Origin: Oscillospiraceae bacterium
GTDB lineage: Bacteria; Bacillota; Clostridia; Oscillospirales; Ruminococcaceae
Reading direction: 5' to 3'
Length of the DNA: 64,000 nt
Assembly (NCBI GenBank): GCA_012520915.1
Contig: JAAYNJ010000003.1
Location: 1-64,000, forward strand
Made by a program: the position numbers and the translations under genes. The notes below the pieces were generated by a model. The model searched no databases, was not told the DNA's origin, and was given only the letters and a program-made list of their open reading frames with translations. Below, piece by piece: positions 1 to 64,000 of the stretch. Numbering within the stretch: the stretch's first letter is position 1; every line of letters begins with the position of its first letter.

Positions 1-557
1 CTGAATTATTTGGATATGCCGTGGAAACCGTTGGTGTAAGTATTTCGGCGTCCACGTCCTTTCGGCATTATCTCTATATTAATCTCTGCATAATCCTGCA
101 GAGTAAGGACCGATTTTTTAATACGAAAAAATGAGAGTCGCAAAAATAACCTTTTTAAAAAGGATGCTCCGCGCTTGAATTTCAACCTCTTCTATTCACC
201 TTTTTTATCGTTTAAGTAATTATATTGACAAAAAAATTAAAAATCAACATAATTCAACATTTGACACAAAAATTGTTTTTTATGCACAAAATCACCGATG
301 CTTTTAGTTAATAGTGACAGTATGGAATTTAAAAACGATGGACAAATTACATATCTTTTACAAATTATTATTGTATTATAATCATATTCCGGCTGTTGAC
401 TGTTTCCCTTAAATCTGCCCATATATCCGACAGTTAAGGCAATAAACCTCTTAAAACAACGCTTAAAAAATCTTTTTATTCTGATTAGGAGAGCATTTTC
501 TATTTCATCATTATATTGCAAAAAATTTTTTAAACTAAACATTTTCACATAATTTCA
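1..557. other. Gene-poor stretch at the left edge
   Basis: I see no convincing gene in this AT-rich stretch. A reading frame is open on the plus strand from base 3 to about 131, which could be the tail of a gene cut by the window edge, but its translation resembles nothing I recognise. A 103-codon minus-strand frame at 237-548 is lysine- and phenylalanine-rich, has no ribosome binding site and looks like chance in AT-rich DNA. Confidence 0.5.
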
Positions 558-597
558 CAAAAAGCCTACAATCACGCTGTTTGCATAATCATAGGCT
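558..597 (-). terminator. Probable intrinsic terminator of tRNA-Pro
   Basis: A six-base-pair stem (AGCCTA at 563-568 with TAGGCT at 592-597) lies directly downstream of the tRNA on the minus strand and is followed by a short run of T in the transcript sense. The loop is long (23 nt), so the call is moderate. Confidence 0.45.
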
Positions 598-599
598 GT

Positions 600-676
600 T
601 GGTCGGGGCGACAGGACTTGAACCTGCGGCCTCATGCTCCCAAAGCACGCGCGCTACCAAACTGCGCCACGCCCCG
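600..676 (-). tRNA. tRNA-Pro (anticodon UGG)
   Basis: Read on the minus strand, the sequence folds as a full cloverleaf with a seven-pair acceptor stem (CGGGGCG with CGCCCCG). The anticodon loop is TTTGGGA, giving anticodon TGG. The T-arm contains TTCAAGT, the discriminator is A, and the CCA end is encoded at 602-600. Confidence 0.96.
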
Positions 677-699
677 TTTTGTGTCCAAACACGGATGAA

Positions 700-728
700 A
701 TTTTATCACAGTGTCGATTGTATATCAA
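700..728 (-). promoter_or_regulatory. Promoter of tRNA-Pro
   Basis: On the minus strand there is a -35 box TTGATA (728-723), a 17-nt spacer and a -10 box TAAAAT (705-700). This places the transcription start about 15-20 bases upstream of the mature tRNA 5' end. Confidence 0.65.
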
Positions 729-847
729 GTTTTCCGACACCGTTTTGTTGTTTGAAGAAGGTGTCTGTGATAGTATTTAACTGATTGGTTGTTTACTTCA
801 TCAGCCTTTTAAGGACAATATAATATGTATTTATAAGGGAGCGGTTT

Positions 848-1474
848 ATGTCTATAAAAATTACTTGGCACGGTCACGCCTGTTTTACGCTGGAAAAGGA
901 CGGATTCACCGTTGCAATAGATCCCTATAACCACGCGATGGTCAGATATCCCGTTCTTAAACTTACCGCAAATGAGGTTTACGCCTCGCACAACCACGAT
1001 GACCACAATTATTTTGAAGCGGTGGAGCTTGTTACTGCAAAATCTGGGAAATCGCCCTTTACAGTCCGCAAGGTCGAAAATTATCACGACCATGAAGAGG
1101 GGGCAAAAAGAGGCAAAAATATAATACATATTTTCGAATCTGACGGCATATCAATTGCCCATATGGGAGATACGGGAAACCTTTTAAACGAGAGTCAGCT
1201 GGAGGAGTTCGGGAGCTGTGATGTCATTCTGCTGCCGGTGGGAGGGTTTTATACCGTAGATGCCGCCGAAGCCATGCAGATTGCAAAAAAAGTCTCCGCG
1301 AAACTCATTATCCCCATGCACTACAGAACTGAAAAATACGGGTTGGAGAAGGTAGATTCGGTAGACGGATTTTTAGAGCTCGCCGACAGACCGGTTGAAA
1401 TCTATAATACGGACACCTTTATATTGGAAGGAGAAGTACCAAGACTTGTCGCTGTATTGGAATTTTCGGAGTAA
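848..1474 (+). CDS. Metallo-beta-lactamase-fold hydrolase (UlaG-like)
   Basis: This 208-residue protein belongs to the small cytoplasmic metal-dependent hydrolases of the beta-lactamase fold. The metal-binding signature is visible as His48-Asn-His50-Asp-Asp52-His53. A GDTG motif follows after mid-protein, and a PMHYRT motif near residue 165 supplies a late histidine ligand. The start has an AAGGGAG ribosome binding site seven bases upstream. The stop is three bases from the next gene, a nicotinamidase-like hydrolase, so the two are probably co-transcribed. Family members act on varied substrates, including lactones and phosphoesters, so the substrate is unknown. Length and motif order fit an intact member of the family. 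Confidence 0.88.
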   Translation: MSIKITWHGHACFTLEKDGFTVAIDPYNHAMVRYPVLKLTANEVYASHNHDDHNYFEAVELVTAKSGKSPFTVRKVENYHDHEEGAKRGKNIIHIFESDGISIAHMGDTGNLLNESQLEEFGSCDVILLPVGGFYTVDAAEAMQIAKKVSAKLIIPMHYRTEKYGLEKVDSVDGFLELADRPVEIYNTDTFILEGEVPRLVAVLEFSE

Positions 1475-1477
1475 AAT

Positions 1478-2029
1478 ATGAAAAACCGTGAAAAAAAACT
1501 TCTGATAGTTGTAGACTATCAAAACGACTTCGTGACGGGTTCCCTCGGTTATTCCGGTGCGGAAATTCTGGATGATGTGATTTCGGAAAAGATAACACGC
1601 CTCAGGAACGAAGGTTATGACATAGCGTTCACCTATGACACGCACGATTCGAACTACCTGAATACAAACGAAGGAAAAAATCTGCCCGTAGAACACTGTA
1701 TCAAAGGCACTTTCGGTCATGAACTTTACGGAAAGACGGGTTTGGCAAAGGAAGAAGGAGACCGGGTTTTCTACAAAGAAACATTCGGCTCAAAAGAGCT
1801 GTTCCATTGGCTTTCGGAGAATGAATATGACGTTATAGAGCTGTGCGGGCTTGTCGTGAGCATATGCGTTATTTCAAATGCCGTAATCGCAAAAACGGCT
1901 CTTCCCGAAGCGGAGATTTTTGTTGATGCCAAAGCCACAGGTTCAAACGATAAACTAATGACCGAAAAAGCTCTCGATGTTCTGCAGGAACTTCAGGTAA
2001 CGGTGCTCAACAGGGAATCGAACATCTGA
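1478..2029 (+). CDS. Isochorismatase-superfamily hydrolase, probable nicotinamidase
   Basis: The 183-residue protein has the Asp-Lys-Cys catalytic triad of cysteine hydrolases of this superfamily: Asp13 in VVDYQNDF, Lys100 in FYKETFGS and Cys130 in GLVVSICV. Asp54, His56 and His73 match the metal ligands of PncA-type nicotinamidases, which favours nicotinamide deamidation in NAD salvage over isochorismate hydrolysis. The gene starts three bases after the preceding hydrolase, and its ribosome binding site (GGAG) lies in the end of that gene. The match is by motifs only; other amidase substrates remain possible. Confidence 0.82.
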   Translation: MKNREKKLLIVVDYQNDFVTGSLGYSGAEILDDVISEKITRLRNEGYDIAFTYDTHDSNYLNTNEGKNLPVEHCIKGTFGHELYGKTGLAKEEGDRVFYKETFGSKELFHWLSENEYDVIELCGLVVSICVISNAVIAKTALPEAEIFVDAKATGSNDKLMTEKALDVLQELQVTVLNRESNI

Positions 2030-2151
2030 CTTTAAAACAATTACAAAATATTTACAATTGCAAATTATTGAAACACTCTTTTTTGTTTTCCACACATATA
2101 TAACGGAACCCGTTGAGAGTAACAAATAATTTTGATTGAAGAGGTAAAAGA

Positions 2152-3180
2152 ATGAAAAAGACAACTGCCATATTGATGATAATCGTTATTTTAGCCGTCC
2201 TGCTGTCTTCATGCGGTGCGAAATCGGCGGATTATGCCGTGAAAGAAGAGTACGGCGATTATCCTGCCTCTACCTCCGCCGAGCAGAAATCCTCCTTTTA
2301 TCCCACAGACGAGGTTGCCGGTTACGACTCCGCCGAATCCGAAGGCGTCGGTTTGTTGCCTACTGAAAGCATAGGATTAAAACCCGGAGGCGGTTTAAAA
2401 ATCATATACACTTCCAGTTTGTATATGCAGACCGAAAAGTTTAAGGAAAGCTATGACGCATTGGTTGATTTGATTAACAAGAACGAAGGTTATATACAGT
2501 ATTCCGATATTTCAGGGGGGTATACATCCGATTCGGGATATTATTATGAGTATTACGCCTACTTCACCGTCAGAATCCCTGCCGATAAGTATTCTTCATT
2601 TTTAACCCATTCGGAATCAATAGCCACAATCACAAACAAAAGCGAAAATTCGGAAGACATTACATCGGTATATATCGACACCGAAGCAAGGCTTAATTCC
2701 CTGAAAGTCCAGGAGGAGAGGCTCTTGGATCTCCTGAAGACCGCCGATATCATGGCGGATATAATCGAAATCGAAAGCAAACTTTCGGACGTTAGGTACC
2801 AGATAGAGAGCTATCAATCGCAGAAAAACACATATGACAATCTTCTCGGCTACTCTACCGTCAACATAGAACTTCGCGAGGTAAAGCAGATAGTATCTCC
2901 CAAAAACACATTCGGCGAGAGGGTAACAACGGCGATAAAAGAATCTTTCGAGTTGGTAATGGACTTTTTCCGCGGTTTTGTAATTTTCCTAATTTATGCC
3001 TTGCCCTTCATTGTGATAATTCTTATAGTTTTCTTTATTGTCAGGGCAATAGTAAAAAGAGCGAAAAAGAAAAGAAAGGAAAGACAGATAAACAACCCCG
3101 TTAATCAGCAGATGCCGCCACCGCCATATATGCCGAATCCCTATCTGAACGACAGAACGGATAATAACAATCCCAAATAA
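2152..3180 (+). CDS. DUF4349-type membrane-anchored lipoprotein
   Basis: The 342-residue protein starts with a lipoprotein signal peptide: lysines, a hydrophobic stretch and lipobox LSSCG with the modified Cys near residue 21. A low-complexity segment rich in Ser, Glu and Tyr follows. The central part (about 85-245) resembles the DUF4349 domain and includes a predicted coiled coil around residues 175-225. One strong transmembrane segment lies near 275-300, followed by a basic stretch and a proline- and asparagine-rich tail. The protein should therefore be held to the membrane at both ends with its central domain outside. DUF4349 proteins have no established function. The ribosome binding site is GAAGAGG. 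Confidence 0.82.
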   Translation: MKKTTAILMIIVILAVLLSSCGAKSADYAVKEEYGDYPASTSAEQKSSFYPTDEVAGYDSAESEGVGLLPTESIGLKPGGGLKIIYTSSLYMQTEKFKESYDALVDLINKNEGYIQYSDISGGYTSDSGYYYEYYAYFTVRIPADKYSSFLTHSESIATITNKSENSEDITSVYIDTEARLNSLKVQEERLLDLLKTADIMADIIEIESKLSDVRYQIESYQSQKNTYDNLLGYSTVNIELREVKQIVSPKNTFGERVTTAIKESFELVMDFFRGFVIFLIYALPFIVIILIVFFIVRAIVKRAKKKRKERQINNPVNQQMPPPPYMPNPYLNDRTDNNNPK

Positions 3181-3195
3181 ATATATAAACTTCAA

Positions 3196-3227
3196 AACAA
3201 CGCCGATGTTACCACATCGGCGTTGTT
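3196..3227. terminator. Bidirectional intrinsic terminator
   Basis: A perfect 14-bp inverted repeat (AACAACGCCGATGT and its complement) with a four-base loop lies between the converging DUF4349 gene and V-ATPase operon. T-rich tracts follow on both strands, so it can serve both transcripts. Confidence 0.9.
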
Positions 3228-3249
3228 TATTTTCTTCTTTTTTAATATA

Positions 3250-3882
3250 TCAGGCTCTGTCCTGCTCCAACATGTCTTTGACCTTCATAAGTCTGACGAG
3301 ATTTCCCCTTTCATTTTCATCGAGTTTCATTTTTATATATCTTATACTCGTTTCCATCTCGGGAATCATCACATACTCAAGGGCATTTACCCTTCTTCTC
3401 GTCTTTTCTATTTCATCGGCGAGCATATCGCAGGACTTTTCTATTTCTGCAAGTTCTATGAGTTTTGTAAGAAGGGAGGACAGGTCGATAACCGCACCGT
3501 CGAGCTCGCTTGAAGAAAAGGCAAACGAGTAGGGCAACTCCACTTCTTGATCGGTTTGCACCTGTTCAATCGTGGGCACATAGACGCTCATTATATTTTT
3601 TGTTCCGACCAGAACCTCCGAATTCTTTACGGGATAATAAAGCGCTTCATTTATTGATGCATCTCCCATGAATGCCCTTGCATTCGAAAATCTCTCCATA
3701 GCGGCCGCAAGAGCTCCTTCACATTCCACCCTGAGCTGCATATTTTTTCTCACAAGCAGCACGAAGCGTCTGACCATCTCATCGGTTTTATCCTTGAGCA
3801 GCTTATGACCGCGAACGGCCATTTTCAGCCGGCGCTTCAGCCTTGACAGCTCCATTCTCGTAGGGTTTACATTGATTGCCAC
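3250..3882 (-). CDS. ntpD: V-type ATP synthase subunit D
   Basis: Subunit D forms the central rotor shaft of the V1 sector inside the A3B3 head. This 210-residue protein begins with the family signature NPTRMELSRLKRRL followed by a long basic helix, and ends with another long helix, the coiled-coil arrangement expected of the shaft. The start is GTG, with AGGAGG six bases upstream. It is the last gene of the nine-gene operon, 60 bases downstream of ntpB, and ends at a strong terminator. Length matches the family. Confidence 0.95.
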   Translation of the reverse strand: MAINVNPTRMELSRLKRRLKMAVRGHKLLKDKTDEMVRRFVLLVRKNMQLRVECEGALAAAMERFSNARAFMGDASINEALYYPVKNSEVLVGTKNIMSVYVPTIEQVQTDQEVELPYSFAFSSSELDGAVIDLSSLLTKLIELAEIEKSCDMLADEIEKTRRRVNALEYVMIPEMETSIRYIKMKLDENERGNLVRLMKVKDMLEQDRA

Positions 3883-3942
3883 TTATATCCTCCTAATATC
3901 CCGTCTTCAGAGATCAAAAAATTAAACAAAAAGGTATCTTTT

Positions 3943-5322
3943 TTAATCTGATTTTTCTTTGAGATATTTATCAATAAACTCCTGCCTGACCCTCTTAAGT
4001 TCATTTTCCGGGAATATGGAAAGGAGTTCCCAGCCCAAATCGAGTGTTTCTTCTATGGATCTGTTTGTTTCGTACCCTTGAGAGACGTAAAGTTCCTCGA
4101 ACCTGTCGGAAAACTCCGCATATACCTTATCTGTCTCCGAAAGCGCAGCATCTCCCAGAATGACCGCCAGTTCTTTGGCTTCTTTTCCTCTGGCATAGGC
4201 TGCAAATAACTGGTTCATGGTATCCGAATGGTCTTCTCTTGTCCTCCCTGCGCCTATTCCTTTATCTTTTAGACGGCTCAACGACGGCAGAACGTTTATC
4301 GGCGGCGTCAATCCCTTTCTGTTCAGTTCCCTCGAAAGAATTATCTGGCCTTCGGTTATGTATCCCGTGAGGTCGGGAATGGGATGGGTGATATCGTCTT
4401 CAGGCATGGAAAGAATGGGAATTTGGGTAATGGAGCCTTTATTTCCCTTGATTTTTCCGGCTCTTTCATACATTGAGGCAAGGTCGGTGTAGAGGTAGCC
4501 GGGATATCCCCTTCTTCCGGGAATCTCCCTCCTGGCCGCGGACACCTCCCTCAAAGCTTCGGCGTAGTTTGTGATGTCCGTCATGATGACGAGAACCTGC
4601 ATACCGAGCTCATATGCCAGATATTCGGCACATGTTATGCCCATTCTCGGAGTTGAGATTCTCTCTACCGCGGGATCGTCGGCAAGATTAATGAAGAGTA
4701 CCGCTCTGTCAATCGCACCTGTTCTTTTAAAGTCGGAAATAAAGAAATCCGCCTCTTCGAATGTTATGCCTATGGCGACAAATACGACGGCAAACGTCTC
4801 ATCATCACCGAGAACCTTTGACTGTCTCGCTATCTGCGTGGCAACCTGGGCGTGCGGAAGACCCGATCCCGAGAATATCGGGAGTTTCTGTCCTCTGACC
4901 AAAGTGTTGAGTCCGTCAATTGCGGAAATGCCGGTTTGGATGAACTCTGCGGGAAAGTCGCGGGCGGCGGGATTTATCGGGGTTCCGTTTATGTCCATCT
5001 TCTTTTCGGGAATAATCTCAGGTCCCCCGTCAATCGGATTGCCCATTCCGTCAAATATTCTCCCGAGCATATCCCTGCTCACGGAAAGTTGAGCGCCGTG
5101 TCCTCTGAACCTGGCTTTTGCCGTGGAAATTTTGAGTCCGTGCGAACTCTCAAAAAGCTGGACCAGTGCTTTGTCTTTATTGATTTCAAGCACCTTGCCC
5201 AGTCTGATTTCTCCGTCCGCCTGTTCGATTTCGACGAGCTCGTCATACTTTACATCCGAAACTCCTTCTACAAGCATCAGAGGGCCTACAACTTCACGAA
5301 TTGTTTTGTATTCTCTACGCAT
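3943..5322 (-). CDS. ntpB: V-type ATP synthase subunit B (non-catalytic)
   Basis: Subunit B is the regulatory nucleotide-binding subunit of the V1 head. The protein (459 residues from the chosen start) begins [17 protein letters not shown] and contains [20 protein letters not shown] in place of a true Walker A loop, as expected for the non-catalytic subunit. I chose the ATG at 5322 because GAGGGGG lies nine bases upstream and because this gives the ATGCGTAG overlap with the stop of ntpA; an in-frame ATG six codons earlier lacks a well-spaced site. The overlap implies translational coupling of A and B. Confidence 0.95.
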
Positions 5323-7123
5323 AAGCTTCTTCCCCCTCATTTCTCATAGATATAAATTCCTCGTCCATTTCTTCCATAATGCGGTTATAGGAAGCGTCAA
5401 ACTCATCTTCGGGAACAAATTTCATTCTTGCAATCGGCTCCCTTATGCTCATTTCCGAAATCCTGCTGAATGCCACATCCGCATCCAAGGCGGCTTTCGC
5501 CTTCTCGTACCACGTAATAATGGTTTTCAGCATCTTGGCCTGTTTGTTCGACGAATTATATGTATCGACTTCGTTGTATGCATTCTGTTGCAGGAAATCC
5601 TCCCTCAAGCTCCTGGCGCATTCCAGAAGCAGCCGTTCGTTTCTGCCCAGCGCGTCTATGCCTACAAGTCTAACTATCTCTTCAAGCTCCGATTCTTCCT
5701 GAAGTATGCTCATTGTGGTTCTCACCAGCCTTGACCAATCGGAGTCAACATTTTGATCGAACCACTTAAATAGCGTGTCTTTGTATAGCGAATAACTTTG
5801 GAGCCAGTCTATCGCGGGGAAGTGTCTCGCATGCGCGAGTGAGTATGACAGTCCCCAGAAAACCTTTACAATTCTGAGTGTTGCCTGTGAAACGGGTTCG
5901 GAGGTATCTCCTCCGGGAGGAGACACCGCTCCTATGGCGGAAATCGCTCCCATTCTGTCTCCATTGCTGCTGAGGCATTTTACATATCCCGCGCGTTCAT
6001 AGAACTCCGATATCCTCGAAGACAGATAGGCGGGATAGCCTTCCTCTCCCGGCATCTCTTCGAGCCTTCCGGACATTTCCCTCAAAGCCTCAGCCCATCT
6101 GGAAGTGGAGTCCGCCAAAACGGTCACCTTGTAACCCATGTCTCTGAAATATTCCGCAATGGTAATTCCGGTATATATGGAAGCCTCACGGGCGGCGACC
6201 GGCATATCGGAGGTATTTGCAATGAGTACCGTTCTGTTCATCAGAGAAGTGCCGGTGCGCGGATCTTTCAGCTCGGGAAACTCCATCAGCACATCGGTCA
6301 TCTCATTTCCGCGTTCCCCGCATCCGATGTATACGACGATATCCGCATCAGCCCATTTTGCAAGCTGTTGTTGAACTACCGTTTTCCCGGATCCGAAGGG
6401 TCCGGGTATGGCGCCTACTCCACCCTTGGCAATGGGGAACAACGCGTCGATCGACCTTTGTCCGGTCAGCATAGGTTCGTCCGGTGCGAACTTTTCAATA
6501 TACGGCCTTCCCTTCCTAACCGGCCATTTTTGTATCATATTGAGTTCTTTTTTTGAACCGTCGGGAAGTATTATTCTCGCTATGGGCTGCTCCACTGTCG
6601 CTTCGCCGCTGTGCAGCCACTCGAGAACACCTTCCTCGCCGATGGGAACCATAATTTTATGTATCACGGCGGGTGTTTCCTCAACCGTACCGATGATATC
6701 TCCTCCCGACAAAAGGTCTCCTATTTTTGCGGTGGGATTAAAGTTCCAGACCTTCTTTCTGTCCAGGCTCGGAACCTCAACACCTCTGGAGATTCTGTCC
6801 CCCTCTATTTCATATATGCTGCTGAGAGGCCTTTGAATTCCGTCAAAAATCATCCCCATTATTCCCGGACCCAATTCGACGGAAAGGGGTTCTCCCGTCG
6901 TGAACACCGGCTCACCCGGTCCGATTCCGGAAGTATCTTCATATACCTGGACAGATGCTACATCCCCTCTCAGTTCGATTATCTCACCGACAAGGTGCTT
7001 GTCGCTGACCCTGACAACATCGTACATCTGGCTCTCGCCCATACCGGAAGCGGTTATCAACGGTCCTGCCACCTTAACTATTGTCCCGGTTGAAATTTTT
7101 TCATTGGTTAATTTTTCTGCCAT
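5315..7123 (-). CDS. ntpA: V-type ATP synthase subunit A (catalytic)
   Basis: Subunit A carries the catalytic nucleotide site of the V-ATPase. In this 602-residue protein the Walker A loop GPFGSGKT lies at 241-248, followed by the GER and [21 protein letters not shown] regions found in all A subunits. The non-homologous insertion that separates A from F-type beta subunits is present at about 115-200. The start ATG has GAGG eight bases upstream. Its end overlaps ntpB. Confidence 0.97.
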
Positions 7124-7212
7124 TCCACTACCTCGTTATAGCCGCATATCGCCTTTTAATTCATCTTCAGTAAATCGATATCATTCAAACCGCATATCGG
7201 ATGGTTGGTTTT

Positions 7213-7530
7213 CTATAATAAAATGTCCGCTCCCACCGCTTTTTCGACATTTTTTCGTATTGATTCCACCCCGTAACCCCTGCTTCCGTCCTTATTCGGT
7301 ATGGGAATAATACAGGGGAAGGGTTCCGTCAGATACCTTCTGATTGTTTCCGGAACCATCTGAGCACACTGTTCCGTGATGTATATCACCGCTGTGCCTT
7401 CTCTTGCCAGTCTGTTTATTGCTCTGTCGACCTGTCCGGGCTCATCGGCAAAAACCGTTTCCACGCCGAGCGCCCGCCACAGCATGACGGAATCTTTGTC
7501 GCCTATCACAGCCATTTTTTTATAAGACAA
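7213..7530 (-). CDS. ntpG: V-type ATP synthase subunit F (NtpG type)
   Basis: This small subunit (105 residues) sits on the rotor shaft. The sequence SYKKMAVIGDKDSVMLWRALG is the typical N-terminus of the family, and ITEQCAQMVPE follows in the middle as expected. I place the start at the TTG at 7530: GGAGGA lies six bases upstream and the N-terminus then aligns with relatives. A GTG five codons earlier sits inside the ribosome binding site, and the ATG at 7500 would trim the conserved first strand. The gene lies between ntpC and ntpA, as in the Enterococcus hirae ntp operon. Confidence 0.9.
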   Translation of the reverse strand: MSYKKMAVIGDKDSVMLWRALGVETVFADEPGQVDRAINRLAREGTAVIYITEQCAQMVPETIRRYLTEPFPCIIPIPNKDGSRGYGVESIRKNVEKAVGADILL

Positions 7531-7589
7531 TCCGATTCCTCCCACTCCTTAAGTACTAAAACAACTCTAAAATCTCAACGCAAAACCGC

Positions 7590-8543
7590 CTAAGAATTCT
7601 TTTTTGAAAAAATTGTCCTCAACTCTCTCGCCTCATTGATTTTTCTTATTATATATGAAGCAATAGGTCCGATTCCGAACACATCATATTCATCATTGAG
7701 CGCCGTATCGTTCAATATTTCGGCGAAAGCATTCTGTAAAAATTCTATGGAAACCTCGGATGAATCATATTGTAAAATTGCCCTTTTTATTCTCTCTTCA
7801 TTCGGTCCGAGGGGTATTTTCCCGACCAGATCGACAATATCAAACTCATAATTGTCCATAATATCGGAAGAGGAAATGAATCCCCCGTCTATCATCATCT
7901 CTTCGGCTCTTGCCTTGTCCCATCGAAGCGTTTTTGATCTGAGCACGCTCAAGATGTTTAAAAAATCGACTTTATTCGAAAAATAATTTTTTAAATAGCT
8001 GTCCCTTAATTTCTTAATCGTGTCGAAAATGTATGAAAAAACGAACCTGTCCACAACCTGACTCACGGCCATAGGATTTGCGGTTTCTTCAAGAAGCTCA
8101 ATTTCCTTCGCCATTTTCTCAACATACGGCGAAAAGGCCTCGCCGAAAGCTTCGTAGTCTTTATTTTCAAGCGACAAAATCAGGGTTTCCCTGTCAAAAA
8201 CTCCGGCGACAAGCTCATCAGGAGTCAGGGTGTTGCCCAACAATTCCGATTTGAAGTAGAGCTTGAAATTTATTGCATCCAAATCGATAAAGAACAAATC
8301 CGTCATTTTCCTGTTCGGTGTAAGGTCGTATATCTCCTGTTGCAGTTTCTCCATTTCAGCGGAAATAAGCGCCCCCAAATTCGACTTGTCGGCTGCACCC
8401 TGTCCGTAACCGCAATCGACGAGCGACTTTATTGCCCGGTCTCTCGGCAGCTCTGAAATGCTGTCAAGTTCATTTTTCTTCAGCAGGGAACGTTCAAGAC
8501 CGGTAATTCTTCCGTTTGCGTAGTAAAAACTGTGGTTAGGCAA
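7590..8543 (-). CDS. ntpC: V-type ATP synthase subunit C
   Basis: Subunit C (also called d in some nomenclatures) is the funnel-shaped connector between the rotor shaft and the proteolipid ring. The 317-residue protein starts YYANGRITGLERSLL, the usual N-terminal motif, and is largely helical. The start codon is TTG, two bases after the stop of ntpE, with GGGGTG five bases upstream. Length and position between ntpE and ntpG agree with the family. The sequence is divergent, as is usual for this subunit, so the operon context adds support. Confidence 0.92.
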   Translation of the reverse strand: MPNHSFYYANGRITGLERSLLKKNELDSISELPRDRAIKSLVDCGYGQGAADKSNLGALISAEMEKLQQEIYDLTPNRKMTDLFFIDLDAINFKLYFKSELLGNTLTPDELVAGVFDRETLILSLENKDYEAFGEAFSPYVEKMAKEIELLEETANPMAVSQVVDRFVFSYIFDTIKKLRDSYLKNYFSNKVDFLNILSVLRSKTLRWDKARAEEMMIDGGFISSSDIMDNYEFDIVDLVGKIPLGPNEERIKRAILQYDSSEVSIEFLQNAFAEILNDTALNDEYDVFGIGPIASYIIRKINEARELRTIFSKKNS

Positions 8544-8545
8544 TT

Positions 8546-9154
8546 TTACACCCCGCTTTCAAAGAGAATTTTCGCAACAACTTCTTCTCCCGACTCCCTG
8601 ATTAAATCTATTGCAGCCTCAACAGAACACTCAACATCCGTTGTTTCTCCCACTAAAATGCATCCGGAGTTAATCCTGTCGGTTTTTCCCGCATATACGA
8701 CCGTCGCCGATTTTCCGCATTCTTTTATCGACTTGTTTATTCTTTCAATTGACGCTTTGGTTTTCAGCAGTTTATCGTCTCCGTCCGATGAGAAGAGCTT
8801 CTTTTCTCCGATATCCGAACCTTTTACGATGAGCTGTTTTAATATCTCGAAATACTCCGAATCGGTCAGGGAAAATATGTAATCCAGAGCATCCGAGAAG
8901 ACTTTATCGACAAGTCTTCTCCTGACTGCAAGGGTGTTTTTTCTGCCCTCCAATGAAGCGTTAAGCATCCTTCTGTCGAGAAGCTCCTTCGATTGGGCGT
9001 CAAAGTCGTCTCTTAACTTTCCGACCTGCTCGCCCGTCTTCTTTTCCCCGTCCTCCATAAGCTGTGCGGCGCGCAGCCTGGATTCTTCAACTATTCTTTC
9101 GGCATCCGCAACGGCATCGGAAATTATTCTGTCGGTTATTTTATTCACATCCAT
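8546..9154 (-). CDS. ntpE: V-type ATP synthase subunit E
   Basis: Subunit E forms the peripheral stalk with the small coiled-coil subunit. This 202-residue protein has a long charged helix over residues 1-90 and a mixed C-terminal domain ending near GCILVGETTDVECSVEAA. The latter resembles the conserved GG(I/V)xL motif of E subunits, where it binds the top of subunit B. The start ATG has GGTG upstream. Position between ntpK and ntpC matches the E. hirae order. Confidence 0.93.
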   Translation of the reverse strand: MDVNKITDRIISDAVADAERIVEESRLRAAQLMEDGEKKTGEQVGKLRDDFDAQSKELLDRRMLNASLEGRKNTLAVRRRLVDKVFSDALDYIFSLTDSEYFEILKQLIVKGSDIGEKKLFSSDGDDKLLKTKASIERINKSIKECGKSATVVYAGKTDRINSGCILVGETTDVECSVEAAIDLIRESGEEVVAKILFESGV

Positions 9155-9198
9155 TTAAAACACCTACCGTGTTGCATATATCTTCCTGAAACCTCGCG

Positions 9199-9669
9199 CT
9201 ATATGCTTATAATCAACAGGATAGAGGTGAGAAGAGCAAGGATGGCATATGTCTCAACCATCGCGGTAAGCGTGATTCCCCTTGCGGAAGACTCCGGCTG
9301 CTTTGCGGTCATATAGATTGCGGCCGAAGCGACTTTTGCCTGATACACCGCAGAAACAAATCCGCCGATTGTGGCGGGCATACAGGCAACAAAATACCAC
9401 CAGCCCTGCGATATGGTCAGTTCTTCTCCTCCACCGCCCAAAATTCCGGAAAACACAAGCACGAGAACGGAAGTTATAAATCCGTATATTCCCTGGGTGC
9501 CGGGCAGTGCCTGAAGAATAACAATCTTGCCGAAAAGCTCAGGTTGCTCGGACAAAACGCCTGCAGCCGCTTTTCCGGCGATATGCACTCCGTATGCCGA
9601 TCCTATTCCGGCAAGCAGTGTCGCTAAAAATGCTCCGATAAAAACCAAAATAGTTCCCGATAAAAACAT
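9199..9669 (-). CDS. ntpK: V-type ATP synthase subunit K (proteolipid, probably Na+-binding)
   Basis: This 156-residue membrane protein is the rotor-ring proteolipid. It has four hydrophobic helices, arising from duplication of the two-helix unit, and the same length as Enterococcus hirae NtpK. The ion-binding glutamate is Glu139 in MVETYAIL of helix 4. Gln110 in VYQAKVA and the Thr58-Gln59 pair in LPGTQGIYG match residues that ligate Na+ in the E. hirae ring. I infer a Na+-coupled enzyme, though some H+ enzymes share part of this set. AGGAGG precedes the ATG at the usual spacing. Confidence 0.95.
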   Translation of the reverse strand: MFLSGTILVFIGAFLATLLAGIGSAYGVHIAGKAAAGVLSEQPELFGKIVILQALPGTQGIYGFITSVLVLVFSGILGGGGEELTISQGWWYFVACMPATIGGFVSAVYQAKVASAAIYMTAKQPESSARGITLTAMVETYAILALLTSILLIISI

Positions 9670-9738
9670 GTTAATTCCTCCTAAAAACCAAAGATGATGT
9701 AATTTATTTAAATGGTATTACCATTATTAATAATAATT

Positions 9739-11640
9739 TTATTGTTCCGCTTCCTTCTTCTCTTCAACGGCGACATATTTTGTGTCTGGAGACAGAGGCT
9801 TAAACGCATAGCCTCCGCCTTCGTAGAATTTACCGAAAAACTCGAGATACTGCAGCCTCGAGTCGTGCACATAGGCGGAGAGCAGGTTGAGAACAAGGTT
9901 AAACACATGTCCTATAATATAAATCAGAATTCCGGATATCAGCCCGATTATCCATCCGAATACCCCGCTGTTTGCATTCGGCATAACCATGCCGGCCAGT
10001 ATATTCATTACCATGGCAACTATTCCGCCGGAAAGCATAAGCGCAAGGATTCTTGCGTAGGACAGAATATCCCCTCCGAGTCCGGCAAGCACATTGTACA
10101 GCACCAAAAACCCGCCGGTAAACTTGCCTATTCCTTTTTTAGTCCGTCCCCCGGTCAGTATAATGACGGCAACAGAAATTATCGACAGGATTTTTCCCAC
10201 GGATTTCAGCTTTTCAGAAAACAACATGAGAAGACCGGTAACTAAAACTATGCTGGTCAACTGATCGAGTATCGCATCCCACGGCCGTCCTTCCTTGAAA
10301 TCAATGTACATTTTCATCGCTATTCCGCTGAATATATGCAGCACGCCGATTCCGAGACAGATTCCCAACGTCGTCATTATATCGTCAAGCGGCGAGAGAA
10401 TTACCGCGGGGAAAAGAGATTCCCCGAAATAGCTCCCGAACATGATTCCCCAAAACACCGTTGAAAAACCCGAATAAAATATTATGTTGACAAGCTTTCC
10501 GTTGTTCTTTGTCAGGAGTTTAAATCCCCCCACCAAAACTATCATCATCAAACCGTATCCGGCATCCCCCATCATCATGCCGAAAATAATCCAGTACCAT
10601 ATACCCATTACGGTATTGGGATCGACGACATCCCTCGGGTCGGGGCGCGAAAACATGTCCGTTATTGCCTCAAATTGAGAGATGATTTTATTGTTTTCCG
10701 TCAATGTCGGCGGTTTTTCGTCATCATTCGGATCTCTCGACTCGACATAAGCCAAATCCGTTACTTTTTTTACCGCTTTTTCAAGCTCGTCCACTTTGTC
10801 GGCACGGGTCCAGCCTTCTACATAGAAAACATTATCCGTTTCGGCAAAACTCACTTCGTTGAGTTTTACTCTCGTCGATTCTCGGTCATGAAGAAGCTGC
10901 AGCTCTTCAATTTTCTTGGACAACGTCTCGGCTTCAGCCTTGAGTTCGTCCGTTTCCTTACTTATTTCTTCCGCTTCAAGAGTCAATTCTCTATGTCTTT
11001 CGGCCGCCGTAAACGGTTCTTTCGGCAGGTGAACTTCGGTAAATCCAAGCTGTTGAGCGGCTTCAAAGACAGCGTTGCTTTCGCTGCAATGCGCGACTAT
11101 CATGACCGCAACTCCCGGTTTTCCCGAAGAGTAAACACCGACAACCCCGCCGGCCTGTTCGATTTCCGGTATTTTGGACATGTGTCTTTCAGGGATATAT
11201 CCGGTTTTTACTTTACTCAGTTTTGTGTCTTCTATCTCATCAAAAGATACATTCATGTCGAGCCAGGGGGTCAGCGCATCCGCTTTTTCATTTATCGAAA
11301 TCAGATTCTGCTCGTTGATTTGCAGCTTTTCCCTTATCCAAAGCAACCTGTCTACCGTTTCATTATCAGCCGTCGATTGGGCCATGAGAAAATCGTAATC
11401 AACCTTATCTTTTTCAGCTGCAATCGGCGATTTTTTTATCTGAGCAAATCCGCCGGCAAATTTGAGGGCTTCCCCTACCCTCGCCCTGTCGGCTTCACTG
11501 TGTTTCAGGTTATCATCCCTTTTTGCTCCCTCGGTTTCATCGATTATCATCATCAAACCGGTTTTCTGAAGCTGCCTCAAAAGAGGTTTTCTCTCTCTCT
11601 TCATCGCATAGAGAGTTATTTTTTTCATAGGAACAATCAT
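9739..11640 (-). CDS. ntpI: V-type ATP synthase subunit I (membrane stator)
   Basis: The 633-residue protein is the a/I subunit that forms the ion half-channels and holds the stator. Its cytoplasmic N-terminal half (about 1-330) contains long helices, and the second half has seven or eight transmembrane segments. The ATG overlaps the stop of the preceding gene in ATGA. The C-terminal segment LSAYVHDSRLQYLEFFGKFY is the conserved region near the essential arginine (in SRLQ) of the ion channel. The length is normal. Confidence 0.95.
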   Translation of the reverse strand: MIVPMKKITLYAMKRERKPLLRQLQKTGLMMIIDETEGAKRDDNLKHSEADRARVGEALKFAGGFAQIKKSPIAAEKDKVDYDFLMAQSTADNETVDRLLWIREKLQINEQNLISINEKADALTPWLDMNVSFDEIEDTKLSKVKTGYIPERHMSKIPEIEQAGGVVGVYSSGKPGVAVMIVAHCSESNAVFEAAQQLGFTEVHLPKEPFTAAERHRELTLEAEEISKETDELKAEAETLSKKIEELQLLHDRESTRVKLNEVSFAETDNVFYVEGWTRADKVDELEKAVKKVTDLAYVESRDPNDDEKPPTLTENNKIISQFEAITDMFSRPDPRDVVDPNTVMGIWYWIIFGMMMGDAGYGLMMIVLVGGFKLLTKNNGKLVNIIFYSGFSTVFWGIMFGSYFGESLFPAVILSPLDDIMTTLGICLGIGVLHIFSGIAMKMYIDFKEGRPWDAILDQLTSIVLVTGLLMLFSEKLKSVGKILSIISVAVIILTGGRTKKGIGKFTGGFLVLYNVLAGLGGDILSYARILALMLSGGIVAMVMNILAGMVMPNANSGVFGWIIGLISGILIYIIGHVFNLVLNLLSAYVHDSRLQYLEFFGKFYEGGGYAFKPLSPDTKYVAVEEKKEAEQ

Positions 11641-11948
11641 CTGATATCCCTCAACTGCTCAACTACATATTTCACCGCAGATTCAACATTGCACATAGCC
11701 TTATCTGCCATGGCTTCATCTTTTTTTGAGCTTTCGGCAAGAAATTCCGCCGCTTTATTCTCAGCATCCTTTGCGGATTCAACAAGTTTACGCTCTACCT
11801 TCTCCCTTTCAAGAGCTATCTCTTTTTTCATATTCTCCGACGACAGACGTCCCGCTTCTCTCTCTATTTCCCTCGCCTGCTGCAAAGCCTCTTTCTTGAT
11901 GTCTGCCGCTTCATTTTCCGCCGATTTAATCTTTTCAAGTATATTCAT
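11637..11948 (-). CDS. ntpF: V-type ATPase small stalk subunit (G/H-like coiled coil)
   Basis: The 103-residue protein is almost entirely charged helix with many Glu, Lys and Ala residues, and its residues 5-85 should form a coiled coil. It is the first gene of the V-ATPase operon and overlaps ntpI by ATGA. That is the place of ntpF in Enterococcus and ahaH in archaea, whose products pair with subunit E in the peripheral stalk. The assignment rests on position and composition more than on sequence identity, which is low in this family. Confidence 0.8.
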   Translation of the reverse strand: MNILEKIKSAENEAADIKKEALQQAREIEREAGRLSSENMKKEIALEREKVERKLVESAKDAENKAAEFLAESSKKDEAMADKAMCNVESAVKYVVEQLRDIR

Positions 11949-12133
11949 AACAAACTCCAGGATATTTATTAAAACAATATCATTAAATTGAGAAGCAAAC
12001 TGCTGTTTTCAAAATGGCAACACTAATCTATGATACCCAACTTTTTCTTATTTGTCATCTATAAAATATTTATGTAAAACTGCCTATCAACATGTTATCA
12101 TTGTTTTATTAAATCAGTCAGGGGGAATATCGG

Positions 12134-13630
12134 ATGGATATCAGTACAGGTATTAAAAAACTCAATGACAGCGAACAGCTTATGAGTGTTTTCAGCCATG
12201 CAATGAGTGTAATGCATTATGACGGCGCCACTGCGGCGCCTGAAATGAGTTATATCGACAGGTCAAAATCCTTAGGTCTTCTTTCCACTTACAGCTATGA
12301 CATTCTGTTAAACAAGGAAAATAAAGAAAATGTTAGGTTTTTGATGGACAACAGGGATTTGCTCTCCTCTTCCGACAAGAAGAGGGTTGAGCTGTTGCAG
12401 GAAAAAATTGATAAAATCGAGGGAATCCCTTTAGAGGAGTACGCTGAATACAGGGCTTTGATATCCGAATCGGAAGCGGTTTGGAAAGATTCCAAGGCAA
12501 AAAACGACTTTAAGTCCTTTATGCCGTATATTGATAAAATCATCGATGTCAAGAAAAAATTCGCCGCATATTTCGACCCGGATAAACACCCCTATGATTT
12601 CTATTTAAACGAGTACGAAAGGGGTTCCGACAGGGACTTTTTTGATAATTTCTTTGAAACGATAAAGGCACGGCTGGTGCCGCTCATTTCCGAAATTTCG
12701 GATTGTCCGGCACCGGACATTTCGTTTTTGCAGGGAAATTTCCCAATCTACAAACAGCGCCGTTTGTCCGAGGTGTTGATGGAATTTCTCAACATCGACT
12801 CCTCCCGCTGTGTATTGGGAGAAACGGAACATCCCTTTACCGCTCATCTCAGCCGCAACGACTGCAGAGTAACCACGCACTACTATGAAGACGACTTCAC
12901 CTCCTCATTCTACAGCGTAATCCACGAGTGCGGACACGCTCTTTATGATATGGGAATTAAAGAGGAGTATTACAACACGGTATTGGGAACCGGCACCTCA
13001 ATGGGGATACACGAAAGTCAATCCAGATTTTATGAAAATATAGTGGGCCGTTCCCTCCCGTTTTGCGAGTACATTCTTCCGCATCTTGCGAACCTGTTTC
13101 CGCAATTCGAAAAAATCACACCGAAAGAATTCTATAAAGCGGTAAATGTCGCAGAGCCTTCGCTTATAAGAATCCGGGCGGATGAACTGACATACTCAAT
13201 GCACATTTTGATCCGATATGAACTTGAAAAAATGTTGTTCGAAAATGAAATTTCCGCAGTTGACCTCCCCGAACTTTGGAATAATAAATATCGGGAATAT
13301 CTCGGCATCGACGTTCCGAATGACAGTGTAGGCGTGTTGCAGGATACACACTGGGGCGGAGGGATGTTCGGATATTTTCCGAGCTATTCTCTCGGTTCCG
13401 CTTACAGCGCGCAAATCTTTCATTATTTGAATAAAGACCTGGACTTTTCCGCCCTTGTTTCTTCAGGCGACATCAAACCGGTATATGAGTGGTTAAGAGA
13501 CAGAATTTATATCTTCGGCAGTGAAAAAGATCCGGATGAGATAATCCGGATATGCTGTAATGAGGAATTCAATCCGAATTATTATATTGATTATCTTGAA
13601 AACAAATTCAGAGCTCTTTACAACATCTGA
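12134..13630 (+). CDS. M32-family metallocarboxypeptidase (Taq type)
   Basis: The 498-residue protein has the zinc-binding HECGH at 264-268 and a downstream GIHESQSRFYE with Glu294 as third ligand. These two motifs, along with DVPNDSVGVLQDTHWGGGMFGYFPSYSLG near the end, are characteristic of thermostable carboxypeptidase 1 of peptidase family M32. It removes C-terminal residues from peptides, broadly except proline. The protein is cytoplasmic, with no signal peptide. GGGGGA lies seven bases before the ATG. It stands alone, divergent from the V-ATPase operon, and ends at a bidirectional terminator. Confidence 0.95.
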   Translation: MDISTGIKKLNDSEQLMSVFSHAMSVMHYDGATAAPEMSYIDRSKSLGLLSTYSYDILLNKENKENVRFLMDNRDLLSSSDKKRVELLQEKIDKIEGIPLEEYAEYRALISESEAVWKDSKAKNDFKSFMPYIDKIIDVKKKFAAYFDPDKHPYDFYLNEYERGSDRDFFDNFFETIKARLVPLISEISDCPAPDISFLQGNFPIYKQRRLSEVLMEFLNIDSSRCVLGETEHPFTAHLSRNDCRVTTHYYEDDFTSSFYSVIHECGHALYDMGIKEEYYNTVLGTGTSMGIHESQSRFYENIVGRSLPFCEYILPHLANLFPQFEKITPKEFYKAVNVAEPSLIRIRADELTYSMHILIRYELEKMLFENEISAVDLPELWNNKYREYLGIDVPNDSVGVLQDTHWGGGMFGYFPSYSLGSAYSAQIFHYLNKDLDFSALVSSGDIKPVYEWLRDRIYIFGSEKDPDEIIRICCNEEFNPNYYIDYLENKFRALYNI

Positions 13631-13659
13631 CAAATGCCATATTTTAAAAAACGCAATGA

Positions 13660-13686
13660 AAAAGGAGGGCAATTTGCCCTCCTTTT
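13660..13686. terminator. Bidirectional intrinsic terminator
   Basis: The sequence AAAAGGAGGGCA pairs with its complement across a three-base loop and is flanked by A and T runs. It separates the convergent M32 peptidase gene and the zinc-ribbon membrane protein gene and probably serves both. Confidence 0.88.
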
Positions 13687-13701
13687 GTTCGTTTTTGTCA
13701 G

Positions 13702-15309
13702 CTAAAATACGACGATGATATACCAGTTTCCGTCAATACATACCAGGTCAAAGTCCATAAAGAGGGCTTCGCTATCCCCTGCACTGCCGATTTCCGCCGT
13801 AACCGTTACGTCAATATATTCTTCCACCTCGGACACATCGAATCCCAAATCCTGTATGTAGTCGTATCCGTCACTGTCCGTATAGTGGTAAACATCTTCT
13901 ATCGTGTAGTTCAGCACCGCGGAGCCGTAGTAATCGGCCCAACTGTCTATGATAGTCTGGTCCGTCGAGATATCGTAACCGCTCTCAAGCAGAAAATCCA
14001 CTAAATCGGGTTGCACCAAGTCTGCAAGTCTCTCCCCCGCCCCTTCTTCAAACATCATAAAGTAGGCATCGATAAGATCCTCGTAGCTGTAATAGGCGCT
14101 TCCGAACGCATCGGTATATATTTGTCCGTCATTTACCTGGAAAAGATACCACTTCTCCCCTATCCGATAAACATCAAAGGCAAAAACCTGTGTGGTGGTC
14201 CCGCCTGCTGAGTCGGCTATTTCCGCTTCGGCGGATACGGACGCATACTCTTCCACATCATCACTCATGATTCCTATAAAAGACAGTCCCAGATAGTCAA
14301 AGGGATCGGTGTATTCATTATATGATCTGATGAGATAGAGATTTACCGTTTCACCGTAGTAGAAGGTCATCGCATCCCTGTTGTATGCAAGATCGGCTTC
14401 TTTAATTCCAAGCTTCCCGAGTGTTTTTACGGCTTCGGGCTGCATAAGGTTTTTGAATTTCGCAGCGTCTCCCTCTTCGAGGATGTTAAAATACTCATCT
14501 ATGAGTTCCTCATAGGTTGAAAACCCTTTCTGACCCCCCAACAACTTGGGCAACAGGAAGATACCGGCGGCAATCAACGCCAGGCCCAGAACCACGGAAA
14601 CGATTATTATCGCTATCTTACCGCCTTTTTTCTTTTTCTTTTGAGGCGTCGGATATTGAGCTGCCTGTACAGGCATTTCAGCACTCGGGGCCTGTTGTCC
14701 CGCAGCGCCTGTATAGCTCTGTGCCGGAGGCTGTGGGGCCGGAGGCTGTTGTGCAGCCTGAGGAGTATAGCTCTGCTGGGGAGCAGGCGGAGTATAACTC
14801 TGTTCGGGAGCAGGAGGAGTATAGCTCGGCTGGGGAGCGGGGGGCGCGTAACTCGGTTCAGGAGCAGGCGGAGTATAGCTCTGCTCGGGAGCGGGAGGTG
14901 CATAGCTCTGTTCGGGAGCCGGAGGCGCATAGCTCGGTTCGGGAGCCGGAGGCGCATAGCTCTGCTCGGGAGCGGGAGGTGTATAGCTCTGCTCGGGAGC
15001 GGGGGGCGCATAGCTCTGCTCGGGAGCGGGAGGTGTATAGCTCTGCTTGGGAGCGGGGGGCGCATAGCTCTGCTCGGGAGCCGGAGGCGCAAAGCTCAGC
15101 TCGGGAGCCGGAGATGCATCAACCGGTGCTGCAGGAGGTTCGGATTTCATTACAGTCTGTTGCGTTTCGCTTGTTTTCTCGTATATCGCATATTGCTCAG
15201 CTTGTGCGGGCTGAGGCGTCTCCTGTGTTTTGGGTAGTTGTGGAGTTCCGCAATTTGTGCAAAATCTGGAGCCTTCTTTTACTTCGAATCCGCAATTTGA
15301 ACAATTCAT
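13702..15309 (-). CDS. Zinc-ribbon membrane protein with Pro-rich repeats and duplicated C-terminal domain
   Basis: The 535-residue protein starts with a zinc ribbon (Cys3, Cys6, Cys17, Cys20). Residues of about 65-215 are a repetitive linker built on the unit PPAPEQSYA/T. One transmembrane helix lies near 235-255, preceded by a run of lysines. Beyond it two copies of an unknown domain follow: one starts YEELIDEYFNILEEGDAAKF, the other YEDLIDAYFMMFEEGAGERL, each about 120 residues. The likely topology is ribbon and linker inside, domain pair outside. Such zinc-ribbon proteins are common in Clostridia, with no known function; the extracellular part may sense or bind something. The gene is monocistronic. 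Confidence 0.85.
   Translation of the reverse strand: MNCSNCGFEVKEGSRFCTNCGTPQLPKTQETPQPAQAEQYAIYEKTSETQQTVMKSEPPAAPVDASPAPELSFAPPAPEQSYAPPAPKQSYTPPAPEQSYAPPAPEQSYTPPAPEQSYAPPAPEPSYAPPAPEQSYAPPAPEQSYTPPAPEPSYAPPAPQPSYTPPAPEQSYTPPAPQQSYTPQAAQQPPAPQPPAQSYTGAAGQQAPSAEMPVQAAQYPTPQKKKKKGGKIAIIIVSVVLGLALIAAGIFLLPKLLGGQKGFSTYEELIDEYFNILEEGDAAKFKNLMQPEAVKTLGKLGIKEADLAYNRDAMTFYYGETVNLYLIRSYNEYTDPFDYLGLSFIGIMSDDVEEYASVSAEAEIADSAGGTTTQVFAFDVYRIGEKWYLFQVNDGQIYTDAFGSAYYSYEDLIDAYFMMFEEGAGERLADLVQPDLVDFLLESGYDISTDQTIIDSWADYYGSAVLNYTIEDVYHYTDSDGYDYIQDLGFDVSEVEEYIDVTVTAEIGSAGDSEALFMDFDLVCIDGNWYIIVVF
14756..15092 (-). repeat. 27-bp tandem repeats coding for PPAPEQSYA-type units
   Basis: About a dozen imperfect copies of a 27-base unit lie in tandem within the zinc-ribbon protein gene. 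The translated unit is nine residues, with Glu/Gln/Lys/Pro and Ala/Thr as the variable sites. Each unit is a whole number of codons, so copy-number changes keep the frame. The right edge of the array is more irregular. Confidence 0.85.
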
Positions 15310-15473
15310 TATTACCCCTTTCTCGCCGTTGCTTTATACATAAACTCGATTTTTAAATTCAGTTTTTAACAGCAAAGTGTTGTGGATTGATAATTCATTA
15401 TAGAATATTCCGCCTGATTTTGCATCAACAATATTCCAACCCTCATATCCGGTTTTTTGATTAAGCAACAAAA

Positions 15474-15504
15474 AAAGAGGCGCAAAAGAATTTTGCGCCT
15501 CTTT
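15474..15504 (-). terminator. Intrinsic terminator of the citrate synthase operon
   Basis: A 14-bp perfect stem (AAAGAGGCGCAAAA and complement) with a three-base loop is flanked by A and T runs. It lies 30 bases beyond the stop of the membrane protein gene on the minus strand. Confidence 0.88.
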
Positions 15505-15533
15505 CAACACTTAAAACCGTATTGCTTATGTGC

Positions 15534-16400
15534 TTATTGTGTTTTCTGCACCGGACTTTTTGTTTTTATAAAATAAAGAATAGCCGCTATTGCCGAAATC
15601 GCAACAGATGCATCTGCCAGCAGTGAAATCATCGACATCATATCGCCTGACGAGAAATAAACATAGGCTGTCGGCAATGATAATCCCGTCACCCATAAAT
15701 AGGAGAGAAGTCCCAATGAAACAAGGGATGGCAGCTCTTTTTTCAGGTATCCGATTGAGACGGTCTTGGCAAAAGCGGTGTAAAAAAGAGCCAGAAAACA
15801 AAGCCCGAGTATTAAAATCACCGTATTTATGTCGTTCGGGTTTACCGGTTTTTTTAAAAACAGCACGGATACTCTTAAATAGAGCCACAGTGCGACTACG
15901 ACGGAGTAATATCCTCCGCCCGCAAAGGGACCTTCACCGCGGAAAAGCCAGCTGCTGACAAGGAAAAACCAGAGGGCCGTCAATATGGTAAATACGAGTG
16001 ACAAAATATCCAGAATCGATACAAATTTTATAAAACCGCAGGTCGAAGTCAGGCATTCGTTCGCATAACCGATTTTTCGCATGTCGTATATTTTCAAAGC
16101 GAAAGAAACAGCTGTCAGTATTCCCGAAACGAAGTAGGACATAGAGGCAAAGAGACCGGAGCCTGTAATAAAACCCGATCTTGTTTCCTCGTCTTCCGAT
16201 TTTCCGAGTTTTTTCTTTGAAATAAAATATATAACCCAGCAAATCAGAGGAATCGTTGTCAGCCCCGCTATTCTGACAACCGAAACTCTTCCGGCTGCAA
16301 AACCGGTTGCAAAATCTATATTGAGGATTAAGTCCAGAGTCCTCAATATTGCTATCGGCAGCACAAGATAAAGTATTGTTTTGAAATAACCTTTTCTCAC
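15534..16400 (-). CDS. Integral membrane protein of unknown function
   Basis: I do not recognise this 288-residue protein. It has about seven or eight hydrophobic segments (for example YFKTILYLVLPIAILRTLDL at the N-terminus) and no soluble domain. The start is the GTG at 16400, which overlaps the stop of citrate synthase as GTGA with AAAGGA four bases upstream; a longer reading into the citrate synthase gene is not supported. The tight coupling suggests the two are made together, but does not itself show a transport or regulatory role. Confidence 0.72.
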   Translation of the reverse strand: MRKGYFKTILYLVLPIAILRTLDLILNIDFATGFAAGRVSVVRIAGLTTIPLICWVIYFISKKKLGKSEDEETRSGFITGSGLFASMSYFVSGILTAVSFALKIYDMRKIGYANECLTSTCGFIKFVSILDILSLVFTILTALWFFLVSSWLFRGEGPFAGGGYYSVVVALWLYLRVSVLFLKKPVNPNDINTVILILGLCFLALFYTAFAKTVSIGYLKKELPSLVSLGLLSYLWVTGLSLPTAYVYFSSGDMMSMISLLADASVAISAIAAILYFIKTKSPVQKTQ

Positions 16401-17767
16401 AGTTTCCTTTCGCCAATGGGTATATATTTTCTGTCGACACCGAGATATTTGTAAGCCGGCCTTATCAGTCTGTTTCCGAACATCTTCTCTTCGACCCTGT
16501 GTGCACACCACCCGGGAAGTCTTGAAATGGCAAAGAGCGGGGTATAAAGTTCTTCCGGAATTCCCATCGTTCTATATACCAGCCCGGTATACAGGTCGAT
16601 ATTCGCACAGATGTCCTTTCCGCCCTTCTTTAATTCAAATACTTTGGGCGCAAGTCTCTCCACCGCATACAGTAATTTAAAGTCGTCGCCAAATCCCTTC
16701 TCTTCGGCTATTTCCGAAAGATTTTTTCTCAATATTACCGCTCTCGGGTCACTCTTAGTATATATTGCGTGTCCCATTCCGTAAATCAGTCCGGTTTTAT
16801 CCCCCTCCTGTTTGTTCATCAGTCGACACAGGTATTCGAATACCTCATCGTCATCAGAGGGATCTTTAATTTTTTCTTTCATGTAGTCAAGCATTTCGAT
16901 GACTTTGATATTGGCGCCGCCGTGCAGGGGGCCTTTAAGAGAGCCTATGGCGGCGGAAATCGCTGAATAAGTGTCGGAACCCGTCGAGGTTACTACACGG
17001 GTTGTAAACGCGGAGTTGTTTCCCCCTCCGTGGTCCGCCTGAAGCACCATGCACAAATCGAGAAGGCGGGCCTCCGCTTCGGTAAACTGTTTATTGCTTC
17101 TGTTGGTTCTGAGTATGTTTTGAGCTGTTGAAAGCTCGCTTTTGGGCAGGTGGAAATACATGCTCTTCTTATCGTAGATATGTCTTTTCACCTGATATGC
17201 GGTTACCATTATTGTAGGCAAAACGGCAATGAGCGAGATTGACTGGTACAAAACATTCTCCAAAGATTTTTCCTCTGCAAGCTCGTCGTAACCGTAAAGT
17301 GAAAGAACCGCGGCGGCCATCTTGTTCATTATATTGGGTGACGGGGATTTCATAATCATATCTTCGGAAAACCCGCTTGGAAGCTGCCTCAATTCCGCAA
17401 TGACCTTGTTGAAAAGTTTCAGCTGTCCATAGGTCGGGAGCGATCCGAAAAGCAACAGCCAGGTAATTTCCTCAAAGATATACCTGTCCTCGGTTTTCGA
17501 ATTTTCAATGATATCCTCGACATCTATTCCGCGGTAGATGAGCTTGCCCTCCATGGGAACCTTTCTGTCGGTGATTGATTCATCATAGCCGAGAACGTTG
17601 CATATGCTGGTGAGACCGGCGCGCACACCCATGCCGACCTTGTCTCTCAAACCGCGCATTACCTCATATCTGCCATAGTCCTCTTCGGAAATATAATTGT
17701 ATTTTTTAAACTCATCACAAAGATAGGTGATATTCTCTCTTTGTTCCGCACTCATCGATCTGTCCAA
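16397..17767 (-). CDS. gltA: Citrate synthase
   Basis: The enzyme (456 residues) condenses acetyl-CoA and oxaloacetate to citrate, or propionyl-CoA in 2-methylcitrate relatives. Visible signatures are LQADHGGGNNSAFTTRV with the first catalytic His, GSLKGPLHGGAN with the second His, and GMGHAIYTKSDPRA. The N-terminal extension of about 40 residues before the main domain is seen in other Clostridia. The start is the TTG at 17767, with GGAGGT six bases upstream; an upstream in-frame ATG overlaps a 5' hairpin and lacks a site. It is followed by a coupled membrane protein gene. Substrate choice between acetyl- and propionyl-CoA cannot be told from sequence alone. Confidence 0.93.
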   Translation of the reverse strand: MDRSMSAEQRENITYLCDEFKKYNYISEEDYGRYEVMRGLRDKVGMGVRAGLTSICNVLGYDESITDRKVPMEGKLIYRGIDVEDIIENSKTEDRYIFEEITWLLLFGSLPTYGQLKLFNKVIAELRQLPSGFSEDMIMKSPSPNIMNKMAAAVLSLYGYDELAEEKSLENVLYQSISLIAVLPTIMVTAYQVKRHIYDKKSMYFHLPKSELSTAQNILRTNRSNKQFTEAEARLLDLCMVLQADHGGGNNSAFTTRVVTSTGSDTYSAISAAIGSLKGPLHGGANIKVIEMLDYMKEKIKDPSDDDEVFEYLCRLMNKQEGDKTGLIYGMGHAIYTKSDPRAVILRKNLSEIAEEKGFGDDFKLLYAVERLAPKVFELKKGGKDICANIDLYTGLVYRTMGIPEELYTPLFAISRLPGWCAHRVEEKMFGNRLIRPAYKYLGVDRKYIPIGERKL

Positions 17768-17816
17768 GTTTTTACCTCCAATCCGGTATCCTGTCGGATG
17801 TCGAATATTCAGTGAA

Positions 17817-17846
17817 AAGACAAAACCGAACATGCGGTTTTGTCTT
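17817..17846 (-). promoter_or_regulatory. Hairpin in the citrate synthase leader
   Basis: A perfect 12-bp inverted repeat (AAGACAAAACCG and complement) with a six-base loop lies in the presumed untranslated leader, between promoter and start codon. On the minus strand it is followed directly by TTTTC, so it resembles a weak terminator or attenuator. No competing stem is obvious. Confidence 0.55.
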
Positions 17847-17862
17847 ATTCAATATCGAGAGT

Positions 17863-17891
17863 ATTCTACTTATTAATTATTGTTTCGTCAA
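17863..17891 (-). promoter_or_regulatory. Promoter of citrate synthase
   Basis: On the minus strand there is a -35 box TTGACG (17891-17886), a 17-nt spacer and a -10 box TAGAAT (17868-17863). It lies about 95 bases upstream of the TTG start. Confidence 0.65.
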
Positions 17892-18013
17892 CACGATTAT
17901 GAAAATATAGTTTTTTGTAATTTCATTCATGTAAAATATATTATATAATTTGTCTGTTATTATTAACTTTTGCCGTTGAAATCAACATCATTATGTAATA
18001 TCGGAGTTAAAAT

Positions 18014-18214
18014 ATGTCAAAAAATCTGAAGTTCAGGGTTGCGAGAATTTCTGCGGATTTAACGCAAACACAGCTGGCCGAGTTGGCGGAAACCAGCCGT
18101 CAAACGATAAATTCCATTGAGCTCGGCACGGCAAATCCCTCCCTCAACACCTGTATTGCGTTATGCCGCATTCTCGGGAAAACGCTTGACGATTTATTTT
18201 GGAACGAGGAGTAA
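18014..18214 (+). CDS. Small XRE-family transcriptional regulator
   Basis: This 66-residue protein is a single helix-turn-helix domain of the Cro/C1 type. The DNA-contacting part is LTQTQLAELAETSRQTINSI, followed by IELGTANPSLNTCIALCRIL. There is no ligand-binding or dimerisation domain, which resembles the small regulators of the YozG/YgzD group. It is divergent from citrate synthase and might act on that promoter region; this is inference from position. It converges with the next gene only six bases from its stop. Confidence 0.9.
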   Translation: MSKNLKFRVARISADLTQTQLAELAETSRQTINSIELGTANPSLNTCIALCRILGKTLDDLFWNEE

Positions 18215-18219
18215 AGGTA

Positions 18220-19113
18220 TTAAGCTTCGTCGACTTTTTTTAAACTATATCCGCCATGCACGTCAAAATATACTTTTTCAGGCGGGGTTTCCAAATCCCA
18301 CGGATTTTTTAAGTATGAGCGAAACAGGTTTAAGGCCAGACCCATCTCGCCTCCCACAGACACTCTTTCGTCAACAACAATACCGACGGGATATACCCTC
18401 TTGGCTTTAAGGGTTCCGTCCCTGGTCATATGGGGCCTGTATGTGCTCTTGCCTACGCCTAAAAAATAGCTCGTCGTTCCGAAGTTGTAGATGTGATGGT
18501 GTACATATTCCATATTTATCGAAGCCATATTGGTTATGAACATGCTTGTATGAAACGGAGACAGGTCCAGTATTTTTTTCGGTACTAACCCGAGCCTGTC
18601 CATCAACTTTGCCAACCCGACGACGACAGCTGCGAAACCGGGGATGGCGAGCAGGAAATTCACGAACTTATCAAGGTTGTTTTTGTCTTCAACTTCCTTG
18701 TTGTCATCGATGACCTTCTGTACTCTTTTGGCAACATCATATATGGTATCGGAAGGGTCAAATTTTATTTTTACGGTAGTTTCCGCAACGCCCTTCTTTC
18801 CGCGCTGTTTCAATATTGCAAAGGACACGGCAAGCTCGTTTCGTGCATAGAGCTTTTTCCCCACGACAAACCGATTAATATGAGGCATTTGAGAAATCGT
18901 CCTCACAAATGCGGCGATAATCACCGACATATGCGTTACCGAAAAGCCCTCATTCCTTTTTTCCCTTATGTATTTTCTCAGGATATCGCCGTCAATAAAC
19001 TGTGTCGACATCACCTGAGCATCACTTCTCTTTGTCATTATATAGGGCGTCAATCTCGTTATAGGATCGATTGCGCTACCTACCGATCTCCCATCGGGTC
19101 TTCTGCCAAACAT
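18220..19113 (-). CDS. 2-oxoacid dehydrogenase E2-like acyltransferase domain, catalytic motif absent
   Basis: The 297-residue protein resembles the chloramphenicol-acetyltransferase-fold catalytic domain of E2 subunits. Segments such as SFAILKQRGKKG, LSPFHTSMFITNM and the ending YPVGIVVDERVSVGGEMGLA occupy the expected positions. However, the E2 active-site motif HxxxDG appears here as ERVSVGG, without the His or Asp, and there is no lipoyl or E1/E3-binding domain. It is therefore unlikely to act as a normal E2 and may bind a CoA ester or have another role. The ATG at 19113 follows AGGGGG; a TTG ten codons earlier lacks a site. Confidence 0.75.
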   Translation of the reverse strand: MFGRRPDGRSVGSAIDPITRLTPYIMTKRSDAQVMSTQFIDGDILRKYIREKRNEGFSVTHMSVIIAAFVRTISQMPHINRFVVGKKLYARNELAVSFAILKQRGKKGVAETTVKIKFDPSDTIYDVAKRVQKVIDDNKEVEDKNNLDKFVNFLLAIPGFAAVVVGLAKLMDRLGLVPKKILDLSPFHTSMFITNMASINMEYVHHHIYNFGTTSYFLGVGKSTYRPHMTRDGTLKAKRVYPVGIVVDERVSVGGEMGLALNLFRSYLKNPWDLETPPEKVYFDVHGGYSLKKVDEA

Positions 19114-19187
19114 ACCTTCCCCCTGTTGATTTTTGATTATCAATCTTTCGTATTATAATCCGGTCCTGTTTTAAACAGTCCGTTTGT

Positions 19188-19994
19188 TCACAGTACGTAT
19201 CCCTCAAATATTACCGATTCTCCCTTTTTTATCAGGTTTTTGTGTACTTCCGCATCGGTAACGGTCCAATTAAATACAGTTGCGCCGAGAAGCCGGTTGA
19301 CAGCCAGCGAAAAGCCTTTTTCATTCCATTTATAAGCGATGAAGTCGGGTCTGGATATGAAGTTGGTGAGGAGATTGCCCAGTAAAAACGCTATTGTCCT
19401 TGTTGTTTCGCCGGAATAGCTCGAGGCGCTCATGGCAAGTTGTCCCCTCACGGTTTTCGGGGAATTCTTTCTGAACCAGCCGACTATGTTTGGGTCAAAA
19501 CTCTCTATGCAATAATCTCCGGAATATTCATTTAAAATCTTTTCCGTTAAACCGCAAAGCTTTTCTCTTGACTCGGCGGAAGTTGTCGTCTTAAGTTCAA
19601 CAATAATCGGATAGCGGGTATCCGCCGCCTTGAGCACATCGCTTAACAGCGGGATTTTCTTGTCCGTTTTGAAAATCTTCAGCTCTTTAAGCTCTTCATA
19701 CATCATCTCGTCTATTCTTTTGTCAATTCCGCAGGCTCTGACCAAATCGTCGTCGTGAAATACCACGACCTCGTTGTCCTTTGTCAATCTGACATCAAGC
19801 TCGAACCCGTAGCCGTGTTCATTGGCCTTTAAAAAAGATTCTATTGAATTTTCCGGTATGAGGTCGTCATGGAGACCCCTGTGGGCATAACTTCTGTTTG
19901 CAAATCTCCCCCCGGCGGCTTTATTGGTTATCCGGGGAAAAACGAGAAAGAGATAAACAAGAAAAATAATCGCAAATATAAATATAAACCACAT
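19188..19994 (-). CDS. Glycerophosphodiester phosphodiesterase family protein, membrane-anchored
   Basis: The protein (268 residues) has one N-terminal hydrophobic helix (about 3-20) and then the GDPD TIM-barrel. The signature is AHRGLHDDLIPENSIESF with the catalytic His, then FELDVRLTKDNEVVVFHDD with the metal-binding Glu-Asp pair and second His. Such enzymes split glycerophosphodiesters to glycerol 3-phosphate and an alcohol. The anchor suggests action at the membrane face. Its start touches the stop of the NUDIX gene, so the two are likely in one transcript. Confidence 0.88.
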   Translation of the reverse strand: MWFIFIFAIIFLVYLFLVFPRITNKAAGGRFANRSYAHRGLHDDLIPENSIESFLKANEHGYGFELDVRLTKDNEVVVFHDDDLVRACGIDKRIDEMMYEELKELKIFKTDKKIPLLSDVLKAADTRYPIIVELKTTTSAESREKLCGLTEKILNEYSGDYCIESFDPNIVGWFRKNSPKTVRGQLAMSASSYSGETTRTIAFLLGNLLTNFISRPDFIAYKWNEKGFSLAVNRLLGATVFNWTVTDAEVHKNLIKKGESVIFEGYVL

Positions 19995-20554
19995 TATTTC
20001 ATTCCCCAGTCCCGCCGAGACATTTTTCTAAGCTTGTCAACCTTAAGAAGCAGAGCTATGGTTTTCCCGTCTTCAATTTCGCCGTTCACCGCCATTTTCA
20101 CAGCGTCATTTATATTTATTTTTTCACAGGCGAGAAGTTCTCCTTCATCGAGAGACTGCTCTCCTACAGATGCAATTTCTGCATAATATAAGTATATAAC
20201 TTCACTGCTGTAACCGGGTGTCGGCAGAAATTTTCCCACAAAATGAATATCCGAACATATAACACCCGTTTCTTCTTTCAATTCTCTCAGGGCCGCAGCC
20301 TCGGGTTGTTCTCCTATGCCGAGTTTTCCCGCAGGAAGTTCAAGAAGCTCCTTGCCTGCGGCATATCTGTATTGCTTTACAAAAAATATATTGTCCTCGT
20401 CATCCACCGCCGCCATACAGACGCCGCCGGAGTGTTCGACCACTTCTCTCACCGAACCTCTTCCGTCCGACAATACCACTTCATCCACATGCACATCAAA
20501 GACTTTTCCCGAAAACACTTTTGTGCCGGCAATTTTTTGTTCATAAAATGACAT
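19994..20554 (-). CDS. nudF: NUDIX hydrolase, probable ADP-ribose pyrophosphatase
   Basis: The 186-residue protein contains the NUDIX box as [22 protein letters not shown] (pattern Gx5Ex7REUxEExG). A Pro-rich [15 protein letters not shown] follows about 20 residues later, a feature of the ADP-ribose pyrophosphatase group (YqkG/NudF), which makes AMP and ribose 5-phosphate from ADP-ribose. AGGAGA lies ahead of the ATG. It overlaps the GDPD gene by one base. Sugar-nucleotide substrates other than ADP-ribose cannot be excluded. Confidence 0.88.
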
Positions 20555-20580
20555 ATAATTATCTCCTACAGCGAAAATTT

Positions 20581-20610
20581 ATTATACCATCATATAAGCA
20601 GAAGTGACAA
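20581..20610 (-). promoter_or_regulatory. Promoter of the nudF-GDPD operon
   Basis: On the minus strand a -35 box TTGTCA (20610-20605), an 18-nt spacer and a consensus -10 box TATAAT (20586-20581) lie about 27 bases upstream of the NUDIX start codon. Confidence 0.65.
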
Positions 20611-20668
20611 AATACTCCTTTTCAGCCTGTTGCCACGGTTAAATATTTTGCAAAAATTGAGGTTTTAC

Positions 20669-21226
20669 ATGAAAACTGTAATATTTAACGGTTCTCCGAG
20701 AAAAAGCGGAGATACCGCTACCCTGATTAATGAATTCCGCAGTGAACTTAAAGGAAAGATAACCGTATTTTCCGCATATGCCGGTGGAATAAGTCCCTGT
20801 ACAGACTGCAGATACTGTCATGAGCACAGCGGCTGTTCGATTGCGGACGGCATGGACGGTGTTTATAACTCGATATCCGATTGCGACAATCTGGTGATCG
20901 CTTCACCGTTGCATTTTTCGGAGTTGAGCGGTCCGCTTTTATCGTTGTTCGGGAGATTTCAAACATATTATGCAGCAAAATACATAAGAAAAAAACCCGA
21001 AAAAATAAAGAGGAAAAACGGTGTTCTCATTCTTGCCGGCGGCGGAAGCGGGGGCAGCGAATCCGCTGTGCGGACGGCGGAGACGGTTTTTCAGATGCTC
21101 AACACCGAGTGCGTTTCAGTAGTTACAAGTCTTAAAACCGATGTCCTGCCGGCCTCTTTGGATGAAGCTGCCCTTTCGGATGCCCGAAACGCGGGAAAAC
21201 TCCTGTCCTCATTGAGCAGGTCGTAA
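20669..21226 (+). CDS. Flavodoxin-family NAD(P)H-dependent FMN reductase
   Basis: The 185-residue protein begins MKTVIFNGSPRKSGDT, the phosphate-binding loop of the NADPH-dependent FMN reductase/flavodoxin fold. CTDCRYCHEHSGCSIADGM follows, a Cys-rich segment common to iron-sulfur flavoproteins of this group, though only some bind a cluster. The start ATG has TGAGG six bases upstream; a TTG 13 codons earlier has no site. The role is probably FMN-dependent reduction of quinone-like or unknown substrates. It converges with the FemX-like gene nine bases away. Confidence 0.85.
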   Translation: MKTVIFNGSPRKSGDTATLINEFRSELKGKITVFSAYAGGISPCTDCRYCHEHSGCSIADGMDGVYNSISDCDNLVIASPLHFSELSGPLLSLFGRFQTYYAAKYIRKKPEKIKRKNGVLILAGGGSGGSESAVRTAETVFQMLNTECVSVVTSLKTDVLPASLDEAALSDARNAGKLLSSLSRS

Positions 21227-21234
21227 GATCCCTG

Positions 21235-22536
21235 TCAGCTTTGAGATTTAAAGAGCCTCTTTATCTTTCTAATAAAGGATTTGACATCGAAAACCACATT
21301 CCTGTAGATCGGTATCGCCTTTTGATACAGCAGGTACCAAAACGGCTTTAAAACATAATCGAACTCTCCTATAAACTCTACCGGCCTGCCTCCAAACTGC
21401 TTTTTAAACTCGTGAATGCCTTTAAGATTTTCATTGTCGGGATCGAATGAGGTTCCGAACTGATCCATCCAGATATCCCCCGCCCTCTTTCTGTCGAGAA
21501 TTTTTTCGAGGTAGACACGGTTGTTTATGAAACTCTCCTTCATATCGGATAAGCTGCCTGCGTGCACCGCCCAGCTTCGATGTCCCCAATGCACGACCAG
21601 ATGGGCGGAAACCACGACCTCTTTCCCGTATTTTTCAACCTGACTTGCAAAATAGGGGATTTCCCTTTTTATTCTGTTTATCGAGAGCTCCGCTTCTCTG
21701 AGGTGGTGCTCTTTTTTATATGAAGTTTTTTTCTTCTCTATGCTTTCCAAATCACTCTCGAGCTTTTTCACAATTTCCCCGGGAAAGAGTTTTCCCACAT
21801 ACAGAGTGACCATCCCGGCATCGCCCAGTATTTTGTAAAAGTTTTCATAGTAACTGTCGGGATAGGCGTAATAGTCTTCCCTTTCGCTGGTATGTCTTAT
21901 AAGTCCGCAGAACTTTTTAATGTCATCCTGCCGCCCCTTATATATTTCAGAAGGATAGTTCGAGCCTTTCCTGGCATTTTTAAGAATTGTTTTTGATATT
22001 CTCCCAAGAATCTCATCCTCTTCACCGCTCAAATCTATTCTAAAACTGTTTCTCGGCTGTGTCCTGTCGAACCCTCTGTTAAAGCCTCTGTGTTTGAACC
22101 CCAAACGCATAAGGCTTTCGAAAACTTCCGTATTATCAAAACCGCCTATTACCCTCTCTCCGTCGGCATCTATTTCATACCTTTCTATATCCGGATCTAT
22201 TCTGAAAAACATCGCGCCTTTTGTTTTACAGTATTCGGAAGTATACTCGGTAATCTTTTTCAGAAGTTCCCGGTCAAAAAAATCAACAACATACCCCCTC
22301 GGGGCATAGAAATACCCGGGAAAAAACCGGGGTTTTCTCTCCAGAAGAAGCACGGCGGCACAAAGGTTTTCGCCCTTTTTCAAGCCGATTCGATGCGCCT
22401 TGAGCCCTCTCTGCTGCTCGTTGAATTCACCCCATGTGCTGCTCTGCATAAAGTGGGATTTCAGCGGATGGTTTTTTACAAAATCATCAAATTCATCTTT
22501 ATCGATGTTTTCTACATAAACTGTTTTTTCAGACAA
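21235..22536 (-). CDS. FemX/FemAB-family aminoacyltransferase
   Basis: Members add amino acids from aminoacyl-tRNA to the lipid II or peptidoglycan cross-bridge. The 433-residue protein has the two GNAT-like halves, with HFMQSSTWGEFNEQQ near the start, and a helical hairpin insertion around residues 245-300 (two basic, Glu-rich helices) like that of FemA, which resembles the arm of seryl-tRNA synthetase. The next conserved part is HLVVHWGHRSWAVHAGS. The start is given as TTG at 22536, weakly supported. Adjacent to rsmG. The amino acid transferred is unknown. Confidence 0.85.
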   Translation of the reverse strand: MSEKTVYVENIDKDEFDDFVKNHPLKSHFMQSSTWGEFNEQQRGLKAHRIGLKKGENLCAAVLLLERKPRFFPGYFYAPRGYVVDFFDRELLKKITEYTSEYCKTKGAMFFRIDPDIERYEIDADGERVIGGFDNTEVFESLMRLGFKHRGFNRGFDRTQPRNSFRIDLSGEEDEILGRISKTILKNARKGSNYPSEIYKGRQDDIKKFCGLIRHTSEREDYYAYPDSYYENFYKILGDAGMVTLYVGKLFPGEIVKKLESDLESIEKKKTSYKKEHHLREAELSINRIKREIPYFASQVEKYGKEVVVSAHLVVHWGHRSWAVHAGSLSDMKESFINNRVYLEKILDRKRAGDIWMDQFGTSFDPDNENLKGIHEFKKQFGGRPVEFIGEFDYVLKPFWYLLYQKAIPIYRNVVFDVKSFIRKIKRLFKSQS

Positions 22537-22559
22537 TATGGCATACCGTCCCGTTTGTT

Positions 22560-23258
22560 TTAAAGGGGTTTGTTTTTAATAAGATTCCCCGACCTCGGAT
22601 AAGTCTCCGGCGTATCTTTTATTTTTCTGATCTTGATTATACATCTCCCGGACCCGTCGCCGAGCATATATTCCTTACATCCTGCAAGTTTTCCCCCAAG
22701 AATGTTTATCGCCGACATCGATCTTTCGAGTTCTTCCCCATAAGAAGGTCCCTTCATTGCCAGCATGTACCCTCCCGCGGACAACAGCGGGATACAGTAT
22801 TCGGCGAGTTTCGGAAGATCCGCAACCGCCCTTGAGATGACGGTATCAAATCTTTCGCGGTAATCCCTTCTGCCGATATCTTCGGCCCTGGCCGTCAGAA
22901 ACGATGCTTTCAGTCCCAATTCAGAGAAAATTTTTTCAACGGCGCGGAGCTTTTTGCCGGTGGAATCGAGAAGCGTCAGTTCGCACTCGGGTTTGAGTAC
23001 GGCTACCGCGACCCCGGGAAATCCTCCTCCCGTTCCTACATCAATGACTTTTCCGGCAACCTCTTCAAGCGAACAGAGAAATGCGCTGTCGGTTATGTGT
23101 TTTGTAACGAATTCACCACTGTCTCTAATCGATGTCAGGTTTAAAAAGCGGTTTACTTCAAGTATCTCTTCCCTGTATCTTTCAAATATATTCGCTTCTT
23201 CGGATGTTATGGATATACCCATTTCTTTAAGTTCGTCAATAATTCTGTCCGCACTCAT
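22560..23258 (-). CDS. rsmG: 16S rRNA (guanine-527-N7)-methyltransferase RsmG
   Basis: The 232-residue protein methylates G527 of 16S rRNA. The SAM-binding motif is VIDVGTGGGFPGVAVAVLKP, and NLTSIRDSGEFVTKHITDS precedes it as usual. VISRAVADLPKLAEY follows. The ATG at 23258 overlaps the stop of mnmG in ATGA; an upstream in-frame reading lies inside mnmG. It is the usual neighbour of mnmG in the origin region. Confidence 0.95.
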   Translation of the reverse strand: MSADRIIDELKEMGISITSEEANIFERYREEILEVNRFLNLTSIRDSGEFVTKHITDSAFLCSLEEVAGKVIDVGTGGGFPGVAVAVLKPECELTLLDSTGKKLRAVEKIFSELGLKASFLTARAEDIGRRDYRERFDTVISRAVADLPKLAEYCIPLLSAGGYMLAMKGPSYGEELERSMSAINILGGKLAGCKEYMLGDGSGRCIIKIRKIKDTPETYPRSGNLIKNKPL

Positions 23259-25144
23259 TGCTTCTTGTCCCCATGCTTTCTGAGCCAAATCGTCAGGACG
23301 GCTATATCCGCAGGACTTACGCCGCTCACCCTGGAAGCCTGTCCGATTGACAAAGGCATCACCTTGGACAGCTTGTCTGCGGCTTCAATTCTGAGTCCGC
23401 GGATTTTTTTGTAGTCCATATCTTCTCTGAGTCGCATTTTTTCATATTTCTTTTGTTTTTCTACCTGTTTCCTTTGCCTTTTTATATACCCCTCATATTT
23501 TATTTCAATCTCCGCTTTTTTTGCCGTTTCTTCGTCCGTAAGGCCGCCGTCGGGATCAAACCGCTTTATCGCCTCATAGCTTACCCGCGGCCGCTTTAAC
23601 AGATTTTCGATTGTTGTTGAATTATTGAGCCTGTCCTCTCCGATTGAACACAGCACCTCGTTGATTTCCTTTGACGCTTTGATATTGGTAACCTTCATTC
23701 TTGCCAATTCGTTTTCGAGTTTCCTGCTGTTTCTCTGAAATCTTTCATATCTCTCATCGTCAACGGAACCTATTTCTCTTCCTATTTCACACATTCTTCT
23801 GTCCGCATTGTCCTGTCTTAAGACAAGCCGATATTCGCTTCTTGAAGTCATTATTCTGTAAGGATCGGTAACACCCTTTGTGACGAGGTCGTCAATCATC
23901 GTTCCCAGATAAGATCCGCTTCTCTCAAAAACAACCGCTTGTTTATTCTGAACTTTTCTGGCGGCATTTACCCCCGCGACGAATCCGAGGGCCGCCGCTT
24001 CCTCGTAGCCCGAAGTGCCGCAAAACTGCCCGGCGCCGAAAAGCCCTTCAATGACACGGCTTTCAAGGGAAGGCTTCAGGGTCGTGGGGTCGCAGCATTC
24101 ATATTCTATTGCATAGGCGGGCCGCATCAGTTCGACCCTTTCGAGTCCCGGCACCGTCCTGTACATTTCATATTGGACATCAATCGGAAGGGAGGTGCTC
24201 ATTCCCTGCAGATACATTTCCTCCGTTTCAAGACCGCAGGGCTCGACAAACAGCTGGTGTTTTTCCTTGTCCGGGAATCTCACGACCTTATCCTCTATCG
24301 ACGGGCAGTATCTCGGGCCGACTCCCTCAATTATCCCGACATACAAAGGAGATCTGTCAAGGTTGTTCCTGATGATTTCGTGAGTTCTTTCATTTGTGGC
24401 CGTGATATAGCAGTCGACAAGATTTTTCGGGATGAAATCACTCATAAAACTGAAGGGAACCGGTTTTTTGTCTCCCGCCTGCACCTTCATCTTTGAAAAA
24501 TCAATACTCCTCCTGTGAACCCTTGCGGGAGTTCCCGTTTTGAATCTCCTCATGGAGATTCCCCATTTTTTAAGGTCTTCGGCGAGTTTGTCGGAAGAAG
24601 AGACGGAGTCGGGGCCACTGCTGTATCCGGTCGGCCCTACAAATATCTTTCCTCCGAGATAGGTTCCGGTTGCTATAATCACACATTTTGCAGCAAAATA
24701 CGCACCGAGTCTTGTATATACTCCGGTAACTTTATTGTTTTCTACGGAAATGCCGACAACTTCATCCTGGATTACATCGAGACCGCTCTGCTTTTCAAGT
24801 GCGTTTTTCATGTAGCTTGTGTATTTGCGTCTATCCGTCTGTACCCTTAAGGAATGAACCGCCGGGCCCTTTTTCAGATTGAGCGTTCTGCTTTGAATCG
24901 ATGTCGCGTCTGCGGCTTTTCCGATTTCACCCCCCATGGCATCAATCTCAAACACAAGATGGGCCTTTGCAGTCCCTCCGATTGAGGGATTGCAGGGCAA
25001 ATTTCCCACAGCGTCGAGGGACAGGGTAAAAACCGCGGTTGAAGCTTTGAGTTTTGCCGAAACGAGCGCCGCTTCAATTCCCGCATGTCCCGCCCCGACA
25101 ACAATGACATCGTAACTGCCTATTTTAACGATATTTTCTCTCAT
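23255..25144 (-). CDS. mnmG: tRNA uridine-5-carboxymethylaminomethyl modification enzyme MnmG (GidA)
   Basis: MnmG works with MnmE to place the (carboxymethyl)aminomethyl group at the wobble uridine of several tRNAs, using FAD and a folate donor. The 629-residue protein has the FAD-binding VVGAGHAGIEAA near residue 15, NLPCNPSIGGTAKAHLV, and the family C-terminal helices ending VSGVSPADIAVLTIWLRK. AGGAG is four bases before the ATG. It begins eight bases after mnmE and overlaps rsmG, in the common origin-region order. Confidence 0.97.
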   Translation of the reverse strand: MRENIVKIGSYDVIVVGAGHAGIEAALVSAKLKASTAVFTLSLDAVGNLPCNPSIGGTAKAHLVFEIDAMGGEIGKAADATSIQSRTLNLKKGPAVHSLRVQTDRRKYTSYMKNALEKQSGLDVIQDEVVGISVENNKVTGVYTRLGAYFAAKCVIIATGTYLGGKIFVGPTGYSSGPDSVSSSDKLAEDLKKWGISMRRFKTGTPARVHRRSIDFSKMKVQAGDKKPVPFSFMSDFIPKNLVDCYITATNERTHEIIRNNLDRSPLYVGIIEGVGPRYCPSIEDKVVRFPDKEKHQLFVEPCGLETEEMYLQGMSTSLPIDVQYEMYRTVPGLERVELMRPAYAIEYECCDPTTLKPSLESRVIEGLFGAGQFCGTSGYEEAAALGFVAGVNAARKVQNKQAVVFERSGSYLGTMIDDLVTKGVTDPYRIMTSRSEYRLVLRQDNADRRMCEIGREIGSVDDERYERFQRNSRKLENELARMKVTNIKASKEINEVLCSIGEDRLNNSTTIENLLKRPRVSYEAIKRFDPDGGLTDEETAKKAEIEIKYEGYIKRQRKQVEKQKKYEKMRLREDMDYKKIRGLRIEAADKLSKVMPLSIGQASRVSGVSPADIAVLTIWLRKHGDKKQ

Positions 25145-25152
25145 CTATCTCC

Positions 25153-26529
25153 TTATTTTCCGACACAGAAGTCTTCGAAAACTCTGTCTATAACCGCTTC
25201 AGAGACATTTTCGCCGGAGAGTTCCATAACCGCCGACAGAGCTTCATCGAGAAGGGCATATACAACATCGAGGGTCAGCCCGCTCAACAAAGTTTTTTTA
25301 CATTCGCAGATCACGTTAAGCACCTTTACCGCCGCGGATCTCTGCCTTTCGTTTGTTATTATAGGTGCATCGGACTCAAAATCATCAATTCCTATAACTT
25401 TTGAAACAGCCTTATCTATTGCCTGAAGCGAGCTTTTGTCCTTCGCCGTTATATAAATGGTTTCCTCGAAAAGTTCTTCGTACTCTTCAAAATCCATTTT
25501 CTGTTTCAGGTCGGTCTTATTGACTATTGCAATCGCCTTTTTATCTTTAAGTTTCTTTATTATCTCTATATCATCATCCGCGAGTTTTCTCGATGAATCA
25601 AATACAGCCAAAATAAGGGAGGAGCTTTTTATGCGGTCAATCGATCTGTTGACCCCTTCGCGTTCGACGAAATCGTCGGAATACCTGATTCCCGCCGTAT
25701 CGGCAAGGATCAAAGTAGTCCCTCCGAGTGTCACGCTGTGTTCCAGAACATCTCTTGTCGTTCCGGCGACCGGTGTCACAATCGCCTTTTCATAACCCGA
25801 TATGAGGTTCATCAACGTGCTTTTGCCTACATTCGGGCTTCCTATTATCGCTGTCGGAATTCCTCTCAATATATGCAGACCTACCTCATAGGAGCTTATC
25901 AGTTTCTTAAGACTTTTTTCTATGCCGTCTATTTTCTCAATTAATTCTTCCTCGTCGACCTCCTCGACGTCTTCTTCCGGAAAGTCTATCCATGCGGCAA
26001 TGGATGCCTGGCAGGACAAAATCGTGTCCTTTATTGATTCTGTTTCTCTGTGAAGATTTCCTTTGGACTGGGAATATGCGGCTCTCTGTCCCGATTTTGA
26101 GGCGGCGGAAATTATTTCCGCTATTCCTTCCGCCTCGGTCAGGGATATTCTCCCGTTCAAAAAGGCTCTCTTTGTAAACTCGCCCGCCCAAGCCATCCTC
26201 GCCCCGATATCCAATATCCCTCTGAGCAGAGCCTCTACAACCACGGGGCCGCCGTGGCATTGAAATTCGACAACATCTTCCCCCGTATAGCTCTTGGGGG
26301 CTCTGAAAAGAAGGGCTATGCAGGTGTCCCTTACCGGACTTTCCGCTATTTCGACCTCGCCGAGGGAGACGCTGTATCCTTTCATTTCGGAAAGTTTGAT
26401 GCCGCTTTTTGCCGAAAAGATTTTATCGGCTATTTCAATCGCTTCGTTGCCCGATATTCTAATCACACCAATCGCGCCTTTGCCCGACGGTGTAGCAATT
26501 GCAGCTATTGTATCATTGAGATTGTACAC
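25153..26529 (-). CDS. mnmE: tRNA modification GTPase MnmE (TrmE)
   Basis: The 458-residue protein has the N-terminal folate-binding domain starting DTIAAIATPSGKGAIGVIRISG, a helical region, an inserted G domain with Walker A GSPNVGKST (230-238), and the conserved C-terminal FxxFCVGK containing the essential Cys. The start is GTG, with GGGAG six bases upstream. It lies upstream of mnmG, its partner. Length is that of the family. Confidence 0.97.
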   Translation of the reverse strand: MYNLNDTIAAIATPSGKGAIGVIRISGNEAIEIADKIFSAKSGIKLSEMKGYSVSLGEVEIAESPVRDTCIALLFRAPKSYTGEDVVEFQCHGGPVVVEALLRGILDIGARMAWAGEFTKRAFLNGRISLTEAEGIAEIISAASKSGQRAAYSQSKGNLHRETESIKDTILSCQASIAAWIDFPEEDVEEVDEEELIEKIDGIEKSLKKLISSYEVGLHILRGIPTAIIGSPNVGKSTLMNLISGYEKAIVTPVAGTTRDVLEHSVTLGGTTLILADTAGIRYSDDFVEREGVNRSIDRIKSSSLILAVFDSSRKLADDDIEIIKKLKDKKAIAIVNKTDLKQKMDFEEYEELFEETIYITAKDKSSLQAIDKAVSKVIGIDDFESDAPIITNERQRSAAVKVLNVICECKKTLLSGLTLDVVYALLDEALSAVMELSGENVSEAVIDRVFEDFCVGK

Positions 26530-26537
26530 CTTTCACT

Positions 26538-26570
26538 CCCTCAACTAACCGGGTTTTTAACTATTATATG
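26538..26570 (-). promoter_or_regulatory. Possible promoter region upstream of mnmE
   Basis: Between jag and mnmE, the minus strand shows a TATAAT hexamer (within 26563-26572) with a TTGATT 18 bases upstream of it, near the jag terminator. A promoter here would give mnmE-mnmG-rsmG its own transcript. Exact boundaries are approximate. Confidence 0.4.
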
Positions 26571-26595
26571 TAAAAATATGCACTATAATCAAAAT

Positions 26596-26619
26596 ATGAG
26601 GGAAAATATTTTCCCTCAT
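26596..26619 (-). terminator. Terminator-like palindrome after jag
   Basis: A perfect 24-base palindrome (ATGAGGGAAAAT and its complement, no separate loop) lies about 70 bases beyond the jag stop on the minus strand and is followed by ATTTTG. It may end the rpmH-jag transcript. Confidence 0.6.
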
Positions 26620-26686
26620 CTGCCATTCTTTCATGACGTTAGGCAATTCAATGTAATATCAATATCCCCCGCTCGCATACACAAAA

Positions 26687-27754
26687 CTATATGTCGATTT
26701 TGCTGTAGAGGTTTTTTTCCGTTTCAGGCTGTGTTATTTCTTCCTTTATCTGCGGCGGAGGATCGGTTTTTCGGTTCTGGCGTTTGCCGGCAGGTTTCCT
26801 GCCTCTTTTTCTATCGGGTCTTCCGCCCCCCTGTTTCTGACCGGGACGTTCGCCCTCTTTGAGTATAACGACCCTTCTCCTGGGGTCCTGACCGACAGAC
26901 TCGGAATGTACTCCGGGTATTTCCTGAATCACGCTGTGAATAATACGCCTTTCGTACGGATTCATAGGTTCAAGCGTCTGACTCCTGTCGCTCTTTAAAA
27001 CTCTCTTTGCAACCCTCTTGGCCAAGGCGTTCAGAGCCTTTTCCCTGTCTTTTCTGTAATTTGCAATATCTACCGATATCTTGCAATAATCTCCCCCGGA
27101 CCTGTTGCCCGCAAGAAGACTCAAATACTGCAGCGCGTCCATTGTTTCGCCGCGCCTTCCGATAAGCATTGAGGCGTCCTCCCCCGCTATTGTAAATTTA
27201 AAGCCTCTGGGGATTTCTTCTATTCCGAAGACAACACTCTTTGCGCCCATCTTGTCGACAATAGTCCTTAGATATTCGTATGCCGTCTTCGCTGAAATCG
27301 GAAGCTCGCTCTCTTCAACGGTTTTTAAATCTTCCGTTTCCGATTCTTTTTCTATTGCTTCTGAACTGCCGTCTTTGACTTTGTCTTCGGTTGCGGCATC
27401 GGTTTTAGCTTTTTCGATTTTTTTCTCTTGCTTTACATTTTCGATTTTTTTAGTCTCCGCTTTCTTAGAGACCTGAATCGTGTCGGCGCTTTTTTTCACC
27501 TCTTTAACATTTTCGGATTGTTCGTTATCCGTTTGTTCTTCCGGCATCAATCCCATCTGTCCTATCAGTTCCTTTATCGACAGCGATTCCTCACTTACAA
27601 AAACCCTGACTTTCGCCGGTATGGTTCTAAACAGCTTTTTTTGTTCTATCTCCAATACTTCGACGCTTACTTCATCGCGAGAGCGAGAAAGAGCTTTACA
27701 GGCTTTGTTTACAGCTTCTTCAACTGTCTTTCCCGTTACAATAATCTCCTGCAT
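26687..27754 (-). CDS. jag: Jag/KhpB RNA-binding protein (SpoIIIJ-associated)
   Basis: The 355-residue protein has the Jag N-terminal domain (EIIVTGKTVEEAVNKACKAL), a long Glu/Lys/Val-rich linker of about 100 residues, a KH domain with IGRRGETMDALQYLS and an R3H domain ending NPYERRIIHSVIQ. The C-terminal tail is rich in Arg, Gly and Lys. KhpB-type proteins bind RNA and are involved in cell division and growth. The linker is longer than usual. The start at 27754 aligns with the family N-terminus; an ATG eight codons earlier cannot be ruled out. It follows yidC as usual. Confidence 0.92.
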   Translation of the reverse strand: MQEIIVTGKTVEEAVNKACKALSRSRDEVSVEVLEIEQKKLFRTIPAKVRVFVSEESLSIKELIGQMGLMPEEQTDNEQSENVKEVKKSADTIQVSKKAETKKIENVKQEKKIEKAKTDAATEDKVKDGSSEAIEKESETEDLKTVEESELPISAKTAYEYLRTIVDKMGAKSVVFGIEEIPRGFKFTIAGEDASMLIGRRGETMDALQYLSLLAGNRSGGDYCKISVDIANYRKDREKALNALAKRVAKRVLKSDRSQTLEPMNPYERRIIHSVIQEIPGVHSESVGQDPRRRVVILKEGERPGQKQGGGRPDRKRGRKPAGKRQNRKTDPPPQIKEEITQPETEKNLYSKIDI

Positions 27755-27916
27755 TTGAGGGACAATCCTTTCATACATTAATCTGTCTTACAGCTATGAC
27801 TTTATTCAGAAATAAACTTATATATAATTTAAAAATATATCATATAACTTTTGTGTATTGTAATTATAGCCTATTTTAGTGCTTTATAACAACCGGATTT
27901 TCCTCGTGTAAATTCA

Positions 27917-27943
27917 AAGAGGTCAGGCAGAAGCCGACCTCTT
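27917..27943 (-). terminator. Terminator-like hairpin after yidC
   Basis: AAGAGGTC plus GGC pairs with GCC plus GACCTCTT across a four-base loop, with a one-base bulge. It lies 26 bases beyond the yidC stop. The following T tract is short, so some read-through into jag is likely. Confidence 0.6.
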
Positions 27944-27968
27944 GTTTCCTCAAGTCCCGATTTTTCTA

Positions 27969-29042
27969 TTAAGAATCATATTTTTCGGCGTCTATCTCCC
28001 TTGCCTTCTGGAGTCTGTACCTTGCAAGCTCGTCGGGAGACATTTCTTTCACTACTTCACTGCCGTCTTTATCAATTATCTTTACCTTTTTTGAGGCTTT
28101 TGCCTCCTGTCTCTTCGCCTTTATTCTTTCTTCAATTTCTTTCTTGATTTTTTCGGCGTTGACAAATCTTTTCAGAAGCAGCGACTGGAATACGGTTATA
28201 AGGTTGGAGAAGCCCCAGTATAGACTGAAAGCCGCGGGAAGGGTAAAGGACATAAAGCCGAACATCAGCGTCGAAAAACCCATCATTACATAACCCGATT
28301 TCCTTTGAGTTTTGTCTGCCGTTCCGCCGGTTGCTTTCATCGTCACATAAGAAGACAGCAATATTGTGGCTATTGAGAAAATCGGAATGACCAACGCCCA
28401 GGACAGCGCCAATTCGGGTTTTTCCCATAAGTTTACCTTGCCTATAGTCATATCGAGATTTTTGATGCTGTCGATATATCCGGTAAACTCCGCATTTGTG
28501 ATATTCAGGGAGGATATGTCAATCGACGTAAATTCAGATGTTTTTGTCTTTACAAGTTCAATAATATTGGTTTCGATATATCTCGAATTTGCCGCAACCT
28601 TTTCTCCGATTTCCACGGCTTTGTCCGCCAAAATCTTCAGCACGTCTTTCGGGATTCTCAACATATAAGAGAGCGGTTTATAAATGACTTCAATAAGACC
28701 GAAGATTATGGGAAAGTTTATCAGCAACGGCAAACATCCCGCCATCGGACTGTAGCCGTATTCCCTTTGAAATTTTGCCAGCTCTTCCTGTTTCTTTTGA
28801 GGATCCTTGGCGTATTTGGTGTTGATTTCGTTTAACATCGGCTGGAATGCCGCCTGCGACGCCGATGACTTTTGTTGTTTCAGCGAAAGCGGAAACATCA
28901 GCGCTTTTGTTATTAAAGTAAACAAAAATATAGCAAACAGGTAGGAGACGGGCAGATTCATTACATCGTTTACAAGAATATAGCACCATCTCATTATATA
29001 GCCTAAGGGTATAGCTATTATTTCCCAAAGCTTTTGAAACAT
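27969..29042 (-). CDS. yidC: Membrane protein insertase YidC (SpoIIIJ family)
   Basis: The 357-residue protein inserts membrane proteins with or without SecYEG. The core segments are visible: a first helix VSYLFAIFLFTLITKALMFPL, then a cytoplasmic basic coiled coil and GYSPMAGCLPLLINFPIIFGL. An extracellular insertion of about 110 residues follows, and then the last three helices including FMSFTLPAAFSLYWGFSNL. The groove position that is Arg in SpoIIIJ appears to be Lys here. No lipobox is seen at the N-terminus. It lies between yidD and jag, in the usual order. Confidence 0.95.
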   Translation of the reverse strand: MFQKLWEIIAIPLGYIMRWCYILVNDVMNLPVSYLFAIFLFTLITKALMFPLSLKQQKSSASQAAFQPMLNEINTKYAKDPQKKQEELAKFQREYGYSPMAGCLPLLINFPIIFGLIEVIYKPLSYMLRIPKDVLKILADKAVEIGEKVAANSRYIETNIIELVKTKTSEFTSIDISSLNITNAEFTGYIDSIKNLDMTIGKVNLWEKPELALSWALVIPIFSIATILLSSYVTMKATGGTADKTQRKSGYVMMGFSTLMFGFMSFTLPAAFSLYWGFSNLITVFQSLLLKRFVNAEKIKKEIEERIKAKRQEAKASKKVKIIDKDGSEVVKEMSPDELARYRLQKAREIDAEKYDS

Positions 29043-29114
29043 AAATCCTCCGTTTATATTCGACTTAAGTCCCGAATAAATGCCGTCGCGTCATAAACAC
29101 GACGGCGATAAGCT

Positions 29115-29348
29115 TCAACTTTCCGCTCTTCTTTTCGGAACAGGATCGTATCCGTATCTTCTGTTCAGCGGATTGCACCGCAAAAATCTCCAAAGAGAAA
29201 GCAATAACCCGATAAATACACCTCGCGTATCTATCGCTTCATATGCGTACTCGGAACAGGTGGGTGTAAATCTGCAGTTGTTCCCCAATACCGGAGAGAT
29301 GTTTTTTTTATAAAACCTTATTAAGGAAAGCAGTATCTTCTTAACCAC
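29115..29348 (-). CDS. yidD: Membrane protein insertion efficiency factor YidD
   Basis: The 77-residue protein has the family signature LSLIRFYKKNISP, CRFTPTCSEYAYEAI and LLSLWRFLRCNPLNRRYGYDP. It has one amphipathic membrane-associated helix and supports YidC. I prefer the GTG at 29348, which has GGGGA seven bases upstream and overlaps the rnpA stop; an ATG ten codons earlier has no Shine-Dalgarno site. Confidence 0.93.
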   Translation of the reverse strand: MVKKILLSLIRFYKKNISPVLGNNCRFTPTCSEYAYEAIDTRGVFIGLLLSLWRFLRCNPLNRRYGYDPVPKRRAES

Positions 29349-29718
29349 CGATCTGTCCCCGATTGTTTCCGTTATCATTTTGATATTTGATGACCTGTGC
29401 CTGTTCCAGATGGCATTTGATGTCTTCCGCCATAATATTGCTTTTTATTCGGACCGCCGGCTGTCTTGCAACAAACACAATGTCGTATGAACCCTGTGTT
29501 GAAGGAAGATTGTCAAAAAAAGCCGCTTTGATGACTCTTCTTGCACGGTTTCTCTCCACCGCTCCGCCTATTTTTTTACTTGTTGTTATGCCGTACCTGA
29601 TTCCACCGCCTTTTTTTTTCAACACATACGTCACCACATGAGGCGATACAAAGCTCTTTCCCCTGCGATATACATTCTTAAATTGAAAATTTTTATTTAG
29701 TGATGTTATCCCCAGCAT
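29341..29718 (-). CDS. rnpA: Ribonuclease P protein component
   Basis: The 125-residue basic protein assists the RNase P RNA in maturing tRNA 5' ends. The motif VERNRARRVIKAAFFDN and the N-terminus SLNKNFQFKNVYRRGKSF are typical, as is the position between rpmH and yidD. The start is uncertain: the ATG at 29718 fits the family N-terminus but has no clear ribosome binding site. The gene probably depends on coupling with rpmH, 30 bases upstream. The C-terminus is slightly long with a polar tail. Confidence 0.95.
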   Translation of the reverse strand: MLGITSLNKNFQFKNVYRRGKSFVSPHVVTYVLKKKGGGIRYGITTSKKIGGAVERNRARRVIKAAFFDNLPSTQGSYDIVFVARQPAVRIKSNIMAEDIKCHLEQAQVIKYQNDNGNNRGQIGG

Positions 29719-29748
29719 AAACAAAAGCCATATCGAAAAATGCCGAGC

Positions 29749-29886
29749 TTAAGCGCTCAGCTTTGTTCTGCCTTTCGCGCGGCGGCGGGCTAAAATTCTT
29801 CTTCCGCCCCTTGTTCTCATGCGCTTCATAAAGCCGTGTTCTCTCGAACGGCTTCTTCTCTTAGGATTGTATGTCGGTTTGCCCAA
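29749..29886 (-). CDS. rpmH: 50S ribosomal protein L34
   Basis: This 45-residue basic protein is read from a TTG start. The sequence begins [19 protein letters not shown], contains [17 protein letters not shown] and ends KGRTKLSA, as expected of L34. AGGGGAG lies eight bases upstream of the TTG. It is the first gene of the leftward origin operon and divergent from dnaA. The TTG start may hide it from gene callers limited to ATG. Confidence 0.96.
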
Positions 29887-30001
29887 GATCTATTCTCCCC
29901 TTTCACGGCAAATCTTTTCCCCGCATCAGGCTCTCCTGCCGTACACACTGCAGTTTAACAATTAACAGCAGAGATATTAAGCCTTTTAAACGCGGATAAT
30001 A

Positions 30002-30030
30002 AGTATATAATACCCTTCTTAAGGTGTCAA
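30002..30030 (-). promoter_or_regulatory. Promoter of the rpmH operon
   Basis: The minus strand has a consensus -35 box TTGACA (30030-30025), a 17-nt spacer and a -10 box TATACT (30007-30002), matching the vegetative sigma consensus at 11 of 12 positions. The start codon is about 115 bases away, so there is an untranslated leader of roughly 100 bases. Confidence 0.85.
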
Positions 30031-30093
30031 GAAATTTGAGCAGTCTGCTTGGAAAATCATCTTCAAAACACTCTCTTCCAACCCTCGGTTTTG

Positions 30094-30122
30094 TTGAAAA
30101 ATACCCATACAGATGGTATAAT
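30094..30122 (+). promoter_or_regulatory. Promoter of dnaA
   Basis: The plus strand has a -35 box TTGAAA (30094-30099), a 17-nt spacer and a consensus -10 box TATAAT (30117-30122), matching the vegetative sigma consensus at 11 of 12 positions. Its leader of about 65 bases ends with GAGGAG ahead of the dnaA start. Confidence 0.85.
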
Positions 30123-30195
30123 TTCATAAGTATTATTATATAAAGCAAATGTAAGTAAGTCGAACGGGAATTAATAGAGGAGCTCGGTTGCCGTT

Positions 30196-31509
30196 ATGGA
30201 ATCTTTTGAACAATGTTATTCCGCCGTAGATGCAATGCTGCGGGAAAAAGTGGTGGAAACCACATATAATCTTTTCATCAGCGGAATTAAGCCCGTCTCT
30301 TTTTCCGAAGGAATCGCCACGCTGTCCGTAAGTTCGGAGTTTCAGAGGGGTGTCGTGGAAGAGAGATATTCCGAAATGATAAAGGAAGGGTTTCATTCCG
30401 TTTTGGGTTTTTCCGTTGAATTAAAAATTATAAGCAGGGATCAGCAGCCGAAACCCGATACAACCCCTTTAGAGGAAACAAGCCGGTTTCTCTACGGAGA
30501 TTACTCGTATACTTTTGACAACTTCATTGTCGGTTCAAATAACAGATTTGCACATGCGGCCGCACAAGCTGTTGCCGCGAATCCTTCGGGAGCCTACAAT
30601 CCGCTGTTTATATACGGTGCATCGGGTTTAGGGAAAACACATCTTCTGATGGCGATAAAGAACGACATCGAACATTCCCGTCCGGAAATGAACACCGTGT
30701 ATGTTGAGGGAGAGCGGTTTACCAATGAACTCATCATAGCGATCGGACAGGGAAACACCGCAAGTTTTCACGACAAATACAGAAGCGCGGATGTTTTGCT
30801 GGTAGACGATATTCAGTTTATAGGCGGAAAGGAATCTACGCAGGAGGAATTTTTCCACACATTTAACGAGTTGTACAAATCCGGAAAACAGATTGTCCTC
30901 GCGTCAGACAGACCGCCGAAAGAAATCAAGTCCCTTGAAGAAAGACTGAGAACAAGGTTTGAATGGGGCTTGTTGGCGGATATACAGCCGCCGGACATAG
31001 AAACCAGAATATCAATACTTCATCGAAAAGCGGATATGCTCGGTTTGGAATTGCCCGACGATGTTGCTCAATTCATTGCTGAAAAAATCAAGGATAATAT
31101 CAGACAGCTCGAAGGAACCATTAAAAAACTCAACGCCTACAAATTAATAGACGGCGAAACGCCCAACCTTATAAATACTCAGGATGCGATAAAAGATATC
31201 CTGATGGAACACCGGCCGTTACCGGTAACTATTGAAAGAATCATTGACGAAGTATCCAGAACATTCGATGTTTCTTCCGAAGACATGAGGAGTACACGCA
31301 GGGATTCCAATATTACCAGTGCACGCCAGGTCGCCATGTATGTGATAAGAGAAGTGACCGGTATGACAATGGAAGACATCGGGGCGGAATTTTCCAACAG
31401 AAACCACTCAACCGTAACCCATTCCCTTAAAAAAGTCTCCAAACAGATGTCTATTGATTCCAGACTGAGAGAAACAATAGACGACATCATCAAAAACGCA
31501 AAAGGCTGA
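30196..31509 (+). CDS. dnaA: Chromosomal replication initiator protein DnaA
   Basis: The 437-residue protein opens the origin and loads the helicase. The N-terminal domain is followed by a short linker, then an AAA+ core with Walker A GASGLGKT at 141-148, Walker B VLLVDDIQFIGGKESTQEEFF, and a C-terminal DNA-binding domain with the signature NITSARQVAMYVIREVTGMTMEDIGAEFSNRNHSTVTHS. It is slightly short because of a compact domain II. The ribosome binding site GAGGAG is about 13 bases from the ATG, longer than usual. The first gene of the rightward origin cluster. Confidence 0.98.
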   Translation: MESFEQCYSAVDAMLREKVVETTYNLFISGIKPVSFSEGIATLSVSSEFQRGVVEERYSEMIKEGFHSVLGFSVELKIISRDQQPKPDTTPLEETSRFLYGDYSYTFDNFIVGSNNRFAHAAAQAVAANPSGAYNPLFIYGASGLGKTHLLMAIKNDIEHSRPEMNTVYVEGERFTNELIIAIGQGNTASFHDKYRSADVLLVDDIQFIGGKESTQEEFFHTFNELYKSGKQIVLASDRPPKEIKSLEERLRTRFEWGLLADIQPPDIETRISILHRKADMLGLELPDDVAQFIAEKIKDNIRQLEGTIKKLNAYKLIDGETPNLINTQDAIKDILMEHRPLPVTIERIIDEVSRTFDVSSEDMRSTRRDSNITSARQVAMYVIREVTGMTMEDIGAEFSNRNHSTVTHSLKKVSKQMSIDSRLRETIDDIIKNAKG

Positions 31510-31812
31510 TTTTTTAAACAAAGATTTAGACTATTAACAGAAGGTTTTGATATTTGTTGTTTTGCGGTTTGTTGTTATAAACATCTTCAACATTTTTTAG
31601 ATAAGATATTGACGGTTTTTTTTAATTATTTCAGCCGTAAGCAAAGGCTTCGTCTGAGTTTTAGATAATTTCAACGGACCCTACTACTAACACTATTTTT
31701 AGTTAATAAATAAGCAAAAATAACCGCTGTTACTGCAGTTATATCCAACCAATCCCAGTAATCTGCATTTATTTGTTGATATATCTCAATCACTTTCCAA
31801 AAGGAGAACCCA
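31510..31812. other. Intergenic region between dnaA and dnaN; candidate oriC/DUE
   Basis: About 300 bases of AT-rich DNA without a gene. One DnaA-like box with a single mismatch, TTATAAACA, lies at 31575-31583. T-rich tracts at 31605-31625 could be an unwinding element. No exact TTATNCACA box is present on either strand. A small hairpin is possible but no terminator stands out. Confidence 0.45.
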
Positions 31813-32916
31813 ATGAAAATTAAATGTAATCGTTCCGAACTTCTCACCGCTGTTTTCGGTGTTTCAAGAGCGGTTTCCGGCAAATCGGTAATACCCGCGA
31901 TTGAAGGTATCCTTTTTAAAGCAACTCTGGACAGGGTAATATTGACTGGGTACGACCTTGAAATAGGAATAACTACAACTATTTCAGCCGAAGTTGAAAA
32001 AAACGGCGAGATTGTGATTAATGCAAAACTTCTGCACGATATTATAAGAAAACTGAATGATGACATTGTTACAATTTCAGTCGGTCAAAATAACGGCGTT
32101 TCTTTAACATGCGGAATTACAAAGTTTGATTTTATGGGTTTACCCGCTTCGGATTTCCCCGAGCTGCCTTCGCCCAATATCGACAATTCACTGTCAATAA
32201 ACGGTAAAGATCTGAAAGAAATGATAGAAAGAACTCTTTTTGCCGTTGCGCAGGATAATCAAAAACCCGTACATACCGGAGTCAAGTTTTTTTTAGGAAT
32301 TAACGATATCACCCTCGTTTCGGTAGACGGCTACAGACTTGCGACCTGTCATAAAAAAATTATAAATACGGACGAAAGAGAATTCGTAATACCGGCTAAG
32401 ACACTTTCCGAGATTTCCCGTTTAATAGGGGAAAGTGAAGAAGATGTTTTTCTCAGTACGGCAAAAAGATATGCGGTCTTCTCACTAAAAGGATATACTG
32501 TGGTAACAAGACTCCTTGAAGGAGATTTTCTCGACTATAAAAAGGCCATACCTGAGGGATATAAAACAAAGGTGCTGATTAATGTCACCGAACTTTATGA
32601 ATCGGTAGAGAGGACATCTCTTGTGATAACCGACAGATATAGGAGTCCCGTGAGACTGAGGTTTGAAAATTCCGTTGCACAAATCAGGTGTAACACCAAT
32701 ATAGGAAGTTCTTATGACGAAGTAAGAGCTGAAATTGAAGGAAGTCCCGTGGAAATAGGATTTAATAACAGATACGTATTGGATGCATTGAGAAATTGCA
32801 GGGAAGAAAATGTTTATCTGTTGATAGGCGAGTCCGTTTCTCCAATGAAGATAGTTCCCGAAGAAGGAGATGAATTTCTGTTTTTGGTTCTGCCCGTAAG
32901 AATAAAACCCGATTAA
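31813..32916 (+). CDS. dnaN: DNA polymerase III beta subunit (sliding clamp)
   Basis: The 367-residue protein forms the ring clamp for the replicative polymerase. It shows the three-domain repeat, with IPAIEGILFKATLDRVILTGYDLEIGI, GVKFFLGINDITLVSVDGYRLATC and the C-terminal FLVLPVRI that lines the peptide-binding pocket. AGGAG is eight bases before the ATG. Lies between dnaA and recF. Confidence 0.97.
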   Translation: MKIKCNRSELLTAVFGVSRAVSGKSVIPAIEGILFKATLDRVILTGYDLEIGITTTISAEVEKNGEIVINAKLLHDIIRKLNDDIVTISVGQNNGVSLTCGITKFDFMGLPASDFPELPSPNIDNSLSINGKDLKEMIERTLFAVAQDNQKPVHTGVKFFLGINDITLVSVDGYRLATCHKKIINTDEREFVIPAKTLSEISRLIGESEEDVFLSTAKRYAVFSLKGYTVVTRLLEGDFLDYKKAIPEGYKTKVLINVTELYESVERTSLVITDRYRSPVRLRFENSVAQIRCNTNIGSSYDEVRAEIEGSPVEIGFNNRYVLDALRNCREENVYLLIGESVSPMKIVPEEGDEFLFLVLPVRIKPD

Positions 32917-32940
32917 TAATTATTGAAGGGATGTTGCGAT

Positions 32941-34032
32941 TTGTATCTCATAAGTCATAAAGTAAATAAATTTCGCAACATTGAGATTTGTGATTTTTAT
33001 CCCGAAAAAGGGGTTAATATTATTTTCGGAAGAAACGGGCAGGGAAAAACAAATCTTTTGGAAAGTATTTATCTGTTGTGCGGAGCCCGTTCTTTCAGAA
33101 CAAAATGTGATGCAGATCTCATTAAATATGGAGAAACCGAAAGCTTACTGAGGTCTGCGTTTTTTTTGTCGGAAAGAGAACAGAAAATAGATATTTTTAT
33201 ATCTAAAAACGGACGCGAGGCTCAACTCAACAGGGGTTCAAAGATGAAAGCATCTTCTCTTACGGGAAAATTCTGTTGTGTTTTGTTTTCACCGGAACAC
33301 CTGATGCTTATAAAGGGCGGTCCTGTTGAAAGAAGAAAGTTTTTGGATACCGCACTTTGTCAGATTTCTGCAAGATATCTCTCGGAACTGAAAAAATATC
33401 TCAGGGTACTGAAACAAAAAAACGCATTGCTTAAGGAATACTATAGGGTGCCCGACGGAGACCATATACTCGATGTATTGGATTTTCAGTTAATAGAATA
33501 TTCATTAATCGTCACCAAAATAAGGAGAGAGTTTTGCGAAGTTTTAAAAAAACTTTCCAAGGAATATTACGGTCTTATTTCAGGTGAGAGAGAGGAACTT
33601 TCGGTATTTTTTAATTCTTCTATATGGAAAGATGATGTTGCCGAATGTTCGAGCGGAATGGATATCATGAGAAAAAACAGGGAATTGGATATAAAAAGGG
33701 GGTACTGCGGTTTCGGTCCTCATAGAGACGACCTTTCGGTTTTTCTCGACAATAAAGATGCGAGAATATTTGCTTCACAAGGTCAGCAACGTACGGCGGT
33801 TCTCTCTATGAAAATGTCGGAAGCGCAGATAATGGAAAAATACTTGAGAGAAAAACCGGTTCTTCTTTTGGATGACGTGTTGTCCGAGCTTGATTTAAGC
33901 AGGAGGGGTTATCTATTGGAATCCATAGAAGGTTTTCAATCGATAATTACCGTATGTGATACTGCGACCGTTTCCGATAATTCAAACTATTCGGTCTTTG
34001 AAATAGAAGAGGGTAATTTAATCCGAAACTGA
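32941..34032 (+). CDS. recF: DNA replication and repair protein RecF
   Basis: RecF is an SMC-like ATPase that helps to load RecA at gaps. The 363-residue protein has Walker A FGRNGQGKT, the KVNKFRNI N-terminus and the signature GFGPHRDDLSVFLD and Walker B LLLDDVLSELD. I chose the TTG at 32941, which gives the family N-terminus, with GAAGGGA about eight bases upstream. Earlier codons at 32923 have no family match. Located between dnaN and remB. Confidence 0.95.
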   Translation: MYLISHKVNKFRNIEICDFYPEKGVNIIFGRNGQGKTNLLESIYLLCGARSFRTKCDADLIKYGETESLLRSAFFLSEREQKIDIFISKNGREAQLNRGSKMKASSLTGKFCCVLFSPEHLMLIKGGPVERRKFLDTALCQISARYLSELKKYLRVLKQKNALLKEYYRVPDGDHILDVLDFQLIEYSLIVTKIRREFCEVLKKLSKEYYGLISGEREELSVFFNSSIWKDDVAECSSGMDIMRKNRELDIKRGYCGFGPHRDDLSVFLDNKDARIFASQGQQRTAVLSMKMSEAQIMEKYLREKPVLLLDDVLSELDLSRRGYLLESIEGFQSIITVCDTATVSDNSNYSVFEIEEGNLIRN

Positions 34033-34053
34033 AAAACATGAAAGGAAAATAAA

Positions 34054-34302
34054 GTGTATATACATGTTGGAGGAGATTATTCTCTGTTTTACAAGGATAT
34101 TGTGGGAATATTTGATATAGATGTTTGTACCATAAGTCGCAGAACAAGGGAATTTTTGAAAAATGCTCAGAAAAAAGAAAATGTCATTACCGTTTCCGAC
34201 GATATACCTAAATCTTTTATAGTGGCGGAATATGCAGGGCAGGATAAGACTTATATTACTCCGATTTCTCCCCCTACCCTCAGAAAGAGAAGCAGATTAT
34301 AA
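34054..34302 (+). CDS. remB: RemB (YaaB)-type extracellular matrix regulator, DUF370 family
   Basis: The 82-residue protein starts with GTG and has the family pattern MYIHVGGDYSLFYKDIVGIF. It belongs to the DUF370 group that includes RemA, a DNA-binding activator of matrix and osmotic genes in Bacillus, and RemB, whose role is less clear. The position between recF and gyrB is the same as that of yaaB in Bacillus subtilis, which supports RemB over RemA. Confidence 0.9.
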   Translation: MYIHVGGDYSLFYKDIVGIFDIDVCTISRRTREFLKNAQKKENVITVSDDIPKSFIVAEYAGQDKTYITPISPPTLRKRSRL

Positions 34303-34344
34303 GCAGATATTGGGTTACTGACATAGGAACGGACAGAATAATAA

Positions 34345-36303
<1,959 letters not shown>

Positions 36304-36347
36304 CAGATAAAATTATCTGCTGCCTAAACGGCCTTTGAAGGGAAAAT

Positions 36348-38894
36348 ATGAAAGAAACGGAAAATATGGAATATAAAGAGAATATGGAAAATATAAATTC
36401 AGGAATTGCCCCGAGAGGCAAAGTTGTTGTTCGTGACATCGAAAAGGAGATGAAAAAGAGTTTTCTCGACTACTCGATGTCGGTTATAGTCTCAAGAGCT
36501 CTTCCCGACGTAAGGGACGGGCTGAAACCCGTACACAGAAGAATTCTGTATACGATGGGTGAAAAAGACTTATATCACGATAAACCTTTCCGAAAATCCG
36601 CCGATACGGTCGGTTCGGTGCTCGGCAGTTACCACCCGCACGGCGACTCATCGGTATATGACGCCATGGTAAGACTGGCTCAGGATTTTTCCATGAGATA
36701 TCCTTTGGTTGAAGGACAGGGCAACTTCGGTTCGATAGACGGAGACCCCCCCGCGGCATACAGGTATACCGAAGCCAGAATGAGCAGAATATCGGAATTT
36801 ATGCTCAAAGACATTGAAAAAAACACCGTTGATTTTTCTCCCAACTACGACGACAGAACCGTTGAACCCAATGTTCTGCCGGCAAGATTTCCGAACCTGC
36901 TCGTCAACGGTTCAAGCGGAATAGCGGTCGGAATGGCGACAAATATTCCCCCGCACAATCTTTCCGAAGTGATAGAGGGGATATGCTTTCTCATAGACAA
37001 TCCCGACTGTAATATCAATGAGCTTATGGAGTATGTAAAGGGACCGGATTTTCCCACCGGAGGAATAATAATGGGAAGATCCGGAATAAGAGCCGCATAT
37101 GCAACGGGAAGGGGAAGGATTTCGCTGAGAGGAAAAGCTGAAATCGAGGAGATGAAGAACGGCAGATTTATGATTGCCATAACCGAAATCCCGTACATGG
37201 TCAGCAAAGCCAGACTCATAGAAAAAATAGCGGATCTTGTAAGAGAAAAAAGGGTGGACGGCATTTCCGACCTGAGAGATGAGAGCGACAAGGACGGAAT
37301 GAGAATTGTCGTCGAACTGAAAAGAGACGCAAATGCCCAGATAGTACTCAATAATCTCTACAAATATACACAACTGCAGGATACGGTCGGCGTCATTATG
37401 CTTGCGCTGAAAGACGGAGAACCCAAGGTAATGACGTTAAAAGAAATGCTGGAAAACTATCTCGATTTTCGCTGCGAAGTGGTCACGCGAAAGACGAGCT
37501 TTGACCTTGAAAAGGCGAGGGAAAGGTCTCATATACTCGAGGGACTGAGACGGGCGGTCGATATTATTGACGAGATAATTGCGACTATACGGGCCAGCAA
37601 GGGAAGCGTTGCCGATGCAAAGGCGGCCATCATGGAGGAATTCGGATTTGACGACCCCCAGGCTACGGCAATCGTTCAGTTCAGACTGGGGCAGCTGGCA
37701 GGTCTTGAAATTCTTAAAATTGAAAACGAACTCGAAGAACTTTCAGAGAGGATAGCCGGTTTTGAGAGAATACTCGGCGACAGAACAGTCCTTCTCCAAA
37801 GCATTAAAGACGAACTCAACGAAATAAAGGAAAAATTCGGAGATGAAAGACGAACGGAAATAATGGCCGTTTCCGGTGAAGTGGACATCGAAGACCTTAT
37901 CCCGGATGAAGATTGTGTGATAACGCTCACCCACTTCGGCTATATTAAGAGACAGACAGCCGATACATATAAGATACAGAGAAGGGGCGGCAGAGGAATA
38001 ACCGGACTTACGAGAAGAGACGAAGACTTTGTCGAAGAACTCTTCATATGTTCTTCGCTCGATTTCCTGCTGTTTATGACAAGCAAGGGAAGAATTTACA
38101 AGCTCAAAAGTTATGAAATACCGGAAAGCTCGAGGGTGAGCAGAGGAATGAATATTGTTAATATTCTTCCGCTGCTGCCTGATGAAAAGATAACCGCAGT
38201 GATTCGCGTATCGGATTTTGATGAAGCCAAATTTATAGTGATGGTTACAAGAAACGGAATAATCAAAAGAAGCGAACTCGGACTGTTTCGGAATATCAGA
38301 AAAACGGGCGTCAAATGTATAACATTAGATGAAGATGACGACCTCGCCTGGGTCAGGCTGACCAACGGCTCCGAAGATCTTATAGTTGCAACGAAGGACG
38401 GAATGTCTATACGTTTTAACGAAGAAGATGCCCGTCCCCTGGGAAGAACCGCAAGAGGAGTGAAGGCGATAACTCTAAAAGAGGGAGACTCAGTTGTCGG
38501 AATGTCCACCTTAAGAGACGGAGCGAAACTGTTGACGGTGACCGAAGACGGCCAGGGAAGGCTTACCGAACTCGATGCCTACAGGACTCAAAACAGAGGC
38601 GGAAAGGGCGTAATAAACTACAGGTGTTCAGACGGTGCCCGGGTTGCCGGAGTAAAGTCTGTTGACAGTAATGACGATGTCATTTTGATAAGCGAAACCG
38701 GAATTATAATCAGAATGAGCGCATTCGATATAGCCACCCAATCGCGGTACGGCAGGGGCGTAAGAGTGATGAGACTTCTCGATGATGACAAAGTAGTCAC
38801 GGTTGCGAGGGTGGTGCAATCGGAAGAAGATATCGATGAAATCGGTGAGGATGAAACCGATAATGAAGAAAACAACGAGGTTGACGAAGATTAA
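36348..38894 (+). CDS. gyrA: DNA gyrase subunit A
   Basis: The 848-residue protein has an N-terminal extension of about 18 residues, the active-site Tyr140 in YRYTEAR (E. coli Tyr122) and the quinolone-pocket [12 protein letters not shown] with Ser101 and Asp105 (E. coli Ser83 and Asp87), so the wild-type-like residues are retained. The beta-pinwheel C-terminus contains the GyrA box QRRGGRGI, which wraps DNA and marks gyrase rather than topoisomerase IV. The tail is acidic. AGGGAAA precedes the ATG. Confidence 0.97.
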
Positions 38895-38944
38895 TTTCAG
38901 TTTTATGAAATTTTTATAAATTCATTTAGTTGGGAGGGGATACA

Positions 38945-40417
38945 TTGACAGCATTGCGCAGTAAGTTTAAGGACGTTATGACAGCGGTTGTGCCCATAAT
39001 TGTAATCGTTTTGCTGCTCCATCTGACCATAGCGCCTCTTGGAGAGGGGCTGGTTCCGAAATTTTTTGTAGGAAGCGTCCTGGTGATTATCGGTCTGACA
39101 GTATTTCTTTTCGGTATTGATCAGAGTATCGATCCAATAGGCCACGGCATAGGCAATATGCTTGCCCAATCCGGCAAAGCTTCTCTCGTTTTAGTGACGG
39201 GTGTAGTTTTGGGTTTCTTTATATCATTTGCGGAACCCGATCTTCATATTTTGGCAAGACAGGTTTCGGATATAACCGAAGGTCAATTCGGGCATATGGT
39301 TATGGTCATTGTGGTATCCATAGGAATCGGTGTGATGATGACTTTGGCTATGTTCAGAATCCTAAAGAACTTTCCCTTAAAGTACACTTTTTTACTTGCT
39401 TACGGACTAATCTTTATCTTGTCGATGTTTTCCTCATCCGACTTTCTGGCGATAGCTTTCGACTCGTCGGGAGCGACAACAGGTGCGCTGACCACACCGT
39501 TCATGCTTGCATTGGCAGCCGGTGTTTCGGCGATGAAAAAGAATTCCAAAACCAGCGAAGCGGACAGCTTCGGACTTGTCGGCATTTCTTCTTCGGGTGC
39601 GATAATAGGAGTGCTCAGCGCGTCGATAATAATGGGGCTCGGAAAACTCACGGGAACGCCCCCGGCATCCGAGTTGGCGGAACAGGATTTGCTCGGGGTC
39701 TACGGCCATCTGTTTCCGACAATAGCACTTGAAACAATTATTTCACTTGCGCCGATTGTGGTTTCATATATCATTATTCAGATATTTTTCTTGAAACAGT
39801 CAAAAGGGGCCGTTTCCTCCATATTCAAAGGCTTGATAATGACATATGTCGGCCTCCTGCTGTTTCTCACAGGGGTAAACGGCGGATTTATGGAAGTCGG
39901 ACGGGAGGTCGGAAAGATTCTCGCCTCCATGGACAGCAAGCTGCCTGTGTTGGCGGTTTCCTTCATTCTCGGATTGGTGACCGTGTTGGCGGAGCCTGCG
40001 GTAATAGTTCTGACGCACCAGGTGGAGGATATTACCGGAGGATATGTTAAGCGTCCCCTTGTACTAGTCTTTTTATTCGTTGCCGTAGGGCTTGCAATTT
40101 TTATGGCAACACTGCGCACACTGGTACCTGCGATACAGCTGTGGATGTATCTGCTGTTCGGATTCGGCTTTTCCGTATTGCTTGCCTTTTTCACTCCCGA
40201 CCTGTTTGTCGGAATAGCATTTGATGCGGGAGGAGTGGCGTCGGGCCCGATGACGGCTACCTTCAGTCTTGCGTTCATCCAGGGAATAGCTATCAGCACG
40301 CCGACTGCGGATATCGTGACCGACGGTTTCGGAATGATTGCGATAGTTGCGATGATGCCGATAATCGCTTTGCAGACTTTGGGTCTGATTTATCGTTTAA
40401 AAACGAGAAAGGGTTAG
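38945..40417 (+). CDS. DUF1538 integral membrane protein (two-fold repeat), PII-associated
   Basis: The 490-residue protein has about 12 transmembrane segments and an internal two-fold repeat: FFISFAEPDLHILARQVSDIT in the first half corresponds to LVTVLAEPAVIVLTHQVEDIT in the second, and FLAIAFDSSGATTGALTTPFMLALA to FVGIAFDAGGVASGPMTATFSLAF. It is a DUF1538 member, probably a transporter or channel. The start is the TTG at 38945 with GGGAGGGG five bases upstream. A tandem-PII protein follows immediately, and PII proteins often gate the transporter encoded next to them. The substrate is unknown. Confidence 0.85.
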   Translation: MTALRSKFKDVMTAVVPIIVIVLLLHLTIAPLGEGLVPKFFVGSVLVIIGLTVFLFGIDQSIDPIGHGIGNMLAQSGKASLVLVTGVVLGFFISFAEPDLHILARQVSDITEGQFGHMVMVIVVSIGIGVMMTLAMFRILKNFPLKYTFLLAYGLIFILSMFSSSDFLAIAFDSSGATTGALTTPFMLALAAGVSAMKKNSKTSEADSFGLVGISSSGAIIGVLSASIIMGLGKLTGTPPASELAEQDLLGVYGHLFPTIALETIISLAPIVVSYIIIQIFFLKQSKGAVSSIFKGLIMTYVGLLLFLTGVNGGFMEVGREVGKILASMDSKLPVLAVSFILGLVTVLAEPAVIVLTHQVEDITGGYVKRPLVLVFLFVAVGLAIFMATLRTLVPAIQLWMYLLFGFGFSVLLAFFTPDLFVGIAFDAGGVASGPMTATFSLAFIQGIAISTPTADIVTDGFGMIAIVAMMPIIALQTLGLIYRLKTRKG

Positions 40418-40431
40418 AGGTGGTTATGAGT

Positions 40432-41100
40432 ATGAGTTGTGATATTCAGGTGTTGACTGTTGTGCTTACTCCGGAACAGTGTCAAACTCTTTCCAAGTTG
40501 GCGCGCAAAGAACATATAGCCAGAACAATAATTATGGCAAAGGGAACCATATCAAACCAATTTTTGATGATGCTGGGAATAACCAGCGACAGGCGCGAGG
40601 TGGTCAGCATTATACTTCCAAAAACAGAAGCGCGGGAGTTTGTCGAACTGATCAATGAAAAGATGCAGCTGGACAAACCCGGAAAGGGAATAGCCTACCT
40701 GACGGATGTGCTCGCCTGTGTAGGAACGGAATATGCGGAAGAGAAGAGTTTTAACGAATCAGTAAATTTGGAGCCGGAGGAAAATATGTATAAAAAAATA
40801 ACCGTCGTTGTGGATCGTGGGAAATCCGGAGAAGTTATGGATGCGGCGAGAGAGGCAGGGGCCAGAGGCGGAACAATATTCCACGGCAGAGGCTCGGCCG
40901 GAAAAGATGCAAAGAAAGTTTTCGGAATAGAAATTGAACCAGAAAAAGAGATTATTGTTATATTGACTCCCAATGATGTCACTCAAAATGTTTTTGATTC
41001 GATATCTGAAAAAATGAATCTGAAGGAACCGGGCAACGGAATAATGTATGTGGAACCGATTTCCGGAACTTTCGGACTTTTTGAAAATTCGAAGAAATAA
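40432..41100 (+). CDS. Protein with two tandem PII-like domains
   Basis: The 222-residue protein holds two PII-fold domains. The first (about 5-100) contains GTISNQFLMMLGITSDRREVV; the second (about 115-215) contains GARGGTIFHGRGSAGKD followed by KEIIVILTPNDVTQNVFDSI. PII proteins sense nucleotides and regulate transporters or enzymes. Domain 1 lacks the classical T-loop tyrosine. I chose the ATG at 40432, where AGAGGTGG lies eight bases upstream. It is paired with the DUF1538 membrane gene (14 bases apart), which I infer it regulates. Confidence 0.83.
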   Translation: MSCDIQVLTVVLTPEQCQTLSKLARKEHIARTIIMAKGTISNQFLMMLGITSDRREVVSIILPKTEAREFVELINEKMQLDKPGKGIAYLTDVLACVGTEYAEEKSFNESVNLEPEENMYKKITVVVDRGKSGEVMDAAREAGARGGTIFHGRGSAGKDAKKVFGIEIEPEKEIIVILTPNDVTQNVFDSISEKMNLKEPGNGIMYVEPISGTFGLFENSKK

Positions 41101-41120
41101 ATGAAGTTTTAAAACTTGTG

Positions 41121-41152
41121 AAAAGACCGGCATTGACAAATGCCGGTCTTTT
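41121..41152 (+). terminator. Intrinsic terminator after the DUF1538-PII operon
   Basis: A perfect 14-bp stem (AAAAGACCGGCATT and complement) with loop GACA ends in a T run. It lies 20 bases beyond the PII stop and could also serve the convergent lipoprotein gene. Confidence 0.9.
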
Positions 41153-41190
41153 ATCTTTTATATTTTCCTTTAGACAGCAAGTAGAAGCCG

Positions 41191-42399
41191 TCAGTACAGG
41201 AACTCACTGATGCTCAGTTCATCGAAAAGGGAATTGCCCTTTATGGGATTATCCCTGATATCGAGGAATTCAAGACCTTTAATCGATTTCAAAACCTCTG
41301 CGTCTTTTACTCTGTTTCCGGCAAACGAAAGCCGTTTGAGATTGGGAAGTTTTTTCAATGGAGATATGTCGCTGATTTCGGAATAGTCCAACTTCAATTC
41401 TTTGAGACTGATGAGCGACTCTATTCCGGACAAATCGCGGATACCGGTTTCAGACATTGAAACTCTTTTTAATGACTTTAAGGAGAGGAGCGGGGAAATA
41501 TTTGTCAAAGGCATGAAATTAATTTCCAATTCCTCAAGAAGCAGAAAGTTTGAAAGATCCGACAGCGAATAGATGCTTCCCCTCACTTCAGGCTGTTCAA
41601 CACCGTCAATTATTATCTTTCTGTTATTTATGTTTTTCCTGTCACGCTTTGAGACCCCGTTTATTTCTATCTTTTTTATGTCCGATATGTCTCTGACGGT
41701 AACTATCCCTTCAGGTCTGTCGAGATAGTTCCGCACTATTCTTTCGAAAACCGGATCATTAAAACTCAGCGAGATATATTTCGAAATATCCTTATACTTT
41801 TCTTTTACCGAAGAATCCCCTGTGATTCTGTATCCGTCGGCGAGAATTGTTATGGCGGTACTGTATCGGAAGTCCTCAAAAAATATTTCCGAAGTTTTAA
41901 TGTATCCGTCGGGACAATCGGGCAGGTCGGCGATTAATTTGAGACAAAGGTTTAATGCCGCTTCCCTGTCGTTGGATTTTAAATAAAGTTCCGATGCGTT
42001 TATATATCCGTAGGGAGAATCGGGAAACAATTCGACCATCTCCAAAAAGAGTTTAAGCGCTTCATCGCTCCTTCCTTCATCGATGAGAAAATCCCCGAGA
42101 AGCATATATCCTTCAAGATAGTCCGGAAAATAACGGTTTAGCAATTTAATCTGAATCTCCGCCTTTTCGCTGTTATTTGAATTCAGATAACAGTCGACGG
42201 ACTTGAGATAAGCATCGATATTGTCGGGATGATATTCTATTACCTCAAGATATTTTTCAGCCGCTTTCTCGTAGTTTTCGGCGGTTTCGAGTTTTAAAGC
42301 CTCCTGCATAAGCCGGTCGGCGGAATTCTGACAACCTGAAAGGACTGAAAATAAAAAACAAAAAATCAATATATTTACGGTTAAAAACCTTTTTTTCAA
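41191..42399 (-). CDS. Lipoprotein with TPR and leucine-rich repeats
   Basis: The 402-residue protein has a lipoprotein signal peptide with lipobox LSGC (Cys23). The first part (about 30-200) has at least five TPR-like units, with ENYEKAAEKYLEVIEYHPDN being the clearest. The last 160 residues are leucine-rich repeats, such as LISLKELKLDYSEISDISPL and LPNLKRLSFAGNRVKDAEVL. It is exported and tethered to the outer face of the membrane. Both repeat types bind proteins, so a scaffold or surface-binding role is likely. It has its own upstream region and no obvious operon partner. Confidence 0.82.
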   Translation of the reverse strand: MKKRFLTVNILIFCFLFSVLSGCQNSADRLMQEALKLETAENYEKAAEKYLEVIEYHPDNIDAYLKSVDCYLNSNNSEKAEIQIKLLNRYFPDYLEGYMLLGDFLIDEGRSDEALKLFLEMVELFPDSPYGYINASELYLKSNDREAALNLCLKLIADLPDCPDGYIKTSEIFFEDFRYSTAITILADGYRITGDSSVKEKYKDISKYISLSFNDPVFERIVRNYLDRPEGIVTVRDISDIKKIEINGVSKRDRKNINNRKIIIDGVEQPEVRGSIYSLSDLSNFLLLEELEINFMPLTNISPLLSLKSLKRVSMSETGIRDLSGIESLISLKELKLDYSEISDISPLKKLPNLKRLSFAGNRVKDAEVLKSIKGLEFLDIRDNPIKGNSLFDELSISEFLY

Positions 42400-42442
42400 T
42401 TAATGACGCCTCCGGTAAAAGCAGAATGGAAAATTCAATAAT

Positions 42443-42961
42443 TTAGACGCTTAACAGCTTGCGCCTTTCTTTATAATCGGGCAAAATCGATTCGACAATT
42501 CTGTAGAAACCTTTGCCGTGGTTCTTTTCGAGAATATGCGAAAGCTCATGGACAACCACATAGTCAATCGCTTCTTTGGGATAACGCATAAGATAAAGGG
42601 AAAAACAGAGTGCGTTTTTTTGATTACAACTGCCGAAACGCTTCCTTGCGGATGTTATTTTAACACCCGAAGGCATAACGTTCATTTTGCCTGCAAAGTA
42701 TTCCACCCTTGCAGGAATATAAGCTTTTGCCTCGGCTCTTAATTTCTCCATGTCATCTTTATTGAGCAGAGGATATTTTTCAATGTGTTTTTTCATCCGT
42801 TCCAGTTTGGAAGCTATCCAAACCTTGTTTTTTTGAACAAACGATTCTATATAGCAAAAAGGGGTGTCAAGCGGAGCTGAAACCAGGACGCTGCAGTCAT
42901 TTTTGATAGTAATGGCAAGCGTCTTTCTTTTTGAATACTTAATTTCGTATCCTAAATCCAT
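42443..42961 (-). CDS. YgjP-like (M48/DUF45) metallopeptidase domain protein
   Basis: The 172-residue protein has the zinc motif HELSH in YVVVHELSHILEKNHGKGF, with a third histidine (NHGKGF) close behind. The middle part has SARKRFGSCNQKNALCFSLYL, as in the YgjP/WLM group. These cytoplasmic peptidases are of unknown substrate, some linked to DNA repair through SprT-like folds. It is a stand-alone gene. The ATG at 42961 gives the family N-terminus. Confidence 0.85.
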   Translation of the reverse strand: MDLGYEIKYSKRKTLAITIKNDCSVLVSAPLDTPFCYIESFVQKNKVWIASKLERMKKHIEKYPLLNKDDMEKLRAEAKAYIPARVEYFAGKMNVMPSGVKITSARKRFGSCNQKNALCFSLYLMRYPKEAIDYVVVHELSHILEKNHGKGFYRIVESILPDYKERRKLLSV

Positions 42962-43048
42962 TTAATTTTCCCAACCGGCATATGAAGAAATATACAGGCG
43001 CAATAAATATACAAACCGTATAATGCTTGAGCTAATAAACGAAAAGTA

Positions 43049-43399
43049 TTAACCCAGCCTGCTCTTCCACTCTTCTTCTCTAAAACCCACCAGAACAAAA
43101 TCATCCGAAATCAGAAGGGGTCTCTTCACCAACATCCCGTTTGTGGCGAGAAGACGGATCTTTTCATCATCACTCATATCCTTTAACTTTTCCTTCAGAT
43201 TTAACTCTCTATAGGGTATTCCGCTTGTGTTAAACCATCTCTTTAACGGCAGAGCGCTCTTTTCAATCCAGCTCTTGAGTTCCTGATAATCGGGATTGTC
43301 TGTTTTAATATCTCTGTATTCAAAGTGAATGCCGATGTCATTAAGGAATTTTTCGGCCTTTTTACAGGTTGTACAACGAGGGTAACATATTAACAACAT
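43049..43399 (-). CDS. Arsenate reductase/Spx-like thioredoxin-fold protein
   Basis: The 116-residue protein has a CPxCTTCKKA-type active site (residues 5-14, with Cys9 and Cys12 as CxxC) and the ArsC/Spx family ending LVKRPLLISDDFVLVGFREEEW. The motif and C-terminus match the YffB/Spx-type ArsC relatives better than true arsenate reductases. The conserved Arg in RPLL is present. The start is the ATG at 43399, with AAGGAG six bases upstream; an in-frame codon 11 earlier is not supported. Confidence 0.85.
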   Translation of the reverse strand: MLLICYPRCTTCKKAEKFLNDIGIHFEYRDIKTDNPDYQELKSWIEKSALPLKRWFNTSGIPYRELNLKEKLKDMSDDEKIRLLATNGMLVKRPLLISDDFVLVGFREEEWKSRLG

Positions 43400-43513
43400 T
43401 TCGTTCTCCTTAATCTGAAAATAATTTGCCACCGCTACTTAAACATTATATACTTTTTGAGCGTCATAAGTAACATTTGAAAGCTGTCCTTTTAATTTTG
43501 AGGTATGGAATAG

Positions 43514-44299
43514 TTGCGAAAAGAAATATTTATATGTTTTGCCGATGCGGACAAGGAAACGGCGTTTGCTGTTGCAAGGGAGCTGGAAAAAAACGGATTC
43601 GGCAGTTATCTGCCTTTGGATATTGACCCATCGGACAAAAACGGGTTAAAAAACCGTATAGGTGAAAGCAGTGTGGCGGTGTTTATCTTTACCGATGAGG
43701 CGAATATGAGCGCAACCGCAGCAAAACAGCTTGAAATTGCTTTTAACTCCGGATTGGCGGTCGTCACTTTCAGATTGAGCAACAGTCTTCCGATAGGAAG
43801 GTTGGGGATATATATAAATGTCCCCCATGTTGTGGACGCAAGGGACGGGGATTTACAGGATAATATCAATAAACTTGTTGATGTAGTGCGTGAAGTGCGG
43901 GAACTCGTTAATGAGAATCGGGAAAGAGAGAAAAAGCGAATCGATTCGAGAAGAATCTTTTCGGGCAGATTTGCCGATAAAATAAACCTTCTGCCGGGTT
44001 ATTCGGGAAAGGGGATTGTCGCTCTGTTCGCAACGGCGTATTATGTGCTGACCTCGCTTTTTCTTTTGATGGCCTACCACGACCTCTTCAGAAGCGAAAA
44101 CCTTTTAGAGGATGCGGCGGTTGCGATATATCTGACGCTTGCCTTCTACCTCCCGGTTGCGATACTGGGGAATGCGTTCAAAGTAAGGGATAAAATTGCC
44201 TTCTTAAGGAAGAGAAATCCCGTCCCCACTGTAGTTTTTATTGCAATCATTGAGGCGGTGCTGTTCTTCTTCTTCAACTTCCTGCTTAAAATTTTATAA
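43514..44299 (+). CDS. TIR-domain protein with C-terminal transmembrane segments
   Basis: The 261-residue protein begins with a TIR-like fold (residues 1-130): IFICFADADKETAFAVARELEKNGF is the first strand and helix, followed by VAVFIFTDEANMSATAAKQLEIAF, in which Glu occupies the place of the NADase glutamate of TIR domains. A basic linker (130-160) leads to four hydrophobic segments. Such proteins are often signalling or defence components, but the partner of this gene is not obvious. The start is the TTG at 43514 with GAGG ten bases upstream. It is followed by a clear terminator. Confidence 0.75.
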   Translation: MRKEIFICFADADKETAFAVARELEKNGFGSYLPLDIDPSDKNGLKNRIGESSVAVFIFTDEANMSATAAKQLEIAFNSGLAVVTFRLSNSLPIGRLGIYINVPHVVDARDGDLQDNINKLVDVVREVRELVNENREREKKRIDSRRIFSGRFADKINLLPGYSGKGIVALFATAYYVLTSLFLLMAYHDLFRSENLLEDAAVAIYLTLAFYLPVAILGNAFKVRDKIAFLRKRNPVPTVVFIAIIEAVLFFFFNFLLKIL

Positions 44300-44329
44300 T
44301 AGTGCGTTCCGAAAATGCCTTATACAAAC

Positions 44330-44379
44330 ACAAACACCGCCGAAAAGATACAATCTGTTTTTTCGAGGCGGTGCTTGTT
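44330..44379 (+). terminator. Intrinsic terminator after the TIR gene
   Basis: ACACCGCC and GGCGGTGx pair with neighbouring GAAAA/TTTTC extension around a 12-base loop, followed by a T-rich tract. It lies 30 bases beyond the stop. Confidence 0.72.
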
Positions 44380-44418
44380 TTATTATGGTTTGAAATTATT
44401 TAAGCCCGGGTTAAAAAC

Positions 44419-44862
44419 TCAATATCCGTTGCCCATTGCCGAAAAAATTCCGGATATGACGCTTCCGAGCACAAGAGAGAATAAAATGGCAAGAACTATT
44501 CCTATGAGCGTCAGAATGAGGCTTGCCCTGGCATAATTTTTGAGGTTGATTTTGGTCGAACTGCCAAATGCCCAGACAAACAGCATAATCAGATTGACCA
44601 ACGGCACTGCCATGAGAAGCATAACTCCGATAAACGCTCCGACGGATACGGGCGCATAAAGGCTGTTGGGAGCGGGGGGGACATCGACGGCTTGCTGAGG
44701 AGGAGAAGAAGGATAGGTGTACGGGGGGGCGCTTTGCTGATAGCTGTAGTTGGGACTGTTCTGCTGCGTATTTGCATACGGGTTGGGCGCTCCGCAGGAC
44801 GGACAGAATTTTTCATTATTTGAAATGTTTGTGCCGCAAGAGCCGCAGGTGACATAATTCAT
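44419..44862 (-). CDS. Small zinc-ribbon membrane protein
   Basis: The 147-residue protein starts with a zinc ribbon (Cys6, Cys9, Cys20, Cys23; CGSCGTNISNNEKFCPSCG), followed by a Pro/Ser/Gln/Tyr-rich linker and two transmembrane segments (about 75-95 and 110-140). The layout resembles the larger zinc-ribbon protein at 13.7-15.3 kb but without its repeats and extra domains. AGGAGG-like sequence precedes the ATG. It is monocistronic and of unknown function. Confidence 0.82.
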   Translation of the reverse strand: MNYVTCGSCGTNISNNEKFCPSCGAPNPYANTQQNSPNYSYQQSAPPYTYPSSPPQQAVDVPPAPNSLYAPVSVGAFIGVMLLMAVPLVNLIMLFVWAFGSSTKINLKNYARASLILTLIGIVLAILFSLVLGSVISGIFSAMGNGY

Positions 44863-45065
44863 AGATTTTCCTCCTAATATTTAAAAAGTACAACTCAAAT
44901 TGACAGCCTTATTATAACATTGTGTGCGCTAAAAAACTATTGTATTTAACAGAGATATTTACATTTAACATAAGATTCGAACCGGCAACCCGCTCGACAG
45001 GCTTAAAACGGCGGGATAAAAAGAAGAAACAACGGAAAAAATGCGTACTGTTCATGTAATATATA

Positions 45066-45093
45066 AATAGGGCGACATACTTGTCGCCCTATT
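45066..45093 (-). terminator. Intrinsic terminator of ppdK
   Basis: A perfect 12-bp stem (AATAGGGCGACA and complement) with a four-base loop lies 18 bases beyond the ppdK stop and is followed on the minus strand by AT-rich sequence. Confidence 0.85.
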
Positions 45094-45111
45094 GTATTAT
45101 TATTGTTTCTA

Positions 45112-47742
45112 TCAGTCTCTCGGGTAATTGATTTGAGCCTGCGCGGCTGCGAGTCTTGCTATGGGAACTCTAAAGGGAGAACAGGATACATAATCCAACC
45201 CTATCATATGGCAGAACTCGACCGAAGAGGGATCTCCGCCGTGCTCGCCGCAGATTCCGAGCTTGAGATTGGGATTGCCTTCCCTTCCGAGCTCAACCGA
45301 TGTTTTCATGATGCTTCCGACGCCTATGCGGTCAATTCGCGCAAAGGGATCGCTTTCATAGATGTTTTTGCTGTAGTAATCTCCGAGGAATTTGGAAGCG
45401 TCGTCTCTTGAAAAACCGAAGACCATCTGAGTCAGGTCGTTTGTGCCGAAGCTGAAGAAGTCGGCTTCTTTTGCTATTGTATCGGATGTGAGTGCCGCTC
45501 TGGGAATTTCAAGCATTGTTCCCACGGAGTAGCGCACATCGACTCCCGAGTCGGCAATAATTTTTTCCGCCGTGCTGACGACGACATCCTTTACATAAAG
45601 GAACTCTTTAACTTCGCCCACCAAAGGTATCATAATCTCGGGAACAACATCCATTCCGGTTCTCTTTATTACGCTTATTGCCGCCTGGATGATTGCCGTA
45701 GTCTGCATTTCCGCAATTTCCGGGAATGAAACGGAAAGACGGCAACCGCGGTGTCCGAGCATGGGGTTAAACTCGTGCAACGAACTTATTATTTCCTTGA
45801 GCTCGGATACGGGTATACCCAAATCTCCCGCTATTTGTGCAATGTCATCTTCGGCAGTGGGGAGGAACTCGTGCAACGGCGGGTCGAGGAACCTTATGGT
45901 AACAGGCAGCCCGTGCATTTCTTCATAAATGCCTTCAAAGTCCTGCTGCTGCAGGGGGAGAAGCTTGGCAAGAGCGTTTCTGCGCTGTTCTTCGGTTTTG
46001 CTGACAATCATTTCCCTCATCAGTCTGATTCTGTCGCTTTCAAAGAACATGTGCTCGGTTCTGCAAAGCCCTATGCCTTCAGCGCCGAATCTCCTTGCCT
46101 GAGCTGCGTCATGAGGTGTATCCGCATTTGCGCGGACTCCCAAAACTCTGAATTCGTCGGCCCAATCCATGAATCTTCCGAAATCGCCGGCGATTTCCGC
46201 TTCTATAGTCGGAATAGCTTCGAGGTAAACGTTTCCGGTAGAACCGTCAAGAGATATTTTCTCTCCGTAATTGACTCTTTTTCCGCCAAGCTCAAAATAG
46301 TTTTCCTCTTCGTTTATAATTACTTCGCCCAATCCCGACACGCAGCAGGTGCCCATGCCTCTTGCGACGACCGCCGCGTGAGAGGTCATGCCTCCGCGAA
46401 CCGTCAGAATTCCTTCCGAAACATGCATTCCCTCTATGTCTTCAGGTGAAGTTTCAAGACGAACGAGTATTACCTTATTGCCTTTTTCGACTTCCTGTAT
46501 AGCCTGATAGGCATTGAATACGACATTGCCGCAGGCAGCACCCGGTGATGCGGCAAGCCCCGTACCCGCAACCTTTGCCGCCTTAAGCGCGTTCGGATCA
46601 AACTGGGGGTGAAGCACGGCATCGAGTTGTTTAGGATCAACCATGAGAAGAGCTCTTTTCTTATCGATCATACCTTCGTCGACAAGATCACAGGCAATCT
46701 TCAGTGCGGCTGCGGCGGTTCTTTTTCCGTTCCTCGTCTGAAGCATGTACAATTTACCTTTTTCTATGGTAAATTCCATGTCCTGCATATCTTTGTAGTG
46801 ACCTTCGAGACGTTTGGCTATGTCGGTGAATTCTTTGTATATTTCAGGCATAATTTCATGTAATTTGCTGATGTGATAGGGAGTATGTGTGCCGGCCACA
46901 ACGTCCTCGCCCTGTGCGTTTATCAGAAACTCGCCGAACAATTCCTTTTCACCGGTTGCGGGGTCTCTGCTAAAGGCAACTCCCGTACCCGAATCGTTAC
47001 CCATGTTTCCGAAAACCATCTGCTGAACGTTAACGGCGGTTCCCCATTCGCCGGGGATGTCGTTCATTCTGCGGTAGTATATGGCTCTTTCATTGTTCCA
47101 GCTTCTAAAGACCGACTCGACCGTTAAAATCAGCTGTGTCTCCGGATCTTGCGGGAAAGCCTCGCCCTTTTCCTTCTCGTAGAAGTCTTTAAACTTGCCT
47201 ACCAGTTCTTTGAGGTCATCCGCACTGAGATCGGTATCCGATTCGACGCCTCTTTCTTCCTTCATCGCGTCGAGCATGCCTTCGAAATTATTCTTGGGAA
47301 TTCCCATTACAACATCCGAGAACATCTGAATGAATCTGCGATAGCTGTCGTACGCAAAACGCTTGTTGTTTGTAAGGGTGGCAACTCCTTCGACAACGAC
47401 ATCGTTAATACCGAGATTCAGCACCGTATCCATCATGCCGGGCATTGAAGCCCTTGCGCCGGAACGCACCGATACGAGAAGCGGGTTTTCGGGATCTCCG
47501 AATTTCTTTCCGGTAATCTCTTCAAGATAGCCGAGATTTTTGTGAATTTCATCGATAATTTCATCCGAAATTTTTTCTCCGTCGCTGTAATAACGGGTAC
47601 ATGCCTCGGTAGTTACGATAAAGCCTTGAGGTACAGGCATCCCTAAAAGCGTCATCTCAGCCAGGTTTGCACCCTTGCCCCCGAGCAGCTCTCTCATGCT
47701 GCCGTTACCCTCGGAAAATAAATAGACGTATTTGTGACTCAA
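45112..47742 (-). CDS. ppdK: Pyruvate, phosphate dikinase
   Basis: The 876-residue enzyme interconverts ATP, phosphate and pyruvate with AMP, pyrophosphate and phosphoenolpyruvate. Its swivelling phosphohistidine domain contains GGMTSHAAVVARGMG with the catalytic His, the N-terminal ATP-grasp has GGKGANLAEM and SVRSGARASMPGMMDTVLNLG, and the PEP-binding barrel has GLCRTEHMFF and GTNDLTQMVFGFSRDD. It starts at TTG, with GGAGGT seven bases upstream. In anaerobes PPDK often replaces pyruvate kinase in pyrophosphate-linked glycolysis. It ends at a strong terminator. Confidence 0.97.
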   Translation of the reverse strand: MSHKYVYLFSEGNGSMRELLGGKGANLAEMTLLGMPVPQGFIVTTEACTRYYSDGEKISDEIIDEIHKNLGYLEEITGKKFGDPENPLLVSVRSGARASMPGMMDTVLNLGINDVVVEGVATLTNNKRFAYDSYRRFIQMFSDVVMGIPKNNFEGMLDAMKEERGVESDTDLSADDLKELVGKFKDFYEKEKGEAFPQDPETQLILTVESVFRSWNNERAIYYRRMNDIPGEWGTAVNVQQMVFGNMGNDSGTGVAFSRDPATGEKELFGEFLINAQGEDVVAGTHTPYHISKLHEIMPEIYKEFTDIAKRLEGHYKDMQDMEFTIEKGKLYMLQTRNGKRTAAAALKIACDLVDEGMIDKKRALLMVDPKQLDAVLHPQFDPNALKAAKVAGTGLAASPGAACGNVVFNAYQAIQEVEKGNKVILVRLETSPEDIEGMHVSEGILTVRGGMTSHAAVVARGMGTCCVSGLGEVIINEEENYFELGGKRVNYGEKISLDGSTGNVYLEAIPTIEAEIAGDFGRFMDWADEFRVLGVRANADTPHDAAQARRFGAEGIGLCRTEHMFFESDRIRLMREMIVSKTEEQRRNALAKLLPLQQQDFEGIYEEMHGLPVTIRFLDPPLHEFLPTAEDDIAQIAGDLGIPVSELKEIISSLHEFNPMLGHRGCRLSVSFPEIAEMQTTAIIQAAISVIKRTGMDVVPEIMIPLVGEVKEFLYVKDVVVSTAEKIIADSGVDVRYSVGTMLEIPRAALTSDTIAKEADFFSFGTNDLTQMVFGFSRDDASKFLGDYYSKNIYESDPFARIDRIGVGSIMKTSVELGREGNPNLKLGICGEHGGDPSSVEFCHMIGLDYVSCSPFRVPIARLAAAQAQINYPRD

Positions 47743-47980
47743 ATCAGTTACCTCCGTATAATATAAAGGGTTTATTTATTATATTCATGGACTAATATTA
47801 TAGCAAAACAGAGCAATATTTTCTACAAATCCGCATAAAATTTGAAATTTTGAGATAATAGAGACGGCAGCTATTGAAAAGGCCGGAAGAAAAAAGGATA
47901 ATGATAGTTGGCCAATAAAAATAATTTATATATTTTCAACGTTAATCGTCCGCAGTTGCAGATGCTTTATAGAGGTGTTT

Positions 47981-49408
47981 ATGTCAAAAAGAAGAACGAA
48001 TTGTGTTGTCCTCGCTGCGGGGGACGGTAAAAGAATGTTCTCAAAATCTTCGAAGGTTTTGTGCGAAGTCAGTTATAAGCCGATGATACTTTGGGTATTG
48101 GATGCCGCAAAAAACTCCGGAATTGACGAAATATGCGCGGTCATCAGCAACGAAGACGTCGAGAGAACCGTCGGTTCCGGCATACATATAACCTACCAGA
48201 AACAACGATTAGGCACAGGCCATGCGGTAGGGTGCGCCAGGGAATTTTTGGAAGAGCACTCCGGGGAGGAGACGCTTATTCTCTACGGCGATGTTCCTTT
48301 TATAGATGTAGAAACGATATCGGAGTCGCTTAAGCTGCATCGCGATAACAATGCTTCGGCAACCGTAATCTCCGCAGTTATAAAAGATCCTACCGGATAC
48401 GGCAGGATAGTTAGGAAGGGAGGAAATATTTCCGCTATAGTAGAGGAAATAGACGCCGATGATGCGACGGCGAGTATAAAGGAAATAAACTCCGGCGCCG
48501 GATGGTTTTCCACCGATGACCTTTTGCAATCGCTGGACAAGATAAGCAATGACAATGCCAAAGGCGAATATTATCTGACCGACGCCATTGGAATAATGAT
48601 ATCCGAAGGTAAAAAGGTTGCCGTTTACAAATCGAAGAGCTCCGACGTGACATTGGGCGCGAACACTCCGCTCGATTTGTTGAACCTGAACGATATAGCG
48701 CGCGAGAGGATTTTAAAAAAACACCTTTCCGGAGGCGTTCACTTTGTCAGCCGAAGCGGAATAAGCATAGGGCCGGATGTCAATATAATGCCGGGCGCAA
48801 AGATTCTCCCGGGTTCGATATTGTACGGAAAGACCAGCATAGGAAGCGGCAGCGTAATCGGTCCGAATTCCCTGGTTTTTGAATCGTCAATAGGAAAAAA
48901 CACATCATTTAATTCCAGCCAGATAAGAAACTCCTCTATAGGAGACGAAGCCGAGATAGGGCCTTTTGTTCAGATAAGGCCGTGTAGTACAATATCGGAT
49001 AAAGTCAAGCTCGGAAATTTCGTTGAAATCAAGAATTCAGATATCGGAGAAGGCACATCCGTTGCTCATCTCACCTACATAGGAGACAGCGATGTGGGAA
49101 GGTACTGTAATTTCGGTTGCGGGGTTGTTGTTGTAAACTACGATGGAGAAGAAAAAAAGAGAACAACAGTAAAAGACTTTGCTTTTGTGGGATGCAATAC
49201 TAATCTTATATCCCCCGTAACTGTGGGCAAGGGCGCTTATACGGCAGCGGGATGTACCGTCATAAAAGACATTCCGGACGGAGCGCTTGCCATAGACAGG
49301 GGACAGCTGAATATTAAACCCGGCTGGGCCGCGAATAAGCTAAAAAAGTACATAGAGAAAAAATCGAAACTGCTTGAGATGAATAATGGTAAGTCCGAAG
49401 ACAAATAG
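47981..49408 (+). CDS. glmU: Bifunctional UDP-GlcNAc pyrophosphorylase / glucosamine-1-phosphate acetyltransferase
   Basis: The 475-residue enzyme makes UDP-GlcNAc, a precursor of peptidoglycan. The nucleotidyltransferase domain starts VVLAAGDGKRMFSKSSKVL, with LYGDVPFI in the middle; the C-terminal half is a left-handed beta-helix of hexapeptide repeats with GNFVEIKNSDIGEGTSVAHLTYIGDSDVG and the catalytic-site YDGEEKKRT. The chosen ATG at 47981 has GAGG five bases upstream. prs follows after 26 bases, as in Bacillus subtilis. Confidence 0.96.
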   Translation: MSKRRTNCVVLAAGDGKRMFSKSSKVLCEVSYKPMILWVLDAAKNSGIDEICAVISNEDVERTVGSGIHITYQKQRLGTGHAVGCAREFLEEHSGEETLILYGDVPFIDVETISESLKLHRDNNASATVISAVIKDPTGYGRIVRKGGNISAIVEEIDADDATASIKEINSGAGWFSTDDLLQSLDKISNDNAKGEYYLTDAIGIMISEGKKVAVYKSKSSDVTLGANTPLDLLNLNDIARERILKKHLSGGVHFVSRSGISIGPDVNIMPGAKILPGSILYGKTSIGSGSVIGPNSLVFESSIGKNTSFNSSQIRNSSIGDEAEIGPFVQIRPCSTISDKVKLGNFVEIKNSDIGEGTSVAHLTYIGDSDVGRYCNFGCGVVVVNYDGEEKKRTTVKDFAFVGCNTNLISPVTVGKGAYTAAGCTVIKDIPDGALAIDRGQLNIKPGWAANKLKKYIEKKSKLLEMNNGKSEDK

Positions 49409-49434
49409 TCGTAAGTGAGAGGGGAAGTGGAGAT

Positions 49435-50415
49435 ATGAATGTTCGTGGCAAGGATATCAAGATCTTTGCAGCAAGTTCAAGTATAAATTTTGCTTCGGAA
49501 ATGGCACATTACTTAGGACTTCCGCTTGGGAAGAGCGAGATATCCCGGTTCTCCGACGGGGAGACAAAAATCAGTTTGTTTGAGACGGTCAGAGGCAGTG
49601 ATGTGTTTGTCGTTCAATCCACCTGTCACCCGGTAAACGACAACATCATGGAACTTTTATTGATGATAGATGCATTCAAAAGAGCATCGGCCGGCAGGAT
49701 AACAGCCGTAATACCCTATTTCGGATATGCAAGGCAGGATAGAAAAGCCAAATCAAGAGACCCGATATCCGCAAAACTTGTTGCAGACTTGTTGACAACC
49801 GCAGGGGCGGACAGAATTCTTACAATGGATCTTCATGCGCCGCAGATACAGGGTTTCTTTAACATTCCCGTCGATGACCTCGTGGGAATGCCCGTACTCG
49901 TACCCTATTTTAAAAAGAAGTATGACGGAAGATTGGATAATACCGTTGTTGTTTCTCCCGACTTCGGCTCAATTAACCGCGCCAGAAGCTTTGCCACGAA
50001 ACTGAATGTGTCAATGGCGATAATTGACAAGCGCAGACCCGAAGCGAATGTCAGCGAGGTAATGAACCTCATTGGTGAGGTCAAAGACAAAGATGTGGTC
50101 ATTTATGACGACATGATAGATACTGCGGGATCCATCTGCAACGCCGTAGATGCCGTCATCGAAAGGGGAGCTAAAAGCGTTAGCGTGGGAATAACCCATG
50201 CCGTACTGTCCGGGCCGGCGTTGGAAAGGCTGTCTGAGAGTCCGGTTGAAGAGATAGCCATACTTGACACGATAGAACTCCCCGAAGAAAAAAGGATTGA
50301 TAAGATAAATGTATTGTCGGTTTCTCATATATTTGCCGAAGCGGTATCCAGGATATTCTCCGACAAACCGATGACAACGCTTTACGAGGGGTTCGACGAC
50401 GAGCTCGACTATTAA
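49435..50415 (+). CDS. prs: Ribose-phosphate pyrophosphokinase
   Basis: The 326-residue enzyme makes PRPP from ribose 5-phosphate and ATP. Signatures are YFGYARQDRKAKSRDPISAKLVADLL, LTMDLHAPQIQGFFNIPVDDL, SPDFGSINRARSFATKL and the PRPP-binding VVIYDDMIDTAGSI. GGGGAAGTGGAG precedes the ATG. It is the second gene of a glmU-prs pair and ends at a terminator. Confidence 0.97.
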   Translation: MNVRGKDIKIFAASSSINFASEMAHYLGLPLGKSEISRFSDGETKISLFETVRGSDVFVVQSTCHPVNDNIMELLLMIDAFKRASAGRITAVIPYFGYARQDRKAKSRDPISAKLVADLLTTAGADRILTMDLHAPQIQGFFNIPVDDLVGMPVLVPYFKKKYDGRLDNTVVVSPDFGSINRARSFATKLNVSMAIIDKRRPEANVSEVMNLIGEVKDKDVVIYDDMIDTAGSICNAVDAVIERGAKSVSVGITHAVLSGPALERLSESPVEEIAILDTIELPEEKRIDKINVLSVSHIFAEAVSRIFSDKPMTTLYEGFDDELDY

Positions 50416-50430
50416 AATAACAATTCATAA

Positions 50431-50466
50431 AAAACGGCAGGCTTCACATTTGAAGCCTGCCGTTTT
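50431..50466. terminator. Bidirectional terminator between prs and proC
   Basis: A perfect 16-bp stem (AAAACGGCAGGCTTCA and complement) with a four-base loop, with A and T runs on both sides. It lies between converging genes. Confidence 0.9.
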
Positions 50467-50475
50467 GCGTACAAA

Positions 50476-51273
50476 TTATTTGCGCCACCTGTCGTTTGCC
50501 GCCTTTACCGCATCCATGGCTGTTCCCCTGAAACCGCCTTTTTCAAGAGCGTGAATACCGCGTATCGTCGAACCTCCCGGAGATGTAACCTGGTCTTTCA
50601 GAATACCGGGGTGAAGCCCCGACTCGAGAACCATCTTTCCCGCCCCCATAACGGCCGCCGCACACAATTTGTATGCCAAATCTCTCGGTATGCCGTCCTC
50701 TACCGATGCGTCAGCAAGCGCTTCTATAAATGTATAAGCGAATGCCGGAACGGCGGCGCTGGAAGTTCCGCAGAACATGAGAAGCTCGTCAGGTACGATT
50801 TCCACAAGACCTTGGGTGCCGAATATTCTTTTTGCTGTTTCGAGCTCTTCCTCTGTAAACGAAGTTGTCTTCGCAAAATTGGTCATGCCGGCGCCGACCA
50901 TGAACGGAGTGTTTGGCTGTACCACCAGCAGGCGCATGGATTCAGCGGTGAATTCACTGATATCTTCAAATGACCAACCGCTTACGAAAGACAGCAAAGC
51001 CTTATCGGCGAGATCCCCTCCGACTTCAATCAGAACATCTTTACAGTAATTCGGCTTTACAGCCAGGAAAATCATATCGCAGACCTTTACGACTTCCCGG
51101 TTTGACGCAAGAGGGTTTATACTTGTTTTATCGACCACCTTGTCCAAAGTGGATGCAAGCACATCGTGGGCATAGATGTTTTTTTCGCAAATTATCTTCT
51201 TGTCGAGCATGCCGAAAAGAATCGCCTGCGCCATATTTCCCATACCGATAAAACCGATTTTATAATTGTCCAT
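50476..51273 (-). CDS. proC: Pyrroline-5-carboxylate reductase
   Basis: The 265-residue enzyme performs the last step of proline synthesis. It has the Rossmann motif GFIGMGNMAQAILFGML, the middle VVQPNTPFMVGAGMTNFAK and the family C-terminal QVTSPGGSTIRGIHALEKGGFRGTAMDAV. AGGAGG-like sequence (GGAGG) lies six bases before the ATG. It is alone here, without proA or proB nearby. Confidence 0.96.
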   Translation of the reverse strand: MDNYKIGFIGMGNMAQAILFGMLDKKIICEKNIYAHDVLASTLDKVVDKTSINPLASNREVVKVCDMIFLAVKPNYCKDVLIEVGGDLADKALLSFVSGWSFEDISEFTAESMRLLVVQPNTPFMVGAGMTNFAKTTSFTEEELETAKRIFGTQGLVEIVPDELLMFCGTSSAAVPAFAYTFIEALADASVEDGIPRDLAYKLCAAAVMGAGKMVLESGLHPGILKDQVTSPGGSTIRGIHALEKGGFRGTAMDAVKAANDRWRK

Positions 51274-51732
51274 AATAATCCTCCGAAGACAAAAGCCTGT
51301 ACTTTATTGACTAAAACAATATAAAGAATGTATTTAAGCGGAAAACACCAAACGAATTGTTTTTAATTACAAGCGAACCTTAATCAATATGTCCGGTATA
51401 GAGTGTACTTTATTATTTAATAGAGATTTCGTCAAGATTATAAAGGCCCACCATATATTACAATACGTATTTTAGCAAAAACATAATACAAACCGTTTTA
51501 ACACTGAAGACTCTAAGAACGGCTGCTTGGAGGAACGACAATCCGATTAATCGGCCGATTAGATCCGAAAAGCCGATATTCATCAACATATTGCTGACAA
51601 ACATCACATTAAACAATCTCAAAAGACATCCTGAAAAATGTACCGCAAATCACTTTGTCAAAAAGCGTTTTTAAGGAGAGTTAAATTAAAGGGGTGTAAA
51701 CCGAAAGCCTTTACAATCCGTTCTGCGCAAAA
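51274..51732. other. Long intergenic stretch upstream of proC
   Basis: About 460 bases without a gene. It is AT-rich (about 60 percent by eye). Around 51542-51553 there is a 12-base perfect palindrome CCGATTAATCGG followed by a half copy CCGATTA. I see no riboswitch motif, promoter of consensus strength or reading frame of interest. Proline-linked regulation of proC is possible but not visible. Confidence 0.45.
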
Positions 51733-51770
51733 AAATCCTACAGTTGCATTTTTCTGCAACTGTAGGATTT
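51733..51770 (-). terminator. Terminator of the tRNA-Met/tRNA-Glu transcript
   Basis: A perfect 16-bp stem (AAATCCTACAGTTGCA and complement) with a six-base loop directly follows the tRNA-Glu CCA on the minus strand and is followed by a run of T. Confidence 0.9.
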
Positions 51771-51844
51771 GGTGACCCGTACGAGACTCGAACTCGTGTT
51801 ACCGCCGTGAAAGGGCGGTGTCTTAACCGCTTGACTAACGGGCC
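51770..51844 (-). tRNA. tRNA-Glu (anticodon UUC)
   Basis: The minus strand forms a cloverleaf with acceptor stem GGCCCGT paired with ACGGGTC. The anticodon loop is CTTTCAC, giving anticodon TTC. The T-loop is TTCGAGT and the CCA end is encoded. The terminator overlaps its last base. Confidence 0.95.
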
Positions 51845-51864
51845 CAACAGATTTTTAAATCCGT

Positions 51865-51941
51865 TGGTAGCGGTAACTGGACTTGAACCAGTGACCTTCC
51901 GGGTATGAACCGACTGCTCTAGCCAACTGAGCTATACCGCC
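51865..51941 (-). tRNA. tRNA-Met (elongator, anticodon CAU)
   Basis: The minus strand folds with acceptor stem GGCGGTA and TACCGCT (first pair G-U), D-arm GCTCAGTTGGCTAGAGC, anticodon loop TTCATAC and encoded CCA. The overall sequence resembles the elongator tRNA-Met of Bacillus subtilis more than initiator or Ile-lysidine tRNAs. It lies 20 bases upstream of tRNA-Glu in the same transcript. Confidence 0.9.
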
Positions 51942-51989
51942 ATAGACCACAATCGACGCTGCAACGCGTTAACGAAAGTGGGGAAGACA

Positions 51990-52018
51990 ATTATAACCAA
52001 AAGAGTTTGACGTGTCAA
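51990..52018 (-). promoter_or_regulatory. Promoter of the tRNA-Met/tRNA-Glu operon
   Basis: The minus strand carries a consensus -35 box TTGACA (52018-52013), a 17-nt spacer and a consensus -10 box TATAAT (51995-51990), a perfect 12 of 12 match. It lies about 50 bases upstream of the tRNA-Met 5' end. Confidence 0.9.
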
Positions 52019-52136
52019 TTATTTGAAAAAGATTGATTGAGATTCATTTTATAGCGGTATAAAACGCGACTGCAAATAAACTTATAGTAATATATGGCCC
52101 GCATTATACAAAAAGTAATCCGGGCGTCTATTTGCT

Positions 52137-52895
52137 TCAATCTACTTTTGGAAGATATTTTTCCAAATAATATCTGTACCTGCCCTTTGAGTATTCGCCG
52201 TACTGTATGGCTTCTGCGGGACAGCGGTTTATGCAGGCCATGCACTGGTAGCATTTTTCCTTGACCCATACCGGATAACCGTCGGCAATAAGAATGGCGT
52301 CTGCGGGGCATAGTGCTTCACATATTCCGCAGGAAATGCACAGATCTTTTTCAACATAAAAAGGTTTGGTGTAACAGTGATCATCTTTAAATACCGACGG
52401 CATGGAAGCTGTCAGCTCTTCCGGATTTTCGCCTGCCTTAAATGGATCAAAGACCCCTTCTTCCCTTGCTTTTAGTCTGACTATTATTTCGTCAACCCGG
52501 GCCGGCGCCGCCTTGAGCTTTGCCAAGGTGGTCTCCTCGGTATCATAGATGACTTCGCTAATCGGGTAGTTGTCCGGCATTGAAACCCCGAAACCGCTCT
52601 TCAACTCAAACGCATTTTCACTGAAATGCTCGAGAGTGTTTCCCGTAACATTGCTGAAGGTGCATACGGCAAAGGTGAAAGCGTTGTTCGGTTTTAATTT
52701 TTTTGAAAACTCCAGGACGGCTTCGGGGGCGGCATACCAATAAACAGGAAAGACAATTCCCAAATAATCTTCCTCGCAAAAGGCAAAGCTTTCGGGGTCA
52801 ACCTTCATCATGTCTGCGGCTTTATCGCCAAGCGCCTCCGCTATTCTCTTTGCAATCCACTCGGAATTGCCCGTGGCAGAAAAATAAAAAATCAT
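52137..52895 (-). CDS. EFR1-type ferredoxin: flavodoxin domain fused to two 4Fe-4S motifs
   Basis: The 252-residue protein has an N-terminal flavodoxin-like domain with FMN loop FYFSATGNSEW, then a C-terminal pair of ferredoxin motifs CISCGICEALCP and CYQCMACINRCP, each with four Cys. This is the EFR1 arrangement, where electrons pass between FMN and clusters. GGAG is upstream of the ATG. No electron-transfer partner is adjacent. A cytoplasmic redox role is likely. Confidence 0.9.
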   Translation of the reverse strand: MIFYFSATGNSEWIAKRIAEALGDKAADMMKVDPESFAFCEEDYLGIVFPVYWYAAPEAVLEFSKKLKPNNAFTFAVCTFSNVTGNTLEHFSENAFELKSGFGVSMPDNYPISEVIYDTEETTLAKLKAAPARVDEIIVRLKAREEGVFDPFKAGENPEELTASMPSVFKDDHCYTKPFYVEKDLCISCGICEALCPADAILIADGYPVWVKEKCYQCMACINRCPAEAIQYGEYSKGRYRYYLEKYLPKVD

Positions 52896-52929
52896 TATAA
52901 ATCTCCTGTTGACTTAGGGCGTTCAAATA

Positions 52930-54216
52930 CTATCCCGTAATCTTTGTTATTCCTCCCATAAACGGAACCAGGACTTCCGGAACCGAAATGCTTCCGTCAC
53001 TGTTTTGATACTGCTCGACAAGGGCGGGGAAAATTCTGCTCGTCGCAAGCCCCGAAGCGTTTAAGGTGTGGGCAAACCGTATTTGCCCCGATTTATCGCG
53101 GTATCTGATATTTCCTCTCCGTGCCTGATAATCACGGGCATTTGATGCGGAACTGACTTCCTTATAGATGCCGATACTCGGAATCCAAACTTCGATATCA
53201 TAAGTTCTCGCCATTCCCGAAGAAACGTCTCCCGCGGCAAGCTTGCTCACCCTGTGGTGTAGACCGAGCTGTTTAACAAGCCTTTCGGCCTTTTCGACGA
53301 GTTCGTTAAAAGCGGCGTCGCTGTTTTCGGCCGTCGTGTACTGAACCATTTCGATTTTGTTAAACTGATGGCCCCTTATCATGCCTCTCTCTTCGCTTCG
53401 ATAACTCCCGGCTTCTCTTCTGTAACACGGAGTGTATGCGATGTACTTTTTCGGCAACTCATCCTCTTCCATTATTTCTTCCCTGTGGACATTTACGAGA
53501 GCCGTTTCCGCGGTGGGAAGCAGGAAAAATTTTTCATCTCCGCTCGGATTCGCAATATGAAATACGTCATCGGAAAACTTAGGAAACTGGCCTGCCGTTG
53601 TACCGCATGCCCAGCCCAACATGTGCGGGGGAAGAAGGAACTCGTATCCGTCATTGAGATGTTCGGCGATAAAGAAGTTCAGGAGAGCCCATTCGAGCCT
53701 TGCTCCCATTCCCCGATAAAGCCAGGATCCGCTTCCGCCAAGCTTAACACCCCTTTTATAGTCGATCAGTCCGAGCTTTTCACAGATATCGACATGGTCC
53801 ATTATCTCAAAGTCAAATTCCGGCTTTTCTCCGAAATATCTCAGAGCCTCGTTCGACTCTTTCCCCCCGGAAGCGAGATCATCGTCCGGAATATTGGGAA
53901 GACGAAGCATGCTGTCGGTCAGTTCCTCCTCGATTGCCGCAAGTTCGGCGGAGAGGGCGTTGGTCTTCTCGCCGAGGAGCCGCATTTCTTCAAAAATAGG
54001 GGCAGTGTCCGCGCCCTCCTTTTTTAACTTTGGAATGGATTTGCTGACGGTATTCCGGTTTGACTTCATTTCGTCTATTTGAGGAATCAGCGTTCGGCGC
54101 TCTTCATCCAGTTTGGATATTTTCATTATCTCTTCGGTAAAACCGTCTTTGAGCCTTTTGTTCAATTTTTCGGCAACAGCCAGGGGGTTCTCTCTGATTA
54201 GTCTGATATCGAGCAT
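52930..54216 (-). CDS. serS: Seryl-tRNA synthetase
   Basis: The 428-residue protein charges tRNA-Ser. It has the N-terminal coiled-coil arm (about 30-100) and class II motifs, with TPCYRREAGSYRSEERGMIRGHQFNKIEMVQ as motif 2 and NASGLATSRIFPALVEQYQ near motif 3. GGAG lies a few bases before the ATG. It lies beside the parAB operon, in the same direction, fourteen bases after parB. Confidence 0.97.
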   Translation of the reverse strand: MLDIRLIRENPLAVAEKLNKRLKDGFTEEIMKISKLDEERRTLIPQIDEMKSNRNTVSKSIPKLKKEGADTAPIFEEMRLLGEKTNALSAELAAIEEELTDSMLRLPNIPDDDLASGGKESNEALRYFGEKPEFDFEIMDHVDICEKLGLIDYKRGVKLGGSGSWLYRGMGARLEWALLNFFIAEHLNDGYEFLLPPHMLGWACGTTAGQFPKFSDDVFHIANPSGDEKFFLLPTAETALVNVHREEIMEEDELPKKYIAYTPCYRREAGSYRSEERGMIRGHQFNKIEMVQYTTAENSDAAFNELVEKAERLVKQLGLHHRVSKLAAGDVSSGMARTYDIEVWIPSIGIYKEVSSASNARDYQARRGNIRYRDKSGQIRFAHTLNASGLATSRIFPALVEQYQNSDGSISVPEVLVPFMGGITKITG

Positions 54217-54229
54217 ATAGTTCTCCTAA

Positions 54230-55072
54230 TTATTTTTTGGACCCGAGTTTGTTGGCAAACTCAAACAACTGGTCTTTAGAGTTAAAGTCAATCGAAAGCG
54301 TACCCGAACCGTCGCTGTAAGAAACATTTACCTTTACACCCAACGCCTCGCGGAGAGACAGCTCCACCTCTATTGCGACGGGGTCTTTGGATTTAGCTTT
54401 TTTTGCTTTAGCCGGGATTTCTTCCGATTTTAATTTTTCCGTCTGCCGTACGGACAAGCCTTCTTTTACCACAATATCGGCAAGCCGGTTGATTTGATCC
54501 GGATTCTTTGAAAGCAGAGCCTTTGCGTGTCCGGATGATATTTTTCCCTGCCTTAAAAGATCCAGCGTATGGTCGGGGAGGGAAAGAAGCCTCAGCGAAT
54601 TTGATATCGTAGAGCGGGACTTTCCGACCCTCAAAGCGGCCTCTTCCTGTGTTATTTGCGAAACCTCAATCAGGCGGCTATAGCCTACAGCTTCTTCGAC
54701 GGGATTTAAATCTTCGCGTTGAAGGTTTTCGATGAGCGCCGCTTCCATGGCCTCTATATTGCCCATGTTTTTCACGAGCGCCGGCACAGCGGTAAGATTG
54801 GCCATATGTGCAGCCCTGAATCTTCTCTCTCCGGCAATTATCTTATAACCGCCGGTCGGCAGGGGTCTGACAAGTATGGGCTGCAATATCCCGTGCTCTC
54901 TTATAGACTCAGCCAACTGGTTCAGTGACTCGACATCAAAGTCCTCGCGGGGCTGGTCGATGTCGGGCTGAATTTCCGATATGGGAATTGTTTGAACTGC
55001 ACTGCCGTCCTCGGTCGAATTCTCTACGAACAGCGCCTCAAGACCTCTACCAAGTCCCTTTTTTTTCGCCAA
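54230..55072 (-). CDS. parB: Chromosome partitioning protein ParB (Spo0J)
   Basis: The 280-residue protein binds parS and spreads on DNA, using CTP. It begins GLGRGLEALF, the ParA-stimulating peptide, and contains the ParB motif IAGERRFRAAHMA, the ENLQREDLNPVEEA segment and helix-turn-helix ITQEEAALRVGKSRSTISNSLRLL. The start is TTG. It lies 5 bases after parA. Two parS sites lie close upstream of parA. Confidence 0.96.
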   Translation of the reverse strand: MAKKKGLGRGLEALFVENSTEDGSAVQTIPISEIQPDIDQPREDFDVESLNQLAESIREHGILQPILVRPLPTGGYKIIAGERRFRAAHMANLTAVPALVKNMGNIEAMEAALIENLQREDLNPVEEAVGYSRLIEVSQITQEEAALRVGKSRSTISNSLRLLSLPDHTLDLLRQGKISSGHAKALLSKNPDQINRLADIVVKEGLSVRQTEKLKSEEIPAKAKKAKSKDPVAIEVELSLREALGVKVNVSYSDGSGTLSIDFNSKDQLFEFANKLGSKK

Positions 55073-55077
55073 TTCCG

Positions 55078-55854
55078 CTATTCACCAACCTCTCTGTTTT
55101 GTTCAATAATCTCTCTTGCAAGAGCTTCGTAAGCTTCGCTCCCTTTGGAGCTTTTATCATAGTATCTGACCGGCTGACCGTAACTCGGCGCCTCCGACAG
55201 CCTTACGTTTCTGGGTATTGCGGTGGAATAGACCTTCTGTCCGAAGTACCTTTTTACTTCCTCAACGACCTGAACGGTAAGATTGAGCCGGGAATCGTAC
55301 ATCGTGACGAGGACCCCCTCCAGCTCTATTCGAGGGTTGTACAGCTTTTTTACCTGTCTCACCGATGTCATCAACTGACTGAGACCTTCAAGCGCATAGT
55401 ACTCGCATTGAATCGGTATCAGAATGGTGTCGCATGCACAGAGCCCGTTTAATGTGAGGAGGCCTAACGAAGGAGGACAGTCGATAAGGACGAAGTCATA
55501 ATTATCTTTGCTTGAAATCACGGCATCTCTCAGACGGTTCTCTCTGTTTTCGACCGCAACCAGCTCAAGCTCTGCTCCCGCAAGGTCAATGTGAGACGGA
55601 ATGAGGGAGATATTCTTAAATTTTGTCTGCTGCAACGTCTCGGCTAAAGTCGTCGCCCCCAACAGCAGTTCGTAGGAAGAATGCCTTACCGACCTTCTGT
55701 TTACCCCCAAACCGCTTGTTGCGTTGCCCTGGGGATCTATGTCGACTAGAAGAATGTTTTTGTCCAGCGCTCCCAACGATGCCGCAAGATTGACAGCGGT
55801 GGTGGTCTTGCCGACACCGCCTTTTTGATTTGCAATAGCTATAATTTTACCCAA
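55078..55854 (-). CDS. parA: Chromosome partitioning ATPase ParA (Soj)
   Basis: The 258-residue protein is a deviant Walker ATPase (KGGVGKTTT, residues 11-19) that positions ParB-DNA complexes. Other family segments are DIDPQGNATSGLG and DCPPSLGLLTLNGL. The start is TTG with GAGGTG four bases upstream. parS is 15 bases further upstream, within the leader, so ParB may reduce expression of the operon. Confidence 0.97.
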   Translation of the reverse strand: MGKIIAIANQKGGVGKTTTAVNLAASLGALDKNILLVDIDPQGNATSGLGVNRRSVRHSSYELLLGATTLAETLQQTKFKNISLIPSHIDLAGAELELVAVENRENRLRDAVISSKDNYDFVLIDCPPSLGLLTLNGLCACDTILIPIQCEYYALEGLSQLMTSVRQVKKLYNPRIELEGVLVTMYDSRLNLTVQVVEEVKRYFGQKVYSTAIPRNVRLSEAPSYGQPVRYYDKSSKGSEAYEALAREIIEQNREVGE

Positions 55855-55869
55855 GGGACACCTCTTAAA

Positions 55870-55885
55870 TGTTCCACGTGGAACA
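55870..55885. promoter_or_regulatory. parS site 1 (ParB binding)
   Basis: The sequence TGTTCCACGTGGAACA is a perfect 16-base palindrome of the Bacillota parS type. It lies in the leader of parA between promoter and start codon, where ParB could also repress the operon. Confidence 0.93.
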
Positions 55886-55904
55886 TATTCTGTTATTGAG
55901 TTCT

Positions 55905-55933
55905 ATAATATACAATTAAAATGTCTTTGTAAA
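55905..55933 (-). promoter_or_regulatory. Promoter of parAB
   Basis: On the minus strand a -35 box TTTACA (55933-55928), a 17-nt spacer and a -10 box TATTAT (55910-55905) lie about 50 bases ahead of the parA start, with parS 1 between promoter and start codon. Confidence 0.6.
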
Positions 55934-56074
55934 TAAGAGCGGGGTTGTTGATATCGACCTGTAATATGATATAATAACCAATGCAAAAGCAGAAAATAAC
56001 GTATAAACTCGAGAAAACAAAACGGAATTCCGCCCTGAGTTTAGCGCTTATCAGTCGCTTAACAAAACTCAAAA

Positions 56075-56090
56075 TGTTCCACGTGGAACA
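56075..56090. promoter_or_regulatory. parS site 2 (ParB binding)
   Basis: A second exact copy of TGTTCCACGTGGAACA, 205 bases from the first (start to start) and in non-coding DNA between parA and tRNA-Ser. Confidence 0.93.
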
Positions 56091-56180
56091 TTAAATTAAA
56101 AAAATTTTTGATTTAATGAATTTTGAGAAAGCGTTTTATGAGCGGACAGGCAGACTTTAAAACAAAATAATGTGTCATCC

Positions 56181-56271
56181 GGAGGAGTATCGAAGTGGTC
56201 ATAACGAGAACGACTCGAAATCGTTTGACGGTTAACCCCGTCCGTGGGTTCGAATCCCACCTCCTCCGCCA
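56181..56271 (+). tRNA. tRNA-Ser (anticodon CGA)
   Basis: A 91-base tRNA with a long variable arm typical of serine. Acceptor GGAGGAG pairs with CTCCTCC, the anticodon loop is CTCGAAA (anticodon CGA), and the CCA end is encoded. Its last 28 bases recur exactly 5.46 kb downstream. Confidence 0.95.
56244..56271 (+). repeat. 28-bp direct repeat, copy 1 (tRNA-Ser 3' end, candidate attL)
   Basis: The repeat covers the T-arm, the 3' acceptor strand and the CCA end of tRNA-Ser. The same bases occur at 61702-61729, in the same orientation. tRNA 3' ends are frequent integration sites, and the two copies bracket a gene cluster of foreign codon use. No integrase lies between them. Confidence 0.7.
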
Positions 56272-56273
56272 TA

Positions 56274-56312
56274 GAGAAAAAGCCTACGGTCATTGACCGT
56301 AGGCTTTTTCTC
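56274..56312 (+). terminator. Intrinsic terminator of tRNA-Ser
   Basis: A perfect 18-bp stem (GAGAAAAAGCCTACGGTC and complement) with three-base loop ATT and T-rich continuation directly follows the tRNA. Confidence 0.9.
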
Positions 56313-56609
56313 TTTTTTTGTTTTTAATGTGTCCGGCTTTGACTATTTGGCAAAATAGATTTCGATGGCGCTCGATACTATTGGAAGCATCCGAAGGTAT
56401 CGAGAATTGTGTGAAAACCTTCGGCTAACCATTGAAAGCTTGTTGTTGCCGTTTTGGTTTGGTGAAATTAATTCGTTTGAATGCTTGCCGTTTTATAAGC
56501 GGTTTTTTGTGAGCAGGTCATAGTATTTTTGTGGAATTCTGGTATGCTGTTATATAAGCTAAGAACTGAATGTTGAGATTGACTTGACCAAAGTCGGATA
56601 GGAGAAAAG
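56313..56609 (+). other. Leader region of the SDR-gcvPA-gcvPB-NAD kinase operon
   Basis: About 300 bases without a gene between the tRNA terminator and the SDR start. An 8-bp stem CCGAAGGT (56391-56398) with ACCTTCGG (56417-56424) is the one hairpin seen. A weak promoter (TTGTGG at 56529, TATATA at 56551) lies about 60 bases before the SDR start. No glycine or other known riboswitch is recognised. Confidence 0.5.
56529..56556 (+). promoter_or_regulatory. Possible promoter of the SDR-gcvP operon
   Basis: TTGTGG (56529-56534) and TATATA (56551-56556) are separated by 16 bases, about 54 bases ahead of the SDR start. Both boxes are imperfect, so this is tentative. Confidence 0.35.
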
Positions 56610-57380
56610 ATGAATAGTTTGATTTCATTAGTAGGGAAAGTAGCCGTCATATCGGGCGGCGCTGCGGGCATCGGCCTCGGCACAGCGGAAGTCTTGGCTG
56701 AACACGGTGCAATTGTTGCTTTGCTGGATGTCAGCAAGAAAGGTGAAGAGGCGGCAGAAGCGCTTCGATCCAAGGGCTATCAAGCGGTTTTTTATCTGTG
56801 TGACGTGACAGACGCGAAGTCTTGCCGTGAAACGATTTCCGCAATTGCCGATAAATTTGGCCGTATTGACATCTTGTTTAATAACGCCGGAGTAACTGTG
56901 CGAAAAACAATTGTTGATTTGACGGAGGAAGAATGGGATTTTGTCATTGATGTCGGCTTGAAGGGAACATATCTCCTGTCGAAATATGCCATACCGATTA
57001 TGGCAGCAGGCGGCGGCGGAAGCATCATCAACACCGGTTCCGGCTGGGGGCTTAAAGGCGGAGACCGGGCAGCCGCGTATTGTGCAGTTAAGGGCGGAAT
57101 TGTGAATCTTAGCCGTGCAATGGCAATTGACCACGGGGCACAAAATATTCGGGTCAATTCGGTTTGTCCGGGTGATACGGAGACAGCCATGTTGCGCGAA
57201 GAACAACGTCAGTTAGGTGAAAATGATGAAATCTTTATGCGCAATGCCATCGGTTCACGTCCGTTGCAACGGATTGGAACACCAAGAGACATTGCACATA
57301 CCGTTTTATATTTGGCAAGCGATTTGTCTACATGGGTAACCGGTACGGCTATTCCCGTTGACGGCGGCGGCATTGCCTGA
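56610..57380 (+). CDS. SDR-family NAD(P)-dependent oxidoreductase
   Basis: The 256-residue protein is a classical short-chain dehydrogenase with GGAAGIG loop (16-22), NNAG (91-94), and Ser144, Tyr157 and Lys161 catalytic residues. Asp40 after the second strand favours NAD(H) over NADP(H). ATAGGAG lies six bases before the ATG. It is the first gene of a four-gene operon with P-protein-like subunits. Substrate is not predictable; a hydroxy- or keto-acid or alcohol formed in the pathway of the neighbours is plausible. Arginine codons are mainly CGN, unlike the core genes of this window. Confidence 0.85.
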   Translation: MNSLISLVGKVAVISGGAAGIGLGTAEVLAEHGAIVALLDVSKKGEEAAEALRSKGYQAVFYLCDVTDAKSCRETISAIADKFGRIDILFNNAGVTVRKTIVDLTEEEWDFVIDVGLKGTYLLSKYAIPIMAAGGGGSIINTGSGWGLKGGDRAAAYCAVKGGIVNLSRAMAIDHGAQNIRVNSVCPGDTETAMLREEQRQLGENDEIFMRNAIGSRPLQRIGTPRDIAHTVLYLASDLSTWVTGTAIPVDGGGIA

Positions 57381-57394
57381 TGATGGAGGAGAAT

Positions 57395-58810
57395 ATGAGC
57401 AAGAAAGGTATAGACAGCCACCCATATATTCCGAACTCCGTGCCCGAGATTCGCGAAGAGATGTTGGCGGAATTGGGTTTAAACAGTTTGGAAGATTTGC
57501 ATGTCGAGATTCCGGAAGCATTGCGCTTTAAGGGTCGTCTTGACCTGCCGGAACCCTATGGTTCTGAAGCGGAACTTAGTCGAGAGGTTCGAAAGCTGTT
57601 GAAAAAGAATCAGCCTGCAGGGCAAGCCGTCAGCTTCCTCGGTGGCGGTTGTTGGCAGCACTATGTGCCGGCGGTCTGTGATGAAATTATGAATCGCGCT
57701 GAATTCCTTTCGGGTTATGCCGGTGAACCGTACAACGATCATGGTCGTTTCCAAACACTTTTTGAATATGAATCAATGGTTGCCGAGCTGGTCGATATGG
57801 ATGTGGTTAATGTTCCGACCTTCGATTGGGGTCAGGCGGCAGCCACTTCGGTGAGGATGGCTTCAAGGATTACGGGACGCGACATTGCGCTCGTTGCCGG
57901 AACAATGGGCAGGGAGCGCTTCAAAATCATGACGAATTATTGTGATCCCGATGTCCGCTTAGTCGAAGTTGCCTATGACGACAAGCGCGGGATAATGGAT
58001 TTGACTGATTTGGAAGCGAAATTATCCGCAGATGTGGCAGCGGTCTATTTTGAGAATCCCTCATATCTGGGTTTTCTTGAGACGCAAGGTGAAAAAATTG
58101 CGCAATTAGCTCATGATGTAGGCGCGCTACTGGTTGTAGGTGTTGATCCGTCAAGTCTTGGTGTATTGTCACCGCCGAGTGCATATGGTGCTGATATTGT
58201 TTGCGGCGATTTACAGCCGCTTGGGCAACATGCATATTATGGTGGAAGTCAATCCGGTTTCATTGCCACACGCGATGAGCCGAAATTCGTCTTAGAATTT
58301 CCTTCTCGATTGTTCGGACTGGTTCCAACACGGGTCGAAGGAGAGTACGGTTTTGGCGATGTTGCCTACAATCGAACCTCTTTCGGCAATTTGCGCGAAA
58401 AAGGTAAAGAGTATGTCGGTACACAGACGTCCTTGATCGCAATTGTTGCCGGAGTCTATCTTGCTTTGATGGGTCCGGAAGGAATGCGCGAAATTGGTGA
58501 GACAATCGTCCAACAGACAACGTATCTGCGTGAAAAGTTAAGCGCTATTCCGGGTGTCAATCCAAATCGTTTTGACCACCCCGTCTTTAAAGAATTTGTC
58601 GTTGATTTTTCGGCGACGGGCTTAACCGTTGCAGAGATTAATCAGGCACTACTCGAAAAAGGCATTTTTGGAGGTCACGACCTGTCAACAGATTTCCTGC
58701 AATTAGGACAATCCGCTCTGTATTGTGTGACGGAGATACATCGGAAGGCTGATTTGGATTATCTTGTCAGCAGTTTGACAAAAGTTATTGCTGAATTGAG
58801 GGGGGAATAG
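57395..58810 (+). CDS. Divergent GcvPA-like subunit (glycine decarboxylase family)
   Basis: The 471-residue protein resembles the N-terminal subunit of two-part glycine dehydrogenase. Features include YIPNSVPEIREEMLAELGL, IPEALRFKGRLDLPEPYGSE, the VSFLGGGCWQHYVPAVCDEI segment, and LGFLETQGEKIAQLAHDVGA. However, the block usually written ASMYDGATA is VPTFDWGQAA here, and the usual TREQHIRREKATSNICT region is replaced by NLREKGKEYVGTQTS. The substrate may therefore differ from glycine. I chose the ATG at 57395, with ATGGAGGAG three bases upstream; an earlier in-frame ATG lacks a site. gcvPB follows three bases after. Confidence 0.82.
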   Translation: MSKKGIDSHPYIPNSVPEIREEMLAELGLNSLEDLHVEIPEALRFKGRLDLPEPYGSEAELSREVRKLLKKNQPAGQAVSFLGGGCWQHYVPAVCDEIMNRAEFLSGYAGEPYNDHGRFQTLFEYESMVAELVDMDVVNVPTFDWGQAAATSVRMASRITGRDIALVAGTMGRERFKIMTNYCDPDVRLVEVAYDDKRGIMDLTDLEAKLSADVAAVYFENPSYLGFLETQGEKIAQLAHDVGALLVVGVDPSSLGVLSPPSAYGADIVCGDLQPLGQHAYYGGSQSGFIATRDEPKFVLEFPSRLFGLVPTRVEGEYGFGDVAYNRTSFGNLREKGKEYVGTQTSLIAIVAGVYLALMGPEGMREIGETIVQQTTYLREKLSAIPGVNPNRFDHPVFKEFVVDFSATGLTVAEINQALLEKGIFGGHDLSTDFLQLGQSALYCVTEIHRKADLDYLVSSLTKVIAELRGE

Positions 58811-58813
58811 CCA

Positions 58814-60379
58814 ATGAAACGAATTAAACGAGACGGATTGGTCCGGCAATTTCATCAGGCCAGCTGGAATGAACCGATTATTTTTGAATTGAGTCAACCT
58901 GGTGAGCGGGGAGTTCGAGTATCCGCTGCCGAGGCTGAGGTTCAGGCTGCCGTCGGTGAAGTGAATAAGCTGATACCGCAACATATGCAGCGAAAACACC
59001 TGAATCTGCCCGAGATTAATCAGAAACGTGTGCTGACGCACTATTTGCGTTTGTCTCAAGAAACTTTGGGCGGAGACCTCAATCCCGAGATTGGTCAGGG
59101 TACCTGTACCGTAAAATACAATCCGACAATTAACGACAAGTTGGCGGGAGTTCCGGAATTGGCCGGCATGCATCCGCTACAGAACCCGGAAACCGCTCAG
59201 GGTATTTTGGAAATTATTTACCGGACAGACCTGATGATGCGGGCAATATCGGGTCTTGATGCGTTCAGCTTTCAGCCGGGAGGCGGTTCGCAGGCGACAA
59301 TGACAATGGCTTCTATTGTACGAATGTTTCATCGTTTGCGCGGAGAAGAGGAGCAACGGGATGAGGTCATCACGACCCTGTTTTCACATCCATCCGATGC
59401 CGCGGCACCGGCATTGAAGGGGTATCGCATCATTCATATTCCACCGAATGAATGCGGATTGCCGGATTACGAGGCTTTCCGTGCGGCTGTCGGTCCAAAG
59501 ACCGCCGCTTTCGTGGTGGCCAATCCGGAGGATACCGGTTTGTATAACCCGCGTGTAGCAGAATTCACAAAATTGGTTCATGATGCCGGTGGTTTGAATT
59601 GTTATGATCAGGCGAATGCCAACGGCCTGTTCGGTGTTGCGCGTGCACGAGAAGCCGGTTTCGATATGTGTTATTTCAATCTGCATAAGTCATTCGGCGC
59701 ACCTCACGGCTGTGGCGGTCCCGGATGCGGCGCAATCGGTGTTACTGCTGCATTACGTGATTACCTGCCGGTGCCTTTGGTTGTCAAAAGCGAGTCAGGC
59801 GACTATGTATTGGACGAGGATTTGGCACACACTATCGGCAAGGTCAGATCGTTTCACGGCACACCGCAGGTTGTCTTAAAATCCTATGCGTGGATAATGA
59901 GTCTTGGCGCGGACGGTCTTTACGAAGTTGCAAAGGTTGCGGCGCTGAATAATGCGTATTTGCAGCATCAACTGCTTAAAGACCCGGATATCGACTTGCC
60001 TTTTAATTCGTCCTTACAACGCATTGAGCAAGTTCGTTATTCCGTCAGCAAGTTGACGGAAAAAACCGGTTTTTCCTCCGGCGATATTTCGAATCGTATG
60101 ATGGACTTCGGTCTTCACATCTGGTCGAGTCACCATCCTTATTATGTACCGGATCCGTTGACGCTTGAACCCACTGAATCACCGTCGCGTGCGGATTTAG
60201 ATGAGTATGCGGCAACACTCCGCCACGTTATCCGTGAGTGCTATGAAAACCCGGAGCTTATTCGGACAGCACCGCACCGGAGCACAATTCATCAAGTGGA
60301 TGAATCGAACCTTGACGATCCCGATTCATGGTGTCCGACTTGGCGTGTCTATCTAAGGAAGGTTGACGACAAAAAATGA
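58814..60379 (+). CDS. Divergent GcvPB-like subunit (PLP-binding)
   Basis: The 521-residue protein is like the C-terminal subunit of two-part glycine dehydrogenase. The PLP lysine is Lys292 in FNLHKSFGAPHGCGGPG. N-terminal IIFELSQPGERGVRVS and GTCTVKYNPTIND match the family. In the usual DSAHGTNPASA block this protein instead has SHPSDAAAPALKG, and QPAAGAHGELTG is QPGGGSQATMTM, so the pocket around the substrate differs. It is longer than the typical 480 residues by a C-terminal extension. The gene overlaps the next in ATGA. Confidence 0.82.
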   Translation: MKRIKRDGLVRQFHQASWNEPIIFELSQPGERGVRVSAAEAEVQAAVGEVNKLIPQHMQRKHLNLPEINQKRVLTHYLRLSQETLGGDLNPEIGQGTCTVKYNPTINDKLAGVPELAGMHPLQNPETAQGILEIIYRTDLMMRAISGLDAFSFQPGGGSQATMTMASIVRMFHRLRGEEEQRDEVITTLFSHPSDAAAPALKGYRIIHIPPNECGLPDYEAFRAAVGPKTAAFVVANPEDTGLYNPRVAEFTKLVHDAGGLNCYDQANANGLFGVARAREAGFDMCYFNLHKSFGAPHGCGGPGCGAIGVTAALRDYLPVPLVVKSESGDYVLDEDLAHTIGKVRSFHGTPQVVLKSYAWIMSLGADGLYEVAKVAALNNAYLQHQLLKDPDIDLPFNSSLQRIEQVRYSVSKLTEKTGFSSGDISNRMMDFGLHIWSSHHPYYVPDPLTLEPTESPSRADLDEYAATLRHVIRECYENPELIRTAPHRSTIHQVDESNLDDPDSWCPTWRVYLRKVDDKK

Positions 60380-61500
60380 GAAAATTGGGTCTGATTATTA
60401 ATCCGATCGCCGGTATGGGAGGACAAGTCGGACTCAAAGGCACGGATGGCACTGAGATACTGAAACAGGCAATATCCCTTGGGGCGATTCCGTCGGCGAC
60501 ACAAAAGGCAGAGCGCTGCCTTCGTCTATTGGTACTGGAATCGGATATTTGCTGGTTGACTGCCGAAGGTGCAATGGGAGAAGACCTTTTGCGAACATTC
60601 GGCCAGTCGCCGCATATTCTTTACCCGATCGATCGGAAAGAAACAACAGCTGCCGACACACAACGAACAGCAGAGTTGATGAAAGATGCCGGTGTGGAAC
60701 TCATACTATTCGCCGGAGGTGACGGTACTGCCAGAAATATTGTGGCGGTTGTGGGTACGGATGTACCTGTTATCGGCATTCCTGCCGGGGTAAAGATTTG
60801 TTCGCCTGTATTCGGAAAAACACCGGAAGCGACCGGGCAGTTGTTGAATCGCTGGTTGAAACGGACAGAGCCTCAAACGATTTTGCGTGAAGTCTTGGAT
60901 TTAGATGAGGCTCTCGTCAGACAGGATCGAATTGAAACGGATTTGTTCGGTTATCTGCGAGTTCCGGCAGAACCGGACTATGTGCAAAACCGCAAGGCGC
61001 CTACACCGCTGAGTGAGCGCGACAGTCAGATGGCGATTGCGCTCGATATTTTGGACGAATTGCCGAAAGACTACCTTTGCATTGTCGGTCCGGGAAGCAC
61101 AACTTCCGCATTGCTTCAGATGTTGGGATTGCCGATGACCTTGATGGGTGTCGATGTGATTAAAAACGGAGAATTGATTGCCAAGGATTGTGCGGAAGCG
61201 GATTTGCTTCGTTTGTTGGAAACCAACCCTGCTTGGCTTGTGCTTACACCGACCGGCGGTCAAGGATATTTGTTGGGACGCGGCAATCAACAAATCAGTG
61301 CGAAGGTCTTGAAACGGTTGACAGTTGCAGACTTGAAAATAGTAGCGACTCAAGAGAAATTGATTTCTCTGGAATCTCGTCCCTTGCTGATTGATACGGG
61401 AGATGCGGATGTAGATAATTATTATTCCGGATATTATCGGGCAAAGACCGGATATCACAACGAAATGATGGTAAAAGTGAAAGGACCGCTCAACCGTTAA
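60376..61500 (+). CDS. ATP-NAD kinase family protein (COG3199 type)
   Basis: The 374-residue protein has the NAD kinase/diacylglycerol kinase GGDGTARN motif and begins GLIINPIAGMGGQVGLKGT. It belongs to the longer, divergent ATP-NAD kinase group (also called AcoX-like), some of which lie beside catabolic operons. A role as an NADP+ maker is not certain. The ATG overlaps the stop of gcvPB in ATGA, so it is translationally coupled, and the product may supply a cofactor or phosphorylate another substrate of the pathway. Codon use is like the other three genes. Confidence 0.8.
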   Translation: MRKLGLIINPIAGMGGQVGLKGTDGTEILKQAISLGAIPSATQKAERCLRLLVLESDICWLTAEGAMGEDLLRTFGQSPHILYPIDRKETTAADTQRTAELMKDAGVELILFAGGDGTARNIVAVVGTDVPVIGIPAGVKICSPVFGKTPEATGQLLNRWLKRTEPQTILREVLDLDEALVRQDRIETDLFGYLRVPAEPDYVQNRKAPTPLSERDSQMAIALDILDELPKDYLCIVGPGSTTSALLQMLGLPMTLMGVDVIKNGELIAKDCAEADLLRLLETNPAWLVLTPTGGQGYLLGRGNQQISAKVLKRLTVADLKIVATQEKLISLESRPLLIDTGDADVDNYYSGYYRAKTGYHNEMMVKVKGPLNR

Positions 61501-61701
61501 CGGCAACCTGATGACTAAAATGGCTGCATTACTGAGGCAAAAGTTGAAGTATCCGAGGTATCCAGATGATGTCGATCATCCACAAATTAGTTATAAAAAT
61601 TTCAGGCAAATTTAAATAAATCCCTTTAACATCCCTGGTAAAGGTAAATAAGTAAGGAGTTAAAGCGGCGTTATAATAAATGAAGTTATCCGCAAGGATA
61701 T

Positions 61702-61729
61702 GTGGGTTCGAATCCCACCTCCTCCGCCA
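61702..61729 (+). repeat. 28-bp direct repeat, copy 2 (tRNA-Ser 3' end fragment, candidate attR)
   Basis: An exact copy of the last 28 bases of tRNA-Ser(CGA), starting with GTGGGTTCGAATCCC and ending in CCA, stands without the rest of the tRNA. The upstream bases do not match the tRNA. It is followed by a diverged copy of the tRNA terminator, so the similarity extends past the exact repeat. Confidence 0.8.
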
Positions 61730-61737
61730 GATAGAAA

Positions 61738-61769
61738 GACCTGCGGTCAATGACTGCAGGCTTTTCTTT
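61738..61769 (+). terminator. Intrinsic terminator after the tRNA-Ser fragment
   Basis: CCTGCGGTCA (61740-61749) pairs with TGACTGCAGG (61751-61760) around one base, with one G-T pair, followed by CTTTTCTTT. It is similar to the terminator at 56274-56312 and probably ends the four-gene operon. Confidence 0.75.
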
Positions 61770-62217
61770 GAAATAAGCCCGGAACCGATTAACGCCTATC
61801 AGACGAAGCTGATTTAGAACATAAATCCGGATGCCCGTAGATACGTCGCTGAAAAACATCTTTTGCCAAGCCGTTGGTTGATAAACGGAAACGGCTGAAG
61901 TTTTAATCTGTATTGCTGTTTCTATCTTTAAAATAGCATGAAATATCAACTTGAAGAGAAGGCCATATTTTTAAACCCCATTATCTGAAAAAGACAATTT
62001 ATAAGTTCCGGGGATTGAGTGTCAGTACCAGTACCAATCTCATTCTCACTATCAGTTTCATTATCATTATCAGGTTTTTTTGCTTTTTAAAATAACCATT
62101 TGCTTTTATGTCGCCTTTTGTCGCGGCTTTAACTGTCTTTAAATACGGGATAATATCGAGAGTAAAGGCGGTTTTCGTAAAATTTGCTTTTCAGGATTTT
62201 GTAAATAGAATTAATTT

Positions 62218-62346
62218 TTCGTCAAACGAATTATTATATTGTTAAACATAGTTTGAAACGGTCATTAAAAGAGAGCTCGGGATGTTAGCCTGAAGCAGCA
62301 AACCCGTAAGAAACCGTTAGATTCTTGACTCCGGCTGCTCTTTTTT
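62218..62346 (+). ncRNA. Possible structured RNA or complex terminator
   Basis: A TCAAAC (62221-62227) with GTTTGA (62251-62256) hairpin is followed by AGAGC (62272-62276), which pairs with GCTCT (62337-62341), and by AGCAGC (62294-62299), which pairs with GCTGCT (62334-62339). The two later pairings exclude each other and the 3' arm is followed by six T. There is no plus-strand gene behind it. It could be a small RNA with its terminator or a terminator for both strands. No promoter of good quality is seen. Confidence 0.3.
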
Positions 62347-62441
62347 AAGCTCCTTAAAAATGTAACGGGCTCTGCCAACCTTGAGGGAATGGAATTTATC
62401 TTCACTAAGAATGCAATGAATAATTTTCCGGCGCCAAACTA

Positions 62442-63977
62442 TTATTCCTGATTGCATAGAGGCGACACTTCTACTTTAAAAGGAAGCCGGTCAAGAATAT
62501 CGCGCTTTATGTCTATCCCCGGATTTACTTCTATTAACTCCAAACCGCTCTCAATCAAACGAAACACACAGCGCTCGGTTACATACAATATCCTCTGCCC
62601 GTTCTTTATGGCTTGTTGAGCGGAAAAACTGATGCTGTGGATTTCATTCTTAAATTTCGGAATGCTTCCTTCGCTGTTAATGCAAACAATCCCGTCCTTT
62701 TCTACTGTCTCCAACCCCTTTGTATTAAAGGACAGGCAGAACACCACTGTCTTTGAAGCGGATGCGATGTTGGCGAACCCGCCTATTCCCGTGAATGTAT
62801 CCGGCCCTCTATGAGAGTTGACGTTGCCGAATCGGTCAACCTCCAATGCGCCCAAAAAGCATATATCCAGACCTCCGCCGTCATAGAAGTCGAACTGCAT
62901 GGACATATCATAGATGGAATCTGCGCCGATTATTGCGCCGAAAGCATGACCTGACGCCGGAAGTCCTCCGATACCGCCCGATTCTACGGTGAGGGTGATA
63001 TCTTTAATAATTCCGGATTTGGATGCGTATTTTCCCACCATCTCCGGTATTCCTATACCTATATTGACTATGTCTCCGCACTTAAGCTCCCGGACTGCAC
63101 GCCGACCGATGATATCCGCGGTGCTGTCTTTGCGGTTTATTAATTTTGCGTCCCCCGCATGAACCCTCTTAAACCAATATTGCATGTGGTTAACCGGCAC
63201 ATGGATATCGCCGGACAGTGTTTGCGTTGCCTTGTTTTCAGCATTCGGCTCACACACCACAATCGCGTCCACCAATGCGCCGGGGACGATTACATTCCAC
63301 GGGCGGCCGAATTCATGGCTGACACGATCCACCTGGACGATTACTTTCCCGTTGTTTGCCTTGGTAGCCTGCGCTACCGATAGAGCGTCCACCGTCACAC
63401 ATTCGTTTTCAAACGAGATGTTTCCGTTCGGATCGACGGTTGTGCCTTTAATAATAGCAATGTCAAATTTCGGCAGCCTATAGTAGAGATATTCCTCGTC
63501 ATCAATTGTTACCAAGCGGACCATGTCGTCGTCCTTGGAGATATCGTTTATCCCCGGACCTTCCACGCGCGGGTCGACAAATATGCCCGGACCCACTTTG
63601 GAGAGATAACCCGGCAGTCCGCCGGCCTGGGCTCTTATTGCCTGGGAGATTGCTCCCATAGGAAGATTATAGGCCTCAAATTTGTTCTGTAACGCCAGTT
63701 GTTTGGTACTGACCATGCTGCCATAGTGACCGAAGATTACTTTTCTGACTGCACCTGCGCGGATATACGGTTCACCCAATTGATTCTCGTCCCAATTGCC
63801 GTATCCGGACTGAGAGATTATCGTGAGGTTTTTTGGAGAACAGGTTTCCTTGAAGCGTTCATATATCTGCTTATGTATCTCCTCGGCGTTGGAAAGAGCA
63901 AGAAACGCATTGACGCAGATACAGTCGCCGTCCTTAATCATCTCAACCGCTTGTTTTGCATCCATTATCCGGAACAT
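62442..63977 (-). CDS. Acetate/propionate CoA-transferase family protein
   Basis: The 511-residue protein is a fused family I CoA-transferase with both alpha and beta parts. The active-site region is LTVESGGIGGLPASG, with the Glu that forms the CoA thioester, and the GPGIFVDPRVEGPG segment lies in the first half. It resembles propionate CoA-transferase (Pct) and YdiF, which transfer CoA between acetate, propionate and other short acyl groups in fermentation. GGAGGT is eight bases before the ATG. The end of the operon is seen, but upstream genes are beyond the window. The precise acyl substrates are unknown. Confidence 0.9.
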   Translation of the reverse strand: MFRIMDAKQAVEMIKDGDCICVNAFLALSNAEEIHKQIYERFKETCSPKNLTIISQSGYGNWDENQLGEPYIRAGAVRKVIFGHYGSMVSTKQLALQNKFEAYNLPMGAISQAIRAQAGGLPGYLSKVGPGIFVDPRVEGPGINDISKDDDMVRLVTIDDEEYLYYRLPKFDIAIIKGTTVDPNGNISFENECVTVDALSVAQATKANNGKVIVQVDRVSHEFGRPWNVIVPGALVDAIVVCEPNAENKATQTLSGDIHVPVNHMQYWFKRVHAGDAKLINRKDSTADIIGRRAVRELKCGDIVNIGIGIPEMVGKYASKSGIIKDITLTVESGGIGGLPASGHAFGAIIGADSIYDMSMQFDFYDGGGLDICFLGALEVDRFGNVNSHRGPDTFTGIGGFANIASASKTVVFCLSFNTKGLETVEKDGIVCINSEGSIPKFKNEIHSISFSAQQAIKNGQRILYVTERCVFRLIESGLELIEVNPGIDIKRDILDRLPFKVEVSPLCNQE

Positions 63978-64000
63978 GTGTACGCACCTCCCGATAGTTT

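Follow-up and report, generated by a model that had tools for sequence, protein, structure and literature searches.

Why should a bacterial membrane protein of the DUF1538 family be encoded beside a protein that carries two PII-like domains in a single chain, and what would such a protein regulate? The question arises from an Oscillospiraceae bacterium (GenBank assembly GCA_012520915.1, contig JAAYNJ010000003.1), of which a stretch of 64,000 nucleotides, positions 1 to 64,000 of the forward strand, was analysed and is referred to here as the window. We propose that the two genes probably encode a secondary cation/H+ antiporter of the DUF1538/UmpAB family together with its own dedicated PII-like regulator, by which transport would be gated. 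PII-controlled transport and DUF1538 antiport are each already known, and it is the link between them that appears to be new.

Organization of the locus

The two genes occupy exactly the interval originally given for them, 38945-41100 (Table 1). The DUF1538 reading frame starts with TTG and is preceded by a strong Shine-Dalgarno sequence, and only eight bases separate its stop from the PII reading frame, which begins with the ATG at 40426 or with the ATG at 40432, the latter having the better spacing to AGAGGTGG at 40416-40423. On the same strand, gyrB and gyrA lie upstream of the DUF1538 gene, while the genes next downstream of the PII gene lie on the opposite strand, and an intrinsic terminator indicates that the transcription unit ends after the PII gene. 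The neighbours of the pair are gyrA and a TPR/LRR protein, and no czcABC-type RND pump adjoins it. The TPR/LRR protein is a putative lipoprotein with TPR repeats and leucine-rich repeats (41191-42399, minus strand). Further along the window, a TIR-domain protein (PF13676, 33 bits; 43514-44299, plus strand) with apparent C-terminal transmembrane segments is encoded on the strand opposite to its neighbours.

Table 1. Features of the DUF1538-PII locus, in coordinates of the window
Feature	Position	Strand	Evidence
Likely Shine-Dalgarno sequence of the DUF1538 gene, GGGAGGGG	38932..38939	+	Read from sequence
DUF1538 x2 membrane protein, putative UmpA/UmpB-like fused antiporter, 490 aa	38945..40417	+	PF07556, AF2, NCBIfam
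DUF1538 half 1	38996..39628	+	PF07556, 211 bits; conserved E97, R138, D173, D207
DUF1538 half 2	39755..40390	+	PF07556, 200 bits; conserved E350, R391, D427
Tandem PII-like protein, 224 aa, soluble	40426..41100	+	ORF, Pfam, AF2, fold matches
PII domain 1, residues 5-106, diverged first-position paralogue	40438..40743	+	AF2/VIA matches; 50-bit profile score
PII domain 2, residues 122-213, conserved second-position paralogue	40789..41064	+	PF00543; GlnB/GlnK fold matches
Intrinsic terminator, 14-bp stem, T-rich tail	41121..41152	+	Sequence

A DUF1538 membrane protein with an internal repeat

Pfam family PF07556 (DUF1538) matches the 490-residue protein in two stretches (E 4.4e-120, 399 bits, above the cut-off of 22.6 bits), and an alignment of the two halves covers 230 columns with 25% identity (hhalign E 1.5e-47). 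The halves are homologous along their whole length, which bears out the two-fold internal repeat noticed at the outset. Within each half, hhalign found no sequence signal of an inverted repeat (probability <2%). The conserved residues of both halves, scored over 66 sequences, are given in Table 1. AlphaFold2, with 66 relatives as input, produced a confident model (pLDDT 90, pTM 0.89) for which no known transporter fold was convincingly matched (best Foldseek E 0.02; best VIA Z 5.9 over 97 residues), which is an absence of match and not proof of a new fold, and a sequence search of the PDB with the protein gave no convincing relative.

The original prediction had left the substrate as unknown, a statement that has to be corrected, since one member of the family has published antiport activity. 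UmpAB from Halomonas, the sole characterised DUF1538 pair in the open-access literature, is a hetero-dimer of two DUF1538 proteins that functions as a Na+(Li+,K+)/H+ antiporter and requires both subunits (PMC5484666). By analogy with this family member, the window protein may likewise carry out cation/H+ antiport. In E. coli, UmpAB was functional although no PII had been cloned with it (PMC5484666), which indicates that PII is not required for transport itself. In addition, a machine-learning study has placed DUF1538 among growth-pH genes (PMC13255231).

Transfer of the substrate to the window protein is uncertain, because its scores of 150 and 121 bits as a whole protein, and of 87/68 and 78/67 bits for the separate halves, fall far under the NCBIfam cut-offs of the UmpA and UmpB equivalogs (NF041627 and NF041628; 490 and 500 bits, respectively). 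These low scores are among the reasons to consider a regulatory pair in which the window's DUF1538 clade carries a substrate other than Na+ or K+, on which PII would report; the confident model without a convincing match to any solved transporter and the record titles of many fused-type loci, which point to gut or rumen rather than saline samples, fit such a reading as well. We regard it as rather unlikely, given that the protein belongs to the same Pfam family, that acidic residues are conserved in both halves, and that the host names of many split-type named loci suggest salt or alkaline habitats.

DUF1538 was found in none of nine sampled genomes of the window's order or class, and the nearest sequences (L093 and L089) belong to other parts of the phylum, so that horizontal gain of the gene is possible.

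Two PII-like domains in one chain

The claim that the neighbouring gene encodes two PII-like domains in one chain is confirmed by the AlphaFold2 model (pLDDT 87, pTM 0.83), which contains two beta-alpha-beta-beta-alpha-beta domains, both matching the PII fold in the PDB with Z of about 10. Residues 5-105 of the model match PII from M. tuberculosis (3bzq, Z 10.4), PstA (4wk3, Z 10.1), and DarA (Z 9.8), and for residues 122-221 the matches are GlnB/GlnK (Z about 10). With a cut-off of 25 bits, the Pfam P-II family (PF00543) reports domain 2 only, at 37.5 bits, and domain 1 goes undetected by the GlnB profile. Domain 1 nevertheless reaches 50 bits with a profile of the family's other PII domains, built without domain 1, where shuffles reach 6, and 93 bits against first-domain relatives, as compared with at most 8 bits in 200 shuffles, and it aligns with domain 2 at an hhalign E of 3e-34. 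Matches of the protein to phosphoheptose isomerases (phmmer, E about 1e-3) span both domains, find no support in the fold search, and were dismissed as chance.

Such proteins are labelled “P-II family nitrogen regulator” in RefSeq. Neither the uridylylation motif Y-[KR]-G-[AS]-[AE]-Y nor the canonical GlnB/GlnK C-terminal signature with the GDGK B-loop occurs in any of the 243 family domains, both PROSITE GlnB signatures are missing, and the family profile reads G-k-G-i where the canonical GDGK B-loop would be. Searches that detected the PII and AmtB families in nearly all control genomes found no other PII and no AmtB or other ammonium transporter (PF00909) in the window's genome, which argues against ordinary nitrogen control. 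With the motifs absent throughout the family and no AmtB in the genome, a GlnB-type nitrogen regulator was rejected, and on balance we consider the protein a regulator of an ion antiporter rather than the nitrogen regulator of the databases.

The nucleotide site is only partly retained. In a profile alignment to PII from T. thermophilus, the glycines and threonine of the site are kept (G27-x-T29 and G87-x-G89), as is K58, while D88, K90, R101, and R103, the phosphate-holding residues of canonical PII, are replaced, so that nucleotide binding is not assured. This loss of phosphate contacts, together with a precedent in PII-NG, makes direct sensing of a metal or monovalent ion the main alternative, by which the PII domains would gate the antiporter in response to an ion and not to a nucleotide. 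PII-NG adjoins the CzcABC proton/cation antiporter and has been proposed as a metal sensor (PMC7726332), direct sensing of this kind has also been proposed for CutA1-like proteins, and the absence of both PROSITE GlnB signatures, a His that is conserved close to the C-terminal loop at many loci with one PII, and one orphan of the DUF1538-linked PII type that adjoins an RND efflux gene all lean the same way. However, the nucleotide site retains its glycine/threonine scaffold, and this His is absent from both window domains, and we judge direct ion sensing to be distinctly unlikely here.

Conservation of the gene pair

Across 299 genomes of the window's phylum, with DUF1538 defined by PF07556 and this PII type by the tandem-PII profile at E of at most 1e-10, the two occur together in 100 genomes, each alone in 1, and neither in 197; the sole PII-only genome contributes a 46-residue fragment, and the sole DUF1538-only genome a divergent DUF1538. 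The corresponding Fisher p-value of 4e-78 overstates independence, the genomes being related. An archaeal phylum has DUF1538 in 31 genomes and PII in 30, the same 30, the extra DUF1538 genome having a sub-cut-off match, and in a third phylum the pair is present in all eight DUF1538 genomes, with one further genome holding PII only. The pairing of DUF1538 and PII therefore exceeds chance, and the co-occurrence survey suggested in the original prediction has established a conserved gene pair in three phyla.

Gene order is equally constant. We surveyed 144 DUF1538 clusters, drawn from 60 loci of the phylum chosen by DUF1538 score, the window, and 80 named GTDB loci that include Bacillaceae, Balneolaceae, methanogens, spirochaetes, and Desulfovibrionales. 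In 138 of them, the PII gene follows directly downstream of DUF1538 in the same orientation, and the DUF1538 stop and the start of the PII domain lie a median of 26 nt apart. As for the remaining six, one is cut by a contig end (L166), one belongs to a genome with the tandem PII on another contig (L063), one is a second copy beside a complete pair (L168), and three come from Bacillaceae genomes with split DUF1538 and no such PII at all (L112, L122, and L132). The same order recurs in RefSeq plasmid records of Alphaproteobacteria and Clostridia; the Pseudomonadota sample consists of plasmid-borne Alphaproteobacteria only. A search of viral contigs found none.

A PII protein that controls nitrogen or carbon elsewhere in the cell and has no tie to the transporter beyond a common transcript would agree with the RefSeq annotation. 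Yet it is hard to reconcile with near-perfect co-occurrence in three phyla, with 243 of 243 domains that lack the uridylylation and C-terminal motifs of canonical PII, or with the absence of AmtB from the window's genome, and we consider it very improbable.

Some PII domains were also seen in other surroundings. Four domains of the DUF1538-linked type (L199, L200, L201, and L202) have no DUF1538 nearby; as read by eye, L199 adjoins an RND-efflux-like ORF and L202 an MscS-like ORF. PIIs of this type without DUF1538, like the three Bacillaceae genomes that keep DUF1538 without such a PII, count against the proposed model. Near-canonical PII genes at L235:3331-3651 (minus strand) and L237:2721-3023 (plus strand) adjoin apparent potassium (Kdp) transport genes, the Kdp identity being judged by eye, in what would be another pairing of PII with an ion transporter.

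Architectures and duplication of the PII domain

It had been suggested that the tandem PII is matched to the two-fold transporter, and part of this idea stands. Fused DUF1538 with adjacent PII always comes with two PII domains, as a tandem protein in 64 loci and as two PII genes in 3, and lone single DUF1538 always comes with one (7 loci, 2 of these cut by contig ends). Split two-chain DUF1538 is accompanied by one PII in 26 loci, by a tandem PII in 25, and by two separate PII genes in 13, and the 26 loci with a single PII indicate that two PII domains are not a requirement for a two-fold transporter. On a tree of the PII-adjacent DUF1538 domain, about two changes are enough to account for the fused state in the loci sampled, with nearly all cases in one clade, so that these counts provide no independent-origin test of the rule that fusion brings two PII domains. 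An explanation by which fusion of the transporter is the reason for the paired PII domains was accordingly set aside, perfect as the counts look.

The same counts bear on the more specific proposal of a pseudo-symmetric complex, with each DUF1538 half capped by one PII domain. The one-to-one correspondence in fused and lone single loci speaks for it, and the pTM of 0.83 would imply that the two PII domains pack in a defined way in the model. Against these stand the origin of the correlation in essentially one clade, the 26 split loci with a single PII gene, two genomes with three PII domains, and the observation that PII-regulated transporters known so far act as trimers (reviewed in PMC10710835), and we therefore hold a one-to-one cap to be unlikely.

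The history of the PII domains appears to be older than that of the chains that carry them. In the PII tree, which is short and weakly supported, first-position copies cluster together and second-position copies likewise, whether fused or not, with a support of 97 for the split-type second-position group, and within the fused clade profile scores give the same division, which also holds for most of the clade's loci whose PII genes are separate. This grouping irrespective of gene fusion suggests that the PII duplication most likely predates chain fusion, and the first copy most likely diverged strongly afterwards, losing much of the family motif. The two copies are thus old paralogues that have been fused or split repeatedly. 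DUF1538-linked PIIs form a group distinct from GlnB/GlnK (support 84), which also takes in four orphans, in a tree built without a reference PII-NG sequence.

Longer chains also exist. ORFs at L187:3327-4448 (minus strand, 374 residues) and L188:2391-3548 (minus strand, 386 residues), which closely follow enlarged DUF1538 proteins of two domains (736 and 710 aa, respectively), each contain three PII-like stretches, the middle one at E of about 1e-15 and the outer ones at 1e-2 to 1e-4, with weak Pfam support. Such a three-PII chain is possibly a covalent PII trimer.

A proposed mechanism for PII-gated antiport

Returning to an antiporter with a dedicated PII regulator, the two fused DUF1538 halves would replace the UmpA and UmpB hetero-dimer, with E97/R138/D173 and E350/R391/D427 as the likely cation/proton path. 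The PII protein, presumably produced with the transporter from one transcription unit, may bind the cytoplasmic face of the antiporter and switch or tune transport upon binding a small ligand. An adenine nucleotide is our first guess for this ligand, as the backbone motifs of the nucleotide site remain. The two PII domains would act as specialised paralogues, domain 2, which keeps the family's conserved loops, being the likely sensor and domain 1 its diverged partner. Precedents for direct action are found in GlnK-AmtB and SbtB-SbtA, in which PII proteins directly inhibit transporters (PMC10710835).

More tentatively, and with some doubt, we consider that the two fused paralogues could sit on the transporter as a non-homotrimeric assembly, either a pseudo-symmetric cap or a stack of rings. 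The transporter itself would then be something other than an ordinary trimer, with a fold for which no relative has been solved. If true, this would break the pattern of trimeric transporters capped by PII homotrimers. Either DUF1538 assembles as trimers of two-domain units or its PII has left the homotrimer plan, which makes the system a useful test case.

The link in the light of the literature

In the open-access literature, we found no report of a link between PII and DUF1538 or of paired PII paralogues serving one transporter, and PII is not mentioned in two papers that treat DUF1538 (PMC5484666 and PMC13255231). The only links between PII and antiporters that we found in the same literature were PII-NG and a remark on the gene neighbourhood of a NuoL-like/COG3002 operon, which contains a PII gene. 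DUF1538 antiporters are found in about one-third of the sampled genomes of the window's phylum, as well as in archaea and several other bacterial phyla, and their antiport has been studied once in that literature, without the PII partner. If PII switches the antiporter, monovalent cation/proton exchange would join the list of PII-controlled transport, the “nitrogen regulator” label would be corrected for a large group of proteins, and systems with one, two, or three PII domains would offer a natural series in which to relate PII stoichiometry to transporter symmetry.

Comparison with known systems

UmpAB of Halomonas zhaodongensis, in which two homologous DUF1538 units with conserved charged residues make up one transporter (PMC5484666), is the closest relative of the membrane protein. 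It differs in being encoded by two genes instead of one fused chain and in scoring class, the window protein lying under the NCBI equivalog cut-offs, and the UmpAB paper names no PII partner (PMC5484666). On the regulator's side, the resemblance to the c-di-AMP PII-like proteins PstA and DarA lies in the modelled fold of domain 1 only. PII-NG with CzcABC (e.g., GSU2134; PMC7726332) offers a diverged PII that shares an operon with a proton/cation antiporter, although the partner there is an RND tripartite pump and not DUF1538. As in GlnK-AmtB, a gene for a protein with the PII fold adjoins a transporter gene, and control is likely to be direct; in contrast to GlnK, the window's PII lacks the uridylylation motif and the canonical B-loop and carries two PII domains per chain, and its partner is unrelated to the ammonium transporter, which the genome lacks. 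SbtB-SbtA of cyanobacteria involves another transporter family, and SbtB is a one-domain trimer that sits on trimeric SbtA with AMP as its ligand, whereas the window's protein has two domains in one chain; like SbtB, the latter is a non-canonical PII-like protein that would regulate one secondary transporter.
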